Below, in pieces: positions 1 through 64,000 of a stretch of 64,000 nt of DNA. Position numbers and translations under genes: made by a program. The notes below the pieces were generated by a model. That model worked only from the letters and a program-made list of their open reading frames with translations, was not told the origin of the DNA and did no database searches. Location of the stretch: NCBI RefSeq assembly GCF_000002985.6, contig NC_003281.10, forward strand, positions 7,750,001 to 7,814,000. Direction: 5' to 3'. This DNA is from Caenorhabditis elegans (taxonomy: Eukaryota > Nematoda > Chromadorea > Rhabditida > Rhabditidae). How positions within the stretch are numbered: position 1 is the first letter of the stretch; every line of letters begins with the position of its first letter.

Positions 1-3000
1 AACTTCAAAATTAACTTTCTCAGTTTTTTCACCATTTTCTGATGTTAAAATGATATCAAATCCCGTTGAAGCTTGCTTAGCATTTCTTCGAATCAGAATT
101 ATATTTCCAGACGAATCCACGTGTAATCTTGGATCCAGTGTGCTCCAGTATACCGTTTCAGAAGACGCTATATCTAGGTGACCAACTTTTTCTCCGATCT
201 TGTCATTCTTGAAAATACGAATCAAATTTCCAGAATTCAATTGAACAGCCAATTTGCTCGAGGATGTAACAGTCACCAATAGAAACGTTTTTGATTGTAA
301 AAATCTTTCGGAATCCATATTTACAGCGGATATACTAATATTCAATCTTTGCCAAGTCATAGGTACATCTTGAATTGTTGTAACTTTTCCTGTTTCTTTG
401 TCCAATTGGAAAAAGTCATGATAATTTAGAAGATGATATTGAAGTTTTTGATTTTTGACATCCACATCATTATCATTTGCTTGCACAATCGCTACAGTTT
501 CATTGGATTTACCAGATATTGTGGCAGTATAATATCTGGATCCAAACTTTGGAACATTGTCGTTAACATCTTCTATGAAAATAGTTGCAGGGCAATTTGT
601 CGTTTTTGATGGGGTTCCTGGAAAGGTTTCGATTTTGAAAATAAACATTTTTCAGTTGACTCACCAAGATCTTTTGCTTCATATTCAAAGGTATAACTTC
701 TTTTCTTTTCCGCATCAAATGCTTTCAAACTTCGCAAACTTCCAGATGTTGAATCCAAATGGAAAATTCCATCATAATCATCTGACTTGGTTAAGATTTT
801 ATAGGAAACGACACCGCTAAGTCCAGAATCTTCATCACGAGCTTGTATTCTGCCAAATATTGTTCCAATTGGTGCATTTTCCAACACATGAATTTCAGTG
901 ATTTGGCAGATTGGGGAATGTTGGTTCAAAGGTTTTACGATTAATGTTATAATGGAAGTTTGGGTAGTATTTCTAGAAAATATTTGATTAGAAATTTCTG
1001 GTGATATTTTATACAAAATTTTCCAAACCTGTTCACAAGTGTAACTGGCAATGTAACAAAATCACTGGTTATAGTTTTTCCTACAAAAACTGATCCGTCC
1101 GGAAAGACACCTAGCTCCGACACTGTGTCAATTGTTGAGTATATCTGTGCTTTTGGCAGTCTGCCAATTACAGTGCCCAATGAAACGTCTTGCCACGTGG
1201 TAAACGTGTAAGCTCGTTTAAGATGGATTGGGCTCTCCGAGCTTCTTATTAAGTTTTTTGGCACAGATTCTTGAATGACTTTCACAAAAACATCAGCTTC
1301 CACAAGTTGTGTTGATGGAGGTGGGAGATGGATTCGAATTGGAAGATGATAGCTTGTAACACCTTCCGGAAGAATTGATGATGTAACAATAATACCTAAA
1401 ACAGATAAAGGGTATTAATGAATAGAGTGAATATAATATATTACCATTGAAAGGATCAATCTTGAAAACATCCGAATTCGCCAGTTCAAAACTACACATA
1501 TCGGTGCAATTCGTTTCCACGTGTGCTACAAAACTTCCAGGTACTGTATCTTTTTCAACTGTCACATGGGATTCTCGTTCAACATGAATTTGTGTAGATT
1601 TTACATACTTTTTGAAAAATATTTTCAGTTCTTTTCTAGTAATTCTATCCGCCGGTGACTGGCCATCATTGGCTCGAAACTCCAAAATGTATTGCTCTTG
1701 GTTCGCATTTTCTACGTGTTTCACCGTCAGAATGTTGATGGATTGTCGAGAAATGAGGGAGAAAATTGATTGCTCATTTCCATTTTCAATCCAAATTGTG
1801 GAATTTGCGCCCAAGGGACCATCTGAATCGGTAATCGAAAGAATCGCCAAAGTCTTTCCATTCACATCTTCTGGTTGCACAATAATAAATGGATAATCAG
1901 ATGGGTAGAATCTGAAAAAAGTTCATATTGTGAGCCAGAAAACTGTGTATTTTTAAACACAGAGACATACTAATAAAGATGTTAAATTCTTTAGTTCTCT
2001 TTTGCCAGTTTTGAAATGTTTTCCGAAATAAGAATTTTTGAATGAAACATAACATCTGGCTTCCAAAATAGTTTTATTTTCAATCAATAGAGTCGTCTGT
2101 GGACAACTCTTGAAATTTAAAACTTATATTATATTTTCTCTTTGCTACATATTTTCAACTAACCTTATATTAATATTTGGTTCATGCTCATTTCCATATT
2201 CCATATTAACAACAATATTCAATGTGGTAGACAATGGAGGTACACCAGAATCCCTTGCCTCAACTACAAACTCACATCGTTGCAAACATTCGGTATTATT
2301 CTGCAAAGAATTGGGGTCATTTCAAGTAGTGGTCTCTTTTTTATAACAAACTCCATTCATTATTACTATTAATACAAATGATCAAAAACCTACGTATCTC
2401 CATGCACAAACCACGAAATTAAACAAATAAAGAAAACTCACTTGAGTGACCAAGATGTTCTCATCGGATATTGAGAACATTTCACTTGTAGGTCCCGATG
2501 GAAGTATACGGTAGGTTAAAAGAGAATTCTCGTTGGAGTCCAAATCAGTTGCATTCAAACTGAACAATTTAGTGTTTGGAAGACCATTCCAGTTAAGGGT
2601 GAGAGAGCGGATTCCAAAGTTTGGTGGATTGTCGTTAATATCGAGAATCAAGATGTTGAGATGGCAGGATGAACTTCTGAAATTGGCATTAGTTTGAATA
2701 TCGAGGTTTTAGAGCTTGCTTAGAAGCAATAAAGCTTTTGCTTTTTTTTCCGCAGGTTATTAGTTCGAAAGTTTTTTACAACTTTCCAGAATTGACCTAT
2801 TTCTCATTGTCTCCAAAATCTTTCTCCTCAAACTTTACAGTCCTTTTCCCCTCCCTCAGAACACAAATTCCCGTTTCAAATCGGTAGTAAACGATGATTC
2901 CAGTATAATCCAAAGTCAGGATCTATCCACAATGATTGGCCATAAAACAGAGAAAGACACCTGTCATTCGTCGAAAATCATTTCTTTCGGTTTGTTCCCT

Positions 3001-4448
3001 ATTGTGGGAGTAGAGGAGGAGGATATGCAACATAAACTCATCTTTTTGGCGGAACAACCACATGTCACCACCATGAGCAAATGACCTTGCTGGTGGCTTT
3101 TGATTGAAATATGGAAATGGTATGGTGATTTTGAATCACAAGTTCTAGACTTGAAGAATTGATTATGTCAGAAAATTTTTTTTAAAGCAATGTTCGTTTA
3201 AAATTTTTAAATTGAATAAAAAGACTTACAGCTCAGGAACTCCTTGATCTATAGCAGTTAGTCTCATTGAGTACAAATCCCTTGTCTCTCTATCCAACTT
3301 TCCAGTAACTTCCAAAAATAGAAAACCATCAGATTGAACTATTCCAAAAGGCGACATGGTGTCTACAGTAGCCAAAGAATCCACCAATTCATACTTTCCA
3401 ATTGTTCCATTTTTGCCCTCATCCGGATCCGTGGCGCCGGATATTTGGACACGCCAACCTATTGGAGCGGTTTCTGGGATTTCGACTCTCTGAAGAAAAG
3501 GGAAACGGTTACTAATACCGTATTAATGAAAATACGGAAAATAATGTTGCAAGGTATGAAAATGGAATTTTATAAGTGTTCATACCTGTACATCGATTGG
3601 AAAAATCGGTGAATTGTCGTTAACATCCAAAACATCAATAAGAATATGAATAATCGATGGTGGAGATGTGATTATGAGCATATCAATTGCATTTTCTGAT
3701 TCTCGATCTAACGGAGAAGACACCGAAAGCTGAAAATATCCTTTTTTGTTTACAACAAAAATAAAATAAAATTACCTCCAGTGTCTGCTCATCGAATTTT
3801 ATTTTTGAATTCCCACGTGATAATCTATAGGTGTATCCAATTTCTGCTTCCAGGTGCCCAATAATCGTGTTAAGTTTGGCATCTGACAATGAGAAGAAAT
3901 AGTTTTTTTTTTTTTGAAAAACCAACATATATCAGAATTTTTCAGAGAAAAAAGTAATGACCAAGTTACAAATACACTATGGTTTTGCAGATTTTTAAAA
4001 CCAATCAACCAAACCTTAAATACGAAAATGTAATTTACCGCTTTCCCAGAGACACATATAGGCCTTATATTCCTTCGATTATCCCATTCAAAATGTTTCT
4101 TTTGGGTAAAATACTTATTGCCTTTTCGTTTTTTCTTATGTATCTTTCACACCTCATCGACCGCCACTTTTCCGAAATTGATGCCAAATACAAGCAACCT
4201 TTCCTGTTTTTTTTCTTTTTTATAATTACCTATTCCCCACACACCCATCCACCAAAGCTTCAAAATAACTGGTCATGTACATAGAAAGGTATAAAGAAAT
4301 AGAAATATGGAAAAAGAAACAACCGAAAATTACCTTCTGAAACCGAAAACTTGATCGTCTCTTCGGAAAATTGATGGGTAAAGTTGAAGAGGTGAAAAAA
4401 TATTAGATGATTTAGAAGAAATATAGAGAAAAATATTCGTATTGTCAT
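1..4448 (-). CDS. cdh-3: Cadherin-family adhesion protein, 5' part (first 919 codons)
   Basis: Exons on the minus strand at 4334-4448, 3776-3882, 3586-3729, 3230-3489, 2442-2676, 2164-2300, 1445-1911, 1029-1395, 665-972 and 617 to beyond base 1. All junctions are GT/AG and the joined frame is open for 2757 bases. The start at 4448 opens with a hydrophobic signal peptide (MTIRIFFSIFLL...). Extracellular cadherin repeats follow, with calcium-binding linker motifs DVNDNSPIF (about residue 109), DINDNPPNF (about 221) and DVNDNVPKF (about 730), and DxDxG-type pockets such as ARDEDSGLSG. Some repeats have degenerate linkers. Cadherins mediate cell adhesion at the cell surface. No membrane segment is in view, so the rest lies left of the window. 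The name cdh-3 rests on remembered neighbourhood (pcp-1 next door, chromosome III) and on the large size; cadherin identity is much firmer than the symbol. Confidence 0.85.
2677..3229 (-). other. cdh-3 intron 4 (553 bp)
   Basis: One of the longest introns in view of the cadherin gene; the others are mostly 46-60 bp. It is AT-rich with a pyrimidine-rich stretch around 2790-2870. I see no open frame, RNA gene or repeat in it. Confidence 0.6.
3883..4333 (-). other. cdh-3 intron 1 (451 bp)
   Basis: First intron, lying between the signal-peptide exon and the first cadherin repeat. Donor at 4333/4332 and acceptor next to 3882. First introns often hold enhancers in this genus, but I see no recognisable site here. 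Confidence 0.6.
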
Positions 4449-7400
4449 CTATTCAGCATTGATCTGGAAAATTCAAAAGTTATCAAATAAAGCAAGATAA
4501 CAAAATTTTTAAAATATAAAAAGCAAAAAATAATACAATTTTTAAGAAATGCATTCACATGGTTGCTACGAAAGACTGTTGAAGATTTACCTACCATTGT
4601 TCCCTAGTTGTCTCACAAGAAGATATTCCTCAACTTTGACATCTCATATATTAACATTAATAATTATTGTACATAAAATACATAAAAGATTTAGCCAAAA
4701 TATTCTTACAGTCAGATCCTTGAAAGTAACATAAAATTGAGGAAAAATGCAATGTATGACAAAAATTAAAGGTCTCAATGTTGTTTCAATTGAAAACTTT
4801 CAGTTTTAAGACTCTTGCCAAAACCTATAGGACACAACATTGGTCAGAAGCTAAGAACCTTTTTCGGTAGATCAAATGAAGAATTCATCGAAAAACGAAA
4901 TGAGGTGAAACGGATGAGACAGAGGGGGAAAAAGAGGAGGAGATTGCATAATTTCAATTCGGAAAGTGTTAGTTCGGGAGACAGAAGTGAGGGGCAACGA
5001 ATTAGATGGTATCATGGTTATTAAGTGGAACACAAGAAGGAGAGAATGACCCGGTGATTTGAAATATTCGAATATGAAATATTTGAAATTGAAAGTGTTA
5101 GATCCGGTAAATAGATTTTAAATGGGGATTTTCAAGTTTGGGATTTCAGATATAACAATAATAATTTAATTTTAAATTTTTATTGAGTTTCTGAAAGTGT
5201 TTAGAATTCTCCTTTTTTTCAACTTTGGTATGACCTCAAGATTTTGAAGATCTCAATATTAGAAGAAGGATAAAAAAGAAATTCAAAAAAAGCACCAATT
5301 ATTTCGAATATCTCGCATCGGACTTTGCATAGCTCTTTCGATTTGATTTTCATTCCATATAGATATTTGATATTATAAAACCAACGAAAATTGAATCGTT
5401 AAATAATAAAAAGTTATCATTAAGTCTCAAAAGGTATCAAACATGTACTTGAGCAAACATTTAACACCCATAAGGTGTCTTTCCAAATAAACAGATGGTC
5501 CCAAGAAACGCTAAAGAGAAGACGATGCGGTATTCAAACAAATGAGATGACAGGGCCCGAAATACCAGAAAAAAAGTGGTTAGATTAGGTTGAATTGGCG
5601 CGCGCGGACAGAGAATGCAAATTAGCATATCAAAAGGACATATTGGATTGGAGGATTGGAGGAAAAAGGACCTGTGACTGACGGAAGGGAAAAGGTGTGA
5701 ACTATGAGAGGAACAGAAAGAGACCGCCCTTCCGATCTAAGTGGAAAGACAATTGGCACTGTGTGGTGTGAAGGACAATCTCGAAATTGGATATACAAGA
5801 GAATCAAGGTAATAAGTTTGAACAGACTTTTCAAGGTTTACATGAGTTTCCGGCAACATCGGAACAGTTGTGGAAAATAGCTTTTATAGAAATCTTTGAC
5901 TTGGGATCACAATTTTACAGGCTGAAATTCGGTGAGAATAAAACAGGATTGTAATGTGAAAGGTTTATTCATTAAGTTCAAAGAAGTTAGAATAATAAGT
6001 ATGAAAATTCAAATTGAAAAAAAACTATTTGGTTTCAGCTCCCTGGAGCTTTCACAATAAGTTTTACTATAAAGAAAAGTGTTCCAATAGTTAATATTTC
6101 AATTTAAGATTTCTAGATATTATATCACTAGTTACTCCAACTGATCAAGGCGCAAATATAACACACGTACTTTTAACATGGAGCTGTATTTATGTTTCAA
6201 ATAAAAACAACCTTGATATTAAATCAAAATCAAAACCTAATATCATGAAACCCATAGTTGGCAGTCAGGTGTGTAGGAATAATGTCATGAAGGTCATATG
6301 GGATAAGTGGTACGTTCGGAACGTGTATGCTTATGTATCTTTATTATTGAGGTTGTACATGTACATTGACACCCTTACCGTATTGTCACCACACACACTT
6401 CCGATATATACACGCTCATTTACACATGTAGGAACACTTGAATTTTTATAGAAACTGAAGAGCGGGGGAAAGGTTGAAAGGCGCTGACTGGTAATTAGAA
6501 GGTTTCGAATGGCGGGAATGATGGGCTTTGCAAGATTTCTGTTTTTAGCTGGGCGAAATATGTATGAGCGAAGCAAGACTGTTGACAGCTAGCAGAAGTT
6601 CGTTCGTCAAAGACAGCTAACAACTGTAATGGAACAAATAAGCAATTTGAAAAAAGTTATCAAGTTATTTAAAAATGAAAATGTGCCAAAATGTTCAAAA
6701 GCCCTTCAATTAAACGCCTAAATAGGAGATAAATTCTAAAAAAAGATATTTTTGAATTATAAAAAAAATATATTTTTTGATATTTTTGGAATTTCTATTA
6801 CGAAACAATTTTTGGGACATTATTACTATTGAAAAACGGTGAATAAATATACTTCTCTACCTATAAAACTAAAAATTAGTCTACAAAGAAATCACCGAAA
6901 GCTTGCTTTCCGTCAGCATCTGTTACCTTCAATTACTGCCCTCATTTTCCTTTTATCCTAAAGCAATAATTTCTCATAGTCCCCCATATTCAGTCCCGCT
7001 ATTAGCTTGCTTCTGACAACATATTGATTCTTTGTTTGACCTTGAATATGAAACAATTTAGAAATTAATCATAAAACTGCCCGGCTTTGTTATTTAACTT
7101 TTATATCAAAATTTTTTTACTAGAAAATTTTTTACTCGTATTTTGAGACAAAATTGACAAGAATATAAGAAAAATTATGCTTGTGTACAAAAATATAAGG
7201 TACGGAATCGCTACCATTTCATGAAATATTAAAAATTTAAAAAAGTAGAAATACCCCAATCATTAAGAGTAACATAACACAAGGTTCTTCATCCCAAAAA
7301 TCGGTCCTAGATTGAACAAAATTAGACATGCATTGGTGCAAGTTGAACAGGCGGGACACGCGCGAACGAACACACAAAAGGCAGGTGGTAGTGTAGTCAT

Positions 7401-8903
7401 AGAGGTCCGAAATGGATTGGAAGCGGGTGATGACGAACAACAACGGCCTCGAGACCTCTAATTGTTTCACAACTTTTTTTGGGACGGTCGGTCCGTTTTG
7501 TATAGGGAGGTGACCATCGTCTCGGTGTTTGACAATACGCAAAACCGTAATCAGGACGGAATAAAGAATATGAAAATGAAAATTGAAAAGATGTGAGAAA
7601 TCTTAGAATACGAGTTATCAAAGAATATAGGCTTAAGGCTGTGGTAGTAGTATCACACTAACAATTTACTAAAACCCCCTTAAATATGTTGACAAGATAC
7701 ATAGAAGTTGTAAAAGTTTGCCAAGAAGTAAGAGAATTTTTTTCAGAACAAGGCAATTTTTTGGTAGCTACATTTCAAATTTCATTAAGTTGTCGTCAAA
7801 TAAAATTAACAGGAAATATTTGAAATGCAGAAGAATTAATTAAAAACTCATTTCAAAAATTAAAAATCAGATTTCAAATTGACTTAATCAATGTAAACAA
7901 AACTCTGCAGTAACCTATCACTAAAAAGACAAAAAATCTAAATTTATAGAAGGAATCCAAACCATTCATTATTCATGACACATAAACATTGGCTACCGTT
8001 CGGGTTTTGTGTCAATCTCCGAGGAAGCAGGTGTTCTTATTTCAACTGCTTAAGAAAGAATGGGCAAGTGGGACAGGAACTGTGTGCACCTGCTCCTTCT
8101 CAATCATTCTCCGATTTCTGAGATTTGTCAGGTGCCTTTTTATTTGTTTTTTTTTCTGTTTGGGAATCTGAACTTTGTGGAATCTTGATGAAAATGCGGT
8201 TTAAATAAGAGGTCAATAAAAACGTTCATTTCAAGAAAAATGCAAACCACTGAAAGAAAAGTCTTGAAAGTACTGAAAAACAAAACGGAAGTATTTTGTT
8301 TGATTTGTTGTAATACGAAAATTGTTTTGTTATTCTGTTTTAGATTTAGGAAAGAACATTCTAAACAACACAAATATTTAAGAAATCATTTCCAGGTTTG
8401 AAAAATACAGTTTTTAATTAATTACATTGTCCAAATAATTTAAATACTAAATACTTCGAATTGTAATTCACTCAATAAAGTTTTTTGAAAACATTTTCAG
8501 AAGGAGGTTTTCGGTGTTCCAGGAAAAACAATTGCTTCTGCTTCTTGAAAAACCAAACTACCTTTATCGTTTGCTTATTTCAGCAACGTATCAAAAAATC
8601 TGCCAAAACATAAGTTTGGGACGTTCTGAATTCATTTTTAATGACAACTGCGATAAATCAGTTTGGCATTGACACTCCCTTAATGAACCACTCTGATAAC
8701 CACATAAAACTCCAGTATTTCATAAACATATTTGACTCATAAAATGTGATTTTTGTCCCGTTCACTCCTTTTCGGCCGCTTTCGCACCGTCCATCCTTAT
8801 CAATGGCTCTCTCTTCATAATCCAATTTGTCTGCAATCCTACACTTATTCTCTTATCAATTTCAATAATTTTGTGGAAGCGAGCCATTTTCACTTTTTGT
8901 TCT
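4449..8903. promoter_or_regulatory. Divergent intergenic promoter region between cdh-3 and pcp-1
   Basis: 4.5 kb without a convincing gene, lying upstream of two genes that point away from each other, so it should contain both promoters. Most of it is AT-rich. A more complex, less AT-rich stretch spans about 5500-5770, and a cluster of E-boxes lies at 8028-8134. From the literature as I remember it, anchor-cell, vulval and seam expression of cdh-3 is driven from its several-kilobase 5' region. Which part is active cannot be read from sequence alone. Confidence 0.6.
8028..8134. promoter_or_regulatory. E-box cluster (four CANNTG sites in 107 bp)
   Basis: CAGGTG at 8028-8033, CAACTG at 8043-8048, CACCTG at 8087-8092 and CAGGTG at 8129-8134. 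CAGGTG/CACCTG is a preferred site of class I bHLH (E/Daughterless, HLH-2 in worms) dimers. The cluster lies about 3.6 kb upstream of the cdh-3 start and 0.8 kb upstream of pcp-1. Function is inferred only. Confidence 0.35.
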
Positions 8904-11200
8904 ATGCCCCGAAACATGCGGTGGTTTTTAGTCCTTCTATTAGTCGCTCTAGTTTCTGTAGAAGCAAGTAGGAGAAGTCGATTATTCAAGGTAAGGACAT
9001 CATGCTCTAGATGATGAAATGAACACATGTGTGTAGAATACTCATTATATTTTAGAACTCCAAAACAATTCAATTCAAAAATTACAGAAACTCTACCAAA
9101 AAGCTTCAAACTATGATGCAGCACCATCAAATGTACAGACTGTCTGGTACAAAAACATGAAATTAGACCACTTCACATGGGGGGACACCAGAACCTTCGA
9201 TATGAGGTAGGGAATTTCAGTTAAATCTTATAAATTTAGTTTTTGTCGCATTAATTGGATTGTGTCGTTCCAGCTGATAAACTTTATCATAAATTTATGT
9301 GCACACCTTTGCCAGTATTTTAAAGTTACATCCGGAATCGTAAATTTCAGAGTAATGTGGAACAACACATTCTACAAACCAGGTGGTCCAATATTCTTCT
9401 ATACTGGAAATGAAGGAGGTCTTGAATCATTCGTTACTGCAACTGGAATGATGTTCGATTTGGCTCCAATGTTCAATGCATCTATTATTTTTGCGGAACA
9501 TCGATTCTATGGACAGACTCAACCATTCGGAAATCAATCATATGCATCACTTGCAAATGTTGGATATCTGACAAGTGAACAGGCTCTGGCTGATTATGCA
9601 GAATTATTGACTGAACTGAAAAGAGACAATAATCAATTCAAGATGACGTTCCCTGCTGCAACACAAGTTATTTCATTTGGAGGTTCTTATGGAGGAATGT
9701 TGTCTGCATGGTTTAGACAGAAGTATCCACATATTGTTAAAGGGTGAGTTGATATCTACAATTGATGGTATTGCTTTAATTTTTCAGAGCTTGGGCAGGA
9801 TCTGCTCCATTGATTTACATGAACGGAGGTGGTGTTGATCCAGGAGCTTTCGACCATATCACTTCAAGAACTTACATTGACAATGGATGCAATAGGTTTA
9901 TTCTTGCAAATGCCTGGAATGCTACCCTTAATCTTTCTAGCACTGGTATAAAAAGGAGAAAAATTCGATTGACTGGTACAATTATTTTCCAGATGCTGGT
10001 AGACAATGGCTCAACAACAACACCGTGTTCAAACTAGACCCAAGAACTAAAATTAGGAATCAAACAGATGGTTGGAATTTGAATGCGTATTTGAGAGAAG
10101 CAATTGAATATATGGCAATGGTTGATTATCCATATCCAACTGGATTCCTAGAACCTCTTCCAGCATGGCCAGTGACAGTTGCATGTGGATATATGAATGC
10201 TAATGGAACATCGTTCAGTGATAAAGATTTAGTCAAAGCTGTTGCAAATGCTGCTAATATTTATTACAACTATAACAGAGATCCTAATTTCACATATTGT
10301 ATTGATTTTTCAATTTGTGGAGATCAAGGAACTGGTGGTCTTGGAGGAGACGAATTGGGATGGCCATGGCAAGAATGTTCAGAGATTATAATGGCAATGT
10401 GTGCTAGTGGAGGATCTAATGATGTTTTCTGGAATGAATGTGGAAAGGATATCTACCAAACATTGCAACAAGGATGTGTTTCTATTTTTAAAAGGTTCCA
10501 GATTTAAAGATCCTAGGTTTCTTTTTTGAGGCATTTTCCGACTAGGTTTTAATAATATTGAAGCTTTGAAAACATTCATACAGCATATTCTTCAACTCTT
10601 TTAAAAATCAAAACAAATAAATTTCAGCATGGGATGGACACCAAAGAACTGGAACATCGACGCAGTGAAAACTCTCTACGGATATGATCTTTCTGGTTCA
10701 AGTAACTTGATTTTGACGTAAGGTTTTTTTCACGAAAACTTTTGTTGAAGTTATGGTTTTGAAAACAGAAAAATACTGTTTCTTGCAAATTGTTAGATCA
10801 TGTTTTTAAAATTGTTTGTTTTTTTTTTTTAATTTTCAGTCAAGGACACCTGGATCCATGGTCCGGAGGTGGCTACAAAGTTGATCAAAACAATGCTGCT
10901 CGTGGAATCTATGTATTGGAAATTCCTGGATCTGCTCATCATCTCGATCTCCGTCAACCAAACACCTGTGATCCAAATACAGTTACCAATGCCAGATTCC
11001 AAATCATTCAAATCTTGAAGTGCTGGGTCGATCCAAATTGCAACACAATCCCAACAATAAGTCCACTTCCAAGTATTTCCATTCCAAATGGTGATTGTAA
11101 AGATGTTGTTGGAGGATATCCATGGGGACAGACGACTGGTGCAACTGTCTCAAACTCTTTTATTCTTGCTATTTTGGCTTCATTGTATGCTATGTTCTAA
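8904..11200 (+). CDS. pcp-1: Prolyl carboxypeptidase-like serine peptidase (family S28)
   Basis: Exons 8904-8990, 9088-9206, 9351-9743, 9788-9945, 9993-10494, 10628-10717 and 10840-11200 give a 569-residue protein. An N-terminal hydrophobic signal (FLVLLLVALVSV) indicates secretion. The alpha/beta-hydrolase peptidase of family S28 (PRCP/DPP7) is shown by the nucleophile elbow GGSYGG (Ser about 181), the acid in GHLDPW (Asp about 455) and the base in GSAHHLDL (His about 483), in the family's order and rough spacing. Such enzymes cleave after proline, typically in lysosomes or outside cells. The C-terminus ends in a short hydrophobic tail (SFILAILASLYAMF), suggesting a GPI or membrane anchor. 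The donor of exon 5 (AG/gttcca) is weak, but a matching acceptor restores the conserved SMGWTPKNW region. pcp-1 (ZK112.1) is named from memory. Confidence 0.9.
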
Positions 11201-11247
11201 TCAATGTCCCTGTCAATATTTATTTCATTTCTATGAAAACTAATGGA

Positions 11248-11253
11248 AATAAA
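11248..11253 (+). terminator. Poly(A) signal of pcp-1
   Basis: AATAAA 48 bases after the pcp-1 stop codon, the usual distance in nematodes. Confidence 0.7.
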
Positions 11254-12079
11254 GAATCTTTGAAAATGATGAATACGATGCTTATAGGTGTTTGTTCTAC
11301 CTAGGCATTAATGAAAATATTAAAGGAAAATAGTAAAAAATTCTAAAAAAACATACAAATCGCAAAAAAAAAGTCGATGGGTGTTGTTTCTTTCAATATA
11401 CATTCTGTATTCGATTATTTTTGCGTTTTTTTCAAATATGAGAAATTTTTCAAACTTGATTTTTCTTGATTTTTCAGGAATAGATTTAGTAATCTATTTA
11501 TTATGCAAGAAATACTAAATAATTAAAAGATCACCCTCACTAATACAATATTTAAGCTGATTATCAATACAAATGTTGTCTTAATACAACATTTTCTTTC
11601 ACACTTGTCGATTGATTTCGGTATACTTATGACGCGGTTTCATACATCACTAACAACTTAAAACTCACTAGCTATTACAGTGTGAACATATAGGAGAAGA
11701 CGGCAATGGCAAAAGTCAAGATAAATAACTTGAAGCTATACAGAGAAACTGTCAAAAGAACAATTATGCCAGCTTGTCAAATGTACAAAAAGAGCCAGAA
11801 GTGATGACAACGACATCTATAAACATTGCAACCACAAGAATCATAACCGTAAATTCGAGCTCCACAGAATATAACTATTTTTCTAGTTTTCTTTCATTGG
11901 ATCTTATATTGAAGCTTTGAAATATTCATGTTTCAAGTTAAAAAAAATTATCGCGTAACTCTAAAAAGTTGTTAAACATATATTATCAAAATTTATTCGT
12001 TTTTCTTAAGAACAATCTGAACACACCATAAAATCATAGTTGAACTACTATACACTTCTCAAACGAAAAAATTCTAAAA
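11254..12079. other. Intergenic region between convergent pcp-1 and mtx-2
   Basis: AT-rich spacer between two gene 3' ends. Apart from the two poly(A) signals I see no gene, RNA or repeat. Confidence 0.6.
11992..11997 (-). terminator. Poly(A) signal of mtx-2, probable operon end
   Basis: AATAAA on the minus strand 83 bases past the metaxin stop codon. As the last gene of the run, this would be where the polycistronic unit ends. Confidence 0.6.
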
Positions 12080-13603
12080 TTACTGCTTGAAATACTGTTG
12101 TTCGATTCTTTTCGTGAATTCAATCAAATTGGAGTACTTCTTCAGAATATTTGTGATGTTTGTCAATGGCAATCTGACAGTTATCAATGTGTACATATGT
12201 CCAAAGAGTAAAGCATCAGCTTCGGTTGGAAGATCTCCAGTTAGATATTTTTGACTTCCCAGTTGAGCAGAGAGAGCACGGAAAACTTTATCGGCTTGTT
12301 CACCGACTTCGTCCATTGTCTGAAAGAAAGGAGTTTTAAGGGAAATTCAAAAATAACCTATTTACATACCTTGGTGTCCCAGTCCTTATCAGACAACTCT
12401 TCAAGAATCTTTCGACGCTTAACAAAAGGCAAGACAGACGAAAGTGGCCAGTGATAAACACTTCCGTATCTCAACTTTGTCACCTTATCGTACGTCTCGT
12501 CGTGGTTCCAGAGTACAAACTTCTGAAAAAATTCAATTAAAAGTTAAACAGCTATATTAATTTCAATTTATTTCATTTTTAATAGATAATCAAAAACCGA
12601 AAATGTTTGATTGTTTCGGAAAAAATCCTAAAAAAATTAGGAAACAGTTTCTAAATTTTTACCAACGTTAGTTTTAACAATAAAATAATTTAACAAAATT
12701 CTGAAAATAAGAAAAATAATCGAAATTTCAAGATATATTTCGAGCGGCAATTGTTTTGGGCAAATTTCTATCATTTTTTTAAATTAAAATTTGTATAAAA
12801 ATATAGAAATTAACATTAATTTTGTCTGAATCATTTGAGAAAGTTCTCGGAAATACCCTGAAAGTTGTCAATTGCCGATTTTGAAGCATTGTTTTTTCTT
12901 TGTCCGTCAACTTTTATTCAATTTTTGAGAACATTTTCAAATGTTTCAGCCGAAATGAATAATATTTTCAGATTTTCTATTTTTTGACAGTAATATTCTT
13001 TTAGAAAAATAATGGAACCACGTGGCACAATCAGGGATGGGACTTATTTGGTTTTTTTTTTGTTTTTAGTATTTTGACGATAATTGTCTAATATATAAAT
13101 TTTTCATTGAATATTACCTCGACAGTGGTAAGAAGATGTTCGATCATCGAAATATTAGCTCTCATGTCGGCAACTTGCGTTTCGCTGAGATGTGATGTAA
13201 GAGTGACTCCTTTCTTATGCACGAAGTCGACAATGGCGTTGAACCCTGTGATGAGAGTTTTGTTGATTTTCAGAAGTGGGACGACTCCTTAAAATTATAT
13301 CTGCATTCGAGGATTTCAGTACTTTCAATATCTAACCATCAGGAGAAATAAAATCTACATTCGGTCGTTGACGAACATTGAATGGCAATGAAGTCATTCG
13401 AAGGAATGTTTGAACGGCGAGGCAATCAGCAAAATCGTACATGAGAGCTTGGTCATCTGGAAATATTATATAATTTCGCAAAAAAAACACCAAGGCTGCT
13501 CACTGAGATAAGGTGTGAAGAGAGATACATCTTCCCAATCCTGAGCTGCATTCATCGACAAGGCATCAGTGACCAATTGGGTTATCACCCCGGAGCTGCT
13601 CAT
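12080..13603 (-). CDS. mtx-2: Metaxin-2-like mitochondrial outer-membrane protein
   Basis: Exons 13504-13603, 13337-13456, 13118-13287, 12370-12522 and 12080-12319 give 260 residues. The start codon follows an AG acceptor directly (tttttcag/ATG), fitting trans-splicing or a short 5' leader. The sequence has the metaxin arrangement. An N-terminal thioredoxin-like/Tom37-like half (...DFADCLAVQTFLRM, RPNVDFISPDGVVPLL) is followed by a GST C-terminal-like helical half (KYLTGDLPTEADALLFGHMYT is the typical metaxin signature). There is no membrane anchor at the C-terminus, which separates metaxin-2 from metaxin-1. Metaxins act in mitochondrial outer-membrane protein import/SAM complexes and, in worm neurons, in mitochondrial transport adaptors. 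One acceptor is TTTTAAG rather than TTTTCAG. It is probably the last gene of the run 19966-12080. The symbol (ZC97.1) is from memory. Confidence 0.85.
12523..13117 (-). other. mtx-2 intron 3 (595 bp)
   Basis: Far longer than the other introns of the gene (47-51 bp). AT-rich; no open frame or clear repeat noticed. Confidence 0.55.
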
Positions 13604-13832
13604 CTGAAAAAGAGCAAAAAAGCGTATAATTGATTATTTAGAATTTCCAAAGTATTAAGAAGGTTGTCTAGACCACTCCGTAAAAAATTGAAAAAAAAGT
13701 ATTGAAAACTTATATTTAAAAAATGAATATTCATGAAAATAAACAACTGTAATTCTTTAAAAAACCAACAATGAAAAAATTGAGTTCAACAATAAAAATA
13801 ACAAGAAAAAAAGGAAATCAACAAAAATAGAA

Positions 13833-16049
13833 TCACTCGGTCGTCTTCTTTTTGAGCCAAGGCTTCTCTCCGCGAGCATTTGGTCGACTTTTTCTCTTTG
13901 CTTCAAATCCGGATCGTTTAGCAATTTGTCTGCTTCCTCCGGTTTTCGCTTGTGACGAGACAGTTGCTTTGAGACTTTCCAAAGCTTTTGAGTATCTGAA
14001 AAATGTTGATGATGATTTCAGGTTTAATTTTTAATTTTTTACCTATCCATATCTTTTTCAAAAATGTACTCTTCCATTTGCTCTTCTACAGTATCTCCCC
14101 ATAAATTTGTAACTTTTAGCATTTTGACGAAAAGTCTCTTTGATTCCTTATCTCCAACACTAATCACATATCCATCTTGTCCAGCTCTTCCAGTTCTTCC
14201 TGCTCTGTGCACGAATAGTTTGTCATCGGCAGGCAAATTGTAGTTGATGACACAATCAACCTTGTTCAAATCAGTTCCTCTTGCCAACACGTCCGAGCAG
14301 ATCAGAACTCGGTTTTCATTTTTATTGAATTTTTCGAGCATTTTGTAACGTCGTTTTCCGAATAACTGAGCCGTGAAATAGTCTACCTCAAACTGATCCT
14401 TGCACAATTCTTTAAGAACGTGCGCGAGCCGATTTGATGATGAAACTTCATTGACGAAGATCAAAGTCCTGTTGAATTTATTTCTAGTGATTTGTTGATA
14501 AACTGCTAGCGGATGGAACTTTGGATCCGTTACAACGAGGCGATGAGAGATTGAAGAAGGAAGGGCAAGTCTACCAGATACATGATCAACTTGAGGGATT
14601 CCAGATGTGATCTGAAAATTGTAAAAAGTAAAATAAACGAAAATATTTTGCATGACGATTTAAAAAAAACGAATTTGGTTCGGTTGAAAATATCAAAATG
14701 AATTCTGATGTACTTTTTATAATTTTTAAAAACACTCACATCCTTTACAGAAACTGCTGTTGCTGAAAATAATCTCGGTTTGAACAAATTCCATAGATGA
14801 AGCTCTTCCACATCTTTCGATAGTGTTGCAGACAGAACAATTTTCTGAGGAGCTCTTCTTTGTCTAATAATATCTTTTAAACAAGCCACTCGTTCCATTC
14901 CACCGCATAAGAATTCTACTAAATCCAACCATTCTTCTCTCATAAGCTTTCCCATTCGATCCGCTTCATCCACAATCAAGAATCTTAATTTTGAAAGGTC
15001 AATCGGAGGTGGAATTTTTGAAGTGAGGTGTTGCACAAGTCTCGCTGGAGTTGCCACGATAACATTAGGAGGATCTGATGCCAATTGACGAGCTTCTTTC
15101 TCAAAATCGTTTGCTCCACTAAGTGATACTACTTTTGCAACACCACTTTCGTCATTCCATCGTCTTAAAATCAGAATTAAAACATACATTTTAATGTTAC
15201 TTAATACATACTTGAACTCGTCCACAATTTGTGCAACAAGTGTTTGAACTGGTACTAAAATAACAGCTTGTAGAATTTTGGATGGTTTGCTCCCGACAGC
15301 CGCCAGAACTGGGAGCACATAGCAAATTGTCTTTCCACTTCCAGTTGGAGCTGCGATCGCCACGTCACGTGGACGTAGTGGTGGTGGTGATCGGATTTCA
15401 AAGAAAAGAGATGGAAGAACGGCATACTGAACTGGAAACCATGTTGAAATTGCAGATGGGACTGTGAGATGCTCAGGAAGCTCAATTTGAGAAAGTTTTT
15501 GTGATGTTGAAGAATCGATTGTCGCTGAGAAAGTAGTGGCGTTTTGAACCCAGGAACTCGTTACTCTGCAAATCATCAATTTAGTTACAATTGAATTATT
15601 CTATTCAAAATATTTAATTAAATTATTCTCACTTTAGTGCCTCCAAATTCTTCATTTCTTGTTTTCCGAGCACTTTAAATATTTCTCGTTCACCATTTTG
15701 CGCAGTTTCTTCAATTTCAACTTCGCCAGAATCTTCTACGTCTTCTGTTTCCATAGGCTCTGCCACATCATTGCCAACCTTCAAAAATTCAAAAAGTCAA
15801 AAATTAAACAGGATTTTTTATAAAATTCGCTTTCAATTTCGCCAAGAAAACAAATTGATTAAAACTCACTGATTCATCATCCTCATTTCCGTTTGTTACT
15901 CTATTCATTTCTTGTTCAATTCCGTCTCCGTTTGCTGGCTCAATCTGAATATTTAATACAAATAAGTCAAATGTAAACTTTTTGTAAAATGAAAATACCT
16001 CATCATCGTTTTCCGTGTCGCTGTCTTCTTTTTGGTTTTTTCTTTTCAT
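13833..16049 (-). CDS. ZK686.2: DEAD-box ATP-dependent RNA helicase, DDX51/Dbp6-like
   Basis: Seven exons: 15999-16049, 15870-15944, 15633-15778, 15212-15565, 14740-15163, 14043-14611 and 13833-13995, 593 residues. The helicase motifs appear in order: Q-like [11 protein letters not shown], Walker A APTGSGKT, Ia LVPVQTL, Ib [23 protein letters not shown], then in the C-terminal RecA lobe [33 protein letters not shown] and [12 protein letters not shown]. The acidic N-terminal 90 residues and Lys/Arg-rich tail (WLKKKTTE end) resemble nucleolar helicases of the DDX51 group, which act in large-subunit ribosome assembly. The start follows an AG acceptor (ctccag/ATAATG). Acceptors at 15163 (ttttaag) and 15778 (ttgaag) are unusual, but both keep frame. 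The name ZK686.2 and its 593-residue length agree with what I remember. Confidence 0.9.
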
Positions 16050-16099
16050 TATCTGGAGAAATTAAAATATGAACCAAAAAATGCGTTGAAAAAATAAGG

Positions 16100-16148
16100 A
16101 CAGCGGAGAAAAATTAATATATAATAATAAGAACAGCGGAGAAAAATT
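16100..16148. repeat. Short direct repeat upstream of the helicase gene
   Basis: The 16-mer ACAGCGGAGAAAAATT occurs at 16100-16115 and again at 16133-16148, in the spacer between the helicase and zinc-finger genes. Most likely a local slippage duplication. Confidence 0.7.
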
Positions 16149-16480
16149 GGTGTGCATTTACGATAAACAGCGCGCGTTGCGGGATTTCGGAGCGTTGCTA
16201 TTTTTGCTCGCGATCGATTTTTAGAAAAAAAATTTAATTTATTCAATTGCATTCGTTCGAATATATTATACAAATAATAAATTCCATCGAATTCAATTGT
16301 TTTTAATAAATTAATTTTGCATTGTATTGTTTACTTAACTGTCAGTTGTTCAATGGGTTGTGTCTACTGCAGATATCAGAACAAATTTAAAGATATAATT
16401 CGAGTTTATTGAATAAAAAACGTATTAGAGTCTGCATAGGTCACAAAAAATTTTACACGAAATAAAAATAATCTACGAGT
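16149..16480. other. Intercistronic spacer between zinc-finger and helicase genes
   Basis: About 430 bp in total separate the zinc-finger stop codon (16481) from the helicase start (16049). The stretch is AT-rich with one GC-richer patch near 16165-16215. It holds the 3' UTR of the upstream gene; no separate gene is seen. Confidence 0.5.
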
Positions 16481-17454
16481 TCATGCCAATACTGCTTGGT
16501 TATCTCCGGAACCATGTGATACATCCCAGTGGGTTCTCAACGATTGCTTGTCCTTGAATTGTCTATCACAGAGCTCACATTGAACATAAATTTTAGCGTT
16601 CGGTCCGTAATGAGTTTTCATGTGCCGATTAAATTGAATTGTTTGAGAGAAGAGCTTCATGCATAGATGGCATTCGATATATGGAGTATTGTGAACTTTT
16701 CCGCGATGAAGAAGCAACATTTTAGAACTCGAGAAATTCTGCTCACAGAGCTCACAGTAGGTTGTTACAATTGTTTCTGTCACTTTCCGCTTCATCGCCT
16801 TCTCTCGATCCTGCTTCTCGTTCTAAAATACAATTTTTAATTTTTTTTTAATTTCAAAATTCACTCACATCAATGCCACAATTTGTTCGAACAATTCCTA
16901 AATCCATAAATAATTTTTTCTTAATATTTCTGATCTCTTCTGTATTTTTCCGTTTTCGGTCCTTGTAAGAATATGGTTTTCGAGTACTTGTATTATCTAC
17001 ATTTTTTCGTTTCTTGGCTGCAATATAGGATGATGCACTAGGAAATGATGACGAAGTAGAGCTGCGTACAAATATTCCAGCTACTGCCGCTGCTGAAAAA
17101 TTTTGAAAATACTTTAAAAAAACTCCTAGACAATACCATTATCACCATCAAATTTCCGATCTGGTTGGATTATTGTGAAATCTGGCATTTCGGGAGCTTT
17201 TTCAACTGGGAATTCCTAAAATATTTTTAGGTTCAACGTATCTCCGATGAACAGAAAGAAACCTGGAAACAAGAGCATCCTACAGATTCATGGCTCATTA
17301 GTTCACAAAGCTCTTTTGTTGCTTTTAGAGTTTCACGATTCAACAAATATTCATTGTATATGCTGAAAATTCATTTCTCAACCAATCTGAAATCAGATTA
17401 AACTCACTGAAGTTTCTTTATATCATCCACAATTTCTATATCCAGATCGGTCAT
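16481..17454 (-). CDS. C2H2 zinc-finger protein with three C-terminal fingers
   Basis: Exons 17408-17454, 17263-17362, 17137-17215, 16869-17092 and 16481-16822 give 263 residues. The N-terminal half has no domain I recognise and includes a basic stretch (AAKKRKN..., KDRKRKN) that could act in nuclear import. The last exon encodes three classical fingers: CELC with H..VH, CHLC with H..TH and CELC with H..SH (C-x2-C-x12-H-x3/4-H). The tail SGDNQAVLA is short. It is probably a nuclear DNA- or RNA-binding protein, with unknown target. It is the third gene of the minus-strand run, 361 bp after the OST3-like gene. The first exon is only 47 bases and the donor of exon 2 (CAG/gtttct) is weak, so the 5' end is the least certain part. 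I believe it belongs to the ZK686 gene set but do not recall its number securely. Confidence 0.85.
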
Positions 17455-17814
17455 CGTTTCCACCACGACTGTCCATTGTCATTTCTTCACATGAAATCCA
17501 ACTCATGAAACCACGTGAGATTTTTAGAAAATTCTGAACAAACTAGGGCATTTAGAGTTCACGATAGTATACTGAATAAATTAATATTTATCTTTTCTAT
17601 TTAACTTAAATTACAATTCAATCCGGAATTTTGAGAGAAAAAGGAAGTACATAATATCACACAAACCCAACAACAAAAAGCTTCTTTGGAGAAGGGGAAA
17701 ACACCTTCTAGTTTCGGTACAAGTAATTAAAAAACAGTAAACCTTTGGGGAGAGAGAGAGAGGAGATAATACAATAACTTATTAAATATTTAGAAATCTG
17801 GCAGGAAGAAACGT
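17455..17814. other. Intercistronic spacer with GA-rich run
   Basis: 360 bp between the OST3-like stop and the zinc-finger start. Contains a (GA)n run near 17748-17765. Probably 3' UTR and outron sequence of the polycistronic transcript; no gene seen. Confidence 0.5.
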
Positions 17815-19063
17815 TTAGGCGAAGAGGAATGAGTATGGGTATCCACGATATTTGGAGCGGAAGACAGACAGAAGGAACGAGAAGAAGACGCAAATGCACA
17901 CAAGTCCAGCGATTGCCAAAGCTGAAAATATGATATTATGATAGTTCTGGAACTTGCAATAATTATTACTGTTTGGAAAATACCTATTTATTATCTTCAA
18001 ATTTTTTTAAAAATTTATTCAAACTTACTGTTTGTAGGGATATTCAACAAGGAAAGTGGGTTCAGCTTCTTTCCAGCATTCTTTCTATCTTTGCTGTTCG
18101 ACTGGTCGGCTGCTTCATTGACACAAATGAATCCAATAGCGATCAAAGCATACAAAAGTCCGACGATGTAAGTTTCAGCGATGAGTTGGAATTGAGTGGA
18201 TCCGTGAATGAATGATGGTTCTTTGGTGTTCGGGTTGGTAATCATGAATGGTGGTCCACGAATATGATTCCACATTTGTCCGGACATGAAGATGAAAGTG
18301 ATAGCGAGGCAGACAAATCCCCACACAGTCCTATTGAAGAGGAAGTCCAAACTGTTTCTCTTCATGTACAACATTCCAAGGAGCAGTGCAACAAAAAGAG
18401 CAATTACGACTGGAGCAGTATAGTTTGGTGGGCGGATAACACGAACATGAACTTCTGTCTGATCTGCAACAAATCGTCCAATAGCATCAGCATCGAATCC
18501 TTGTCTCTGGAAGTCCATTTGCTCTGGACGCTTCTTGGCACCAAGCTTTGGTCCGAAATGGTAGAGAATAGGAGCTGTGTTGAGGTTCATTTGTTGGAAG
18601 ATTTGTGGAGCATCTTCATAGTCAACAATTCCAAAGAATACTTTACGACGATCTCCCTCGGAGCTGGTGTAGCGGTGAGAGTTGGCGACAATCATGAATT
18701 CATCGTAGGCCGGTCTAGAAAACCAAATAATTAAAATTTGTACGTTGTATTATGAACGTTCTAAATATAATCATTATTTCGGGGAGAAATTTTACTTTAA
18801 TTGTCCGATTGCTCCAATTAGAAGTTAACTTACTTGCAAATTGGGCATTGAACACCTGGGGAAAGTGCAGTGAACATGACAATCATTGAGTAATTTCTTG
18901 GTTGCATTCGAACAAGAGTCTTCCATTTGTCCATATTGAACTTGACTATGGACTGTCTTGAGGTGAGATCGACAAGGTTTTGAACTTTATCCTCGAGGGT
19001 TTGCTGCTGAGCCGACTCGTAGACGGCGAGCAGCATGAAGAACAGTAATACCATTGTTCTCAT
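17815..19063 (-). CDS. ZK686.3: OST3/TUSC3-type oligosaccharyltransferase subunit
   Basis: Exons 18834-19063, 18029-18714 and 17815-17921 give 340 residues. There is an N-terminal signal peptide ([17 protein letters not shown]), then a lumenal thioredoxin-like domain with the redox motif CPIC (Cys73, Cys76). Four hydrophobic membrane segments follow ([54 protein letters not shown]). This is the OST3/OST6 layout (TUSC3 or MAGT1 in vertebrates), a subunit of the ER complex that transfers glycans to Asn. The thioredoxin part holds substrate cysteines so that nearby sites can be glycosylated. The start codon follows an AG acceptor directly (ttttcag/ATG). It lies 151 bp downstream of the splicing-factor gene in the same run. 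Confidence 0.92.
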
Positions 19064-19177
19064 CTGAAAAATTGTGAAAATAAAAACAAGGAACAAATTA
19101 CAGAGTATTCAGATAATAGTAATGCAGAAAATCGGAACTGCTTTGAAGACATAAATGAAAAAAAAACGTCAATGAAT

Positions 19178-19183
19178 TTTATT
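19178..19183 (-). terminator. Poly(A) signal of the ZMAT2/Snu23-like gene
   Basis: AATAAA on the minus strand 32 bases past the stop codon at 19215 and about 115 bases before the next gene. The short distance to the next start is typical of operon cleavage plus SL2 trans-splicing. Confidence 0.55.
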
Positions 19184-19214
19184 ATGTATAAAAATGAGAT
19201 CATATTTTTGATAA

Positions 19215-19966
19215 TCATCGTTTACTGGTGGAAAATCCAGAAAAGCCCATCATTGCGCGAATTTCAGGATCAAGTCCGCTATCGTCTTCGTCGTCGTCTT
19301 CTTCTTCATCTTTTCTGGTGTCCCTCTTTCGTTTTCTGTTGTCTGTTTTCTTGTCCTTTTTGAAATCAGCCATTCTCGCCTCTTCTTCTTGAACATCCTC
19401 TAGCAACTGTTCCACTTGTGCCTCTTTCTTTTCTCTTTCTTCTGAAACAATGCAAAGTTTAAATGAGCTGATTACTTTTTTTGAACTCACTTTTATCTTT
19501 CATTAATTTGAATCGTTCTCTGACATCAGCAACTGTGCTCTTTTTAGTTTTCATAGACATTCCGATGTTTCTTTGATGATTTTTTCCATTAATGTGATCC
19601 AAAAAGTTGATGGAATCTTTCACGACGCAATCGCAAACGTCACAATAGAATCCTCCAGTTTCCGCCGACGGCGTTGCCTTAGTGATGACTACAGATTTTC
19701 CAACTTTCGAATCCAAGTCGACCTTATATTCTCTCGCTTGTAACATCTCTCGTTTAACCTTCGGTTCATCTTTCTTTTTCTTTCCAAGTCGAATATCTTC
19801 AGCTTCCTTCTCATCGAGCAAACGCTGTTGCGCAGCCAAGGAGTATTCTTTCTGAAAATATCGTATTATAGAGGTATTAGGAGTAAATGGAAAAACTCAC
19901 TTCATCCCATGTTCGTCTGTGATTTGTTCCTGAAGCTTGTGAACCACTTTGACCATAGAAAGACAT
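19215..19966 (-). CDS. snu-23: ZMAT2/Snu23-like U4/U6.U5 tri-snRNP zinc-finger protein
   Basis: Exons 19901-19966, 19491-19851 and 19215-19441, 217 residues. The middle carries a matrin-type (U1-like) zinc finger, [12 protein letters not shown]...[10 protein letters not shown], with the long Cys-His spacing of RNA-associated fingers. It is followed by the family's conserved segment [13 protein letters not shown]. The C-terminal third is highly charged (Lys/Arg then Asp/Glu runs) and ends [18 protein letters not shown]; the short MMGFSGF motif is typical of ZMAT2. The yeast counterpart Snu23 is part of the spliceosomal B complex. It is the first gene of the five-gene minus-strand run, so its promoter should lie between 19967 and the foldback element. 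The symbol snu-23 (ZK686.4) is from memory. Confidence 0.88.
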
Positions 19967-20257
19967 TTCTGAAAATAATTATTTAAGATACTTGATTTAA
20001 CGTATTCGTAGTTACTGTAATTAAGCGAATGAATAATCAGCAATGTTTCACGAATAACTTTAAAATAACATATTTAAATCAAAACCTCAACCAACATTTC
20101 ACTCGAAAAGAACACATTTCCGAATATGACTGACGAGCACGCTCAAATTCGACGTGGCTACTCGGTGTGCAAACACGATTGCTTACCGTAGACTGCGGAC
20201 ATCGCCTAATATTTTACGCGCAACTTGGTTCAGAAGCCATTAATGGCCTCTTCTGCC
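19967..20257 (-). promoter_or_regulatory. Likely promoter region of the five-gene minus-strand operon
   Basis: 291 bp between the first gene of the run and the transposon nest. It holds GC-richer patches (20135-20260), including CTACGGTAAG on the minus strand. If the genes form an operon, the transcription start must lie here, unless the mobile DNA pushed part of the promoter away. Confidence 0.4.
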
Positions 20258-20445
20258 TCACTAGGGAATGACCAGAATAAGTGGAGCGATATTCAAAAAA
20301 AAAATATTGTATCGGAAAGCTGACATTCTCTACTATAAGAATATGACTGAAATTTTTGCCCATTCGGGCTGGAAATCTGAAATTTTTACGTCTGAAATTC
20401 TATGTTAACTCTTTTCACTATCCCCAATTAGTACTGCCTGCAACA

Positions 20446-20525
20446 GCGAGATGGCCGAGTGGATAGAGTGGATGACAAGCATGGTGGGACTCTGGGGTTC
20501 AATTCCACCCTAACGTAAAATTTTT
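20446..20525 (+). pseudogene. tRNA-Ser/Leu-like sequence in left foldback arm with Pol III signals
   Basis: A-box TGGCCGAGTGG at 20452-20462 and B-box GGTTCAATTCC at 20496-20506 are spaced as in a tRNA, followed by TTTTT at 20521-20525 that could end Pol III transcription. The GGCCGAGTGG block is typical of serine/leucine tRNAs. The acceptor stem does not pair and there is no long variable arm, so this is tRNA-derived rather than a working tRNA. Confidence 0.55.
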
Positions 20526-20883
20526 CAAAAATTTAAACGTGTTTTTTCGAAACTATATAAAAGCCCAAATTTAATTTTTCTGATCGATATCAGCATGATC
20601 AATGTGTCGACCAACACCATAATGATTCATTCAACATCTTTTCCCCTAAAATTTAAACTTTTTTTCTCAAAATTGTAACTACAACCATGGATCCCCTCAT
20701 ATAAACAATTTTATTCATAGCGAATAATATGAAAAAAAATTTTTAAAAAAGTTTAAATTTTAGGGGAAAAGATGTTGAATGAATCATTATGGTGTTGGTC
20801 GACACATTGATCATGCTGATATCGATCAGAAAAATTAAATTTGGGCTTTTATATAGTTTCGAAAAAACACGTTTAAATTTTTG

Positions 20884-20963
20884 AAAAATTTTACGTTAGG
20901 GTGGAATTGAACCCCAGAGTCCCACCATGCTTGTCATCCACTCTATCCACTCGGCCATCTCGC
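20884..20963 (-). pseudogene. tRNA-Ser/Leu-like sequence in right foldback arm with Pol III signals
   Basis: Mirror copy of the left-arm unit: A-box at 20947-20957, B-box at 20903-20913 and T-run at 20884-20888, all on the minus strand. The two units therefore face each other across the loop. Confidence 0.55.
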
Positions 20964-21590
20964 TGTTGCAGGGAGTACTAATTGGGGATAGTGAAAAGAG
21001 TTAACGTAGAATTTCAGACGTAAAAATTTCAGATTTCCAGCCCGAATGGGCAAAAATTTCAGTCATATTCTTATAGTAGAGAATGTCAGCTTTCCGATAC
21101 AATATTTTTTTTTTGAATATCGCTCCACTTATTCTGGCCATTCCCTAGTCAGTCTCCTCCGATGGAAATGCACGAGTAGTGTGCCAAGCGGCTGCTGACG
21201 TGTTTCTCGTAGCGCCGGCTGGCGCGCTTCGCGTGCGATGATTTTACTTTCTTCATTTTTTCAGTTTTCCCCGTTTCTTTCTTTTTCTATCCTTTTTTCC
21301 AGTTTTTTTTCTATTAATCTCTTTCTTCTTCATATTTGAATGTATTCTGACAATAATTTAAGCAAAACACTTGTTAAATGTCGATAATTTCCGTGAAATT
21401 TGAAGTATTTCCTGAATAATAGGCTTATCTGCTGTTTATGAGATTTTTGTGTACAATAGAACTTTCTGATGTCTTTTCATTGCTTCCTGATCAATTTCTA
21501 GTATTTTTTTCCACAAATTTATTGAAAAACAAAACATTTCGCTAGTAAATAGTAAATAGTTGATCGAACACATTTTCACTGACAGATTGG

Positions 21591-22562
21591 CTAGTCATCG
21601 TTGTCCCAATTTTCTCCGCAATCGAATAGATAATTCAAATTGCCGAAATATTGGCGCATGAGAATGGTTCGAAGCTCAAGATTCTTAACAGTGCTGTATC
21701 TCCTCTCGACTTTGTTGAAGAGCGCGTTGAATCCCTCGATGCCCTGCTCGCTCGACTTTCCCCAAGTTTTGTGACGTTTCATGAATGTAACGAGGTGCGC
21801 GAACATGATGTGGAGTTTCGGAATCACTCCTAAGTCAGGGTGCACCAATCGAAGATTTCTTTTCAAACTTTGCAAAAGAATTGAGATTTCTTCGATTTCG
21901 GCAACTGACAGGATAGCACTCCTAGACCAAGACATCAGTTTACCAAAGTCGAGCATGAGCAGACGCAAGTTTTCGACATCAAAATGATCCTTGAACACGT
22001 CGATCAGTTCTTCGATGGTAGCTGGCCGGAAAAGGTTTCGCACCTAAATTAAGTCTATATTGTTTAATTTCTTCAAGCGCTATCCTATTACCTGATTTCC
22101 ATTTAGTGCCTGATAATAAACGCGTGGATCGCATCCATTTTTAGCCATAACTGCTTCCATCCTCTTCTTTGTTGCTCCTTTAGAAAGCTGCAGTATATCA
22201 TCTAACTCCTTCTTTTCTGTGCTCAATTCATTCAATGACTCTTCTTCCTCTTTTAATCGTATCCTTATATCTTCAATTGCTTCATCAACATGTGCAACTA
22301 GATCATCTACTGTCATAATCTCGCCTTCTCTACAAGGCAGACATTCAGGAGAAGCCTGCGAAGCGTTGTGACGTTGCTCAATGGTGTAGTAGCCTGAGCA
22401 TACAAAATGACAGGCTGAGCTGCAACCAGGTCGTGAGCAAAAAAAGATATCTTGATCTTGGAATTTCTTTGGAAGTCGATTGATACAGCACTGAGGAGAC
22501 GAGCATTTCTGAATTCGACTAGATCTTTCCCTTTTTTCGTAAGCTTCTTTAACAACCATCAT
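21591..22562 (-). CDS. Transposon-borne protein: Cys-rich (PHD-like) finger plus EQG-type domain, probably partial
   Basis: Exons 22092-22562 and 21591-22043 join in frame (NGNQ/VRNLF) for about 307 residues from the ATG at 22562. The first exon has a cysteine/histidine cluster (CSSPQCC, CSRPGCSSACHFVC, CLPC) that resembles a PHD or related cross-brace zinc finger, then an acidic coiled coil (LKEEEESLNELSTEKKELDD). The second exon carries PKLHIMFAHLV...SEQGIEGFNALFN. Similar PKxH/EQGxE-type blocks recur in multi-copy nematode and cnidarian proteins that I associate with mobile elements; that link is from memory. I do not recognise a complete catalytic triad. Just upstream the frame meets a TGA, so the protein may be cut off from a longer N-terminal part. 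Function unknown. Confidence 0.5.
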
Positions 22563-22645
22563 GAGCCTCCGATTTTTTCAATCCTTTTATGACATTTTTG
22601 CAATTTTCTTCTTCTTTATGAATAATGGTTTGGGCCATTTTTTGC

Positions 22646-22999
22646 TCATTTCTGATCTTCATTCAACTTTTGCTTCTCAATATTCTCATCCAGTTCGACC
22701 TTTGTGTTCTTGAATATTTGCTCAATCTCATGTAATTTTGCTCGCAACTGCGTTTCCACTTCACTTTTCAGCTTCACTGTATTTTTTAATGCCAAATTTT
22801 CAGCTTCTGAATTGGATATGGAGATTCTCAAATCGACAATTACGCCCTCTATTTCTTTGACTTTTGTCCCTCGAGCTTCAAGTTCCACCTCCAATTCCAC
22901 GATTCTCTGCTGGCGCTCGGCTTGTTTCTCTTTTTTAATTTCAGGGCCAAGACACCCAGTTTCTCTTCCGGCTGATTTTCTCTTACTTGGAGGAGCCAT
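22646..22999 (-). CDS. Coiled-coil N-terminal fragment of the transposon gene
   Basis: 117 residues starting at an ATG placed directly after an AG acceptor (tttacag/ATG), with a basic N-terminus (MAPPSKRKSAGRE). A long heptad-rich coiled coil follows (KQAERQQRIVELEVELEARG and onwards). It ends at TGA only about 85 bases before the Cys-rich exon at 22562. The two probably belonged to one gene, because I find no good intron that would join them, whereas a frameshift would. I treat it as the 5' part of a decaying transposon gene. Confidence 0.4.
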   Translation of the reverse strand: MAPPSKRKSAGRETGCLGPEIKKEKQAERQQRIVELEVELEARGTKVKEIEGVIVDLRISISNSEAENLALKNTVKLKSEVETQLRAKLHEIEQIFKNTKVELDENIEKQKLNEDQK

Positions 23000-23229
23000 C
23001 TGTAAATAATTGTTTCATCTCAAATTGTTTGGAAATTTCTCTATTCCCTTGCAGCCACATTTATATTTATTTTTATCTTCTCTAGCTTTCTGTGCTCTTT
23101 TTTCCTTTCACATCAATATTGTTTCTTATTTACAGAGCGATTATCTACAACGTCTACAGCGGTCACACAGGAATCTTCTCGAAGTGATATAATTTTCAAG
23201 TAAAAGGTGAATCCAGCTCACATCACGAA

Positions 23230-23386
23230 TTATTACTGGAACGCAAAATCCTGAAAATGCGTATTCCGCAACATATTTCACGCGCAAAATATCTTGAAGT
23301 ATTACGGTAGGTATCGCTACGAGATATTTTACGCCTCCGATATGTTGCAAAAGACGCATTCTCGGGGATTTGTGTTCCTGTAATAT
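23230..23386. repeat. Imperfect palindrome (MITE-like hairpin) inside the transposon
   Basis: The left half ATTACTGGAACGCAAAATCC... is mirrored by ...GGATTTGTGTTCCTGTAAT on the right, with further matching blocks (AATGCGT, GCAACATAT, AAAATATCT). Arms are about 70 bases around a short loop. It looks like a small foldback insertion or an old inverted duplication. Confidence 0.6.
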
Positions 23387-23447
23387 TTTGTTTAGAGATT
23401 ATGAAGTTAAACCAAAAATCATTTCTCAAATATCTCTATTATTTCAG

Positions 23448-23870
23448 GTTCACCAATGCTGAGAACATCAACTTCCGACTCTCCATGGTTATGAAGACAG
23501 GACAATACGTCCTTTACGAGCAGAAGCTGAAGTCGCTTCTCAACGAAAATGCCAAGCTTGTCATCAACACTAAGCACCGAGGTAAAAAATTTATTTTAAA
23601 TATGGCTCATAATTTAACGTTTCAGAATTTTCGAATTGGAAGGATCCGTCATGCTCGTCATAGCTGGAGTTCACCACTACAACGGAAACAAACACAAGCT
23701 TGGCACTGCCCTTGGATTTCCGCTATCTCTGCACCTTCACTTTCGAATATCACGGACAATTTTAATATTTTTTCATCATTAATATATTTTAATGTACATA
23801 AAGAAGTACCGATGTCCTATTTTTGTCTAATAAATTACTTTGTACTCAGAAGGAAGAATCTCAAATGATT
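23448..23870 (+). pseudogene. Broken partial copy of ribosomal protein eL30 gene, with intron
   Basis: After an AG acceptor (atttcag) the frame at 23448-23581 reads AENINFRLSMVMKTGQYVL and KLKSLLNENAKLVI, which is eL30. After an intron-like gap at 23582-23625 (gtaaaa...ttcag), the sequence gives AGVHHYNGNKHKLGTALG, also eL30, but in a different frame, and the spliced frame meets a stop. The first coding exon (Lys-rich N-terminus) is missing. A TAATAAA-like signal follows near 23827. Because an intron is kept, this came by DNA-level copying rather than reverse transcription. It lies within a transposon. Not expected to make ribosomal protein. Confidence 0.8.
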
Positions 23871-24656
23871 TGGCTTTTTCAAATGGATTTTTTAAATTTA
23901 TTTAGATTCAGAACCGATCAATACGTTTCGACTATCTGTTGATAAAGTTGTCGTGTTGGTGAATACTGGAAAGTGGGCTAACCTTTCCGAACGGCTTTCC
24001 TCCTTCGAGATCGGCCGCGTTGTTTGAAAAAGTAGAGCCTGAAATCCGAGTCATTGAATGTTGTTTCTTCGACAGAATTCACACAAATTTTATAAAAATT
24101 AACGAGTTTATAAGGATTTTTTGATTTTTGAGCATTACGAAAGCAAATTGAATCGAATTTGTCTGCAGTTGCATCTTCTTTGAGCATTTTTCCCTATTTC
24201 AGAAAACTGTTGGCCAGGCTGTTCCGTGAAATCGTAATGAAACCATAAATTAAGCATTGATATCCATCCGAAATTGACCATATTGTAGCCAGACATGCGA
24301 ATAACAATTAGAAACTATTTTTACATGCACAGAGCGTTAATAACCGAAAAGAATATAAAAAATAATTTTTTTTTTCTAACTTTCGAGTGTAATTGTTGAC
24401 AATTTTTGTATCAGCGCGTTCAGTTTTTCATTAAAAATTCCCAAAATGATGCAACAAACAGTTTTTTTCCTGCTTAACATTTGATACCTAAAATGAAAAC
24501 GTAAAAACACCGTTTCGAAGAGAAATTCAAGTCACAAAAAACCATCATTTTTTTCAGTGCAAAATAATTCATGAAAATAACAAAAATGCAAGTGCGCGCT
24601 AATGCAAATTTCCATCGGAGGAGACTGTGCCATTGACCAACTCAGTCAATTTCAAT

Positions 24657-24841
24657 CTTCTAAAACGCATAAAGTTTTTTTATTATGTTTTTACTCCGGA
24701 AAATAAGACCAATGTTCAAATATTTGAGCAATATTGACTCCTTAATAAACCTGGTTGACGAATTTTTAAAGATGAGTAAAAGAAAAATACATATATTTTC
24801 ACAGAGATATTTAGTTAGTACCAGCGAATCAAAGACTAAAT
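24657..24841. repeat. Direct repeat copy A, downstream of the MATH-BTB gene
   Basis: Begins CTTCTAAAACGCATAAAG and ends near GACTAAAT. A second copy with scattered mismatches and one 75-80-bp insertion lies at 26270-26527, on the other side of the MATH-BTB gene. Confidence 0.85.
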
Positions 24842-24879
24842 CACAATAATATATTAGCGCTAAAACAGGAAAAAAATGA

Positions 24880-26014
24880 TTATACTGAATCAGAAATCGC
24901 AGATCGATGAAGAGCCGTGGATTTTTTGAGGAGAGTCGCCAGCACAATCGGGTCCATTTCTTCCGGATTATAAGCCATTGCAGCTTCAATCTCATCGATC
25001 GTGTTGATTTTCGAGATACAAACGGTCTGAAAATCAAAATTTATTTTAGTTTTCAGGAATTTTCAAAAAATAAAATTTTACTTTTAAATTCTCCAGCTGA
25101 TATTGGTTAGCCATTTTTAACAGCTCTCTCATCGATTTCATCGACTTTTCGATCAAAAACTCCTCGCATTTTCGAATTGCCAAGGTAACATCGAGCATGT
25201 GGGCAAGTAGAAGAACTCCATCGATGGTACCATCTGAAAATTTAATTATTTTAATTTAAAATCAATTCAATATCTAACCATCAATCGCAGGTTCTCCATA
25301 TAGAACCTCCAAAAGGCTCTGAAAATCGGTCGGATCGATGTTTTGGAGTGTAACCTCTGATTGATCGGCTTCTTTGAATTTTCCAAGAAAAAGTGCATTG
25401 AAATATGAAGAATGAGACGCCAGGAACTGAAAAATATTGAATATTGAATGGAAAATTCGATTGTAAAAAAAACCTACTAGTTTCAAAACATAAAACTTCT
25501 CGTCTCCAACTACAAGGATCACATCGGAAAATCTTTTTTCTGATTCATCGAAGCTTCTGAGCACATCTTTCGAGAATCCTGTCATTTTTGTGATCTTCAC
25601 ACATGCTTCAATAGTAAAACTATTATCGTATAGAAAATCTTCTGTCAATGAGTCCCAACTGACAAAATCATTCCATCCCAGTCCAAATCCATCGAAACAT
25701 CCCTTTTGGAATTTCATTGCATAACTTCCTGATGATGAAGCTATTTTTAAGCTGAATTCGGCGTCGACTGTCCAGGCGACGTTGTCATCTTTCTCATTGT
25801 CACAGTGTAGGTACGCTTCCAGTTGATCTTTCGTGCGAATAACCAATATAAACCTGAAACTAAAGATATTTTATGTAATCTATGACTTGGATAAGACTTA
25901 CCATTCCGCATTGTAATGAATTTCTTCGGGGCTTTTAAAAAAATCGCCATCTTCCAATTGTGAAACATCCTTGAAAGTGTGATGAAACACGAATTCCTTG
26001 CTTGCGGCGACCAT
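24880..26014 (-). CDS. MATH-BTB domain protein, probable CUL-3 ubiquitin-ligase adaptor
   Basis: Exons 25902-26014, 25478-25853, 25279-25426, 25082-25233 and 24880-25026, 311 residues. The N-terminal half (about residues 8-125) is MATH-like and divergent (HHTFKDVSQLEDGDFF, WTVDAEFSLKI, FGLGWNDFVSWDSL). From about residue 144 comes a clear BTB/POZ domain (RFSDVILVVGDEKFYVLKL/FLASHSSYFNALFLGKF) with the usual following helices. MATH-BTB (BATH) proteins, a large worm family, bring substrates to CUL-3 ubiquitin ligases. I believe this is the C08C3.2/bath-type gene next to mab-5 but am not sure of the symbol. The C-terminal exon overlaps no repeat. Direct repeats on both sides suggest duplication history. 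Confidence 0.85.
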
Positions 26015-26269
26015 TTTGAAGAGTTTGCTGAAATTAAACATTTTTAAAACTCAAAAAGTCGAAAAAATCAAATAATTTTTAAATTAAAAGTCATTTGTCC
26101 GCTAGAAAAACGATAACTTTGCAAAGTTTGACGAAAAAAAAAAGATTACAAAAAATCTAATGTGCGTAAATTAGAATGCATTATGTTCATTGCGTACTCT
26201 CTCATCTACCGTAGTTCGCTGACTATTTGTTCGAAATGCAGCATTTATACTATTTACCATCGATAGATC
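26015..26269 (-). promoter_or_regulatory. Upstream region of the MATH-BTB gene
   Basis: About 250 bp between the start codon and repeat copy B. AT-rich near the gene, with a CTACCGTAG motif near 26205. No other site is clear. Confidence 0.35.
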
Positions 26270-26527
26270 CTTCTAAAACGCATAAAGTATTTAATTATGT
26301 TTCTACTTCGGAAAATAATGCCAATGTTCAAATATTTGAGCAATATTGACTCCTTAATAAAAAAAGGAGTCAATATTGCTCAAATATTTGAACTTGCAAA
26401 AGTATATACAAATATTTGAACTTGCAAAAGAATAAACCTGGTTGACGAATTTTTAAAGATGAGTAACAAAAAATACATTTATTTTCACAGAGATATTTAG
26501 TTAGTACCAGTGAATCAATGACTAAAT
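26270..26527. repeat. Direct repeat copy B with internal inverted and tandem duplications
   Basis: Matches copy A (24657-24841) on both sides of an insertion at about 26358-26434. The insertion consists of an inverted copy of the preceding 25 bases (AAGGAGTCAATATTGCTCAA...) and two tandem units CAAATATTTGAACTTGCAAA (26381 and 26410). Confidence 0.85.
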
Positions 26528-27268
26528 TTTAAAAAAATTAAAAAAGCTAATCAACTTTCCGAGAAATTGGACATCTCAAACCTGCAGTTTCTTTGCGAGG
26601 TACTGTAGAAAAGATATTTTCAGGTTTATATAATTATTTCTAAAGTTTCAAGTGTTACTAAGGTATTATTTGGAGGCAATCAATGAAGCTTTACTACCAA
26701 TCATCCAGTACATATTCACACTTTGTGGCCCAGTTTTACAGATTCTTATGTTCATTAGAAATCGACGATATAATTTTTTAGTGTGACGTAACTCAGTTCA
26801 CTTTTTTATAACTACATGGTATATCAACAATCTTCTTTTGCATCTGGCACAGTGAAATATGTGTCGTTTCACAAATGTCCTTCAATTTGTGAGGTCCTCT
26901 GTGAAACATAATGACAGATCAATTTCATCTCCAAAAATCAAAGCAAACAGATATGTTACTGTAGAAAAATTTTCAAGAAAAAAAAATCAAAAAATAGGCT
27001 AGCAGTGTGTAAAAAACAATTTTCGAGACAAAGGTTGAGATCATCAAATCCCAAAGAAGCAAAGGAAGAAATTGAGAAATAATCAATAAAAACAAAGACC
27101 CGTCGAAAGGGCGTGGAATCCTTTCAGGTCGTTTAAAAGCAATATATCACCGATGAAGAATGCAAAAAATCAAAGGAAAATGACAAAAATGGGAGCAAAA
27201 CAATGAAAAGCGACCGGAAACGAGGTAAAAAGAAATTCAAATTAGATTCTGACCAAAAAAAGTGAAAA
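26528..27268. other. Intergenic/3' flank between MATH-BTB gene and mab-5
   Basis: 740 bp downstream of the mab-5 stop codon and upstream of the MATH-BTB gene, likely including the mab-5 3' UTR. AT-rich; no gene or strong repeat seen. Confidence 0.5.
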
Positions 27269-30200
27269 TCAAGAAGAATGTTGTTCATTTTGCTCATCTT
27301 GATTTGATTCTTCATCTGATTCATTGCTTCCACCTTCTCCTTTTGCCTCTTTTTTGTGTTTCATACGACGATTTTGGAACCAGATTTTTACCTGCAAAAA
27401 GTTAATTGTATCTATTAAATACTTATTTATTAAAACAAAACAGATTATTCACGTGGTGTCAGGCTGTCTCATTGCGGTTTGATCTACGAAAAATGCGGGA
27501 ATATTTTCCCAGAAAAATTGTGACGTCAGCACAGTCTTAACCATGCGAAATCAGATCAGATGTCTGCGTCACTTCTCCCGCATTTTTTCGAAGATCAAAG
27601 CAAAATGGGACTTTTTGACTCCACGTGATTATTCTACTTTGCTTTTTTGTTATCTAGATTATCAGTAAGAAACTACAATTTTTGGTTTTAAAATTGTGTT
27701 TGCAATAAGAATTTTCGAAAAAACCATTAAAACTTTTTAATAGAAAAATTATTTTAAAAAATTGAAGAATAATTCCCTATTCTTGTTTAAAATAAATCAT
27801 CATTCATTATGCATTAAATCTGTCGGTAGTTATTACACGTTCTTATGATAATTTAGGCTTGAAAAAATTCGAGCCACCTCAAAAAAATTTTGGAATTTTC
27901 TTTTGGAAAAGACTAGAAGTGAACAAACTTTTTGTCAATATTTTGAGTGTATGAAAAATAAAAAAATACTATAATTGTTCTAAAATGTGTTCAGAAGTCT
28001 GACCAAGAAATTTTGGTACAACTGTTGTTATTTTGTTTATTGCCATATAAACTAAAATTTAGAGTTGCGTGGGTTTTCCAAATTATACAAAACATTAGTT
28101 CAAAATACTGAAATTTAAAATGAGTAACTTTAAATTGGTGTTGATTTTTTCCAAAATGTTTAGTCTTTGGTTTTGGTAAATTGCCAAATTTGTGACAATA
28201 TTGATTTTTCGAGAAGTTAGAAAATTGTTTGAAAGTGATGCCCAACAATGCTTAAATACAAATAGATTTTTTTTAATCGAATACATTTTTTGGTTTTCTT
28301 CCAAAATTATGAAAATTGAGTAATTGCCAAGAAAATATACAAAATTATTTTCCTAAAATAACTTCTGTGAAATCTGGTAGTGAGACTTACTTGTCTTTCA
28401 GTCAAATGCAATGTTTCTGAAATTTCTTGCCGACGTTTCCTAGTCAAGTATTTGTGATAATGAAATTCCTTTTCTAATTCCAATGTTTGACTTCTTGAAT
28501 ATGTCTGACGAGTGCGTTTTGATTCTCCACCTTTTGCACCTGAAATATTATAAATTGAAAAATGCTAACTGTCTCAAGATTACATGGTTACAAATCCATT
28601 AACACCTAAGAACGAAAGCTGTCAACAAATAATAATAATTAAGAAATAAACCTTCCCCATCAAATACAGTAATCCTATCCCACCCCTGACGCAATTTGAT
28701 TGGTCGTGGTCAGTTGTTGTTCCCCAGCCATGTCGTATTTCATTATTGCCGCGAATTCTCTTTGTCTTATCGTCGCACCGACTTCATAACAGTTGCTGTT
28801 CCGGGCGGTCTATTTCTCGATCATCACACTTTCCAAATGATATCCAAACAATTAATAAATTAACAACGATGGCGTAATGATCGAGAAAGCTTAATTCGCG
28901 GAACTTTATGTTCTAATAAAATGTTTCAACAGGGAGAATGAAAATTATCACAAACTCGCTGAAGGTAATAGCTATTACTGTGTATAATATGGAATATAAA
29001 TTTTTCAAGGACTATCAAGTAATCAGTTTTATATTATATATAGTTAGACATTTTTTCTCTCCCACTTTTCCATTACGATCCTTGAATTTTTAATTTTAAA
29101 CAGTAGACACTAAGATAATAAGAATTATCGGCATACAGTGAAGGAAGGTTTTTAGGTATAAAGTTGCGACAATGTTACGAGAATAAAAAGGAATAACATT
29201 AATTGGGGCCCGCGAGATATAGTTTGCAGAAACAACAAAGGTTCGAAGTTAACATTTTTAAACCAGCTACCGGAAACATATATACACCTACACAAAAATG
29301 CAATTGCTCTTAAAAAAAGTGCAATGAGTTTTTATATTTAGGTATATTTTCTTGGATAAATTCTTGTTTTTATTGGATAAAAGATATGGATAAAATAACG
29401 GCTGACCAAGTTGTAATTACTCTAATATTAGAAAAATGTTTCAAAACCATAATAATCAATAGGTTAGTATTTTCAAACTACCGTAGTCCGCTCTCTATGT
29501 CTGCTCACACTCTCTCTCACTTTTCAATTTCCAATTTTTCTCTTTGCAACACACTCACTCTTTTCTACCCTGGTTCATCTATACCTCATTGAAATTCAAC
29601 CATCTGTCCTCTTTATCCGGAAAACCCTAAACACACAAGACATATCAAAACTACTGTATTACGGTAGATCCGTGCTCAAACTCCCTTTCATAATAATTTG
29701 AACTTCAACAACAAACAATACCACCCAGAAGTACAACGCTTGTTCGATTCAACCTGTTCTCATTTTTTGGGAAATCTTCTATTTTCTGTTAGATTTCAGT
29801 TTCGATTAGAAAGTTTTGAGGCACAGAGAGAAAAAACGGGAGGATTACTGTACTTCTCCAATCTGGGCATCAATCAAAAAAAGTTAATGGGGAAAACTGA
29901 ATGAACGAAAGAAACTAATTGCAAATTAATGACTAACGGAAGAAGAAAAAGACATTGAAAAGAAAATGGTAACATATTGATAATCTTGAAAAATTACATG
30001 CAATTTGTGATGTGGTGAAGCTTCATGGTCAATTTTTGACAAAGTTTCCAGTTTAAGAATCAATGTATTTTGATTAGTGCAATAAAATACTGAATTTTAG
30101 ATGAAATTTGAATCGGAAAATCAGTTTTTTGTAAGTTCGCAATATATCTTTTCAACAATTTAGCTAGATGATCATCGATTGTTTACAATCTATTGAAAAG

Positions 30201-33200
30201 TTGACACAAAGAGACAAGAAATTTTCTGAGAAATTGTATCAGACTAATAGGAAAAATACGGTGCATGGGTTTAACAAAGAGTACGACTGTAAAAAGCATG
30301 TCAAAACGTTATTATCTTATCTTAAACGTTTGGGGTGCTCATGAGTGAAGAAAATAGGCGATGTGCAGGTATGTATATTTTTTGACTTTGAATATTACGG
30401 GAAAAATTCCATTTTAAAAATTTACAAGCGAAAATTCCAAGCAACATATTTCTATCAGTCTATCGTATAATATTTTGATAAGACGACAGAAGGGAATTTA
30501 GACACGATGCCTCAACTTTACACCGTATGATCCTCCTAATCCGGTGTCGTCTGAACTTGTCAGTCAATTTCGTTTCTTCTTCCCTCTGCTATATATCAAA
30601 TGAATATCCACCGTAAATCATCGGATTAGAAGAACGTGATGACAAACCGCCCGTGTTTCTGCTCTTTTGCGTGGAGCATCCTGTGAAGCAGCTGTTGCAG
30701 CATCAAGTCATAAAACATCCGATGCTCAGGTCATCTCTCTCTGCACACGAACCGCAAACATTTTGACAAGTTGGTGTTGTTGTTCCTAGTACAACTTGTT
30801 CTTGTGTTCGGATTGTGGAGGAGGTCAAAAATGAATAAATCAATTGACAATTTACAACTTCGATACGGACCCCCACTTTCTCTTGTGCTTAGGGCTCGAA
30901 TTCGTGGGTTTTCTGGCACGGCGGCAAACTTCAAAGCACCAAGGAAAATAAATGATTCGGGAAAGACAGAGAGAGTAAAAGAGAGAGAAAGTGAAACAAG
31001 ACAAAGATTCTCTCGTATTTACGTGTATCTTCCATTTTCTCCGTCTTCTTTTCTCATGCTTTTCTCTGGTTTCGGTCAAAAAATGAAAGAGAACGAAAAA
31101 AACTCCGAAGGAAGAGAAAGAGAAATGTAACAGAGAAGCCTGTCTCTCGTGTTTTGAACTGACTGTGAAAAAATTATCGAAATTAAAAGTAACTGAATGA
31201 AATCAAACACATTTTTTCAAACTATTATCAATTTGGAAATAATTACAAGAGCATTGAATTTATACTGTGACACCAAAGATTGTATTTTGTATATTTCAAA
31301 AATTAAAAAAAAGTATAAAATTTAAGACGTAAAATCAAAATGGACGGCATGTCAGTAAGTTCTGGAAAAAGTTGAACAACCATTTATGAGATGCACTAAT
31401 CCGGTAATGACATTAAAATTTTTGTACAGTTCAAATCGATATTGTTTTCTGCAGTGTTTTTGAAGTTTCAAATTTTGACTGAGTTTTGGAATATTGGAAA
31501 TAGAATATTGCATGCAGTTGTTCGAAAAATTCATAACCCAAAAGTTAATCAAAACTTATATTAAAAGGCCGGTAGATTTTTTTTTCTGAAACTTTGAACT
31601 TTCAAAACTAAAAACTACCAAAACTTGAGACTTATAACTAGCAACATTAGGCAAACAGTGTTGACTGTAAACCCATTAAAATATAAAACTTTATCCTATT
31701 CATGACCATTTCCCCGTTAACCACCCAGCGTGTATCATAAATAAATCAAAAAATTCCGTCCTTTTCCCGCCGCGATTTAGAGAAAAAGGATCCAAAAGAG
31801 ACACCGACTTGTCGCCATATTTTTTGTTTTTCTCCTTCTTTTTCTCTTTAATATTATACCGCCATGAAAGTCTGAAGATAAGAATCGAAAAAGTGTGCCC
31901 CTCTCTCTAGGACCTCCCCTCTTGCGCGCATGTCTATCTTCACACCTATTTGGCGGTCATTACCGAGTAACAACCAATCCGAAATTACATTAAAATGTAG
32001 AAGAATGACCCATATGTTTGTCTTGTTTTGACATTTTTATGAGATCAAATAGTGAAAATGGAAATACGAGTTTAAAAGTGAAAATGAGAAACTGTAAACT
32101 AACCGCCCATCTTCATCCATGGAAATACTGGTTGCGAGATTGCTGGCATTGAAGTTCTAGTTTCACCAAAATTTGCAGATGTTGCTTGAAGTGGGTTATA
32201 GGCGAATCTGAAAATATTTTAAGTTGGATCCTAAATTTTGTGGTAAGTTAATTCGCTTATTTGAATATGGAAAAAAAATATTTCGAATTTCCAAATACTC
32301 TTATTCATCATTTTAATATGTTTTTGTTCCTGTCTTCAAGGCGACCTTTGCCTGCCTTGTTGCTCTTCTGCACGCATCCTGCCAAAGTTCCCTTATTCAA
32401 AACTTCAATCATTAATTAAAATAAGATAATGAAAAACCTGTGAGAAATTTACAACAATTGAGTTTTCATTTGAAAATGGCTATAGGCTTGATGATCGAAA
32501 ATTGCTTTTTTTTTATTATGGAAAAATATTAAAGATAAAATATTCATGTTGAAATTCAAATGCATTAGAGAGTGCTTGTAAATAAAATTGGAGTGAACAT
32601 ATTTTTTTAAAGAAATCCGAAATCTTTTAAACATTTCCGAAAGACATATTTTAAAAAAACGAACTCAATGTTTTTGTTGCAATGAAACTATTGATTTTTT
32701 GGAAACCGGACTGAGAACTTCTTTCAAAAACTGAAATTTAAATTTTCTTGTTGATTTTTCTTTGAATCAATGTTAAAAAGGAAGTTGTGAAACCTGGAAC
32801 GCTTAGCAAAAATCTTAAAATTTTACAGCAAACTTTGTTTTATTTCGCAACATTTTTTTCTCGCTCCAAAAATTTTATTTCAAGAAACTTACGGATTTGA
32901 TGAATTATCCATCCAACCGGCAGCAAGCATATGTTTCATATTGTTCATGTAGGTGTGATTGTAGAGTTCGTAGGTCTGAAAATAGTTTGAAGTTTAGTAA
33001 TGGGACGTTGCGAAATACTTTCAAAGTTTTTCAAAACAAGGGTGAATATTTCTTGATATTTTTAAATGAATTTTTTATTAATTTTTTAATCTGGAAAATT
33101 TGAAAACTATAGAGTATTTTAAAAATTGAAATTCATTTTTGTAGGGTTTTCCCCATATTTTCCGTAATTAATTTTCGACCCAAAATATTTGAACTTATTT

Positions 33201-33388
33201 CAACTAAAACCTAAAATTTTTCATTTAAACTCTGAAACACACACTTTCAAATTATTGGCAGCAGCAGCAGCGGCAGCACTAGACGATGCTGAAGCAGATG
33301 TGCCGGATGATGCGGATTGAGAAGAAGCCGTTGTGCCGGCGCCCGCCCAGTACGAATCGTCGCCTGTCCATCCAGGATACATGCTCAT
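27269..33388 (-). CDS. mab-5: Antennapedia-class Hox transcription factor MAB-5
   Basis: Exons 33245-33388, 32893-32975, 32104-32207, 28391-28539 and 27269-27391 give 200 residues, the length I know for MAB-5. The N-terminus MSMYPGWTGDDSYW is followed by a Ser/Ala-rich stretch with an alanine run. The PBX-contact hexapeptide-like motif FPWM lies at residues 104-107, and the homeodomain at about 117-176 (KRTRQTYSRSQTLELEKEF start, KIWFQNRRMKHKK end; Gln50 and Asn51 present). The tail is acidic. An intron splits the homeobox between positions 44 and 45. MAB-5 patterns posterior cells, including QL neuroblast migration, V5/V6 seam and mesoderm, with the CEH-20 cofactor and downstream of Wnt signalling. 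Introns 3 and 4 are long (3.6 and 1.0 kb) and may hold enhancers. An AG acceptor in the 5' UTR near 33457 may mark trans-splicing. Confidence 0.97.
27392..28390 (-). other. mab-5 intron 4 (999 bp)
   Basis: Splits the homeobox. Contains the palindromic MITE at 27450-27627; the rest is AT-rich without open frames. Confidence 0.7.
27450..27627. mobile_element. Palindromic MITE with CACGTGG ends
   Basis: 178-bp inverted repeat beginning CACGTGGTGTCAGGCTGTCT and ending ...GACTCCACGTG. Both halves share TTTGATCT-CGAAAAA-TGCGGGA blocks. ATTATT stands directly on each side (27444-27449 and 27628-27633), consistent with a target duplication. I recognise the sequence type as an abundant C. elegans palindromic repeat, but cannot give its database name. 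Confidence 0.8.
28540..32103 (-). other. mab-5 intron 3 (3.56 kb), possible enhancer-bearing
   Basis: Long intron between the FPWM exon and the homeobox exon. It contains a less AT-rich block at about 28670-28900 with an inverted 12-mer (TTTCTCGATCAT at 28813-28824 and its complement at 28877-28888), and purine-rich tracts at 30955-31130. Open frames seen here are low-complexity and lack splice context. Long introns in worm Hox genes often carry regulatory elements; here that is inference. Confidence 0.55.
32208..32892 (-). other. mab-5 intron 2 (685 bp)
   Basis: AT-rich intron; one GC-richer patch near 32336-32390. Nothing else recognised. Confidence 0.55.
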
Positions 33389-36300
33389 TTGCCGACGGAT
33401 TGAGTTGAGGGGATGAGTAGATGCGTGATGGAAGACGGCAAAAAGGTGCGGATTTCTGAAATTGAAATGGTAATTGAGGGGTGAGAATATGGGAAGATAG
33501 AGAAAAAGTAGGGAGCACGGAAGGAGCATGGAAAGAGCAATGAGAGCAAGATGGAGGAAAAAATGGTGCCATATAGAATACAACTTGAATAATTGAGGAA
33601 ATAATATATCAGGTTTGTTTCAACGTCATAAGTATAAAGCCCATCTCAGTGAACACTAAATAAGATAATTTTTCAAATCAATAAGCACAATAATATGAAA
33701 ATTAATTATGACACATTAAGCTGTAGAAGGCAAGTTTTTAAAACTGTTAAAAATAATATATGGTGAACAACTGATTAATATTGTTTTAAAGTTATCAAAT
33801 GATCAATTTAAAAGCGTTTATTCTATAACTATTTAATACCAAAAGTTGCAATTTAAACTATTTCTGATATTATGAAATATTTTCTATACAGAATGTTTTA
33901 ACATTACGTTTTTTTCTAAAAGCAACATATTCGACAAAGTCAGTAATACTAAAAATAAAAACAATTACAAGTAAATAAAATGTTTATTTCTAAAGCTAGA
34001 CATTTGATAAGAAATATCGAGCATATTTAAAGTGAAATAAATTGTCTAATGAAATTTATTTTGTTTTACCTTCACTCTAGAAGTTTATCAATAAAAATGG
34101 TAATAATGACTTCCATTAAACCAAATAAGCATTCCAAAACCCCTACAGTACTCCTCATTATTTGATAATCATGAGGTTTGGTCTATAAATATCTTTTAGT
34201 GACTAATGTCCATTACATATTACCGTATCAATTTATCATTTGTCACATTATCAATCTTTAATGCCATTACATTAAGCCCTTCTCTCTCTCTTCCAGTTTC
34301 TCTTTGGAACCTAATATTATAAAGTATCCAATGAGTCCCGTAACTAAAAACCAATAAACGGGGCATTGACGCATTAATTAAGATATATATTCGAATATAA
34401 AGAAGAGAAATCAATCGGAGAATTGAAATATGTTGAGGGCGCCTGATGAAATATTGGTGGGGCCCCCCGGCGGCCGACTGGTCGATGCGAACAACGTGTG
34501 AATGGGCGGAGTCTCCGGGCGTTGACGGGAAATGGGGAAACCAATCGGAGAAATTGGGAGGAGCATGAAAAGACTGGGAAGGCAATGATGAGTAGCATTT
34601 TATGGTAGAAATCATAATATTTTAGTTATTAAGATTCCAAGTCAAGAGCTTCTATTTAGCATTTGGTTTAGATGTCATTTACAATGGCATTTGAGAGGGC
34701 TTATCCTACAGAGATGACATCTTATTGTAGATTTGTGAAAATTGGAAAATATGATTCAAATAATGAGTTCTGGCATTTAATTTTCGAATGAAAATAAAAA
34801 TTTTACGAAATTAAGCAAAAGTATAAATTAAAAAAATAATTCGATTAGAAGTTGTCATTTTTTCAAAATTAATATGGTTTTTTAAAAAATTTGTTTGATA
34901 TTATATATTTAAATCTACAATTTAAAACAAAATGCTATATCTGTATTATTCAAGTCCCGAACTTGAAAAAATTGAAGTCTTGCAGAAAATTAGAAAGGTT
35001 AGAAAATGACATTTGTATGTTCAATGTATTTGGAACTCTTGAAACAAAGTAATCAAAAGAATCAAATGAAAAGGATCAAAATTTCTAGAACCGATAAAAT
35101 ATTAAAACGTTAAAAAACGTATCTGTTGAATAATAATAGCCCTTCACTATCTGAAAAATTGATTAGTCGTGAAAAGAGGAGATGGGAAAATTATCGGAAA
35201 ATTAAAATTTCATGAAATGAAAAAATTAAAGTTAAAAAATTTGTGCACCCATCTACCGAAGATGTACCTAGTTAATAGAAAAATCAAAAGAAATAATTAA
35301 AATATGCAAAAAAGAGTGAAAATCAAATAACAACTTAACTCCGACCGTTTAATGAGTCATTTGTGATTTGAGTACATAAATATAATTTTAAAACCTTCGT
35401 TACCACTTTCAACTTTTTTTCACACACACTTTCTTCCATAAAACATATTGTTTCTAAAGGAGCAGTAGCATTCAAATTCTCCCAGCTCTCACAAATAAAA
35501 CAAATTCTTACCCACAAAATCATCCCGAATATTGGTTCAGTGGGTTCCGCCTAATTCTCGTGCCCATCAACACCCCACATAATTAGTCTACTTCATCTAT
35601 TTTTTCGATTGGTTGCGGGTTGGTCGAGAGAGCTCTGCGGCTTGCTTTTTTTCAATCGTCTCAATTGCTAATGCTTGATGCTTTCTGCATAGAACAAAAA
35701 ACGAGGATTTTTTCGACTTTTCCACACCCACTTCCATTCATTTCAATTGAATGGGAAGTGTGAAAAAAAATGAGATGGTGGTAATAGGAGAAGCAGACTT
35801 TGAAATAATCAGAAAAATTAATGTGTTTGCATTTCCAAAGTTATTATAAGTGAACTAGAAACATCAAGAGTTAAATACTAGAAACTCAGTTGTTACACTC
35901 ACGTTGACAGGAAATCGCGAGAGTTTGCAAAGAAAATGCCAAAACATATTATAATGGTGCGGTACCATCATTCTGATATATTTACATTTTTCAATAAATT
36001 CAAAAATAAGGTATAAGTGAATAAAATTGAAGTGAAATAAAATTGACAAGAAGGCGAGATCAAAAATTAAGTTTTATGTTAATCAGAAACTCATTTCTCT
36101 AGCTATTAAAAGCAGTTCATATCTTGCCAAAAATCTATGTGAATATAAATTATTTAATTTGAAATTTTACTGTTTGCTGGTGCTACCTAGAATCTCAAAA
36201 ATACCGAATTTCATTACGATACTTAAAAAAACTATAGTTTCTTAACGGTTGTTCAAAATTATGAAAAAAGGTTAAACTTAACTAAAATCTCCAATATCTC

Positions 36301-39300
36301 AAAATTATAAAATTTGGGGTTATAGAAAGTTTGTTTAAATCATTTTCAGAGCATGGCCAGTGGCAAATTGCCGCACAGACTAAATAGTTAGAACTTGTCG
36401 AACGAAGCCTGATCCGGTATCTCCGTTCTGAACCTACTGAAAGAAAACATCGAAAATGTAATTTTGCAAACACATAAGACCGGTAAGAATATTGTAGGCA
36501 TTTTATAGGCACATAGGGACACTGACATAAGAACGTCTGCTTTTTAAAGATATATCGACAATTGTTTCGTTAAGTCTAAGCGACGAAGTCTCAAAAAATG
36601 TTTTTAATTAGAAAATTAGTGCAACATCATGTAACTCAAAATGTTTGAATTTAAATTTCCTCCTCCCTAAATCTGCTGCACAACAATATTAGCTGCCCTA
36701 AAAACCGTTTAATTTCAGATTCGTGATCCATTGAATTTTCCGCCTATTAGTCACCGCATATCCTTTTCATCTCTAACCGACAAAGAAAAAATGAAAAAAG
36801 AACGAAAAGGAAGACCACCTGGAATTCAAAAATGCAGTGGTTAGGCCGAGAACGGAATGAGGAAAAACGGGAGGCAAAGAGAGGAGGCAAGGAAAATGAA
36901 ACGGGCGGCGCCTTTTGAAGTTTCCAAGAATAGAGAAAGAGGATGAGTAAGGCATGGAATATGAACATTCTTTCATTAGTTTTTAGTTGTAAATTTGTGT
37001 TTCAACTAAGTTTTCAATATTTTCTAAACCTTGAAATAAGTTGTTCCGTATACCGAAGTTCGGGAACCGAACAACTTTTGCTAAAATGTGTGATATTTTC
37101 AAAAATTTGTGGACTGTTTATGATAGTTAATTATAAAAATAGCCCTTTAAATAATGTCATTGCATTCACTGAGTACAATAAAAACTTATCACGTGTGTGA
37201 CGAGTGCGCCTCCCGCTCGCCCTACCAGTAGAACTATGTGCAATTTTTTTAACGGGTTTCAAACCTTTTCAGTATAACTTTTTGTATTTGGTTTGTCATT
37301 TTGTTTCGGGTGTTTTCAGTTGTGTGTTGAAAAATTCTTGTTATTTGATTGAAGAACTGAAATTTTAGTGCCACGAGGAAAGTATTGATGACAATTGATT
37401 TTGAGGCCAAATAATATGGCTACTGATAAGCATTGAAAAATAAATGTCCATAGAAAAACAACTATTTTCGCATTCAAGAAAAAAGTAGATTTCCAAAACG
37501 ATCTCTTTCTGACACTTGCTACCATATTCATTTTTCTTTCAAACTTGGTTTTATCACTCTTATCGCACCTGCTTTTTTGCACATTTTTGTGCCGCTTGTT
37601 TTATCGGTTCACTTCAAACAGAACACCGCCTCAAGTTTATTCGACGCTCCGAGAATGCGTGGGGGTACAAACAGAAGTATACGGTAGTAGGTTGAATGGG
37701 AAGACACTTTTTGGGCAAAGGAACAGGAAAAACCTAATTTGTAAAAATACTTGAGATTTAAATGTAATGAATTATGAAGGCAGTAACTGCAGTAATAATT
37801 AGTTAATTTTGATAACTTTATCATCAACAACTAAAAAGTTTGCAAAGTATTACTCATTATGATATCTACATTTATCTCAAAAGTTGAATTAATAAAACAA
37901 TCACATCATGAATTTTCATTATCAAGAACTAGTTAAAACAATAATTTCCGAAAACTTGAAAGCCCTTTGGTTCTTTTTAAGTTTTAAGCAATAATAAATA
38001 TTTCCAAATAAAGGTAGACTTGTAATTATTAAAGTAAAATTCAATTTGAAAAGAGGGTGCACCACATTCCAAAACTTACAATACACTAAATCTGATAAAT
38101 CTACTTGTCAATAAGAAGATATGAAAAGTCCATTAAAATGGTGTTAATGATCTGCAATCAAATCTCCGACACTCGATACGTAATCCGAAGACAATAAATT
38201 CCCAGGTGGGTGGTAGGTAATAAGATGGGCGGTACATAATACGGAGTAGAGTTGTAAAACTGTTATCGGTACTGCAAGAATTTCAATGTCACAAAGTTCT
38301 AGGATTGTGTTTTTCTCTTTCAACTGTGAAGATTGGTAAAATTTAACTTTCATCCTTAATCATGAAAAATTTGCAGTGGAAAGCCCATTTTCAGTGTTTT
38401 TTGTCAATTTCATGAGTCCTTACCTTTCTAACTCTACGTCAAATATTTCACGAATCGATTTCTGTCGAGCTATCTTTTCAATATATAACTTAATTTTATA
38501 GGCTTCAAGTTGGAGAATCAGGGCTTCTATACCTTGCTCAAAATTGTCTAATCTTTCACTCTTGCGGGAGCTTTATCTCCCGGAACATCGTCTTCTTCTC
38601 CATTAAACACTAAACACAATCATGAAAAGTGATTGATTTAGTGGTTTCGTGAATCTCTTTGTCTTTGCTTTTTCTTACACTTGCACAGATCATTGTCAAA
38701 ATGCGTTTACAGGATTGCGTTGAGAGAGGAGCACAAAGAAACGCTTGCTCGGCTGTAAAAAAGTGATGGTTCCCTCATTGTGGTGGTAGAGCATATGGAC
38801 GGAGTCGGTTTACAAAAGAGTTGCCGATGCATGTAGAAAGAGCATGAATCATAAAGGGTTGGTAGGGAATCCTATTAGGGATGATAAGCTAGAGATACCA
38901 CCAACTTCTCAAGTTGAACATGTATCTAAAAATCGTAAGTCTAATAAGTTAAATACGACACGCATTAAATACGGTAAATACGGCACGCATAGAGTTGCTC
39001 CAGATCTTAAAATTTAAAAACTTGAAATCTTGAAAATCTTTGAACTTTTAGACAGAGACACGTGTTGGCCTAGGTTGTCTTAATGATTTTTGATAGAAGT
39101 GCCCATGATCTCAAGACTACAATTTTCTCTCAAATACTTTCATATTTGTCATGTTCAAAATCGAACGCCTATTTTGTCTAGCCTAAGATTCAAAATCAAA
39201 TTCAAATTTACATTCTACAGTATCCATTCTGCTTCTCTCTCTACTGCTCTCTCCATCTTTTCCCGCATCATCTCCCAATCGGGTGCGCGAGAGTCGGCAT

Positions 39301-42300
39301 AACATCAAAGGGACGGCATAGATAGGCTCTCTCTATGTCTGTCTGTTTTCATTTCTTCGGGAACACGAACTGATTTATAGTGGACAAGACGAAAGGTCCC
39401 ATCCTCTCTCCGTGTGTTATGGCTGTAAAAGGAGGCAAAAGATGATACATTTACTACCAGCATCCTTTGCCTTTTTACCGCCAACACAAACACATATTTT
39501 TCATACAGAACTCACAGGATCGAGGGATCCCTTTTTTTAAAAAGAAAATTCAAATTTTAGTTTGATTTTCAAGTGTTCATGTTCACACTTACAACTGATA
39601 TTACGCAGAACGATCTCGAAATCAGGTTAATTTCTGTGACGCTAAAAGTCTGCCTGAGCAACGAACAAAGTACTAGAAAGTAAGAGTAGGTGCAGAGAAT
39701 CAGAAAAGCGAAATAAATCAGAGACAAGACCACCCACTAGTACAAAATGAGCTATAAATTGTGACGGGTCACGATGTACTCGGGTGACAAACAGAACAAC
39801 AGTGAGAGACAGGGTTGATTTGATTTTGGATGAGGACAAGTACATATTCTTTTTTAAACTTTCCTAGGAATCTTTGGTAATTGGAAAAGGAATTCAAGTT
39901 TTAAGAATCACACAGAGACTTCTAAAAAATAGGATGAGTGTTTCTCAGCTAGAACACGTATGTCCATTTCAAAATTGCGTTTTCAGGACATAAATCAATA
40001 ACTTTTCAACTTATTCGTCCAGTACGTTTTATTTTAGACACTAGTTTGTACAGTTTTCAAGTGGCTGGTGTCCTAGAAAGCATGCGCCGACGTCATGAAA
40101 TGTTGTTGTTTTTGTATATGGAAGTTAGTTGTGTTCTAATAAAAACTCTGAAAAAAAATATTTCTATTATGAATTTTTATATTTCTAATTCGAGAAAAAG
40201 CTCTAACTTCTACATATTCCTTGTATATATGCAATTCTGTTGCCTATTTCAACTGGATGTATACTTACTAACTGCCCGTAATCATTTCAATAATTTGGTG
40301 TAGTGATACTTTGTGCTTTTTACAAAATATCTTGAGTTTTTTCAGTGAACAATAGTTATAGAGCTAACTTTTGCAGGGCCCACTTTTTGGGATTTAGACG
40401 ATTTTTCCTATTCACTTTTCTTTCAAGTTCTGAATTTTTTTAATCGTTGTGAAATATTATTTTTCATTATTATCAGTTATCTTTAGATGACTTCCCCTTC
40501 TTCAGTTATTAACCACTGGTTTCCATTATTCGAACTTCCATAGATCTATGAAGTCTCTTCAAAGTTTCAAAGCAAAAATTCTCGAAATTCCAAAAATTCG
40601 TACATGTGAATCGTTTCTTATCCATCTCAACATATCAGTTGATTTGAAGAAGAGTGAGTGAGTGAGAGAACATTAAAACGTCATAAATTATCAATTAGAA
40701 AGACTGCAAACACCAGAGAGACATCAGAATGATGAAGAAGGGGGTCCCGCATGGGGTACGGTAGTCGACGGCGGGGGTGACGCAATGCATTTGAAATTTG
40801 AAGAAAGCGGGGATTACTGTAAATGGAAGCGCTTCTCAGTCGACAGGAGCGTCTAATTGGAGCAAGTCACAAGATAAATGAATGTTATGACAGGTGGGCG
40901 CCCTCTTTTTTCAATTCCTTCCTTTAATTTAGTCTTTCAATTGAAGGGCATTTTGAAGAAAAAACGAGTAATTAAAGACTAATGTTGAGAGGAAAAGAGT
41001 TGTTTCCGACAGGAAGTTAGTTAGGTTGACAGTAATATGGAAAATTATATTTCGGTTACTTCATGACTCCTTCCACAACAGTACAAAGATAAAATGTAAC
41101 ATGGTTGACAAACAGTGCATATTTGCATTTAGGAGGACTCTGAAATTGTGTTTTTACATTTTTGAGCAAAGTTATACAAGCCAAACGCCGTTGTAAAATT
41201 TTTTGTCGTGGCTGATAACCGTGTAGCGCTTGAACGTCTTTGTGACAAAAACCGAGTGACAAAACAGCGGTATGGACAGAATGCAAAAAAAAATCGCACT
41301 AAAGATAATTTACGAACTACAACTGTTGAAACTACCCAGAACTTTTTTCTTTAACATTAATATAAGTTTACTCTAGTTAAATTCTAATAAGTTCTTCCAA
41401 TCAGCCTTGCATCCACGTTATCTCATTTTGACAATTAATACTTTGGCTTATTTTAAGGATGCCAACAATTAAAATTAACACAACTGCAAAGGAATTCACA
41501 CATAATATATGTTTAGTCAGTTGATAACTTTTGGTAACACAAAATATGTGAAACATTACTTTAAAGGCACATTCAATGCACTAAAATTGACCAAATTTGG
41601 AGTTAGGAAACGAGTTCTAGAAATTCTGAAAAACTTTTTTATATCTACACAGTTTTCTTTGAGTTTAAAGACAACTAAAGTTCCTGTCAGTAGCCTAACA
41701 ATTCTTTAAGATCAGTTCAAATCCATTGCCAAATTGCTGGCAGGAAGTTGCTTAAGATTCTCAAAAACGAAATTTTTGTCAGAAAATTGCAGAAGTTTGG
41801 CAGGACGTTGCCTCCAAATGTCGAGCATAATCAGTTAAATATAATATAGTCTCATTTTCAGACAACTATTCAATCTGTTATAAAATCTCAGATTCTTTAT
41901 TGTAGTCAAAGGAGTCCAGGATATTTAGAATAACAAGCTGTGGATCATTTCTGACCCCATTTATTTAAAAAGCGATTATTCGAAAGAAAAAGTTGCGAAA
42001 AGAAATGCAAATGAGCTGATGCTCCGAGAAGACACTGAAGGGGTCCTGAAAACGGCCATAAAAATGGATTTACGAGGGTCTCTCGGACCGCGGAACTTTC
42101 AATGGCCGATTCACATGTGTTTCTGTTTCCGAGACCAAGGAACGAGCACAAACACTATTTGCAACCTTCTATTCAATATTTATCTATCAAAATTGCCCTT
42201 CAGAACACCTGCTATTTCTTTGAATTGTCAAGCTATTAGGTAATAAAAATGTCGAAAATGGGGGGAGAATTCCAATAAAAATAGGATGAAAAACGATCGA

Positions 42301-43005
42301 AGCAAATGAAAAAAACAGAGCGGCAATGCTTCCGAAACAATAATATTATTCTTCATCGACTCCATTAACGCCCTGGCGCAATGTGGGCGGGGCTTGTCTT
42401 CGGGTACGGTAGGTCGACGTCCAGTCGCCATGGAGAGAAGAAGGAAGGGCGCCGCTTGTTCTTAAGTGAAAAGAAGAAGAAATTATTTATCTAAATTCTT
42501 AGAGATTTAAATCTTATTAGCTTTCAGACGCAGACAGGTTTATTCATGAAAATTAAAAGAAAACTGGGTTTCGTTCTGGTAAATTGTTACTTCTAAATCT
42601 AGTAAAATCGATAGATATTGATGTTTATGATAAAGAAACCATGATAAAATATGTATAATGGATGTATCGCAATTTCCTGAAAAGTGTACTTAAAGGCGCA
42701 TCGAATTCTTCGGGTGGGTCTCGCAGCGAAAAATAAAAAGGTCGAATTTTCAATTTCTTTCGAAAATCAAAATTTATAGAAATTTTTAGGAAAGTTTGCC
42801 AAATTCCAAATGAAGGGAAACGCGGGCACTGAACATACTGGAAATCATGGACTTTATTCTTGTGGTGAGACACATTAAATCCGTGTGATAAAATAAACAT
42901 ATGAAAAAAATGTTATTCTTCGGAATTATCTAGAAAGTTTTAATATTCAATATTTGCTGTGTACCGGATGCTCCTTTAGTTAGGCTTAACCTTCCACTTC
43001 GAACA
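33389..43005. promoter_or_regulatory. mab-5 upstream region, 9.6 kb without a convincing gene
   Basis: Lies 5' of the mab-5 start and 3' of the next gene, so it should hold the mab-5 promoter and distal elements. AT-rich background is interrupted by GC-richer islands at about 34430-34570, 36830-36920, 40740-40870 and 42340-42460. A hairpin lies at 35718-35768 and a twin 16-17-base motif at 40754 and 42402. No open frame here has coding character with supporting splice sites. Confidence 0.5.
35718..35768. repeat. Short hairpin in mab-5 upstream DNA
   Basis: TTTTCCACACCCACTTCCAT pairs with the following ATGGGAAGTGTGAAAA around a short CATTTCAATTG loop region, with a 3-4 base bulge. The stem is about 20 bp. 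Could be a hairpin RNA, a paired binding site or chance. Confidence 0.4.
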
Positions 43006-43224
43006 TCAGCCGTCTCCTATGTCTTCTTCAACACAAGGTTTCACTGCTTCTGGTGTCATTTCCATCCACGTCAATCCGCTCCGCGCGTCCGTCGTCTGCT
43101 CCTCTGCCACGTCAAAAAATGAAATATGCTCGCTTTCCTGAATCTCTGCGTCTCTGAGCACTTCCCAATTGCGCCGTCCATATTTCATCGTGCACGAACC
43201 CGCGGAGCACACGATATGGGCTAG
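43006..43224 (-). CDS. Possible orphan coding exon (hypothetical)
   Basis: A splice acceptor (cttcttctctag, at 43225-43227) precedes an open frame of about 72 codons that reads HIVCSAGSCTMKYGRRNWEV... and ends VEEDIGDG then TGA. Base use is GC-richer than the surroundings and codon-like, and an internal ATG at about 43188 could start a 60-residue peptide. Placed after the end of the BTB gene on the same strand, it could be an alternative last exon of that gene or part of a separate small gene. The frame does not join directly to the last donor of the BTB gene (its phase gives a different frame), so the link is unresolved. No domain recognised. Confidence 0.35.
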   Translation of the reverse strand, partial: LAHIVCSAGSCTMKYGRRNWEVLRDAEIQESEHISFFDVAEEQTTDARSGLTWMEMTPEAVKPCVEEDIGDG

Positions 43225-43227
43225 AGA

Positions 43228-43656
43228 AGAAGAATTCAAAGAATTTTAAGATGATGATGATGACGATGTCTTGAGGGACCTACAGTACTTCTTATCGGAG
43301 AAGTACATCGAAAGTTTGAAAACTACCGTATTACAGTAGAAAGTCGATAAATTTTCAAACGAGCGGTCCAGTGACTGTCGACCACCCTGAATCGATGAAT
43401 TATAGGTCGTTTTTTTCAAGGGCATACCTACATGCAAAGCTTTCTAGAAAACAAAACTTCATCTGATAAAAAATTAGAAAAGAAGTGGTAGGGGGAGTAA
43501 GATGAATCAACAATTTTGTACGGCGTTTGTTACCAACCGGGTGTGGGGAGTCTTCTCGTAATTATTATCATTATTAGATAGTATGAGAATAAGAACGGGG
43601 GAAACAATAAAACGGTAAAGTGAAATCGGGCATTTTACAGGCAAAATTCTTGGTTT
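43228..43656. other. Spacer downstream of the BTB gene
   Basis: Probable 3' UTR of the BTB gene. Includes a short TCA/ATG-rich run near 43250-43266 and TACTGTAG/CTACCGTATTACAGTAG motifs. No gene seen. Confidence 0.4.
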
Positions 43657-45338
43657 TTAGGCATGCAGTTCGCTGCGGTGATGTTGTTGGTCTCCGCTTG
43701 GTGGAAGAATCGACTGATCAGCCTGATTGCGTTGACGACGGCGATTGAACAGAGAGGATGCCCATTGCCTGCAAATATATTAATTAATTAAAATTTATAA
43801 ATAACCCAATTTCGTTCAAGGATATCTTAAACCTTTTCGTACTGAACTGTGATAAAACTACAGAAGTTGGAACAAAACCATCGTTTTATCTACCTGATTG
43901 ATTTTTATTGCACGTTTAAAACAACGTACTTAAATTTAAAAAAAAAAGAATAGCCTGATCAACAGTTACTTTCAAGAAAAATCCAAAGTTGTTTTCTAAA
44001 GTTAAATACTTAACTTTCAAACTGGGAGCACATTTAGAACGTGTTTTTCAACTTACATGAAGCAACATCCAGCTGCAGTCTCATCACTGGCTCCAGCTTG
44101 ACGTTGAGCTTTCTTGTCTTTCGTTCTCTGAATCTTCTGAGCATAGACTTCAGCAACTACATCCCCTGGCATTTCGGCGAAGTGCAGACGGGATAGCTCG
44201 TCATCCTGGAAATGTTTTGATAAGACAAAATATACTTGGTTAAAATTTTGTTAATTGAGACTTACTTTTATGCCGGCCAACTTGTCGACGAGAACTGACA
44301 TTGTCGAGCTGTTTGGGTCACATTGAGACATGGCGCATGTCACCTGCAACGGGAAAAACTATGAAAATATGAGGATATAATTATTTATTCAGAGCCGGCT
44401 GGCATCATCACACTATTTATCGATTTTTAATGGTAATTAAGTGCGTTCATCATGAAACAATAAAAACTTCAGTAAACAATTTGCATCCCTGAAACTTGGA
44501 ATCTAGTGTGGAAAATTACCAACAATCCAAATTTTGAAAGAAGCTATTGTAAAGAAATATGGAAATAATCCAATTTTGATATATTAAATCGTTTATTTAC
44601 ATGGCAAAATACGCCACCTTCGTCGTACCTGAAAAAGTTTGGTTTTATCACGGCTGAGCGAAGTGGCATTCTGCGCGATGAAGTTCTCACAACGGGCTTG
44701 AACCGGACGCATCTCGAAACGATTGGCGAAAGTCAGAACGAGGGAAACGTTTTTAACTGAAAACATACAAATAAAATTTGTGGCAGGAAATCCTTGTCGG
44801 TAATTTTTATATTTCAAATGATTGGTTCACAAATCTCAATTTCCAACTTGTGTCAACATTGGAAATTAAATATCCATGAATTTGCGATAATTGAATTATC
44901 ATGAAAATTAATTCAAATCACCTGTAAGTGGTTTCCTCATTGGGCAGAAGGTGATGCATCGAAGGAACTCGAGCACCTCATCAGGAGTCGCCTGATCGAT
45001 CACATATCGTTGAACATTGGGCTTTCTGACGTAGAGCTCATCGGCAAAGTATGGAGACAGTTCGGCGAGCCATCCAGGATTCACAAAGCTAAAATTAGAA
45101 ATTATAAAGAAAATCAAATTTTAGGCCAATTTTTCAATATCGGATAACAAAACTCTGTCGAACGGGATGAAGAAAATGCTCACAATGACCGATTTCCACA
45201 CGAAATTTCGAATTTTCGCCATGGAGTTGACTGGGAGAAGTCATCGAAGCTCGAACGGGCAATCACCACATCGTCTGACGTTTCGCGGTTCGTCATGTCC
45301 AAAATTCGATGCCACCGCGCCGACAGATTGTCTGACAT
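43657..45338 (-). CDS. BTB/POZ domain protein
   Basis: Exons 45184-45338, 44922-45088, 44629-44756, 44266-44343, 44057-44205 and 43657-43768, 262 residues, all junctions in phase. A BTB fold is supported by FFVNPGWLAELSPYFADELYV (self-association face), VLEFLRCITFCPMRKPLT and VSLVLTFANRFEMRPVQARCENFI. The latter two match the closing helices of worm BTB proteins of the type where NPxWLAxxSxYF is conserved. There is no MATH domain. The C-terminus holds a GCCFMQWASSLFNRRRQ segment: two adjacent cysteines, a hydrophobic patch and arginines, which might be lipid-modified and membrane-near. Likely a CUL-3 adaptor or scaffold. It sits alone between long non-coding stretches on either side, in the Hox region. 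Symbol not recalled. Confidence 0.82.
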
Positions 45339-47575
45339 CTTTATTGTGACAATTTGTAATAAAAATACGGAGAAAAACACGGCAATTTGTGGAAAATGAA
45401 TGAAAAATTAAAAGAAAAACGTGAAAATTTGGTATTAAATTCGAATTCGCGGAAATTGAAGAAAAGGTTCACGAGAAAAATGCCACTGAAACACTTACTG
45501 GCGCATTTCTAGTGCTGGCACACTTTCAGTCCGAAAAAACGCGCGAACTTCAAATTTAATTTAATTTCAGATTTAATTTCAAGGAGTTTCATAAATAAAA
45601 TAAACGTATTGAGATTGAAACATTAATTATTTTAAATTGAACATGAATGATAGTCACACAGATCAAATATGTTTTCAATACGGCTCTAAAAGCAGCTTTT
45701 AAATATTTTCTGACTGTCTTCGTTGAAAATGTTCGTTGAACAGGATAAATCCGGTTTATTTTTCAAAAAATAAAATTCTAATAATCTTTTAAGACGAAAC
45801 ACAAATGCCTTCTATGGTAATCAACTGCAAAAAGACATCTAGGTTGCTATCATTATTACTAGTGTTTTCTACAATTGGAAATGAGAGCTCTATCATTAGC
45901 AACTTTCAGAATGGGTGGACTCTCATTGGAAACGGGTTTCCTGTGCTTAGAAACATTTCTGCCTGATAGTATTGCATCGCTATAATTGATGTAAATGCAT
46001 TGTTTATGATTATCAATCCGCTTTTACACCAGTGATGATGCATTATATAATGTGGCCTTTAGACTAGCTTCAAATTCAATTGCCTGAAAAGTCGCGGAGC
46101 ATGATTGAAAAAGGGAAAGAAAACTATTGCATTCCAACAAGAGAGATAGTTTTTTTAATTTGCTAATTTATGAATGTGGAATAATTTGGAATTTTTTAAA
46201 CAAGAAAGGTACTAGAAGAGTAATAAATATCGCATGTTTTTATTCAGACTCAATATTTCTGTCAGATCGCCTTTCTGTAAAAGTTTTATATTCTTTCTTA
46301 ACCTTTCTCGCTAGAATAAATTCCATTGCTACAATGTTATCAATTATTATTAAACAGAAATGTTGGAAAATTCTAAAAACTCTCGAGTTATTAATACCTC
46401 GTTCATAAATTAAATTCAATTCATGCAAATATTGCAGCTTGCTGTTGCAATCTCTTTTTAGGGTTGTTTTTAGTATCAATAAAACCGACAAAACCCTCAC
46501 CTTATTTGAGGAAACTTTGGAAGGTTTCTTGTGATCCGGAATACATTTCCATAATGACTTTTGCAGCTATTTTCAGTCAAATAACAAATACAGAATATTC
46601 AACGAGAAACCAGTTTTGTGCCAACTCATAGTTTCTCGGAGCATTACACGGCTGTCAATAGATTGAGGCTAAGTAGCGGAAAGGTGTTAATTGGTTCTCT
46701 CAATCGAGACGAACGACTGAAGACGCCACTTTGAAGTTTAGCCGACACAGAATACGGTAGTTAGAAGAGAGAAGAAGTTCGAAAGATATTGACTCAAGAT
46801 AACCTACCACCACCATTCATTTCGTCACCTAGTCAAGGTGTTCCTTTCACCACACTTTCCACAATTTCCGAAATCTTTGGATTTTTTATATGAGCATTAT
46901 GAAGATATAGCCTAATTGTTTGTAGGTCATTCGAATTTCCCAATGTTCTCATTTCTTTTTGTGCTTCCGAATCGACTCCTTTTTCCTAATAACTGAAGTT
47001 TAATTGTTCGAAAAATTGTAATTATGATTACCCAATCACAGCGATGACCCATCCAGCTTTGAACCTTCTGTAAAAACAAATAAAAATAACTTTTCCGCTT
47101 TTATGGAAGCAAATTTTTTCACATAAAAAATGTCTATGTACAGATCATATTTTTTACCTTTTTAGTGTGTGATTTTGAACAGAAAGTTTCAAATTGAAAA
47201 GTTCAGTTAAATGTAGAATTGCCCCGGTAGGGAAGTTGTTGAAAACCACTCCTATATTCTTAAAATGACTGAAATTCATAAATAAACTTTTCAAACTTTT
47301 TCTTGAATTTTGTGCTGATTTCACAGTTTTCGCCACCACGATCTTTTTTTTAAATTTTCTATTGCTATTTGCAAAGTCAGACTTTGGAAGTTTATTTCAA
47401 GTAAATAACGAAAAACGTTGTCAAGGAAATTTCTGGTTTCTATCAGTTTTTGAAACATTTTTTCAAAAATATTGACATCTTTAAATCAATAATTTCAGAA
47501 TTTCAGAAGTTATCACAAAGTCTGGATGTCAAAATAAACACGATCATCGTGTTCAACGTGTTTCCAGCATTCTGA
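45339..47575. other. Upstream region of the BTB gene and intergenic DNA
   Basis: The first few hundred bases should include the BTB gene promoter (a GC-richer patch with GCGCATTTC/CGCGCGAA lies near 45500-45550). The rest is AT-rich. Open frames here have no coding character. Confidence 0.45.
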
Positions 47576-47912
47576 ATACCGTATTTCTTCTATTAGTATG
47601 GCCTCCCTAATAGTCTTGCGTTTACTTTTTATTTTATCGCAAACCGTCTCGCTAATTTCAGAGTTTCAACAACATTTTTTGCCTATTTTGTTACAATTTT
47701 TCCCAACATTTCTACGAGATTGAAGTTTTCGAACTTATATATATGTTACATTTAAAATTACAGCTTCTGAATCTTTAAATAAGACTCGAGCTTTTTCGAA
47801 AAAAAAAACTAGTAAGCTCAAAGTCAGAAAAATGTTCTGAAATTTAGTATTGCACTCCCTATTAGTATTGCAAGCGGGAAGACCACCGAAAAATAGTATT
47901 GCAATACGGTAT
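47576..47912. mobile_element. Small MITE-like element with ATACCGTATT inverted ends
   Basis: ATACCGTATT at 47576-47585 is mirrored by AATACGGTAT at 47903-47912, with TA at both borders, as for Tc1/mariner-type insertions. The interior repeats the phrase CTATTAGTATTGC in both orientations (for example 47590, 47607, 47861, 47893). I recall similar CTATTAGTATTGC repeats as common in C. elegans. Confidence 0.5.
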
Positions 47913-50900
47913 ATAAATTTCGACTCAAAAATCGATATTGCATTTGCTTTTCCATTTTTTGAAGGCAAAGGTCTAGTTTCATATTTCAGTGCGGAGGACG
48001 ATTTTGGAGATAAGCCAAAATTTTTGAAAAATTGTTTCAAAATCTGATAGAAAACTGAAATGTATTACGTCTCATCAAAAGTTGGAGCAAAAATATTTAA
48101 ATTGAAGGTAGTTATATGAAAAAATAAAAAGCTTTACAAAATTGTATGTAGTATTTCTGAAACTAGAGATATCCATATGTTTTATAGTTAGAAAATACAA
48201 CAAAATATATTGCCTGTCACACAAATATATTAAAACATTGTAATCTCAATATGGGAAGGAAAAAAGTTGAATACTTTAGAATCAACTTCCAAAATGTTTC
48301 GTCCCCTAACATTATAAGTGAAACTCCAATTTCTGCGTTTTTTTAACCAAAATTTCAGAATTCAAATATCGTGCATTTCACTCTTTAGTCACTTTGTGTA
48401 TCTCTTTGATGTTCTCTTGATCCACCGCCGCCTCAATATTTATTCGCGATCATCCTCTTTTCGCGCCAAGACGCCGCCACCAATTGGACAGCAAACGGGT
48501 GCCTTACACCTTTTTTAATTAAATGACCGGAAGTGGCGAATTAGTAGACTTGTGTCATTTAAGAATTATTACAATTTCCTGATTGGGGTTAGATTTGAAT
48601 TTCCCGATTTTTCATGTTTGAGAAACCGATGAGTTGATCTGATTAAAATCCAGGAGTTATAAAGTATTAATTCTCAAATCTTGTTGTTTGATTGTAGGAA
48701 CAAAGAATAAATTTAGAAAGCTTAAACTTTTTATTACTGCTCCTTATTATTCTCTTCAAAGTGAATGTCATTTTTACAGCACGTTTACAGAAAAATACAT
48801 ATTCTGATATCTATGTTTATCATAATAATAAAAATTTTAGAGACATCTTTAAAATTATAGTACAAAAAAACATAGTCAGTAGATTGCAACACAGTATTTC
48901 CGGCAGATTCTTGTGAATCATTCTCGTGAAAATCTACATTTTTACAGTTTTATTAACCATCAGTGGAGACGGTTGGAAATAAATAAAATAAATTATGCAA
49001 AATATTTGATAATAAAACTACGCGATCATAAAACATCGTTAATTCCGTATCATTATTTAGATTGTTTGTTTCCTTTTTTCTTTCAAAATTTTTCTTGTTT
49101 TTTTTTTCTTCACTGTCATACTGAAACATTCAAATTTGCTAAATCTACATAGAAATTTTTAAGTAAAATCCTTCCCGTATATACCCTCCTTTTCATGTTT
49201 TAAATTTTTCCCACGTAGGTCTCTCCCACCAACCTTGCGCAATTCTAGATTGCGCAACAATTAGTTGAGAGCCTTCTACCTCCCATGTTGGTCGGATTTT
49301 CTCTTTGAAATAAACTTTTCAAAATGATTTGTTTCCACTTTTGTACAAAAAATTCCTTTGTCGGCTCCCGCTCTTTACACTGCCGGGCTGGTAAACCGAA
49401 CTAAAAAGGGCGCCCGGTCTCTCGTATTACAGTGTTTTTTCGATAACCATTTTTTGGCAATCGTCGTTTTTTTTTCTATTAATGTATCATTTTAATAAAT
49501 ATTTAAGATCTAAACCTCGAAAAGTAAACTGTCCGTTTTACCAAACCAACTGTACCCCGACAACATAAGGTAAAATTTTTTAGTACCAAAGTTTTGAAAT
49601 TTAACATTTTTCCCAATCCCATTAAATCTCACAGGCTCCGGTACATCAAAAATGTTATTGCCGAAAGGGAAGTGTGACCATATCATTTTCCTTTTTTGAT
49701 GAGCTCTCCTCATAGTGAATAACATAAAGTGCATAGGTTCAAATGAGAATGGGAACGGACTGTCTCTTTTAATTCAATATGGGAATGTGAAAATTGAGTT
49801 GGATTTGAATTTGAAAATCTTGCCCGTGAATTGAGTACTGTAGATATGGGAACTTGTTGTGAGAAAATATATAACTTAAATTTCCAAACTTGGGTCTGAA
49901 AAACAAATAAAAAGTTTGTGCACTAGTGGTAACTGCAATTTATAGATTGGAAATAGTATCTAATTTTTTAATTACATAATTCCTTACTTGTGAGATGAAA
50001 AAATTGTTACTTACAAAATCAATAGCTTTAAAAGTTGGACTTACATTTAGGGATTATTGGATTAAAATTATTTTTAAAACTTTTTATCTGCTGTTATTGT
50101 CAGACTCTTTTTAAATTTGAAGCTTTGGGAGCTACTTATGAAGAACTTGAAAATATTTTCCAAAAAAAAAGAAGATGTTGCTTCAAAGTCAAAACTTCTA
50201 GAACTAATTTTGAACAAATTGCACTGCATTTAATTCTAAAATATGCACATACTTTTTAAAAAGTGTATTATAGAATGAAAAAAAATCAACACTCATTATC
50301 AGATTATCATTACCAAAAGTTTTTTTATATTTTTCAAAAAATAACCGGCAATTGTTAATCTTAACTTTTTACCAAATTATTCGTCATAATTCCCCCCATT
50401 TCTTCCCTAAACATTTGTGGTACTTGACATGAATCTCTTCCTACTTCTCAATTTCTTCCAAATAATTCCCATATCCGGTGCTCTAACAGCAGCATCTGTC
50501 CCTCTCTTCTTCACGTTAAGAACCTACGGGTTCATCCGTCACACCAGTTTACGACCTTTTACAGTCGCTTCCTTTTCACCGCCATCTGCCTTGGCAGTGT
50601 TCCAGGAGCAGAAGAACAACAACCTGTTAATATTTTTACGAGCCATTGTATTATGGAACCCGGTGTTATTATGATTGTTATTAACAACGGAGAATCATTT
50701 TAAATTTTTTGTTGTTGTCTGATTGAGCTCATGGTGCCCCAGTAATTGAGCTGTGCACAACATATGGTTTGGTTGACGGTTTTTTTATGAGATACTCCTT
50801 TAAAGTAAAATTTAAAAACAAAAACGAAACTCAAAAATGGAAAGTTTCTACGCCCAGTGAATTAATTTTTTAAATTTCAAACTTATTTTCCAATCTGAAA

Positions 50901-52399
50901 AAAAATTTTAAATGAGATTACATACTATTTATACAATACAGTTCTAAATTTTTGAGTTGTATAATAATTTGTAATCTTCTTTTATAAAAAGAAGTAATGA
51001 ACTTGGGGGAAGTTGCTAAAAAAAGTGTAGTACATATTTCAATACTTGGTATCAAAACAAACTGTAGTGATTATGATAACCTCAGCTGTGAGGAATTGTC
51101 CCACTATTTTATGGTGTTTCTTTTTCATACATAACCCAATACTTCCCTATATCCCTATATCACCTTGCGCCTTCCATTTACTTTTCAAACTTTTATCAGT
51201 TTACCATTTTTCTCATTTTTATGTTCCGGGCACTCCGTTTTTTTCCGTTCCCATCAATAAATCAGAACTTGGCGCGGAGGTAAGTTCGGCCGTCCTTTTC
51301 ACTGATAAGAAGATTTTTTTTTCGGTTTGCGGGAGAAAAAACTTTTATTATCTTTTGAATTCAATTGGAGGTCATGGGAATGGAACGATATTTCTTGGTT
51401 TTTTAGTTGTTTTAGGGGTGCTTAATTTATAGAGGTGTTTAGAAGGTTGGATGAACTATTGATATTTTTAGAACTTTACTTTTTTTTTGTTTGAGGTTCC
51501 AAAAGTTGTTGAGTCATGAATTAAATTGGAAATTGCAATATTTTTATTAAAAACTTCCAGAATCATAATTCTTTTAACCTAAATTTTTTGTATTTTTTCA
51601 CTCAAAGTCGAACTGATTTTACTTTTTTTAATTTATAGTTTTAATAAAACTTTTAATATAAAAAATTTTAAAACTGTAAAATTAGCTGTATTCTAACTAA
51701 TTTCATCAGATATCCGAAACCTCTGAAATATATAAAATCCCTCACAATTATCCAACTATTCTAATTGAGCGTCTCCAGAAGACAGGTGCTCCTCTTTCTA
51801 CAACCCCTTGACTTTGAGCCATCATTCTAAAAAAAGCAATGCGAAAATCCAATAAAAAACAGATGCATATCGTCTTTTCACATAAATTAGCGCATTTCAT
51901 TTTACTCCTCAATTGCTAAGGGCTCACCCAATGAGCTTTTTTTGTAAATAAGTCAAAGGAAGGCGCCGACAAAAGATGAGCAGGCTCCCCTCTCTCATTT
52001 GGCGTCGTCTTCATTAGAAATGAAGAGTTCGACCACCCGGTAGTCGTTTTTTTTAGAAGAAGGTGTCAAGGTGAGCAGCCGACATAGAGAATTGCGGGTC
52101 AGGCGGAAGTTTACGGAAAGATTTATAGAGTTACGGAAGGCCGGGGGACAAGTACTCGGTCAACTTGTTGGGTGGACAGGTGACAGAGGACATCTTGGCG
52201 GTAAGGTGATAATCCGAGAACACCAGAAAGTAGAGTTTTCAAATAACATTCAAGTTCAAGTTAAGTGGGAAGCTGTTGTTTGACTTTGTAAAAAAAAAAC
52301 TTTTAAAAAACTTTAAATTATCTTAAATTAAAAATTGATCACCAATAACTTTCAGGCGTCTTTAAATTTCCAATCAAAATTATGATAAAAATTATAAAA
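47913..52399. other. Gene-poor intergenic DNA
   Basis: AT-rich, with GC-richer patches at about 48420-48510 (TTTCGCGCC, E2F-like), 49200-49440 and 51930-52200. Open frames near 50435-50672 and 51046-51432 are discussed among rejected items. No gene supported. Confidence 0.4.
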
Positions 52400-53053
52400 T
52401 TTTGAGAACTGGTAGATGTTTAGATCTACTGAAAATGCCAAACTTACGAAAAATTGGTTCTTCAAGCTAAATTTCACAACATAAGTCGAATTAAAAATTC
52501 ATTTCAAAAAACCTCTTTCTTTTGGGTCAAAATGCCCTTAATAGCGCTACCCCTTTTTTAAGTTTGTATTTTTGCGTGCAGAATTTGAAAAACATCGGGC
52601 TTTTCCAACTATAGTTATAACCCCTTCTCAGAAGCTCCCATAGGAACCGATTCCATTCACACTTTCTCTAAGATCCGCTATTTAAGATACGGTATAAATA
52701 AGCTTCTTCTCTGATGATTCAAGGAAAAGATAGCCATCACACGATGGGAAGCCCATGGGTAATACATTACCAAAAGATTTTAAGTCACCTCTAACAGACC
52801 CTTCAATACTTTTGATGAAACCATCAAGGTCGTTTTGATAAAGTATATCGGAGAAAATTAATATTGAATTCTTTATGATTCTGGAATAATTATCTGTCGA
52901 TCTGCTTAGACAGTATTCATATGAATATTCTATGAAACCTAGAAAACTTGTTAAATTTCGTGTCCCGTACATTTATTTATTTAAAACTTGCATACAGAAC
53001 TGTTTGGGCTTTTTTTAACATTTTGAGAACTGGTAGATGTTTAGATATACTGA
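52400..53053. repeat. Segment bounded by 33-bp direct repeats
   Basis: A 33-base sequence starting TTTTGAGAACTGGTAGATGT occurs at 52400-52432 and again at 53021-53053 with a single difference (C to A). The 0.65-kb segment contains the minus-strand open frame at 52682-52972. Could be the trace of an insertion or tandem duplication. Confidence 0.75.
52682..52972 (-). CDS. Hypothetical open frame inside the direct-repeat segment
   Basis: 96 codons from ATG (52972) to a stop at 52682. The sequence reads like protein (LGFIEYSYEYCLSRSTDNYS, FGNVLPMGFPSCDGYLFL) with no low-complexity runs, but no domain or splice context is recognised. Possibly a gene relic or a chance frame. Confidence 0.25.
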   Translation of the reverse strand: MYGTRNLTSFLGFIEYSYEYCLSRSTDNYSRIIKNSILIFSDILYQNDLDGFIKSIEGSVRGDLKSFGNVLPMGFPSCDGYLFLESSEKKLIYTVS

Positions 53054-53995
53054 GAGAGATTCTAGAAGAGTTAAAGATTTAAAAGTGTAAAAATTTCATA
53101 GCTAGGAACAAAAAGAAAAGGTGTCGAAAAACTACGACACCATGATGTCCAGTGCTCCTGACAAAAAGTCTCAAAAATGAAAAACCGGAAACGTAACCCT
53201 GAACTACACCTTGTAACCGCACACTCAATCTTGTTACCTCTCCGAACGATTCTTCTTCATTTTATCATTTCTCTCAATACTGCTCGGCGGCTGCTCCAGG
53301 AGTCTCCTCTCACAATATTGTGTCATCTTTTCTCTTCTCCATACCCAAACTCTAGGGTTGTTCCCCGGCCCGTCTCCCGCCGTCTCTGATTTATTTAGTT
53401 CTCGCCATCGACAGGTTCGCCTTTGAAGTGTGCCGACTCGGGCACGCACTCACGGCGACGGCGCGAAACAAGAGAGCAAGGAGGCGGAGTCGTAGGAATG
53501 CTCACTGATAGGAGGAAGAAGCTTCTGAATAAGTAGAAGAAGAGGAAAGGGTGAGAAGAAATGAAGGAACGTAACGCCTTCTTTCCCCTTTCCCTTACTT
53601 TATGGCTTCGGCTTACCAGAAGACATGGGTTTCCGGTTTGCCCTTCAGTTTCATTTACGAGTATCTTCATGCTTTCCTTTTGTTGTCTAGACCGTCTTAC
53701 AATATTTGGACTTCTAGAAAACATGCATTGAACAGTTCAATGATATCTTTTTTCTAGTTCATTCATTTTACTTATTTTTTATTTTAACCACGTTATTTTT
53801 AGATTTAATAGATTTTTAAAATTTATATGATTTTACTCAACCAGACAATATTTGTGAGAGTCACCACATATTAAAATTGAACCATTTCAGAGATACTAGG
53901 TGTATACAGCGAGAGTAGTTTCTACTAACATTTTAGATTGTTTGAGGCATCAATCTATACAGTTGTTTTCTGCTGATACCCCGTATAAGTCTGCC
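53054..53995. other. Intergenic DNA with GC-rich block
   Basis: A GC-rich stretch at about 53330-53500 contains CGGCGACGGCGCG. The minus-strand frame across it is arginine/serine-rich and likely a composition effect. Nothing else recognised. Confidence 0.4.
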
Positions 53996-54223
53996 TTATA
54001 AGATATGAAAATCCAAAACTCTGTTTGGTTTAAACATAATCAAACCCGCCTTGTTATACAAGTTGTGAATTTGAGGAATCACTGTTCTTGTCTCTAAATT
54101 GAATAAGCATATCAAACCCATAGAAACCAACTTTTCGCCAACTTTAGCTTCAGCACAACATTTAGACAGTTTTAGCAATTTATCAAAAAACTCTGTCCAT
54201 TCAGAAGGGTCCTGACTCTTGAT
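53996..54223 (-). CDS. Hypothetical open frame, possible exon or gene relic
   Basis: About 75 codons on the minus strand, for example WTEFFDKLLKLSKCCAEAKV and VIPQIHNLYNKAGLIMF, ending TAA. Balanced amino-acid composition and an amphipathic helical look. There is no in-frame ATG at its start and no strong acceptor, so if real it is an internal or terminal exon. It lies 1 kb from the similar orphan frame at 52682-52972. Confidence 0.25.
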   Translation of the reverse strand: MKSQDPSEWTEFFDKLLKLSKCCAEAKVGEKLVSMGLICLFNLETRTVIPQIHNLYNKAGLIMFKPNRVLDFHIL

Positions 54224-54230
54224 CAAATTA

Positions 54231-57200
54231 TTTGTTCAGATCTCATGGGCACCAAAGTATTGATCTGCCTCAAAAACGTTAGAAATGGGACTCTCACTAT
54301 CTTTATTTCTGTACAAGATACATATATATTTAAACATCGAAACCCAAGGTCTCAACATAACTTGCTAGTTTTCAGTGTTTATTGAGTGTAGAAAAATCGT
54401 AATAATCCAAAATGAATTATTTTCTCAAAGTAGCCCCATCTATTAAAAATTCTCTTCCTGTAAGTATTACCTACAATTGTACTTTTCGGTCTGCTATTGA
54501 TGCAATTCAAACAGGGATTGTAACTCTAATTTCTGAAAACCCGTTTTGCGTAAATTTCGGGCTCCCATGTGTAAAAAATTGAAAATCAACACTTTTAGAA
54601 ATCTGTTAAGAAAAAATCTTTAACATTTTGGAAATCAAAAAATCCTTAGATGCTTTAGAGAAAGTATCTTACAAAGCTAACGTGTAACGCAACAGAAACT
54701 TTTATGTAAGTTTATTATTAGGGGTTTAAGGTAAATCTTTGTTCTAAATTACTCAAGGATTTTTTATGATTCCGTTCCTGATACAAATCAAAACATATTA
54801 TAATTTTATTTTGCACACTTTCCACTAGTTTTGGATTTCTTCTTGAAACAGAGACTTTTTAAAACTAATATTTTGATACTGATTTTTCTTCAAGTTAATA
54901 GTCACTTTAAACAGATCTATCTACCCGTATATTTCAAAAAAAATTAGTAATTCGCAGCCAACACTTTTTTGTAAGTTTTTGGAACAAACAAACTTTTTCA
55001 CATGACAGTGATACATTGTTGAGGTTCTTTTTCCAAAACAAATAGTTTTTTTTCATAATTTTCTCAAAATTTATTTTCAATGTTTCTCACAGTCATTGTG
55101 GGATATTTTAATTATTTCGCAATGCTTCAATGCTGTCTGAAACTGACTTACAGACAAACGTTTTTTTCTTTTTTGAATCAATTTATTAAACTTGACTAGT
55201 TAGTCAGAAAATATCAAATCACGATAGCCAATCAACTTTCCCAATTCGTAAGTTTCCACGTTCCTATATCGTCTGAAAATTGAATCAAAATTTTCCTGTG
55301 TGTCACAATCTTATCGATTTTCTTGTCGACTCGTGCCCTCTCTGCTCCTCTTCAATAAATCTGAAGCACTCCCGGAGCATGAGCTCACTTTTTCTTTTTC
55401 TCAACTATTTTATCAACACACACATTTCTACTTCATCTTCTTATCACCACTTTTGATCTTGTTAATGATCCTATTGCTATGAGCTATTGGATAACACTGG
55501 TGGGTCTAAAGATTTGCAGAAATTGTTGAAAATTGGGTGCATAGTTGAACAGGAATAGGAAAAATAATTATGTTATTTAATGAGGTCTTTTAGAATTCAT
55601 AATAGTTAATCTAAACAATCATTGTACGATTGATGAAATGATGGGAACTTGCTCTAAAATACTTTTATCCAGAGAACAAATACTTTTTTCTTTTCAATTG
55701 TCATTTCTCAACTAATTATTTTAAAAAAAAGTAAGATATTTTAATTTATTTTTGCAATTGAAACTGGTTTTCTCATTAATTTAAAAGTTCCATACTTCAA
55801 TATTGATAGAATTATGGTAACCTAGAGTCGTCTCCTCTAAATTCAAATGTGGAGTAGCAACAGTGTGGGATTCGGCTAAATAAACGTTTAATTATCCAAT
55901 AAAAATAATACAACAGTCCAAAATATTGTAAACTTTTCAGAAAAATTAAGTCGAAGCTTTAGAAAATCACCAGTTTCTGCAAAGAATAGAGCCTTATGAA
56001 AAATAAAAATAAAAGAAAACGCTGCATGTTCGAAGCTACATAATGTTCAAATTTTCGAACTATAATTAAAGTTTAAATGATTGGTGAAAACATAGTGTTT
56101 CCCAGTACTTGACTGTAAGTAATTTTAAAAGTTTCGTCCTACTGTTTCCAACCAGTTACAATAGATTTTAATTTTAGAGCTCCCAATTATTTAATATTTA
56201 TAATTAAATAAATATTCACTCAATATTTTTTCGCAAGTACAGTTCTGTGGATTCCGGAGCATTGTCTAACTTTTACTTCTCAAAATCTACAAGACGGCAC
56301 CAAATAGATATGAAGGGAGTAACTAGTTTAACTTTGATTAAATTTTATCCGAAATATTAATATAAACTTTTACAGAAACATTTTTATGGTCTTGCAAGCT
56401 CAAAAACATGACCCCTATTCTATATTTTTTGAAAAACAAACATGGCAATCGACCGAGTGAGTCAAGATCTGTTCACTAAGTTTATACAAAGAAAGAACAT
56501 GGCCTTCGCTGAGAATTTGCATTCAAAAAGACTTGCCTTTCTACCGTAGACAAGCCCTTCTCTGGTACAGAAGGCAGGCATGCGCACCCACCCGTGGAGA
56601 GTGCTGGGGTCGTAAAATTGTGTTGAAAGGGGTGAAAAGAGAGGAGAAAGAGGAACAATGCAAATAGATAAGGCGTCTGATGAATTCTGAATGAATTTAG
56701 ACTACTGGTTCGCAAAATGATCGACAGGTGCTGCTTTTGAAGCAGTATCAAGAACAGAGTTACTAACTTGAAAATCCCGAAATGTGGTCAGCTTCCAATT
56801 TAGTTATCCCCTGATTCTAAGCATAGTTCTGGACAGAAATCTCAGCCATGCGTCTAACCATGAACTCCAAATAGAATTCAATTTACTCCCAGACTTCAAA
56901 GCTAAAAATGTCTCAAAAATTCTATTTTTCAAAGTATAAGTATTAATTAACTCTAAAACTAAAGCAAACCCCTTCACATCCCAAATGAATCTATAAAAAT
57001 AAAATCTCAATTTCTACCTATCTATCATCTTCAACCCATTCCATTTTGTGATAATCAAAATGACACGAAATAAAAACAAATGACTAGAAGATGCTCTCAT
57101 TCCATTTATCTCTAAATTTCCTCAAAATCAATCCACACTTTCTTCGAGGTTGCATTCGTAATCCTCATAAAAATCGTGGAAAATTGGGTGGAAACGAGGA

Positions 57201-60200
57201 GAGCAGTTAAAAAGTTGTTAAATCTCTACCCGTCTGTTGTTATGTTATGCATCACAGCGAAAAGCTCAGGATCACCTGTGTAGTTGAACATTCAAAATAT
57301 AAGTCGAAGTTTTTTTTCAACTTGAAATGCTGCTGAATTTCTATTTTTGGAATCTACTTTAAGTCTAACTATAAGTATCACATAGAAAATAATTGAGGTT
57401 GGCTTTATGAAATATGTATAATATCTGCAGGGAAGACAATATATTTCGATTATTTTGCTTGACCATTTTGTCGCCTGAAATGAAATTGTTGAAATATATC
57501 TCATAGTTTGAATTAAAGAGTATCTGAAAAATGGTAGATCGTTCGAAAAAAAAACATTGTACTGCTTTATCTTCAGGATTTCCTATAATTCGTTGTTCTT
57601 GTTGAAATTTCCACACCTAGTTAGAGCGATTCCCTAGTATGCTTCACCTGTAAACCATTTTATTCTTCAAGTCCAAATCATAACCCATTTGTTTTCACTT
57701 TTCCGGTCACTCATTTACTCACGTGATACACATAGATAGTCGAAAAACAGGACGAAATCAAATTACTAGGCGAAAAAAAGAGCGGTTTTATGATTCCGGG
57801 ACACCTTTTATTACCGTCCGGATGTTTGGCGCCGTATGTTCGCGCATCAGGTTACTCTCTTGGTTATGATGATGTGGATGACAAGGTGATGACGTGGCAA
57901 TGCGGGATTTTCAAGATTTAGGTTAGACTCAGTTACATTATTTGGTAAACTAATAATGTGGTGTGGTAATTACCATGGTAATCAAATATACACATTTTTA
58001 ATTTCAAATTAAATTTATACCTACTTTTAACATGTTTGACGTGATTAGCTATGTAGTAGTTCGTTAGTAAAGTTTGTATCATTTTCAGAATCAACAACTG
58101 TTTTTTAATGTCTCGTTACAAAAATTTAATTCTGGCTTAACAATACAGTACCAGGTCTTGACGCGACATAAAAAATCAGCTGGAACTACAGTAACCTTCA
58201 AAGACTCTCCTTCCCTATTTTTTGCTCCGCGCGCTCAGACATTTTCTAAGGTGTAGTATGTATATTATTGCCTCACACTTCTCCATTTTTTTTCCTCACC
58301 ATATGGTTTCTGGATCCTTTTTCTTTTTTTTCTCATCTTTCTGCTCTGCCCTCCCTCTAAGAAAACTTTAGACCTCCCATACGTTGCACCATCCTGATTT
58401 ATTGCCCATTATTCGACACTATTTTGTCAGACGGAGAAAAAATGAGGAGAAAATCCAATTGTCGCTGATTTATACTGATTATTATGAACAGAGGAGTGAA
58501 CAAAAATATCTAGTTAGTGGAAAGAGTTTTCGGAAGGAAAATTGGAAAAAATAATGAATTAGTTTTAAATTAGTTGGCGGGACGGAAGACGGGAGAAGGA
58601 TAAGGAACATCGGAAACTAATTTGTGGTTTTTTGAGGCAAAGATTTATATTTTGAGAGAAAAATGAAATTGTTTTGAACACTAAAAAAATGTTTAAATAT
58701 TCTAAGCAGGCACATCTTTAGTCTTGACTTCCTATTTTATCATTCGGGAGTGAGCTCCGATGTTAGGTACTTGCGTTCAGTACGCTTTTGAGAAGACACG
58801 AAGGTTACCAGCTCATTTCTCAGCTCATTTTGTCCAGTCCATTAGCTTGACAGAAACTTTTTAAAAAGGATATCTTACAATCTTAACATATATATTTTTT
58901 TAAACAATTCACTAACGTTCAAACAATCTTCATATCATACAAAAACAGTGTAACCTTGTAGTTTAAACATTGTTTCATACATCTTTTGATCTTTACTCTT
59001 GTTCTAAAAAGTTCTAATTAAAAATGCATCACCCTCCAAATCACCCCTCTCCACCCAAATTCTCTTATCACCAGTTTCCCAACCATTTGTCATAGTTTTT
59101 ATGAAAACCCCCGAACGTCTTCTTCCCGTTTTTAGAAAACTAATCACCCAATCATTTCTTATCACTTCTTACCTCCTCCTACCGTACCTTTAGCTCCACC
59201 TACTCTCTCCCTCTGTCGGCATCTTCAAAGGCGGCCTTCACCTGGTCAAAGTGAGGAGATTGCAACGAGAAAGCAATAATTTATAAAATATGAGCTCACA
59301 CAACACTACAACTTGCTCTTCGAGAGGGTGTTAGAAATGTCACACCTCTTGGCATCTGTGGGATAAGGTGTTTAACAATATGACTGTGATGGTGTAACTG
59401 TTGAGAAAAAAAAGACCGGGTGTCAGGGAGGTATTAAAGTTGATTTGCAATTACTGAGATGATAAACCTAGTTACAACTAAATTTAAATAATTATTGCCT
59501 TTGCTTCAATTAGAACTCCAACGAATCAACAGACGTTAAACCTTGCAGCTACCAACTTATAAAAGTTCACTTTTTTAAATTTAAATTTTGAAAATCAACC
59601 AACATTTTGATAAATTACCAAATTGACTTTGACTGCAAATTTTTGGAAAATCTAAAAAATTTTGGAGTGTTTTAATATGGTCATTATAAACTGTAATAAG
59701 TGTATTTAAAGTAAATCCCCACTGACTACACTCCACCTGGTATCTTCCACGTGAAGATAAAAGATTATAATTGAAATTTCTGCTCAATCGGACATTCATA
59801 ACAAAAGTGTTTGGCTTACTATTAGTCAAACAATTGATTATTTTGTGCGCCAGTGTAAAAGGAGTATGTTGTGAGAGCAATACAAAAATTGATGACACAT
59901 CTTGAAAAATGTTTAAACAATAGTTATAACATAAAAACTATTTTGAAATTAGACAAAGGGACAGAGCTGCCATAATTTGAGATATTCTAGAAATTTGCAG
60001 AATAAGTTTATTGATACATTATCTTTTATTATTAAAAGTTTTAAATAAATTTCAACAACCAATTACATTGGATACTTGTAGTACCTGAGATGTGCCCATT
60101 TAGCTTTTTATCCGATCGAGCGTCGCCCTTTCTACGGCTTTAGTTGCATATGTTAAAACTGTTTGAGCATACATATCTAGGTAACCCTTTACACACTGTT

Positions 60201-63200
60201 ACAATTTTTACCATGAGTACCCGTAAACTGCCTGAAATGAATATATTGTGAATTATTCTCAATTTTTCCCCCACAAATTACCCGTTTTCACCTTTTTTCC
60301 CCGTTGCCATCCATAACTGCCACGTGAACCCCTTCTGAAGTAATTTCTTCTGAAGACGTCGTGTGTCATCCTGGTTGCCACCGAGTATATCCAGTTCTTT
60401 TCACTTCTTCTTCAGTAGAAAAAAGAAGAACATCATCAAAGTGCGTAGTACAGTGACGAAAGATAGTAATTATCTCCTACTACCTCCCACCGCTACCTCT
60501 ACTTTTCTTACTTTTTACTCTGCTTTGTTCAGGATTTTATAATTTCTTTAAAACGTAGTATTAGTGACCTGGGTCTGAAAAGATTTAAAGTTTTGGAATA
60601 CGCTAATGGGAATTGAGCTTAGGTTGTTATATCTCCGGCTATTTCGGAAATACGTGTAGCCTTTTTGGCAAAAGTTTATTTATCTGTTTTTGAAGATCAT
60701 CCATGAATAATTTCTCGTAGGTGTATTCTTCCAATTTTGAATTACATACAATAATCAAAAAAAATAGTCCAATTTAGGCATTCCACGGGGCGCGGGTCAC
60801 GCCTTGTCGCCTGAACCTTCTCATGAATCTAGAAGCTTCCAACTTTCTCCAGACGTCACTCGAACTGTAACACCACTTAATTTTCTAACTATGCAGTTTT
60901 CAGAATTTTGTTAGAGACTTACTCCAAGTTTTATTTCTGAAAATTGAAAAATCAATATTTCTAAATCTCGCATAAACATAAATCTACCAAACTTGTCGCT
61001 CCTCCCAATTTCCGTTAATTCTTCCTCTTCTCAAATAGTCAATTTTCCAACAAAAAAAAGGGTGAGACCGCCCGTGTCGAAAAGTGCTTAAAATGATGAC
61101 ATTTAGATAAAATGGACCCCTCTTGCTTGCCGCCGTTTTTCCTTTCATCTCCTCGCTCTCCACTTCTTTCAAACTTTTTTCCTTCTTCTTGTGTTTTTTA
61201 AGGCAATTCAAGGCGGAGAATTAATGAGAAAAACGGAAACAAAGAGTGAAGGAATAGTTTCCAGTTTTGGTGGATTCAGAATCTGCACCACTTCCGAAAG
61301 GGTTCCAATGAAATGGAGGTGGAACGGAAGGCAAAAGGTTTATCACACACTTATGTATAATTTTATGGGTCAAATGGGAAATAGAGAAGAGGAGAAAGAC
61401 GATGGAGGTCTTCATTTTTATTTGTTTCTACAGAGATATGTTAATGTTTTATTTTGATTTGGTACTTAATAATATCAGTTGGTCACTCTCAGTGTTCTTT
61501 GTATATCCTGAACTTAGAATTTACTCAACCATTCTCTCAGCTTCTCAGTTTTTGACCATCAAACGAGAAAAACCATCACATCATGAGCTCATAGTTTTTG
61601 GCCCGAAATCAAACATTTGAAACGATTAGAAGCAGTTAGGAACCAAGAGTAATGTGTTTCTGAAACTTATATTTTTTTTGTTAATCTTCACCATTCACCA
61701 CTTGAAAATGTGACTTTCCTGAAAATTTTAGAAATTCCCAGAACATGTTCTGGTCAATATAAGTATCTAAAAATCAACTTTTTGTTTTTATTTCCCGACA
61801 CTTTTCCACTAAATCGCGTGCTACACCCACCAATTTAAACGTTTTTTTCAAGAAGAATTGTACTAGTTTTGATTAGAAATATTACGGATTTGGCTTAATA
61901 CCAAGTATTTTTATCAAACTATTTTTTCATGGAAAGTCTTGAATTTGGGTACTTAAGGGAAACGAATGTTCAGTGTACACGCATTCGTTGTTATAACTTT
62001 TCTGTGTCATCTATTTAAAAAATTTGTGTTGAGTTTTACCTTTAACTTCCTTTGAAATTATGAACTTGCCCTTACTTTCTTATTATTTCAAAAACATTCT
62101 CCGAAACCAATTTTTATCAGTAATCTTCTGGTTAGGATTTTTCCTATTAAACCCATATTAAAATTTTATTGCATAGCCACCAAAATGTAGTGTCGTCACA
62201 CTTTCTTAGAGTATACCAGCTCAGCATTTTTTTTGGAGAAAAAAAAATTTAAAATTCACACCCTTGATGTGCTCCGTAATATTCTAAAATCAACAAAAAT
62301 ATATTTTCCTTTTTTTCCAATTTCTATATTCTTCACCCTTTCCCTCTTCTTCTCCCGCTCTTGACTGCAACCAATCGCAGCTTCACCCGACTCCGCCCAG
62401 TTCTCTCCAGGCCCCGCCCTCATTGGCATCGTCAAGGGAGCGGACGGGGCCTCCTGCAACGCAACGCTGTCCGGGTGCCGCCCCCCGCAAAGCCCATACC
62501 ACATTTCATGTCTGAGTACCTATTTTCGGTGTCGTTTCATTTTTGATGGTATTGTGGAGAGAGGGGGGTTCACTGATTGAGTTTAATACTTTATTTAATT
62601 CAATTATTTTCTCATTTTCATCTCCCTCCTTTCCGACATCGTTTTCATTTCTTTTTATACGTTATTTGATTCTCCGTGTTGTCCCACCTTCTCATTTGAA
62701 TTTGACGATTATGGGATCCGACGGCGGGGCGCGGGACCTAATGGCCCATTTTATAGGAATGAGAGTTAGAGCAAGCAACATTTGGTGATTAGAATGTGAC
62801 GTCGTAAATGAGACGACAGAGGGTCTTAATTTTATGATTATAGTTGTTTTTAAGGTGCCAATTTAATGGGGTTGTTAAATGGTTACCGCAAAAGTTATTA
62901 GCTTTTTGGAAAAAAGGGAATTTCTTAGCAAACTGTTCCTAGTCTTTATAGTTTTGAATATTATTCAAATAAGGATATGAAATAGTCAACGATTATTGCT
63001 TTAAGCTCCCAAGTAGCCTAACAGCTTAAAATAGAACAGATGAGCACATACACAAAGCTTTATATACATTCAGTTTATGTTGAACAATGAAATTCTTCCA
63101 AACAGTTTCAGATATTATTTTAGCTGCTAGTCTATAGATACTAGTTAAAAAGTTTATGAAGGAACCATGTATCTTGCCTATAGTAAGACTAAATACATAC

Positions 63201-64000
63201 ATTCTAAAACCGTTTAAAAGCTCAAGTTAAAAATGAACGTTTTGAAAATGGCATTACTCCACTGCGGCATCATTATCTTCCTCTCTTTTAAAGAGAAAAA
63301 CTCGACTGGGAAGTTTTATAAGTAAAAATAATTTGTTTCTCAATTGGCAATACTTTGCTAAAAGAGAAACTGAAATACAGAGACATGGTATCTATAGAAA
63401 ATATCTGAATTCAAATTTTGATAATGAATTGTTAAAAAGGAAACTTTCAACTCTGATATGCGATTTCGGTACAAAATTCAAAGGCGAATTATTATGGCTG
63501 ATCTCCTGAAGTAGTTAAATTTGTGTTTAAGAATTTTCCAGTAATATTGTCTTCAAGTCTATTTCAAAACTTGACGTTAAAGCTCACAAAGTTCAACACA
63601 AATTGTCAACAAAGAAATTCTTCAATCTTTCAACCAACTCTCAATCAACTCAAAACTTGAATTAATTTCTATTTCGGGACTCTTGAACTAAAATCGTAAA
63701 GCTCATTCAACAACTGTAATGGTAAAAAGTGTGAAAATGGGCATTAAATGTGTTCTAATGACTAGTACAAGCTCTCAGAAATTTAGAATCCATTTGAGAA
63801 GAAGCTAATTTGGACAGAAAAAAGATTTGACAGAAAATAAAAAGAAAGAAGAAAAGATGAGCCATTGAAGCCACTCTTCTCTTCCTTTTTGGAAAAATTT
63901 AGAATTCTCTTTTTTCTTCTTTTTGCTTTGAAATTTTTAGAATTTAGAGAGCCTCGCAATTTAGATGTCTGTATAAAGAATCTTGGGGGGTTTACCCTAG
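54231..64000. promoter_or_regulatory. Gene-poor interval to the right edge, 9.8 kb
   Basis: No supported gene. GC-richer islands stand out at 57780-57900 (CACCTTTTATTACCG, TTTGGCGCC, TGACGTGGCA), 60300-60420, 60780-60870, 62340-62520 and 62690-62760. In C. elegans the posterior Hox gene egl-5 lies near mab-5, so this interval may include regulatory DNA of either gene. That is inference from remembered gene order. Confidence 0.4.

Follow-up and report, generated by a model that had tools for sequence, protein, structure and literature searches.

Features of the locus

The window analysed here is a stretch of 64,000 nucleotides from chromosome III of Caenorhabditis elegans, which is contig C3 of a genome searched as 100,286,401 bases in 7 contigs (positions are those of the window unless a contig is given). 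It contains a mobile element of 3478 bp, located at positions 21150 to 24627 between identical 20-bp inverted ends. The sequence CAGTCTCCTCCGATGGAAAT is found at 21150-21169 on the plus strand and at 24608-24627 on the minus strand with 20 identical positions out of 20, as the sequence-only reading of this DNA had reported when it placed an eL30 fragment inside a 3.48-kb element with perfect inverted ends. As the end pattern was taken from the window itself, one match of CAGTCTCCTCCGATGGAAAT is present by construction; shuffle controls gave a mean of 0.01 matches with up to 3 mismatches. On the right side, the terminal inverted repeat covers positions 24608-24629 (minus strand) and reads CACAGTCTCCTCCGATGGAAAT from the outside in, and the left terminal inverted repeat (21150-21169, plus strand) lacks the preceding CA.

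A MITE-like inverted repeat with arms of 75 nt is nested in the element at 23225-23391. It belongs to an abundant family, with at least 139 matches in the genome (the best 40 of 757 candidates were scored). At the left end of the element, a Tc4-like palindrome occupies positions 20261-21148; it starts with CTAGGGAATG and its arms of 408 nt are 99% identical. The end CTAGGGAATG occurs at 60 places of the genome, 50 of which form 25 facing pairs (manual count), and the bases immediately outside are complementary in 24 of the 25 pairs. These features are in keeping with the Tc4 family, the complementary outer bases presumably reflecting a TNA target duplication. The trinucleotide TCA flanks it on both sides (20258-20260 and 21149-21151, manual count), which indicates that it was inserted into the outermost bases of the element on the left side. 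Both arms of the palindrome also contain a stretch that resembles a tRNA-Ser when read by eye, for which ARAGORN and Rfam (gathering scores) made no call, and no hit was obtained when the window was scanned for tRNAs and Rfam families. Beyond the right end of the element, direct repeat blocks at 24657-24852 and 26270-26538 (89-96%) flank a gene-like stretch of the minus strand (about 24900-26030), and a 28-bp tandem repeat is present at 26381-26436.

Homology of the eL30 fragment to rpl-30

Positions 23455-23691 match C1:10436477-10436735 with 75% identity (E 3.6e-39), and the reciprocal search agrees. This region of contig C1 is rpl-30; DNA searches (including the reciprocal one) and protein searches of the genome revealed no eL30-like place besides it and the fragment. 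Manual splicing of the rpl-30 locus gave a protein of 115 amino acids that is identical to the PDB chain 9bh5_Cc, named eL30, and carries the Pfam family Ribosomal_L7Ae. A literature search for rpl-30 pseudogenes found none. Clear homology extends on the plus strand from 23455 to 23716 and comprises exon 2 (23455-23581; identical in 110 of 127 ungapped columns and carrying deletions of 3 nt and of net 10 nt), intron 2 (23582-23625) and part of exon 3 (23626-23716; 66 of 91 positions identical). A TTTCAG on the same strand (23442-23447) is positioned where rpl-30 has its intron 1/exon 2 border. Of the interval 23448-23870 originally proposed as eL30, positions 23455-23716 are retained, whereas the last 154 bases (23717-23870) have no significant match.

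The retained intron of 44 bp (GT...TTTCAG) is homologous by its position and splice sites to the 53-bp intron 2 of rpl-30, with which it shares the exon junction; the similarity between the interiors of the two introns is no better than in shuffles (482/1000). The eL30 signatures that had been noticed on both sides of this intron are thus borne out by the alignment, in which the intron position is the same as in rpl-30 and the flanks are not significantly similar. When the homology was extended from the anchored fragment, 13 of 200 shuffles reached the lenient score of the 3' flank and 57 of 200 that of the 5' flank, the strict score being 0 on both sides. Local alignment of the flanks alone to intron 1 and to the 3' end of rpl-30 was not significant either (794 and 749 of 1000, respectively). 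Neither border of the captured piece can be placed exactly. An AATAAA is located at 23829, 113 bp past the last clear eL30 base compared with 103 bp in rpl-30 (manual count), a spacing that is no more than suggestive.

At the protein level, the genome search recovered exon 2 of the fragment (E 1.3e-9) and did not detect exon 3. Among PDB chains, the 42-aa peptide of exon 2 matches those of eL30 (E 5.7e-12 for the best), and the exon 2 and exon 3 peptides taken alone reached no Pfam family. The two exons were said to be in incompatible frames, and they are indeed read in different frames even once the intron is spliced: removal of the 44 bp leads into a third frame, where the 13th codon past the junction is a stop (own arithmetic). 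The fragment makes no eL30 protein and has probably decayed since its capture. An origin as a processed (reverse-transcribed) pseudogene that landed in the element has nothing in its favour beyond the fragment being a pseudogene; we give this origin almost no credence, as intron 2 is kept at the right junction, TTTCAG is found at the intron 1 border and no poly(A) tract was seen past 23716. The retention of the intron had been interpreted as a mark of DNA-level copying, and this is supported by the finding of a host fragment, intron included, enclosed by a transposon's inverted ends.

Within an exon 3 that is otherwise 73% identical, positions 23664-23691 form an exact match of 28 nt to rpl-30; a run of this length was obtained in 6 of 10000 permutations. 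The longest exact run in exon 2 is of 19 nt and is ordinary (7263/10000). Such exact matches could suit a present role of the fragment, such as giving rise to small RNAs that match rpl-30 or being targeted by them, but the piece is degraded and its frame is broken, and we regard a role of this kind as very improbable.

Transposase remnants and class of the carrier

The minus strand of the element contains three open reading frames (21591-22043, 22080-22577 and 22646-23014), none of which matched a Pfam family at its cut-off. For the frame at 21591-22043, the genome search returned 20 matches besides the frame itself, some of which are pieces of one place. This frame corresponds to a transposase C-terminal exon, with 46% identity to a relative at C5:1598237 and 42% to another at C2:7151329. 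At higher window positions on the same strand are a zinc-finger-like exon (22080-22577; 37-40% to two relatives), a short stretch in another frame (22570-22650; E 0.002 to residues 490-516 in the C2 relative) and an N-terminal part (22652-22984; 23% and E 2e-5 to residues 5-113 in the C2 relative). Compared with the C2 relative (C2:7149248-7151290), the window element has kept residues 5-113, 490-516 and 523-679 and the C-terminal exon, distributed over three frames. Residues ~114-489 are absent, and DUF1280 covers residues ~195-362 in the C2 relative (manual count). With the DUF1280 part deleted and the frame broken, the element is unable to make a complete transposase.

DUF1280 (PF06918) was matched in all five relatives whose relevant part was scanned (L022, L023, L024, L034 and L038), with E values from 9e-11 to 1.4e-55. 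Eight protein pieces of these five relatives were scanned, and the three without DUF1280 are all downstream of the DUF1280 part. Neither an NCBIfam scan of three relatives nor a search of the PDB with the sequence of one produced an informative match. The transposases of Chapaev transposons are described as forming the DUF1280 family, which belongs to the RNase H-like superfamily and is classed together with RAG1 (accessible part of PMC3985635), and Chapaev is placed in the Transib superfamily in a tree that includes C. elegans (PMC4411706, in the section available). Judged by its sequence, the carrier is a predicted cut-and-paste element of DUF1280 (Chapaev/Transib) type, decayed and non-autonomous, that is, a damaged member of this group. 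MULE ends are accompanied by target duplications of about 9 bp. The ends in the window are of 20 bp, the transposase parts are of the DUF1280 kind, and neither a MULE transposase nor MULE ends were found in the element. Because it keeps parts of a broken DUF1280-kind transposase, the carrier is not a MULE, and the likeness to plant Pack-MULEs proposed in the sequence-only reading is corrected to a decayed DUF1280 element with transposase parts and a single full copy found.

Relatives and their leaders

The end sequence was sought in the whole genome with up to 2 mismatches and occurs at 18 places. In 16 of them it is preceded by CA, from which we have defined the full end as CACAGTCTCC; the two places without CA are the left end of the window element and C1:6566617, which has 2 mismatches. 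The right end in the window is CACAGTCTCC and fits the sequence CAC[A/G]GTCTCC of the relatives, one difference being allowed. Ends of this kind are present on both sides of the C2 and C5 relatives, and one end was seen in others. A partner end is located within 1.5 kb for 11 of the 18 places. Among these 11 short elements with both ends, nine display an exact target duplication (eight of 5 bp and one of 6 bp) and two do not, one of which has a doubtful partner. The end at C5:16644673 is of the CACAGTCTCC type, the sequence following it is unlike the 440-bp MITEs and its sole partner is doubtful; it may be another element with foreign content.

Two longer relatives contain both ends, a transposase and a 6-bp duplication identified by eye, namely C2:7147743-7152219 (TAAAAT) and C5:1594966-1599309 (ACCACG). 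The ends of the C2 relative each differ by one base from CACAGTCTCCTC, and its reading frame is open over 681 codons, to which an exon of 144 codons is added. The relative at C5:1.59 Mb is the closest by its transposase and has a stop within its own frame. For a further relative at C5:19.32 Mb, one end only was found within the stretch examined. The leader between end and transposase measures 1505 bp in the C2 relative and 1178 bp in the C5 relative (own subtraction). In the window element it measures about 1.6 kb and includes the nested MITE-like repeat and the eL30 piece, the latter antisense to the transposase. Since these two relatives have leaders of 1.2-1.5 kb, the eL30 fragment occupies a known compartment of these elements.

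The leader of the C2 relative, searched genome-wide for other captured host DNA, matches itself only. That of the C5 relative has 12 further matches in the genome, of which seven span 373-412 bases and stop near its base 412, one is of 755 bp, two are parts at one place and two are short and internal; we read them as probable relatives of the C5 element and not as host genes. The first ~412 bp of this DUF1280 element (C5:1594966-1595377) recur at the 7 places with 91-96% identity, and the 755-bp match, located on C4, is 97% identical. The recurring leader end looks like a MITE family born from the C5 element.

Copies of the element and target duplications

Copies were searched in the whole genome with five overlapping stretches of the element (21145-21600, 21600-23030, 23016-23450, 23448-23870 and 23840-24640). 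No second copy of the whole element, or of a part with eL30, was found by this search, in which the best candidates were scored and very common words were skipped, so that rare copies could escape. Leaving aside the nested repeat and rpl-30, a single long DNA match was obtained, and it concerns the right end: the segment 24274-24630 (plus strand) is also present at C4:16566483-16566836 with 98% identity. Shorter matches of 52-92 bp are located at C4:14773550, C6:2382388 and C1:13.753 Mb. The C4 copy, of about 354 bp, stops near window position 24274 and does not contain eL30; the other end was not detected in the surrounding 3.35 kb with up to 5 mismatches. The presence of a right end without eL30 indicates that eL30 is no constant component of the transposon family, and the eL30 piece is thus read as acquired. 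The search for further copies, suggested together with the capture, has therefore delivered a right end alone and no whole copy. Ends occurring alone elsewhere had been named in advance as an argument against capture; this is observed in part, for the right end of ~354 bp on C4, and does not exclude a capture.

The flanks of the element (TTCTGCC on the left, CCATT on the right past CACAGTC) have no exact target duplication in common. Counting the ends from CAG instead of CACAG gives TGCCT and TGCCA as flanks, which share 4 of 5 positions; we have not counted this match as a target duplication because CA is a part of the end in 16 of the 18 places. Two cases may be considered, namely damage to the left border and a separate arrival of the two ends. 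The second case corresponds to a composite, in which a partial duplicate of rpl-30 on chromosome III was flanked by two insertions or remnants of one transposon family and the 3.48-kb unit never moved whole. It would explain the absence of an exact target duplication, the ~354 bp of right end alone on C4 and a left end without the CA. However, the two ends are identical over 20 bp, against 2 differences in 15 of the 16 other places, and the order of leader and transposase between two ends is that of two relatives. The Tc4-like insert combined with a local loss could also account for a damaged left border, just outside of which 4 of 5 bases agree with the right side. We consider such a composite unlikely.

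Capture of the fragment, its age and its donor

We favour as the probable explanation that the 5' leader of a now decayed DUF1280 element picked up a piece of an eL30 gene at the DNA level. The piece taken would extend from the end of intron 1, or from exon 2, into exon 3 of the gene, and its capture may have taken place at a time when the transposase of a relative (a predicted activity) was still able to move the ends. The route could have been the fusion of two neighbouring insertions or, once the element had been excised, gap repair or template switching, and the captured piece would then have decayed. Repair of the excision gap with template switching is one of the usual proposals for capture. 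The other, tandem insertion followed by re-mobilisation, was put forward for Pack-TYPE elements in plants (PMC8903248, in its accessible part). As the borders of the eL30 piece are lost, the two mechanisms are indistinguishable here. Against the favoured explanation, one eL30-bearing copy was found and it has no exact target duplication, compared with nine of the 11 short relatives that have one; the borders of the piece are lost; the pattern of changes in exon 2 is unlike that of a neutral copy of the present rpl-30; and the relative at C5:1.59 Mb has an in-frame stop, hence no proven source of transposase.

The alignments characterize the eL30 copy as a putative DNA-level transduplication from a gene still present elsewhere, rpl-30. 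The two copies of the right end diverge by 2%, and the eL30 exons by 13-27% from rpl-30 (ungapped), so that the age of the capture can be separated from the last spread of the right end. We see a slim chance that the donor was not the present-day rpl-30 of the lineage, and was instead an extinct second eL30 gene or the gene of another nematode brought by the transposon. Over the 37 codons of exon 2 that precede the deletion, silent changes make up 7.5 of 13, against silent sites of 24.5 in 111 (22%), with dS 0.39 and dN 0.07 (binomial 0.002-0.012), and neutral simulations gave as few residue changes in 16-115 of 5000 cases. The 28-nt run in exon 3 points in the same direction. Conversely, the whole of exon 3 (30 codons) displays no silent excess (6.5 of 25; dS 0.43, dN 0.33; P 0.30-0.48), the two exons combined give a P of 0.027 only, and the longest run of exon 2 is ordinary. 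The PDB eL30 closest to the exon 2 peptide is the chain identical to rpl-30 (47.0 versus 29.7 bits), in a databank from which other nematodes may be absent. That the donor had diverged as a working gene before the capture is hinted at by exon 2 and not by exon 3, and we propose it with low confidence. If the donor was indeed lost or foreign, the transposon would preserve in this fragment a remnant of host DNA that is lost from the genome or came from elsewhere.

Comparison with known systems

In our search of the literature on gene capture in Chapaev/Transib elements or nematodes, in which subscription papers were mostly outside the scope, no report was found for this family. The window element resembles DUF1280/Chapaev elements by its transposase parts, by ends starting with CAC and by the succession of leader and transposase seen in C2:7147743-7152219 and C5:1594966-1599309; it differs from these relatives by the deletion of its DUF1280 part. 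The target duplication of Chapaev is of 4 bp, compared with 5-6 bp in these relatives.

Like the Pack-TYPE elements of plants (Pack-MULE, Pack-CACTA), the window element carries host gene DNA between the inverted ends of a DNA element (available section of PMC8903248). In contrast to these, it keeps remnants of a transposase, whereas the class is defined there by the absence of a transposase match (PMC8903248, same section); moreover, no second full copy and no exact target duplication were found, the host is an animal and the superfamily is another one.

The capture of coding fragments by transposons has been called common in plants and unknown in animals (PMC2572040, as far as its text is accessible). 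The same source describes Turmoil-1, a Harbinger element of C. elegans that has taken up a piece of cpg-3 as well as two rsp-2 exons with their intron, and the statement that such captures are seldom described in nematodes is weakened by this published case. As in Turmoil-1, host exons with an intron are contained in a DNA transposon of C. elegans, with damage to splicing or frame and no sign of a working protein in the accessible part of PMC2572040. Turmoil-1 is a Harbinger element with its fragments in 760-bp inverted repeats, and is known there from one full copy and eight fragments; unlike it, the window element is of DUF1280 type, no second full copy of it was found and its fragment is located in the leader between short ends. 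The window element looks like another, older transduplication in a superfamily different from that of Turmoil-1, and not like a new kind of event. Another case in C. elegans, in an unrelated superfamily, suggests that capture is not peculiar to one element.
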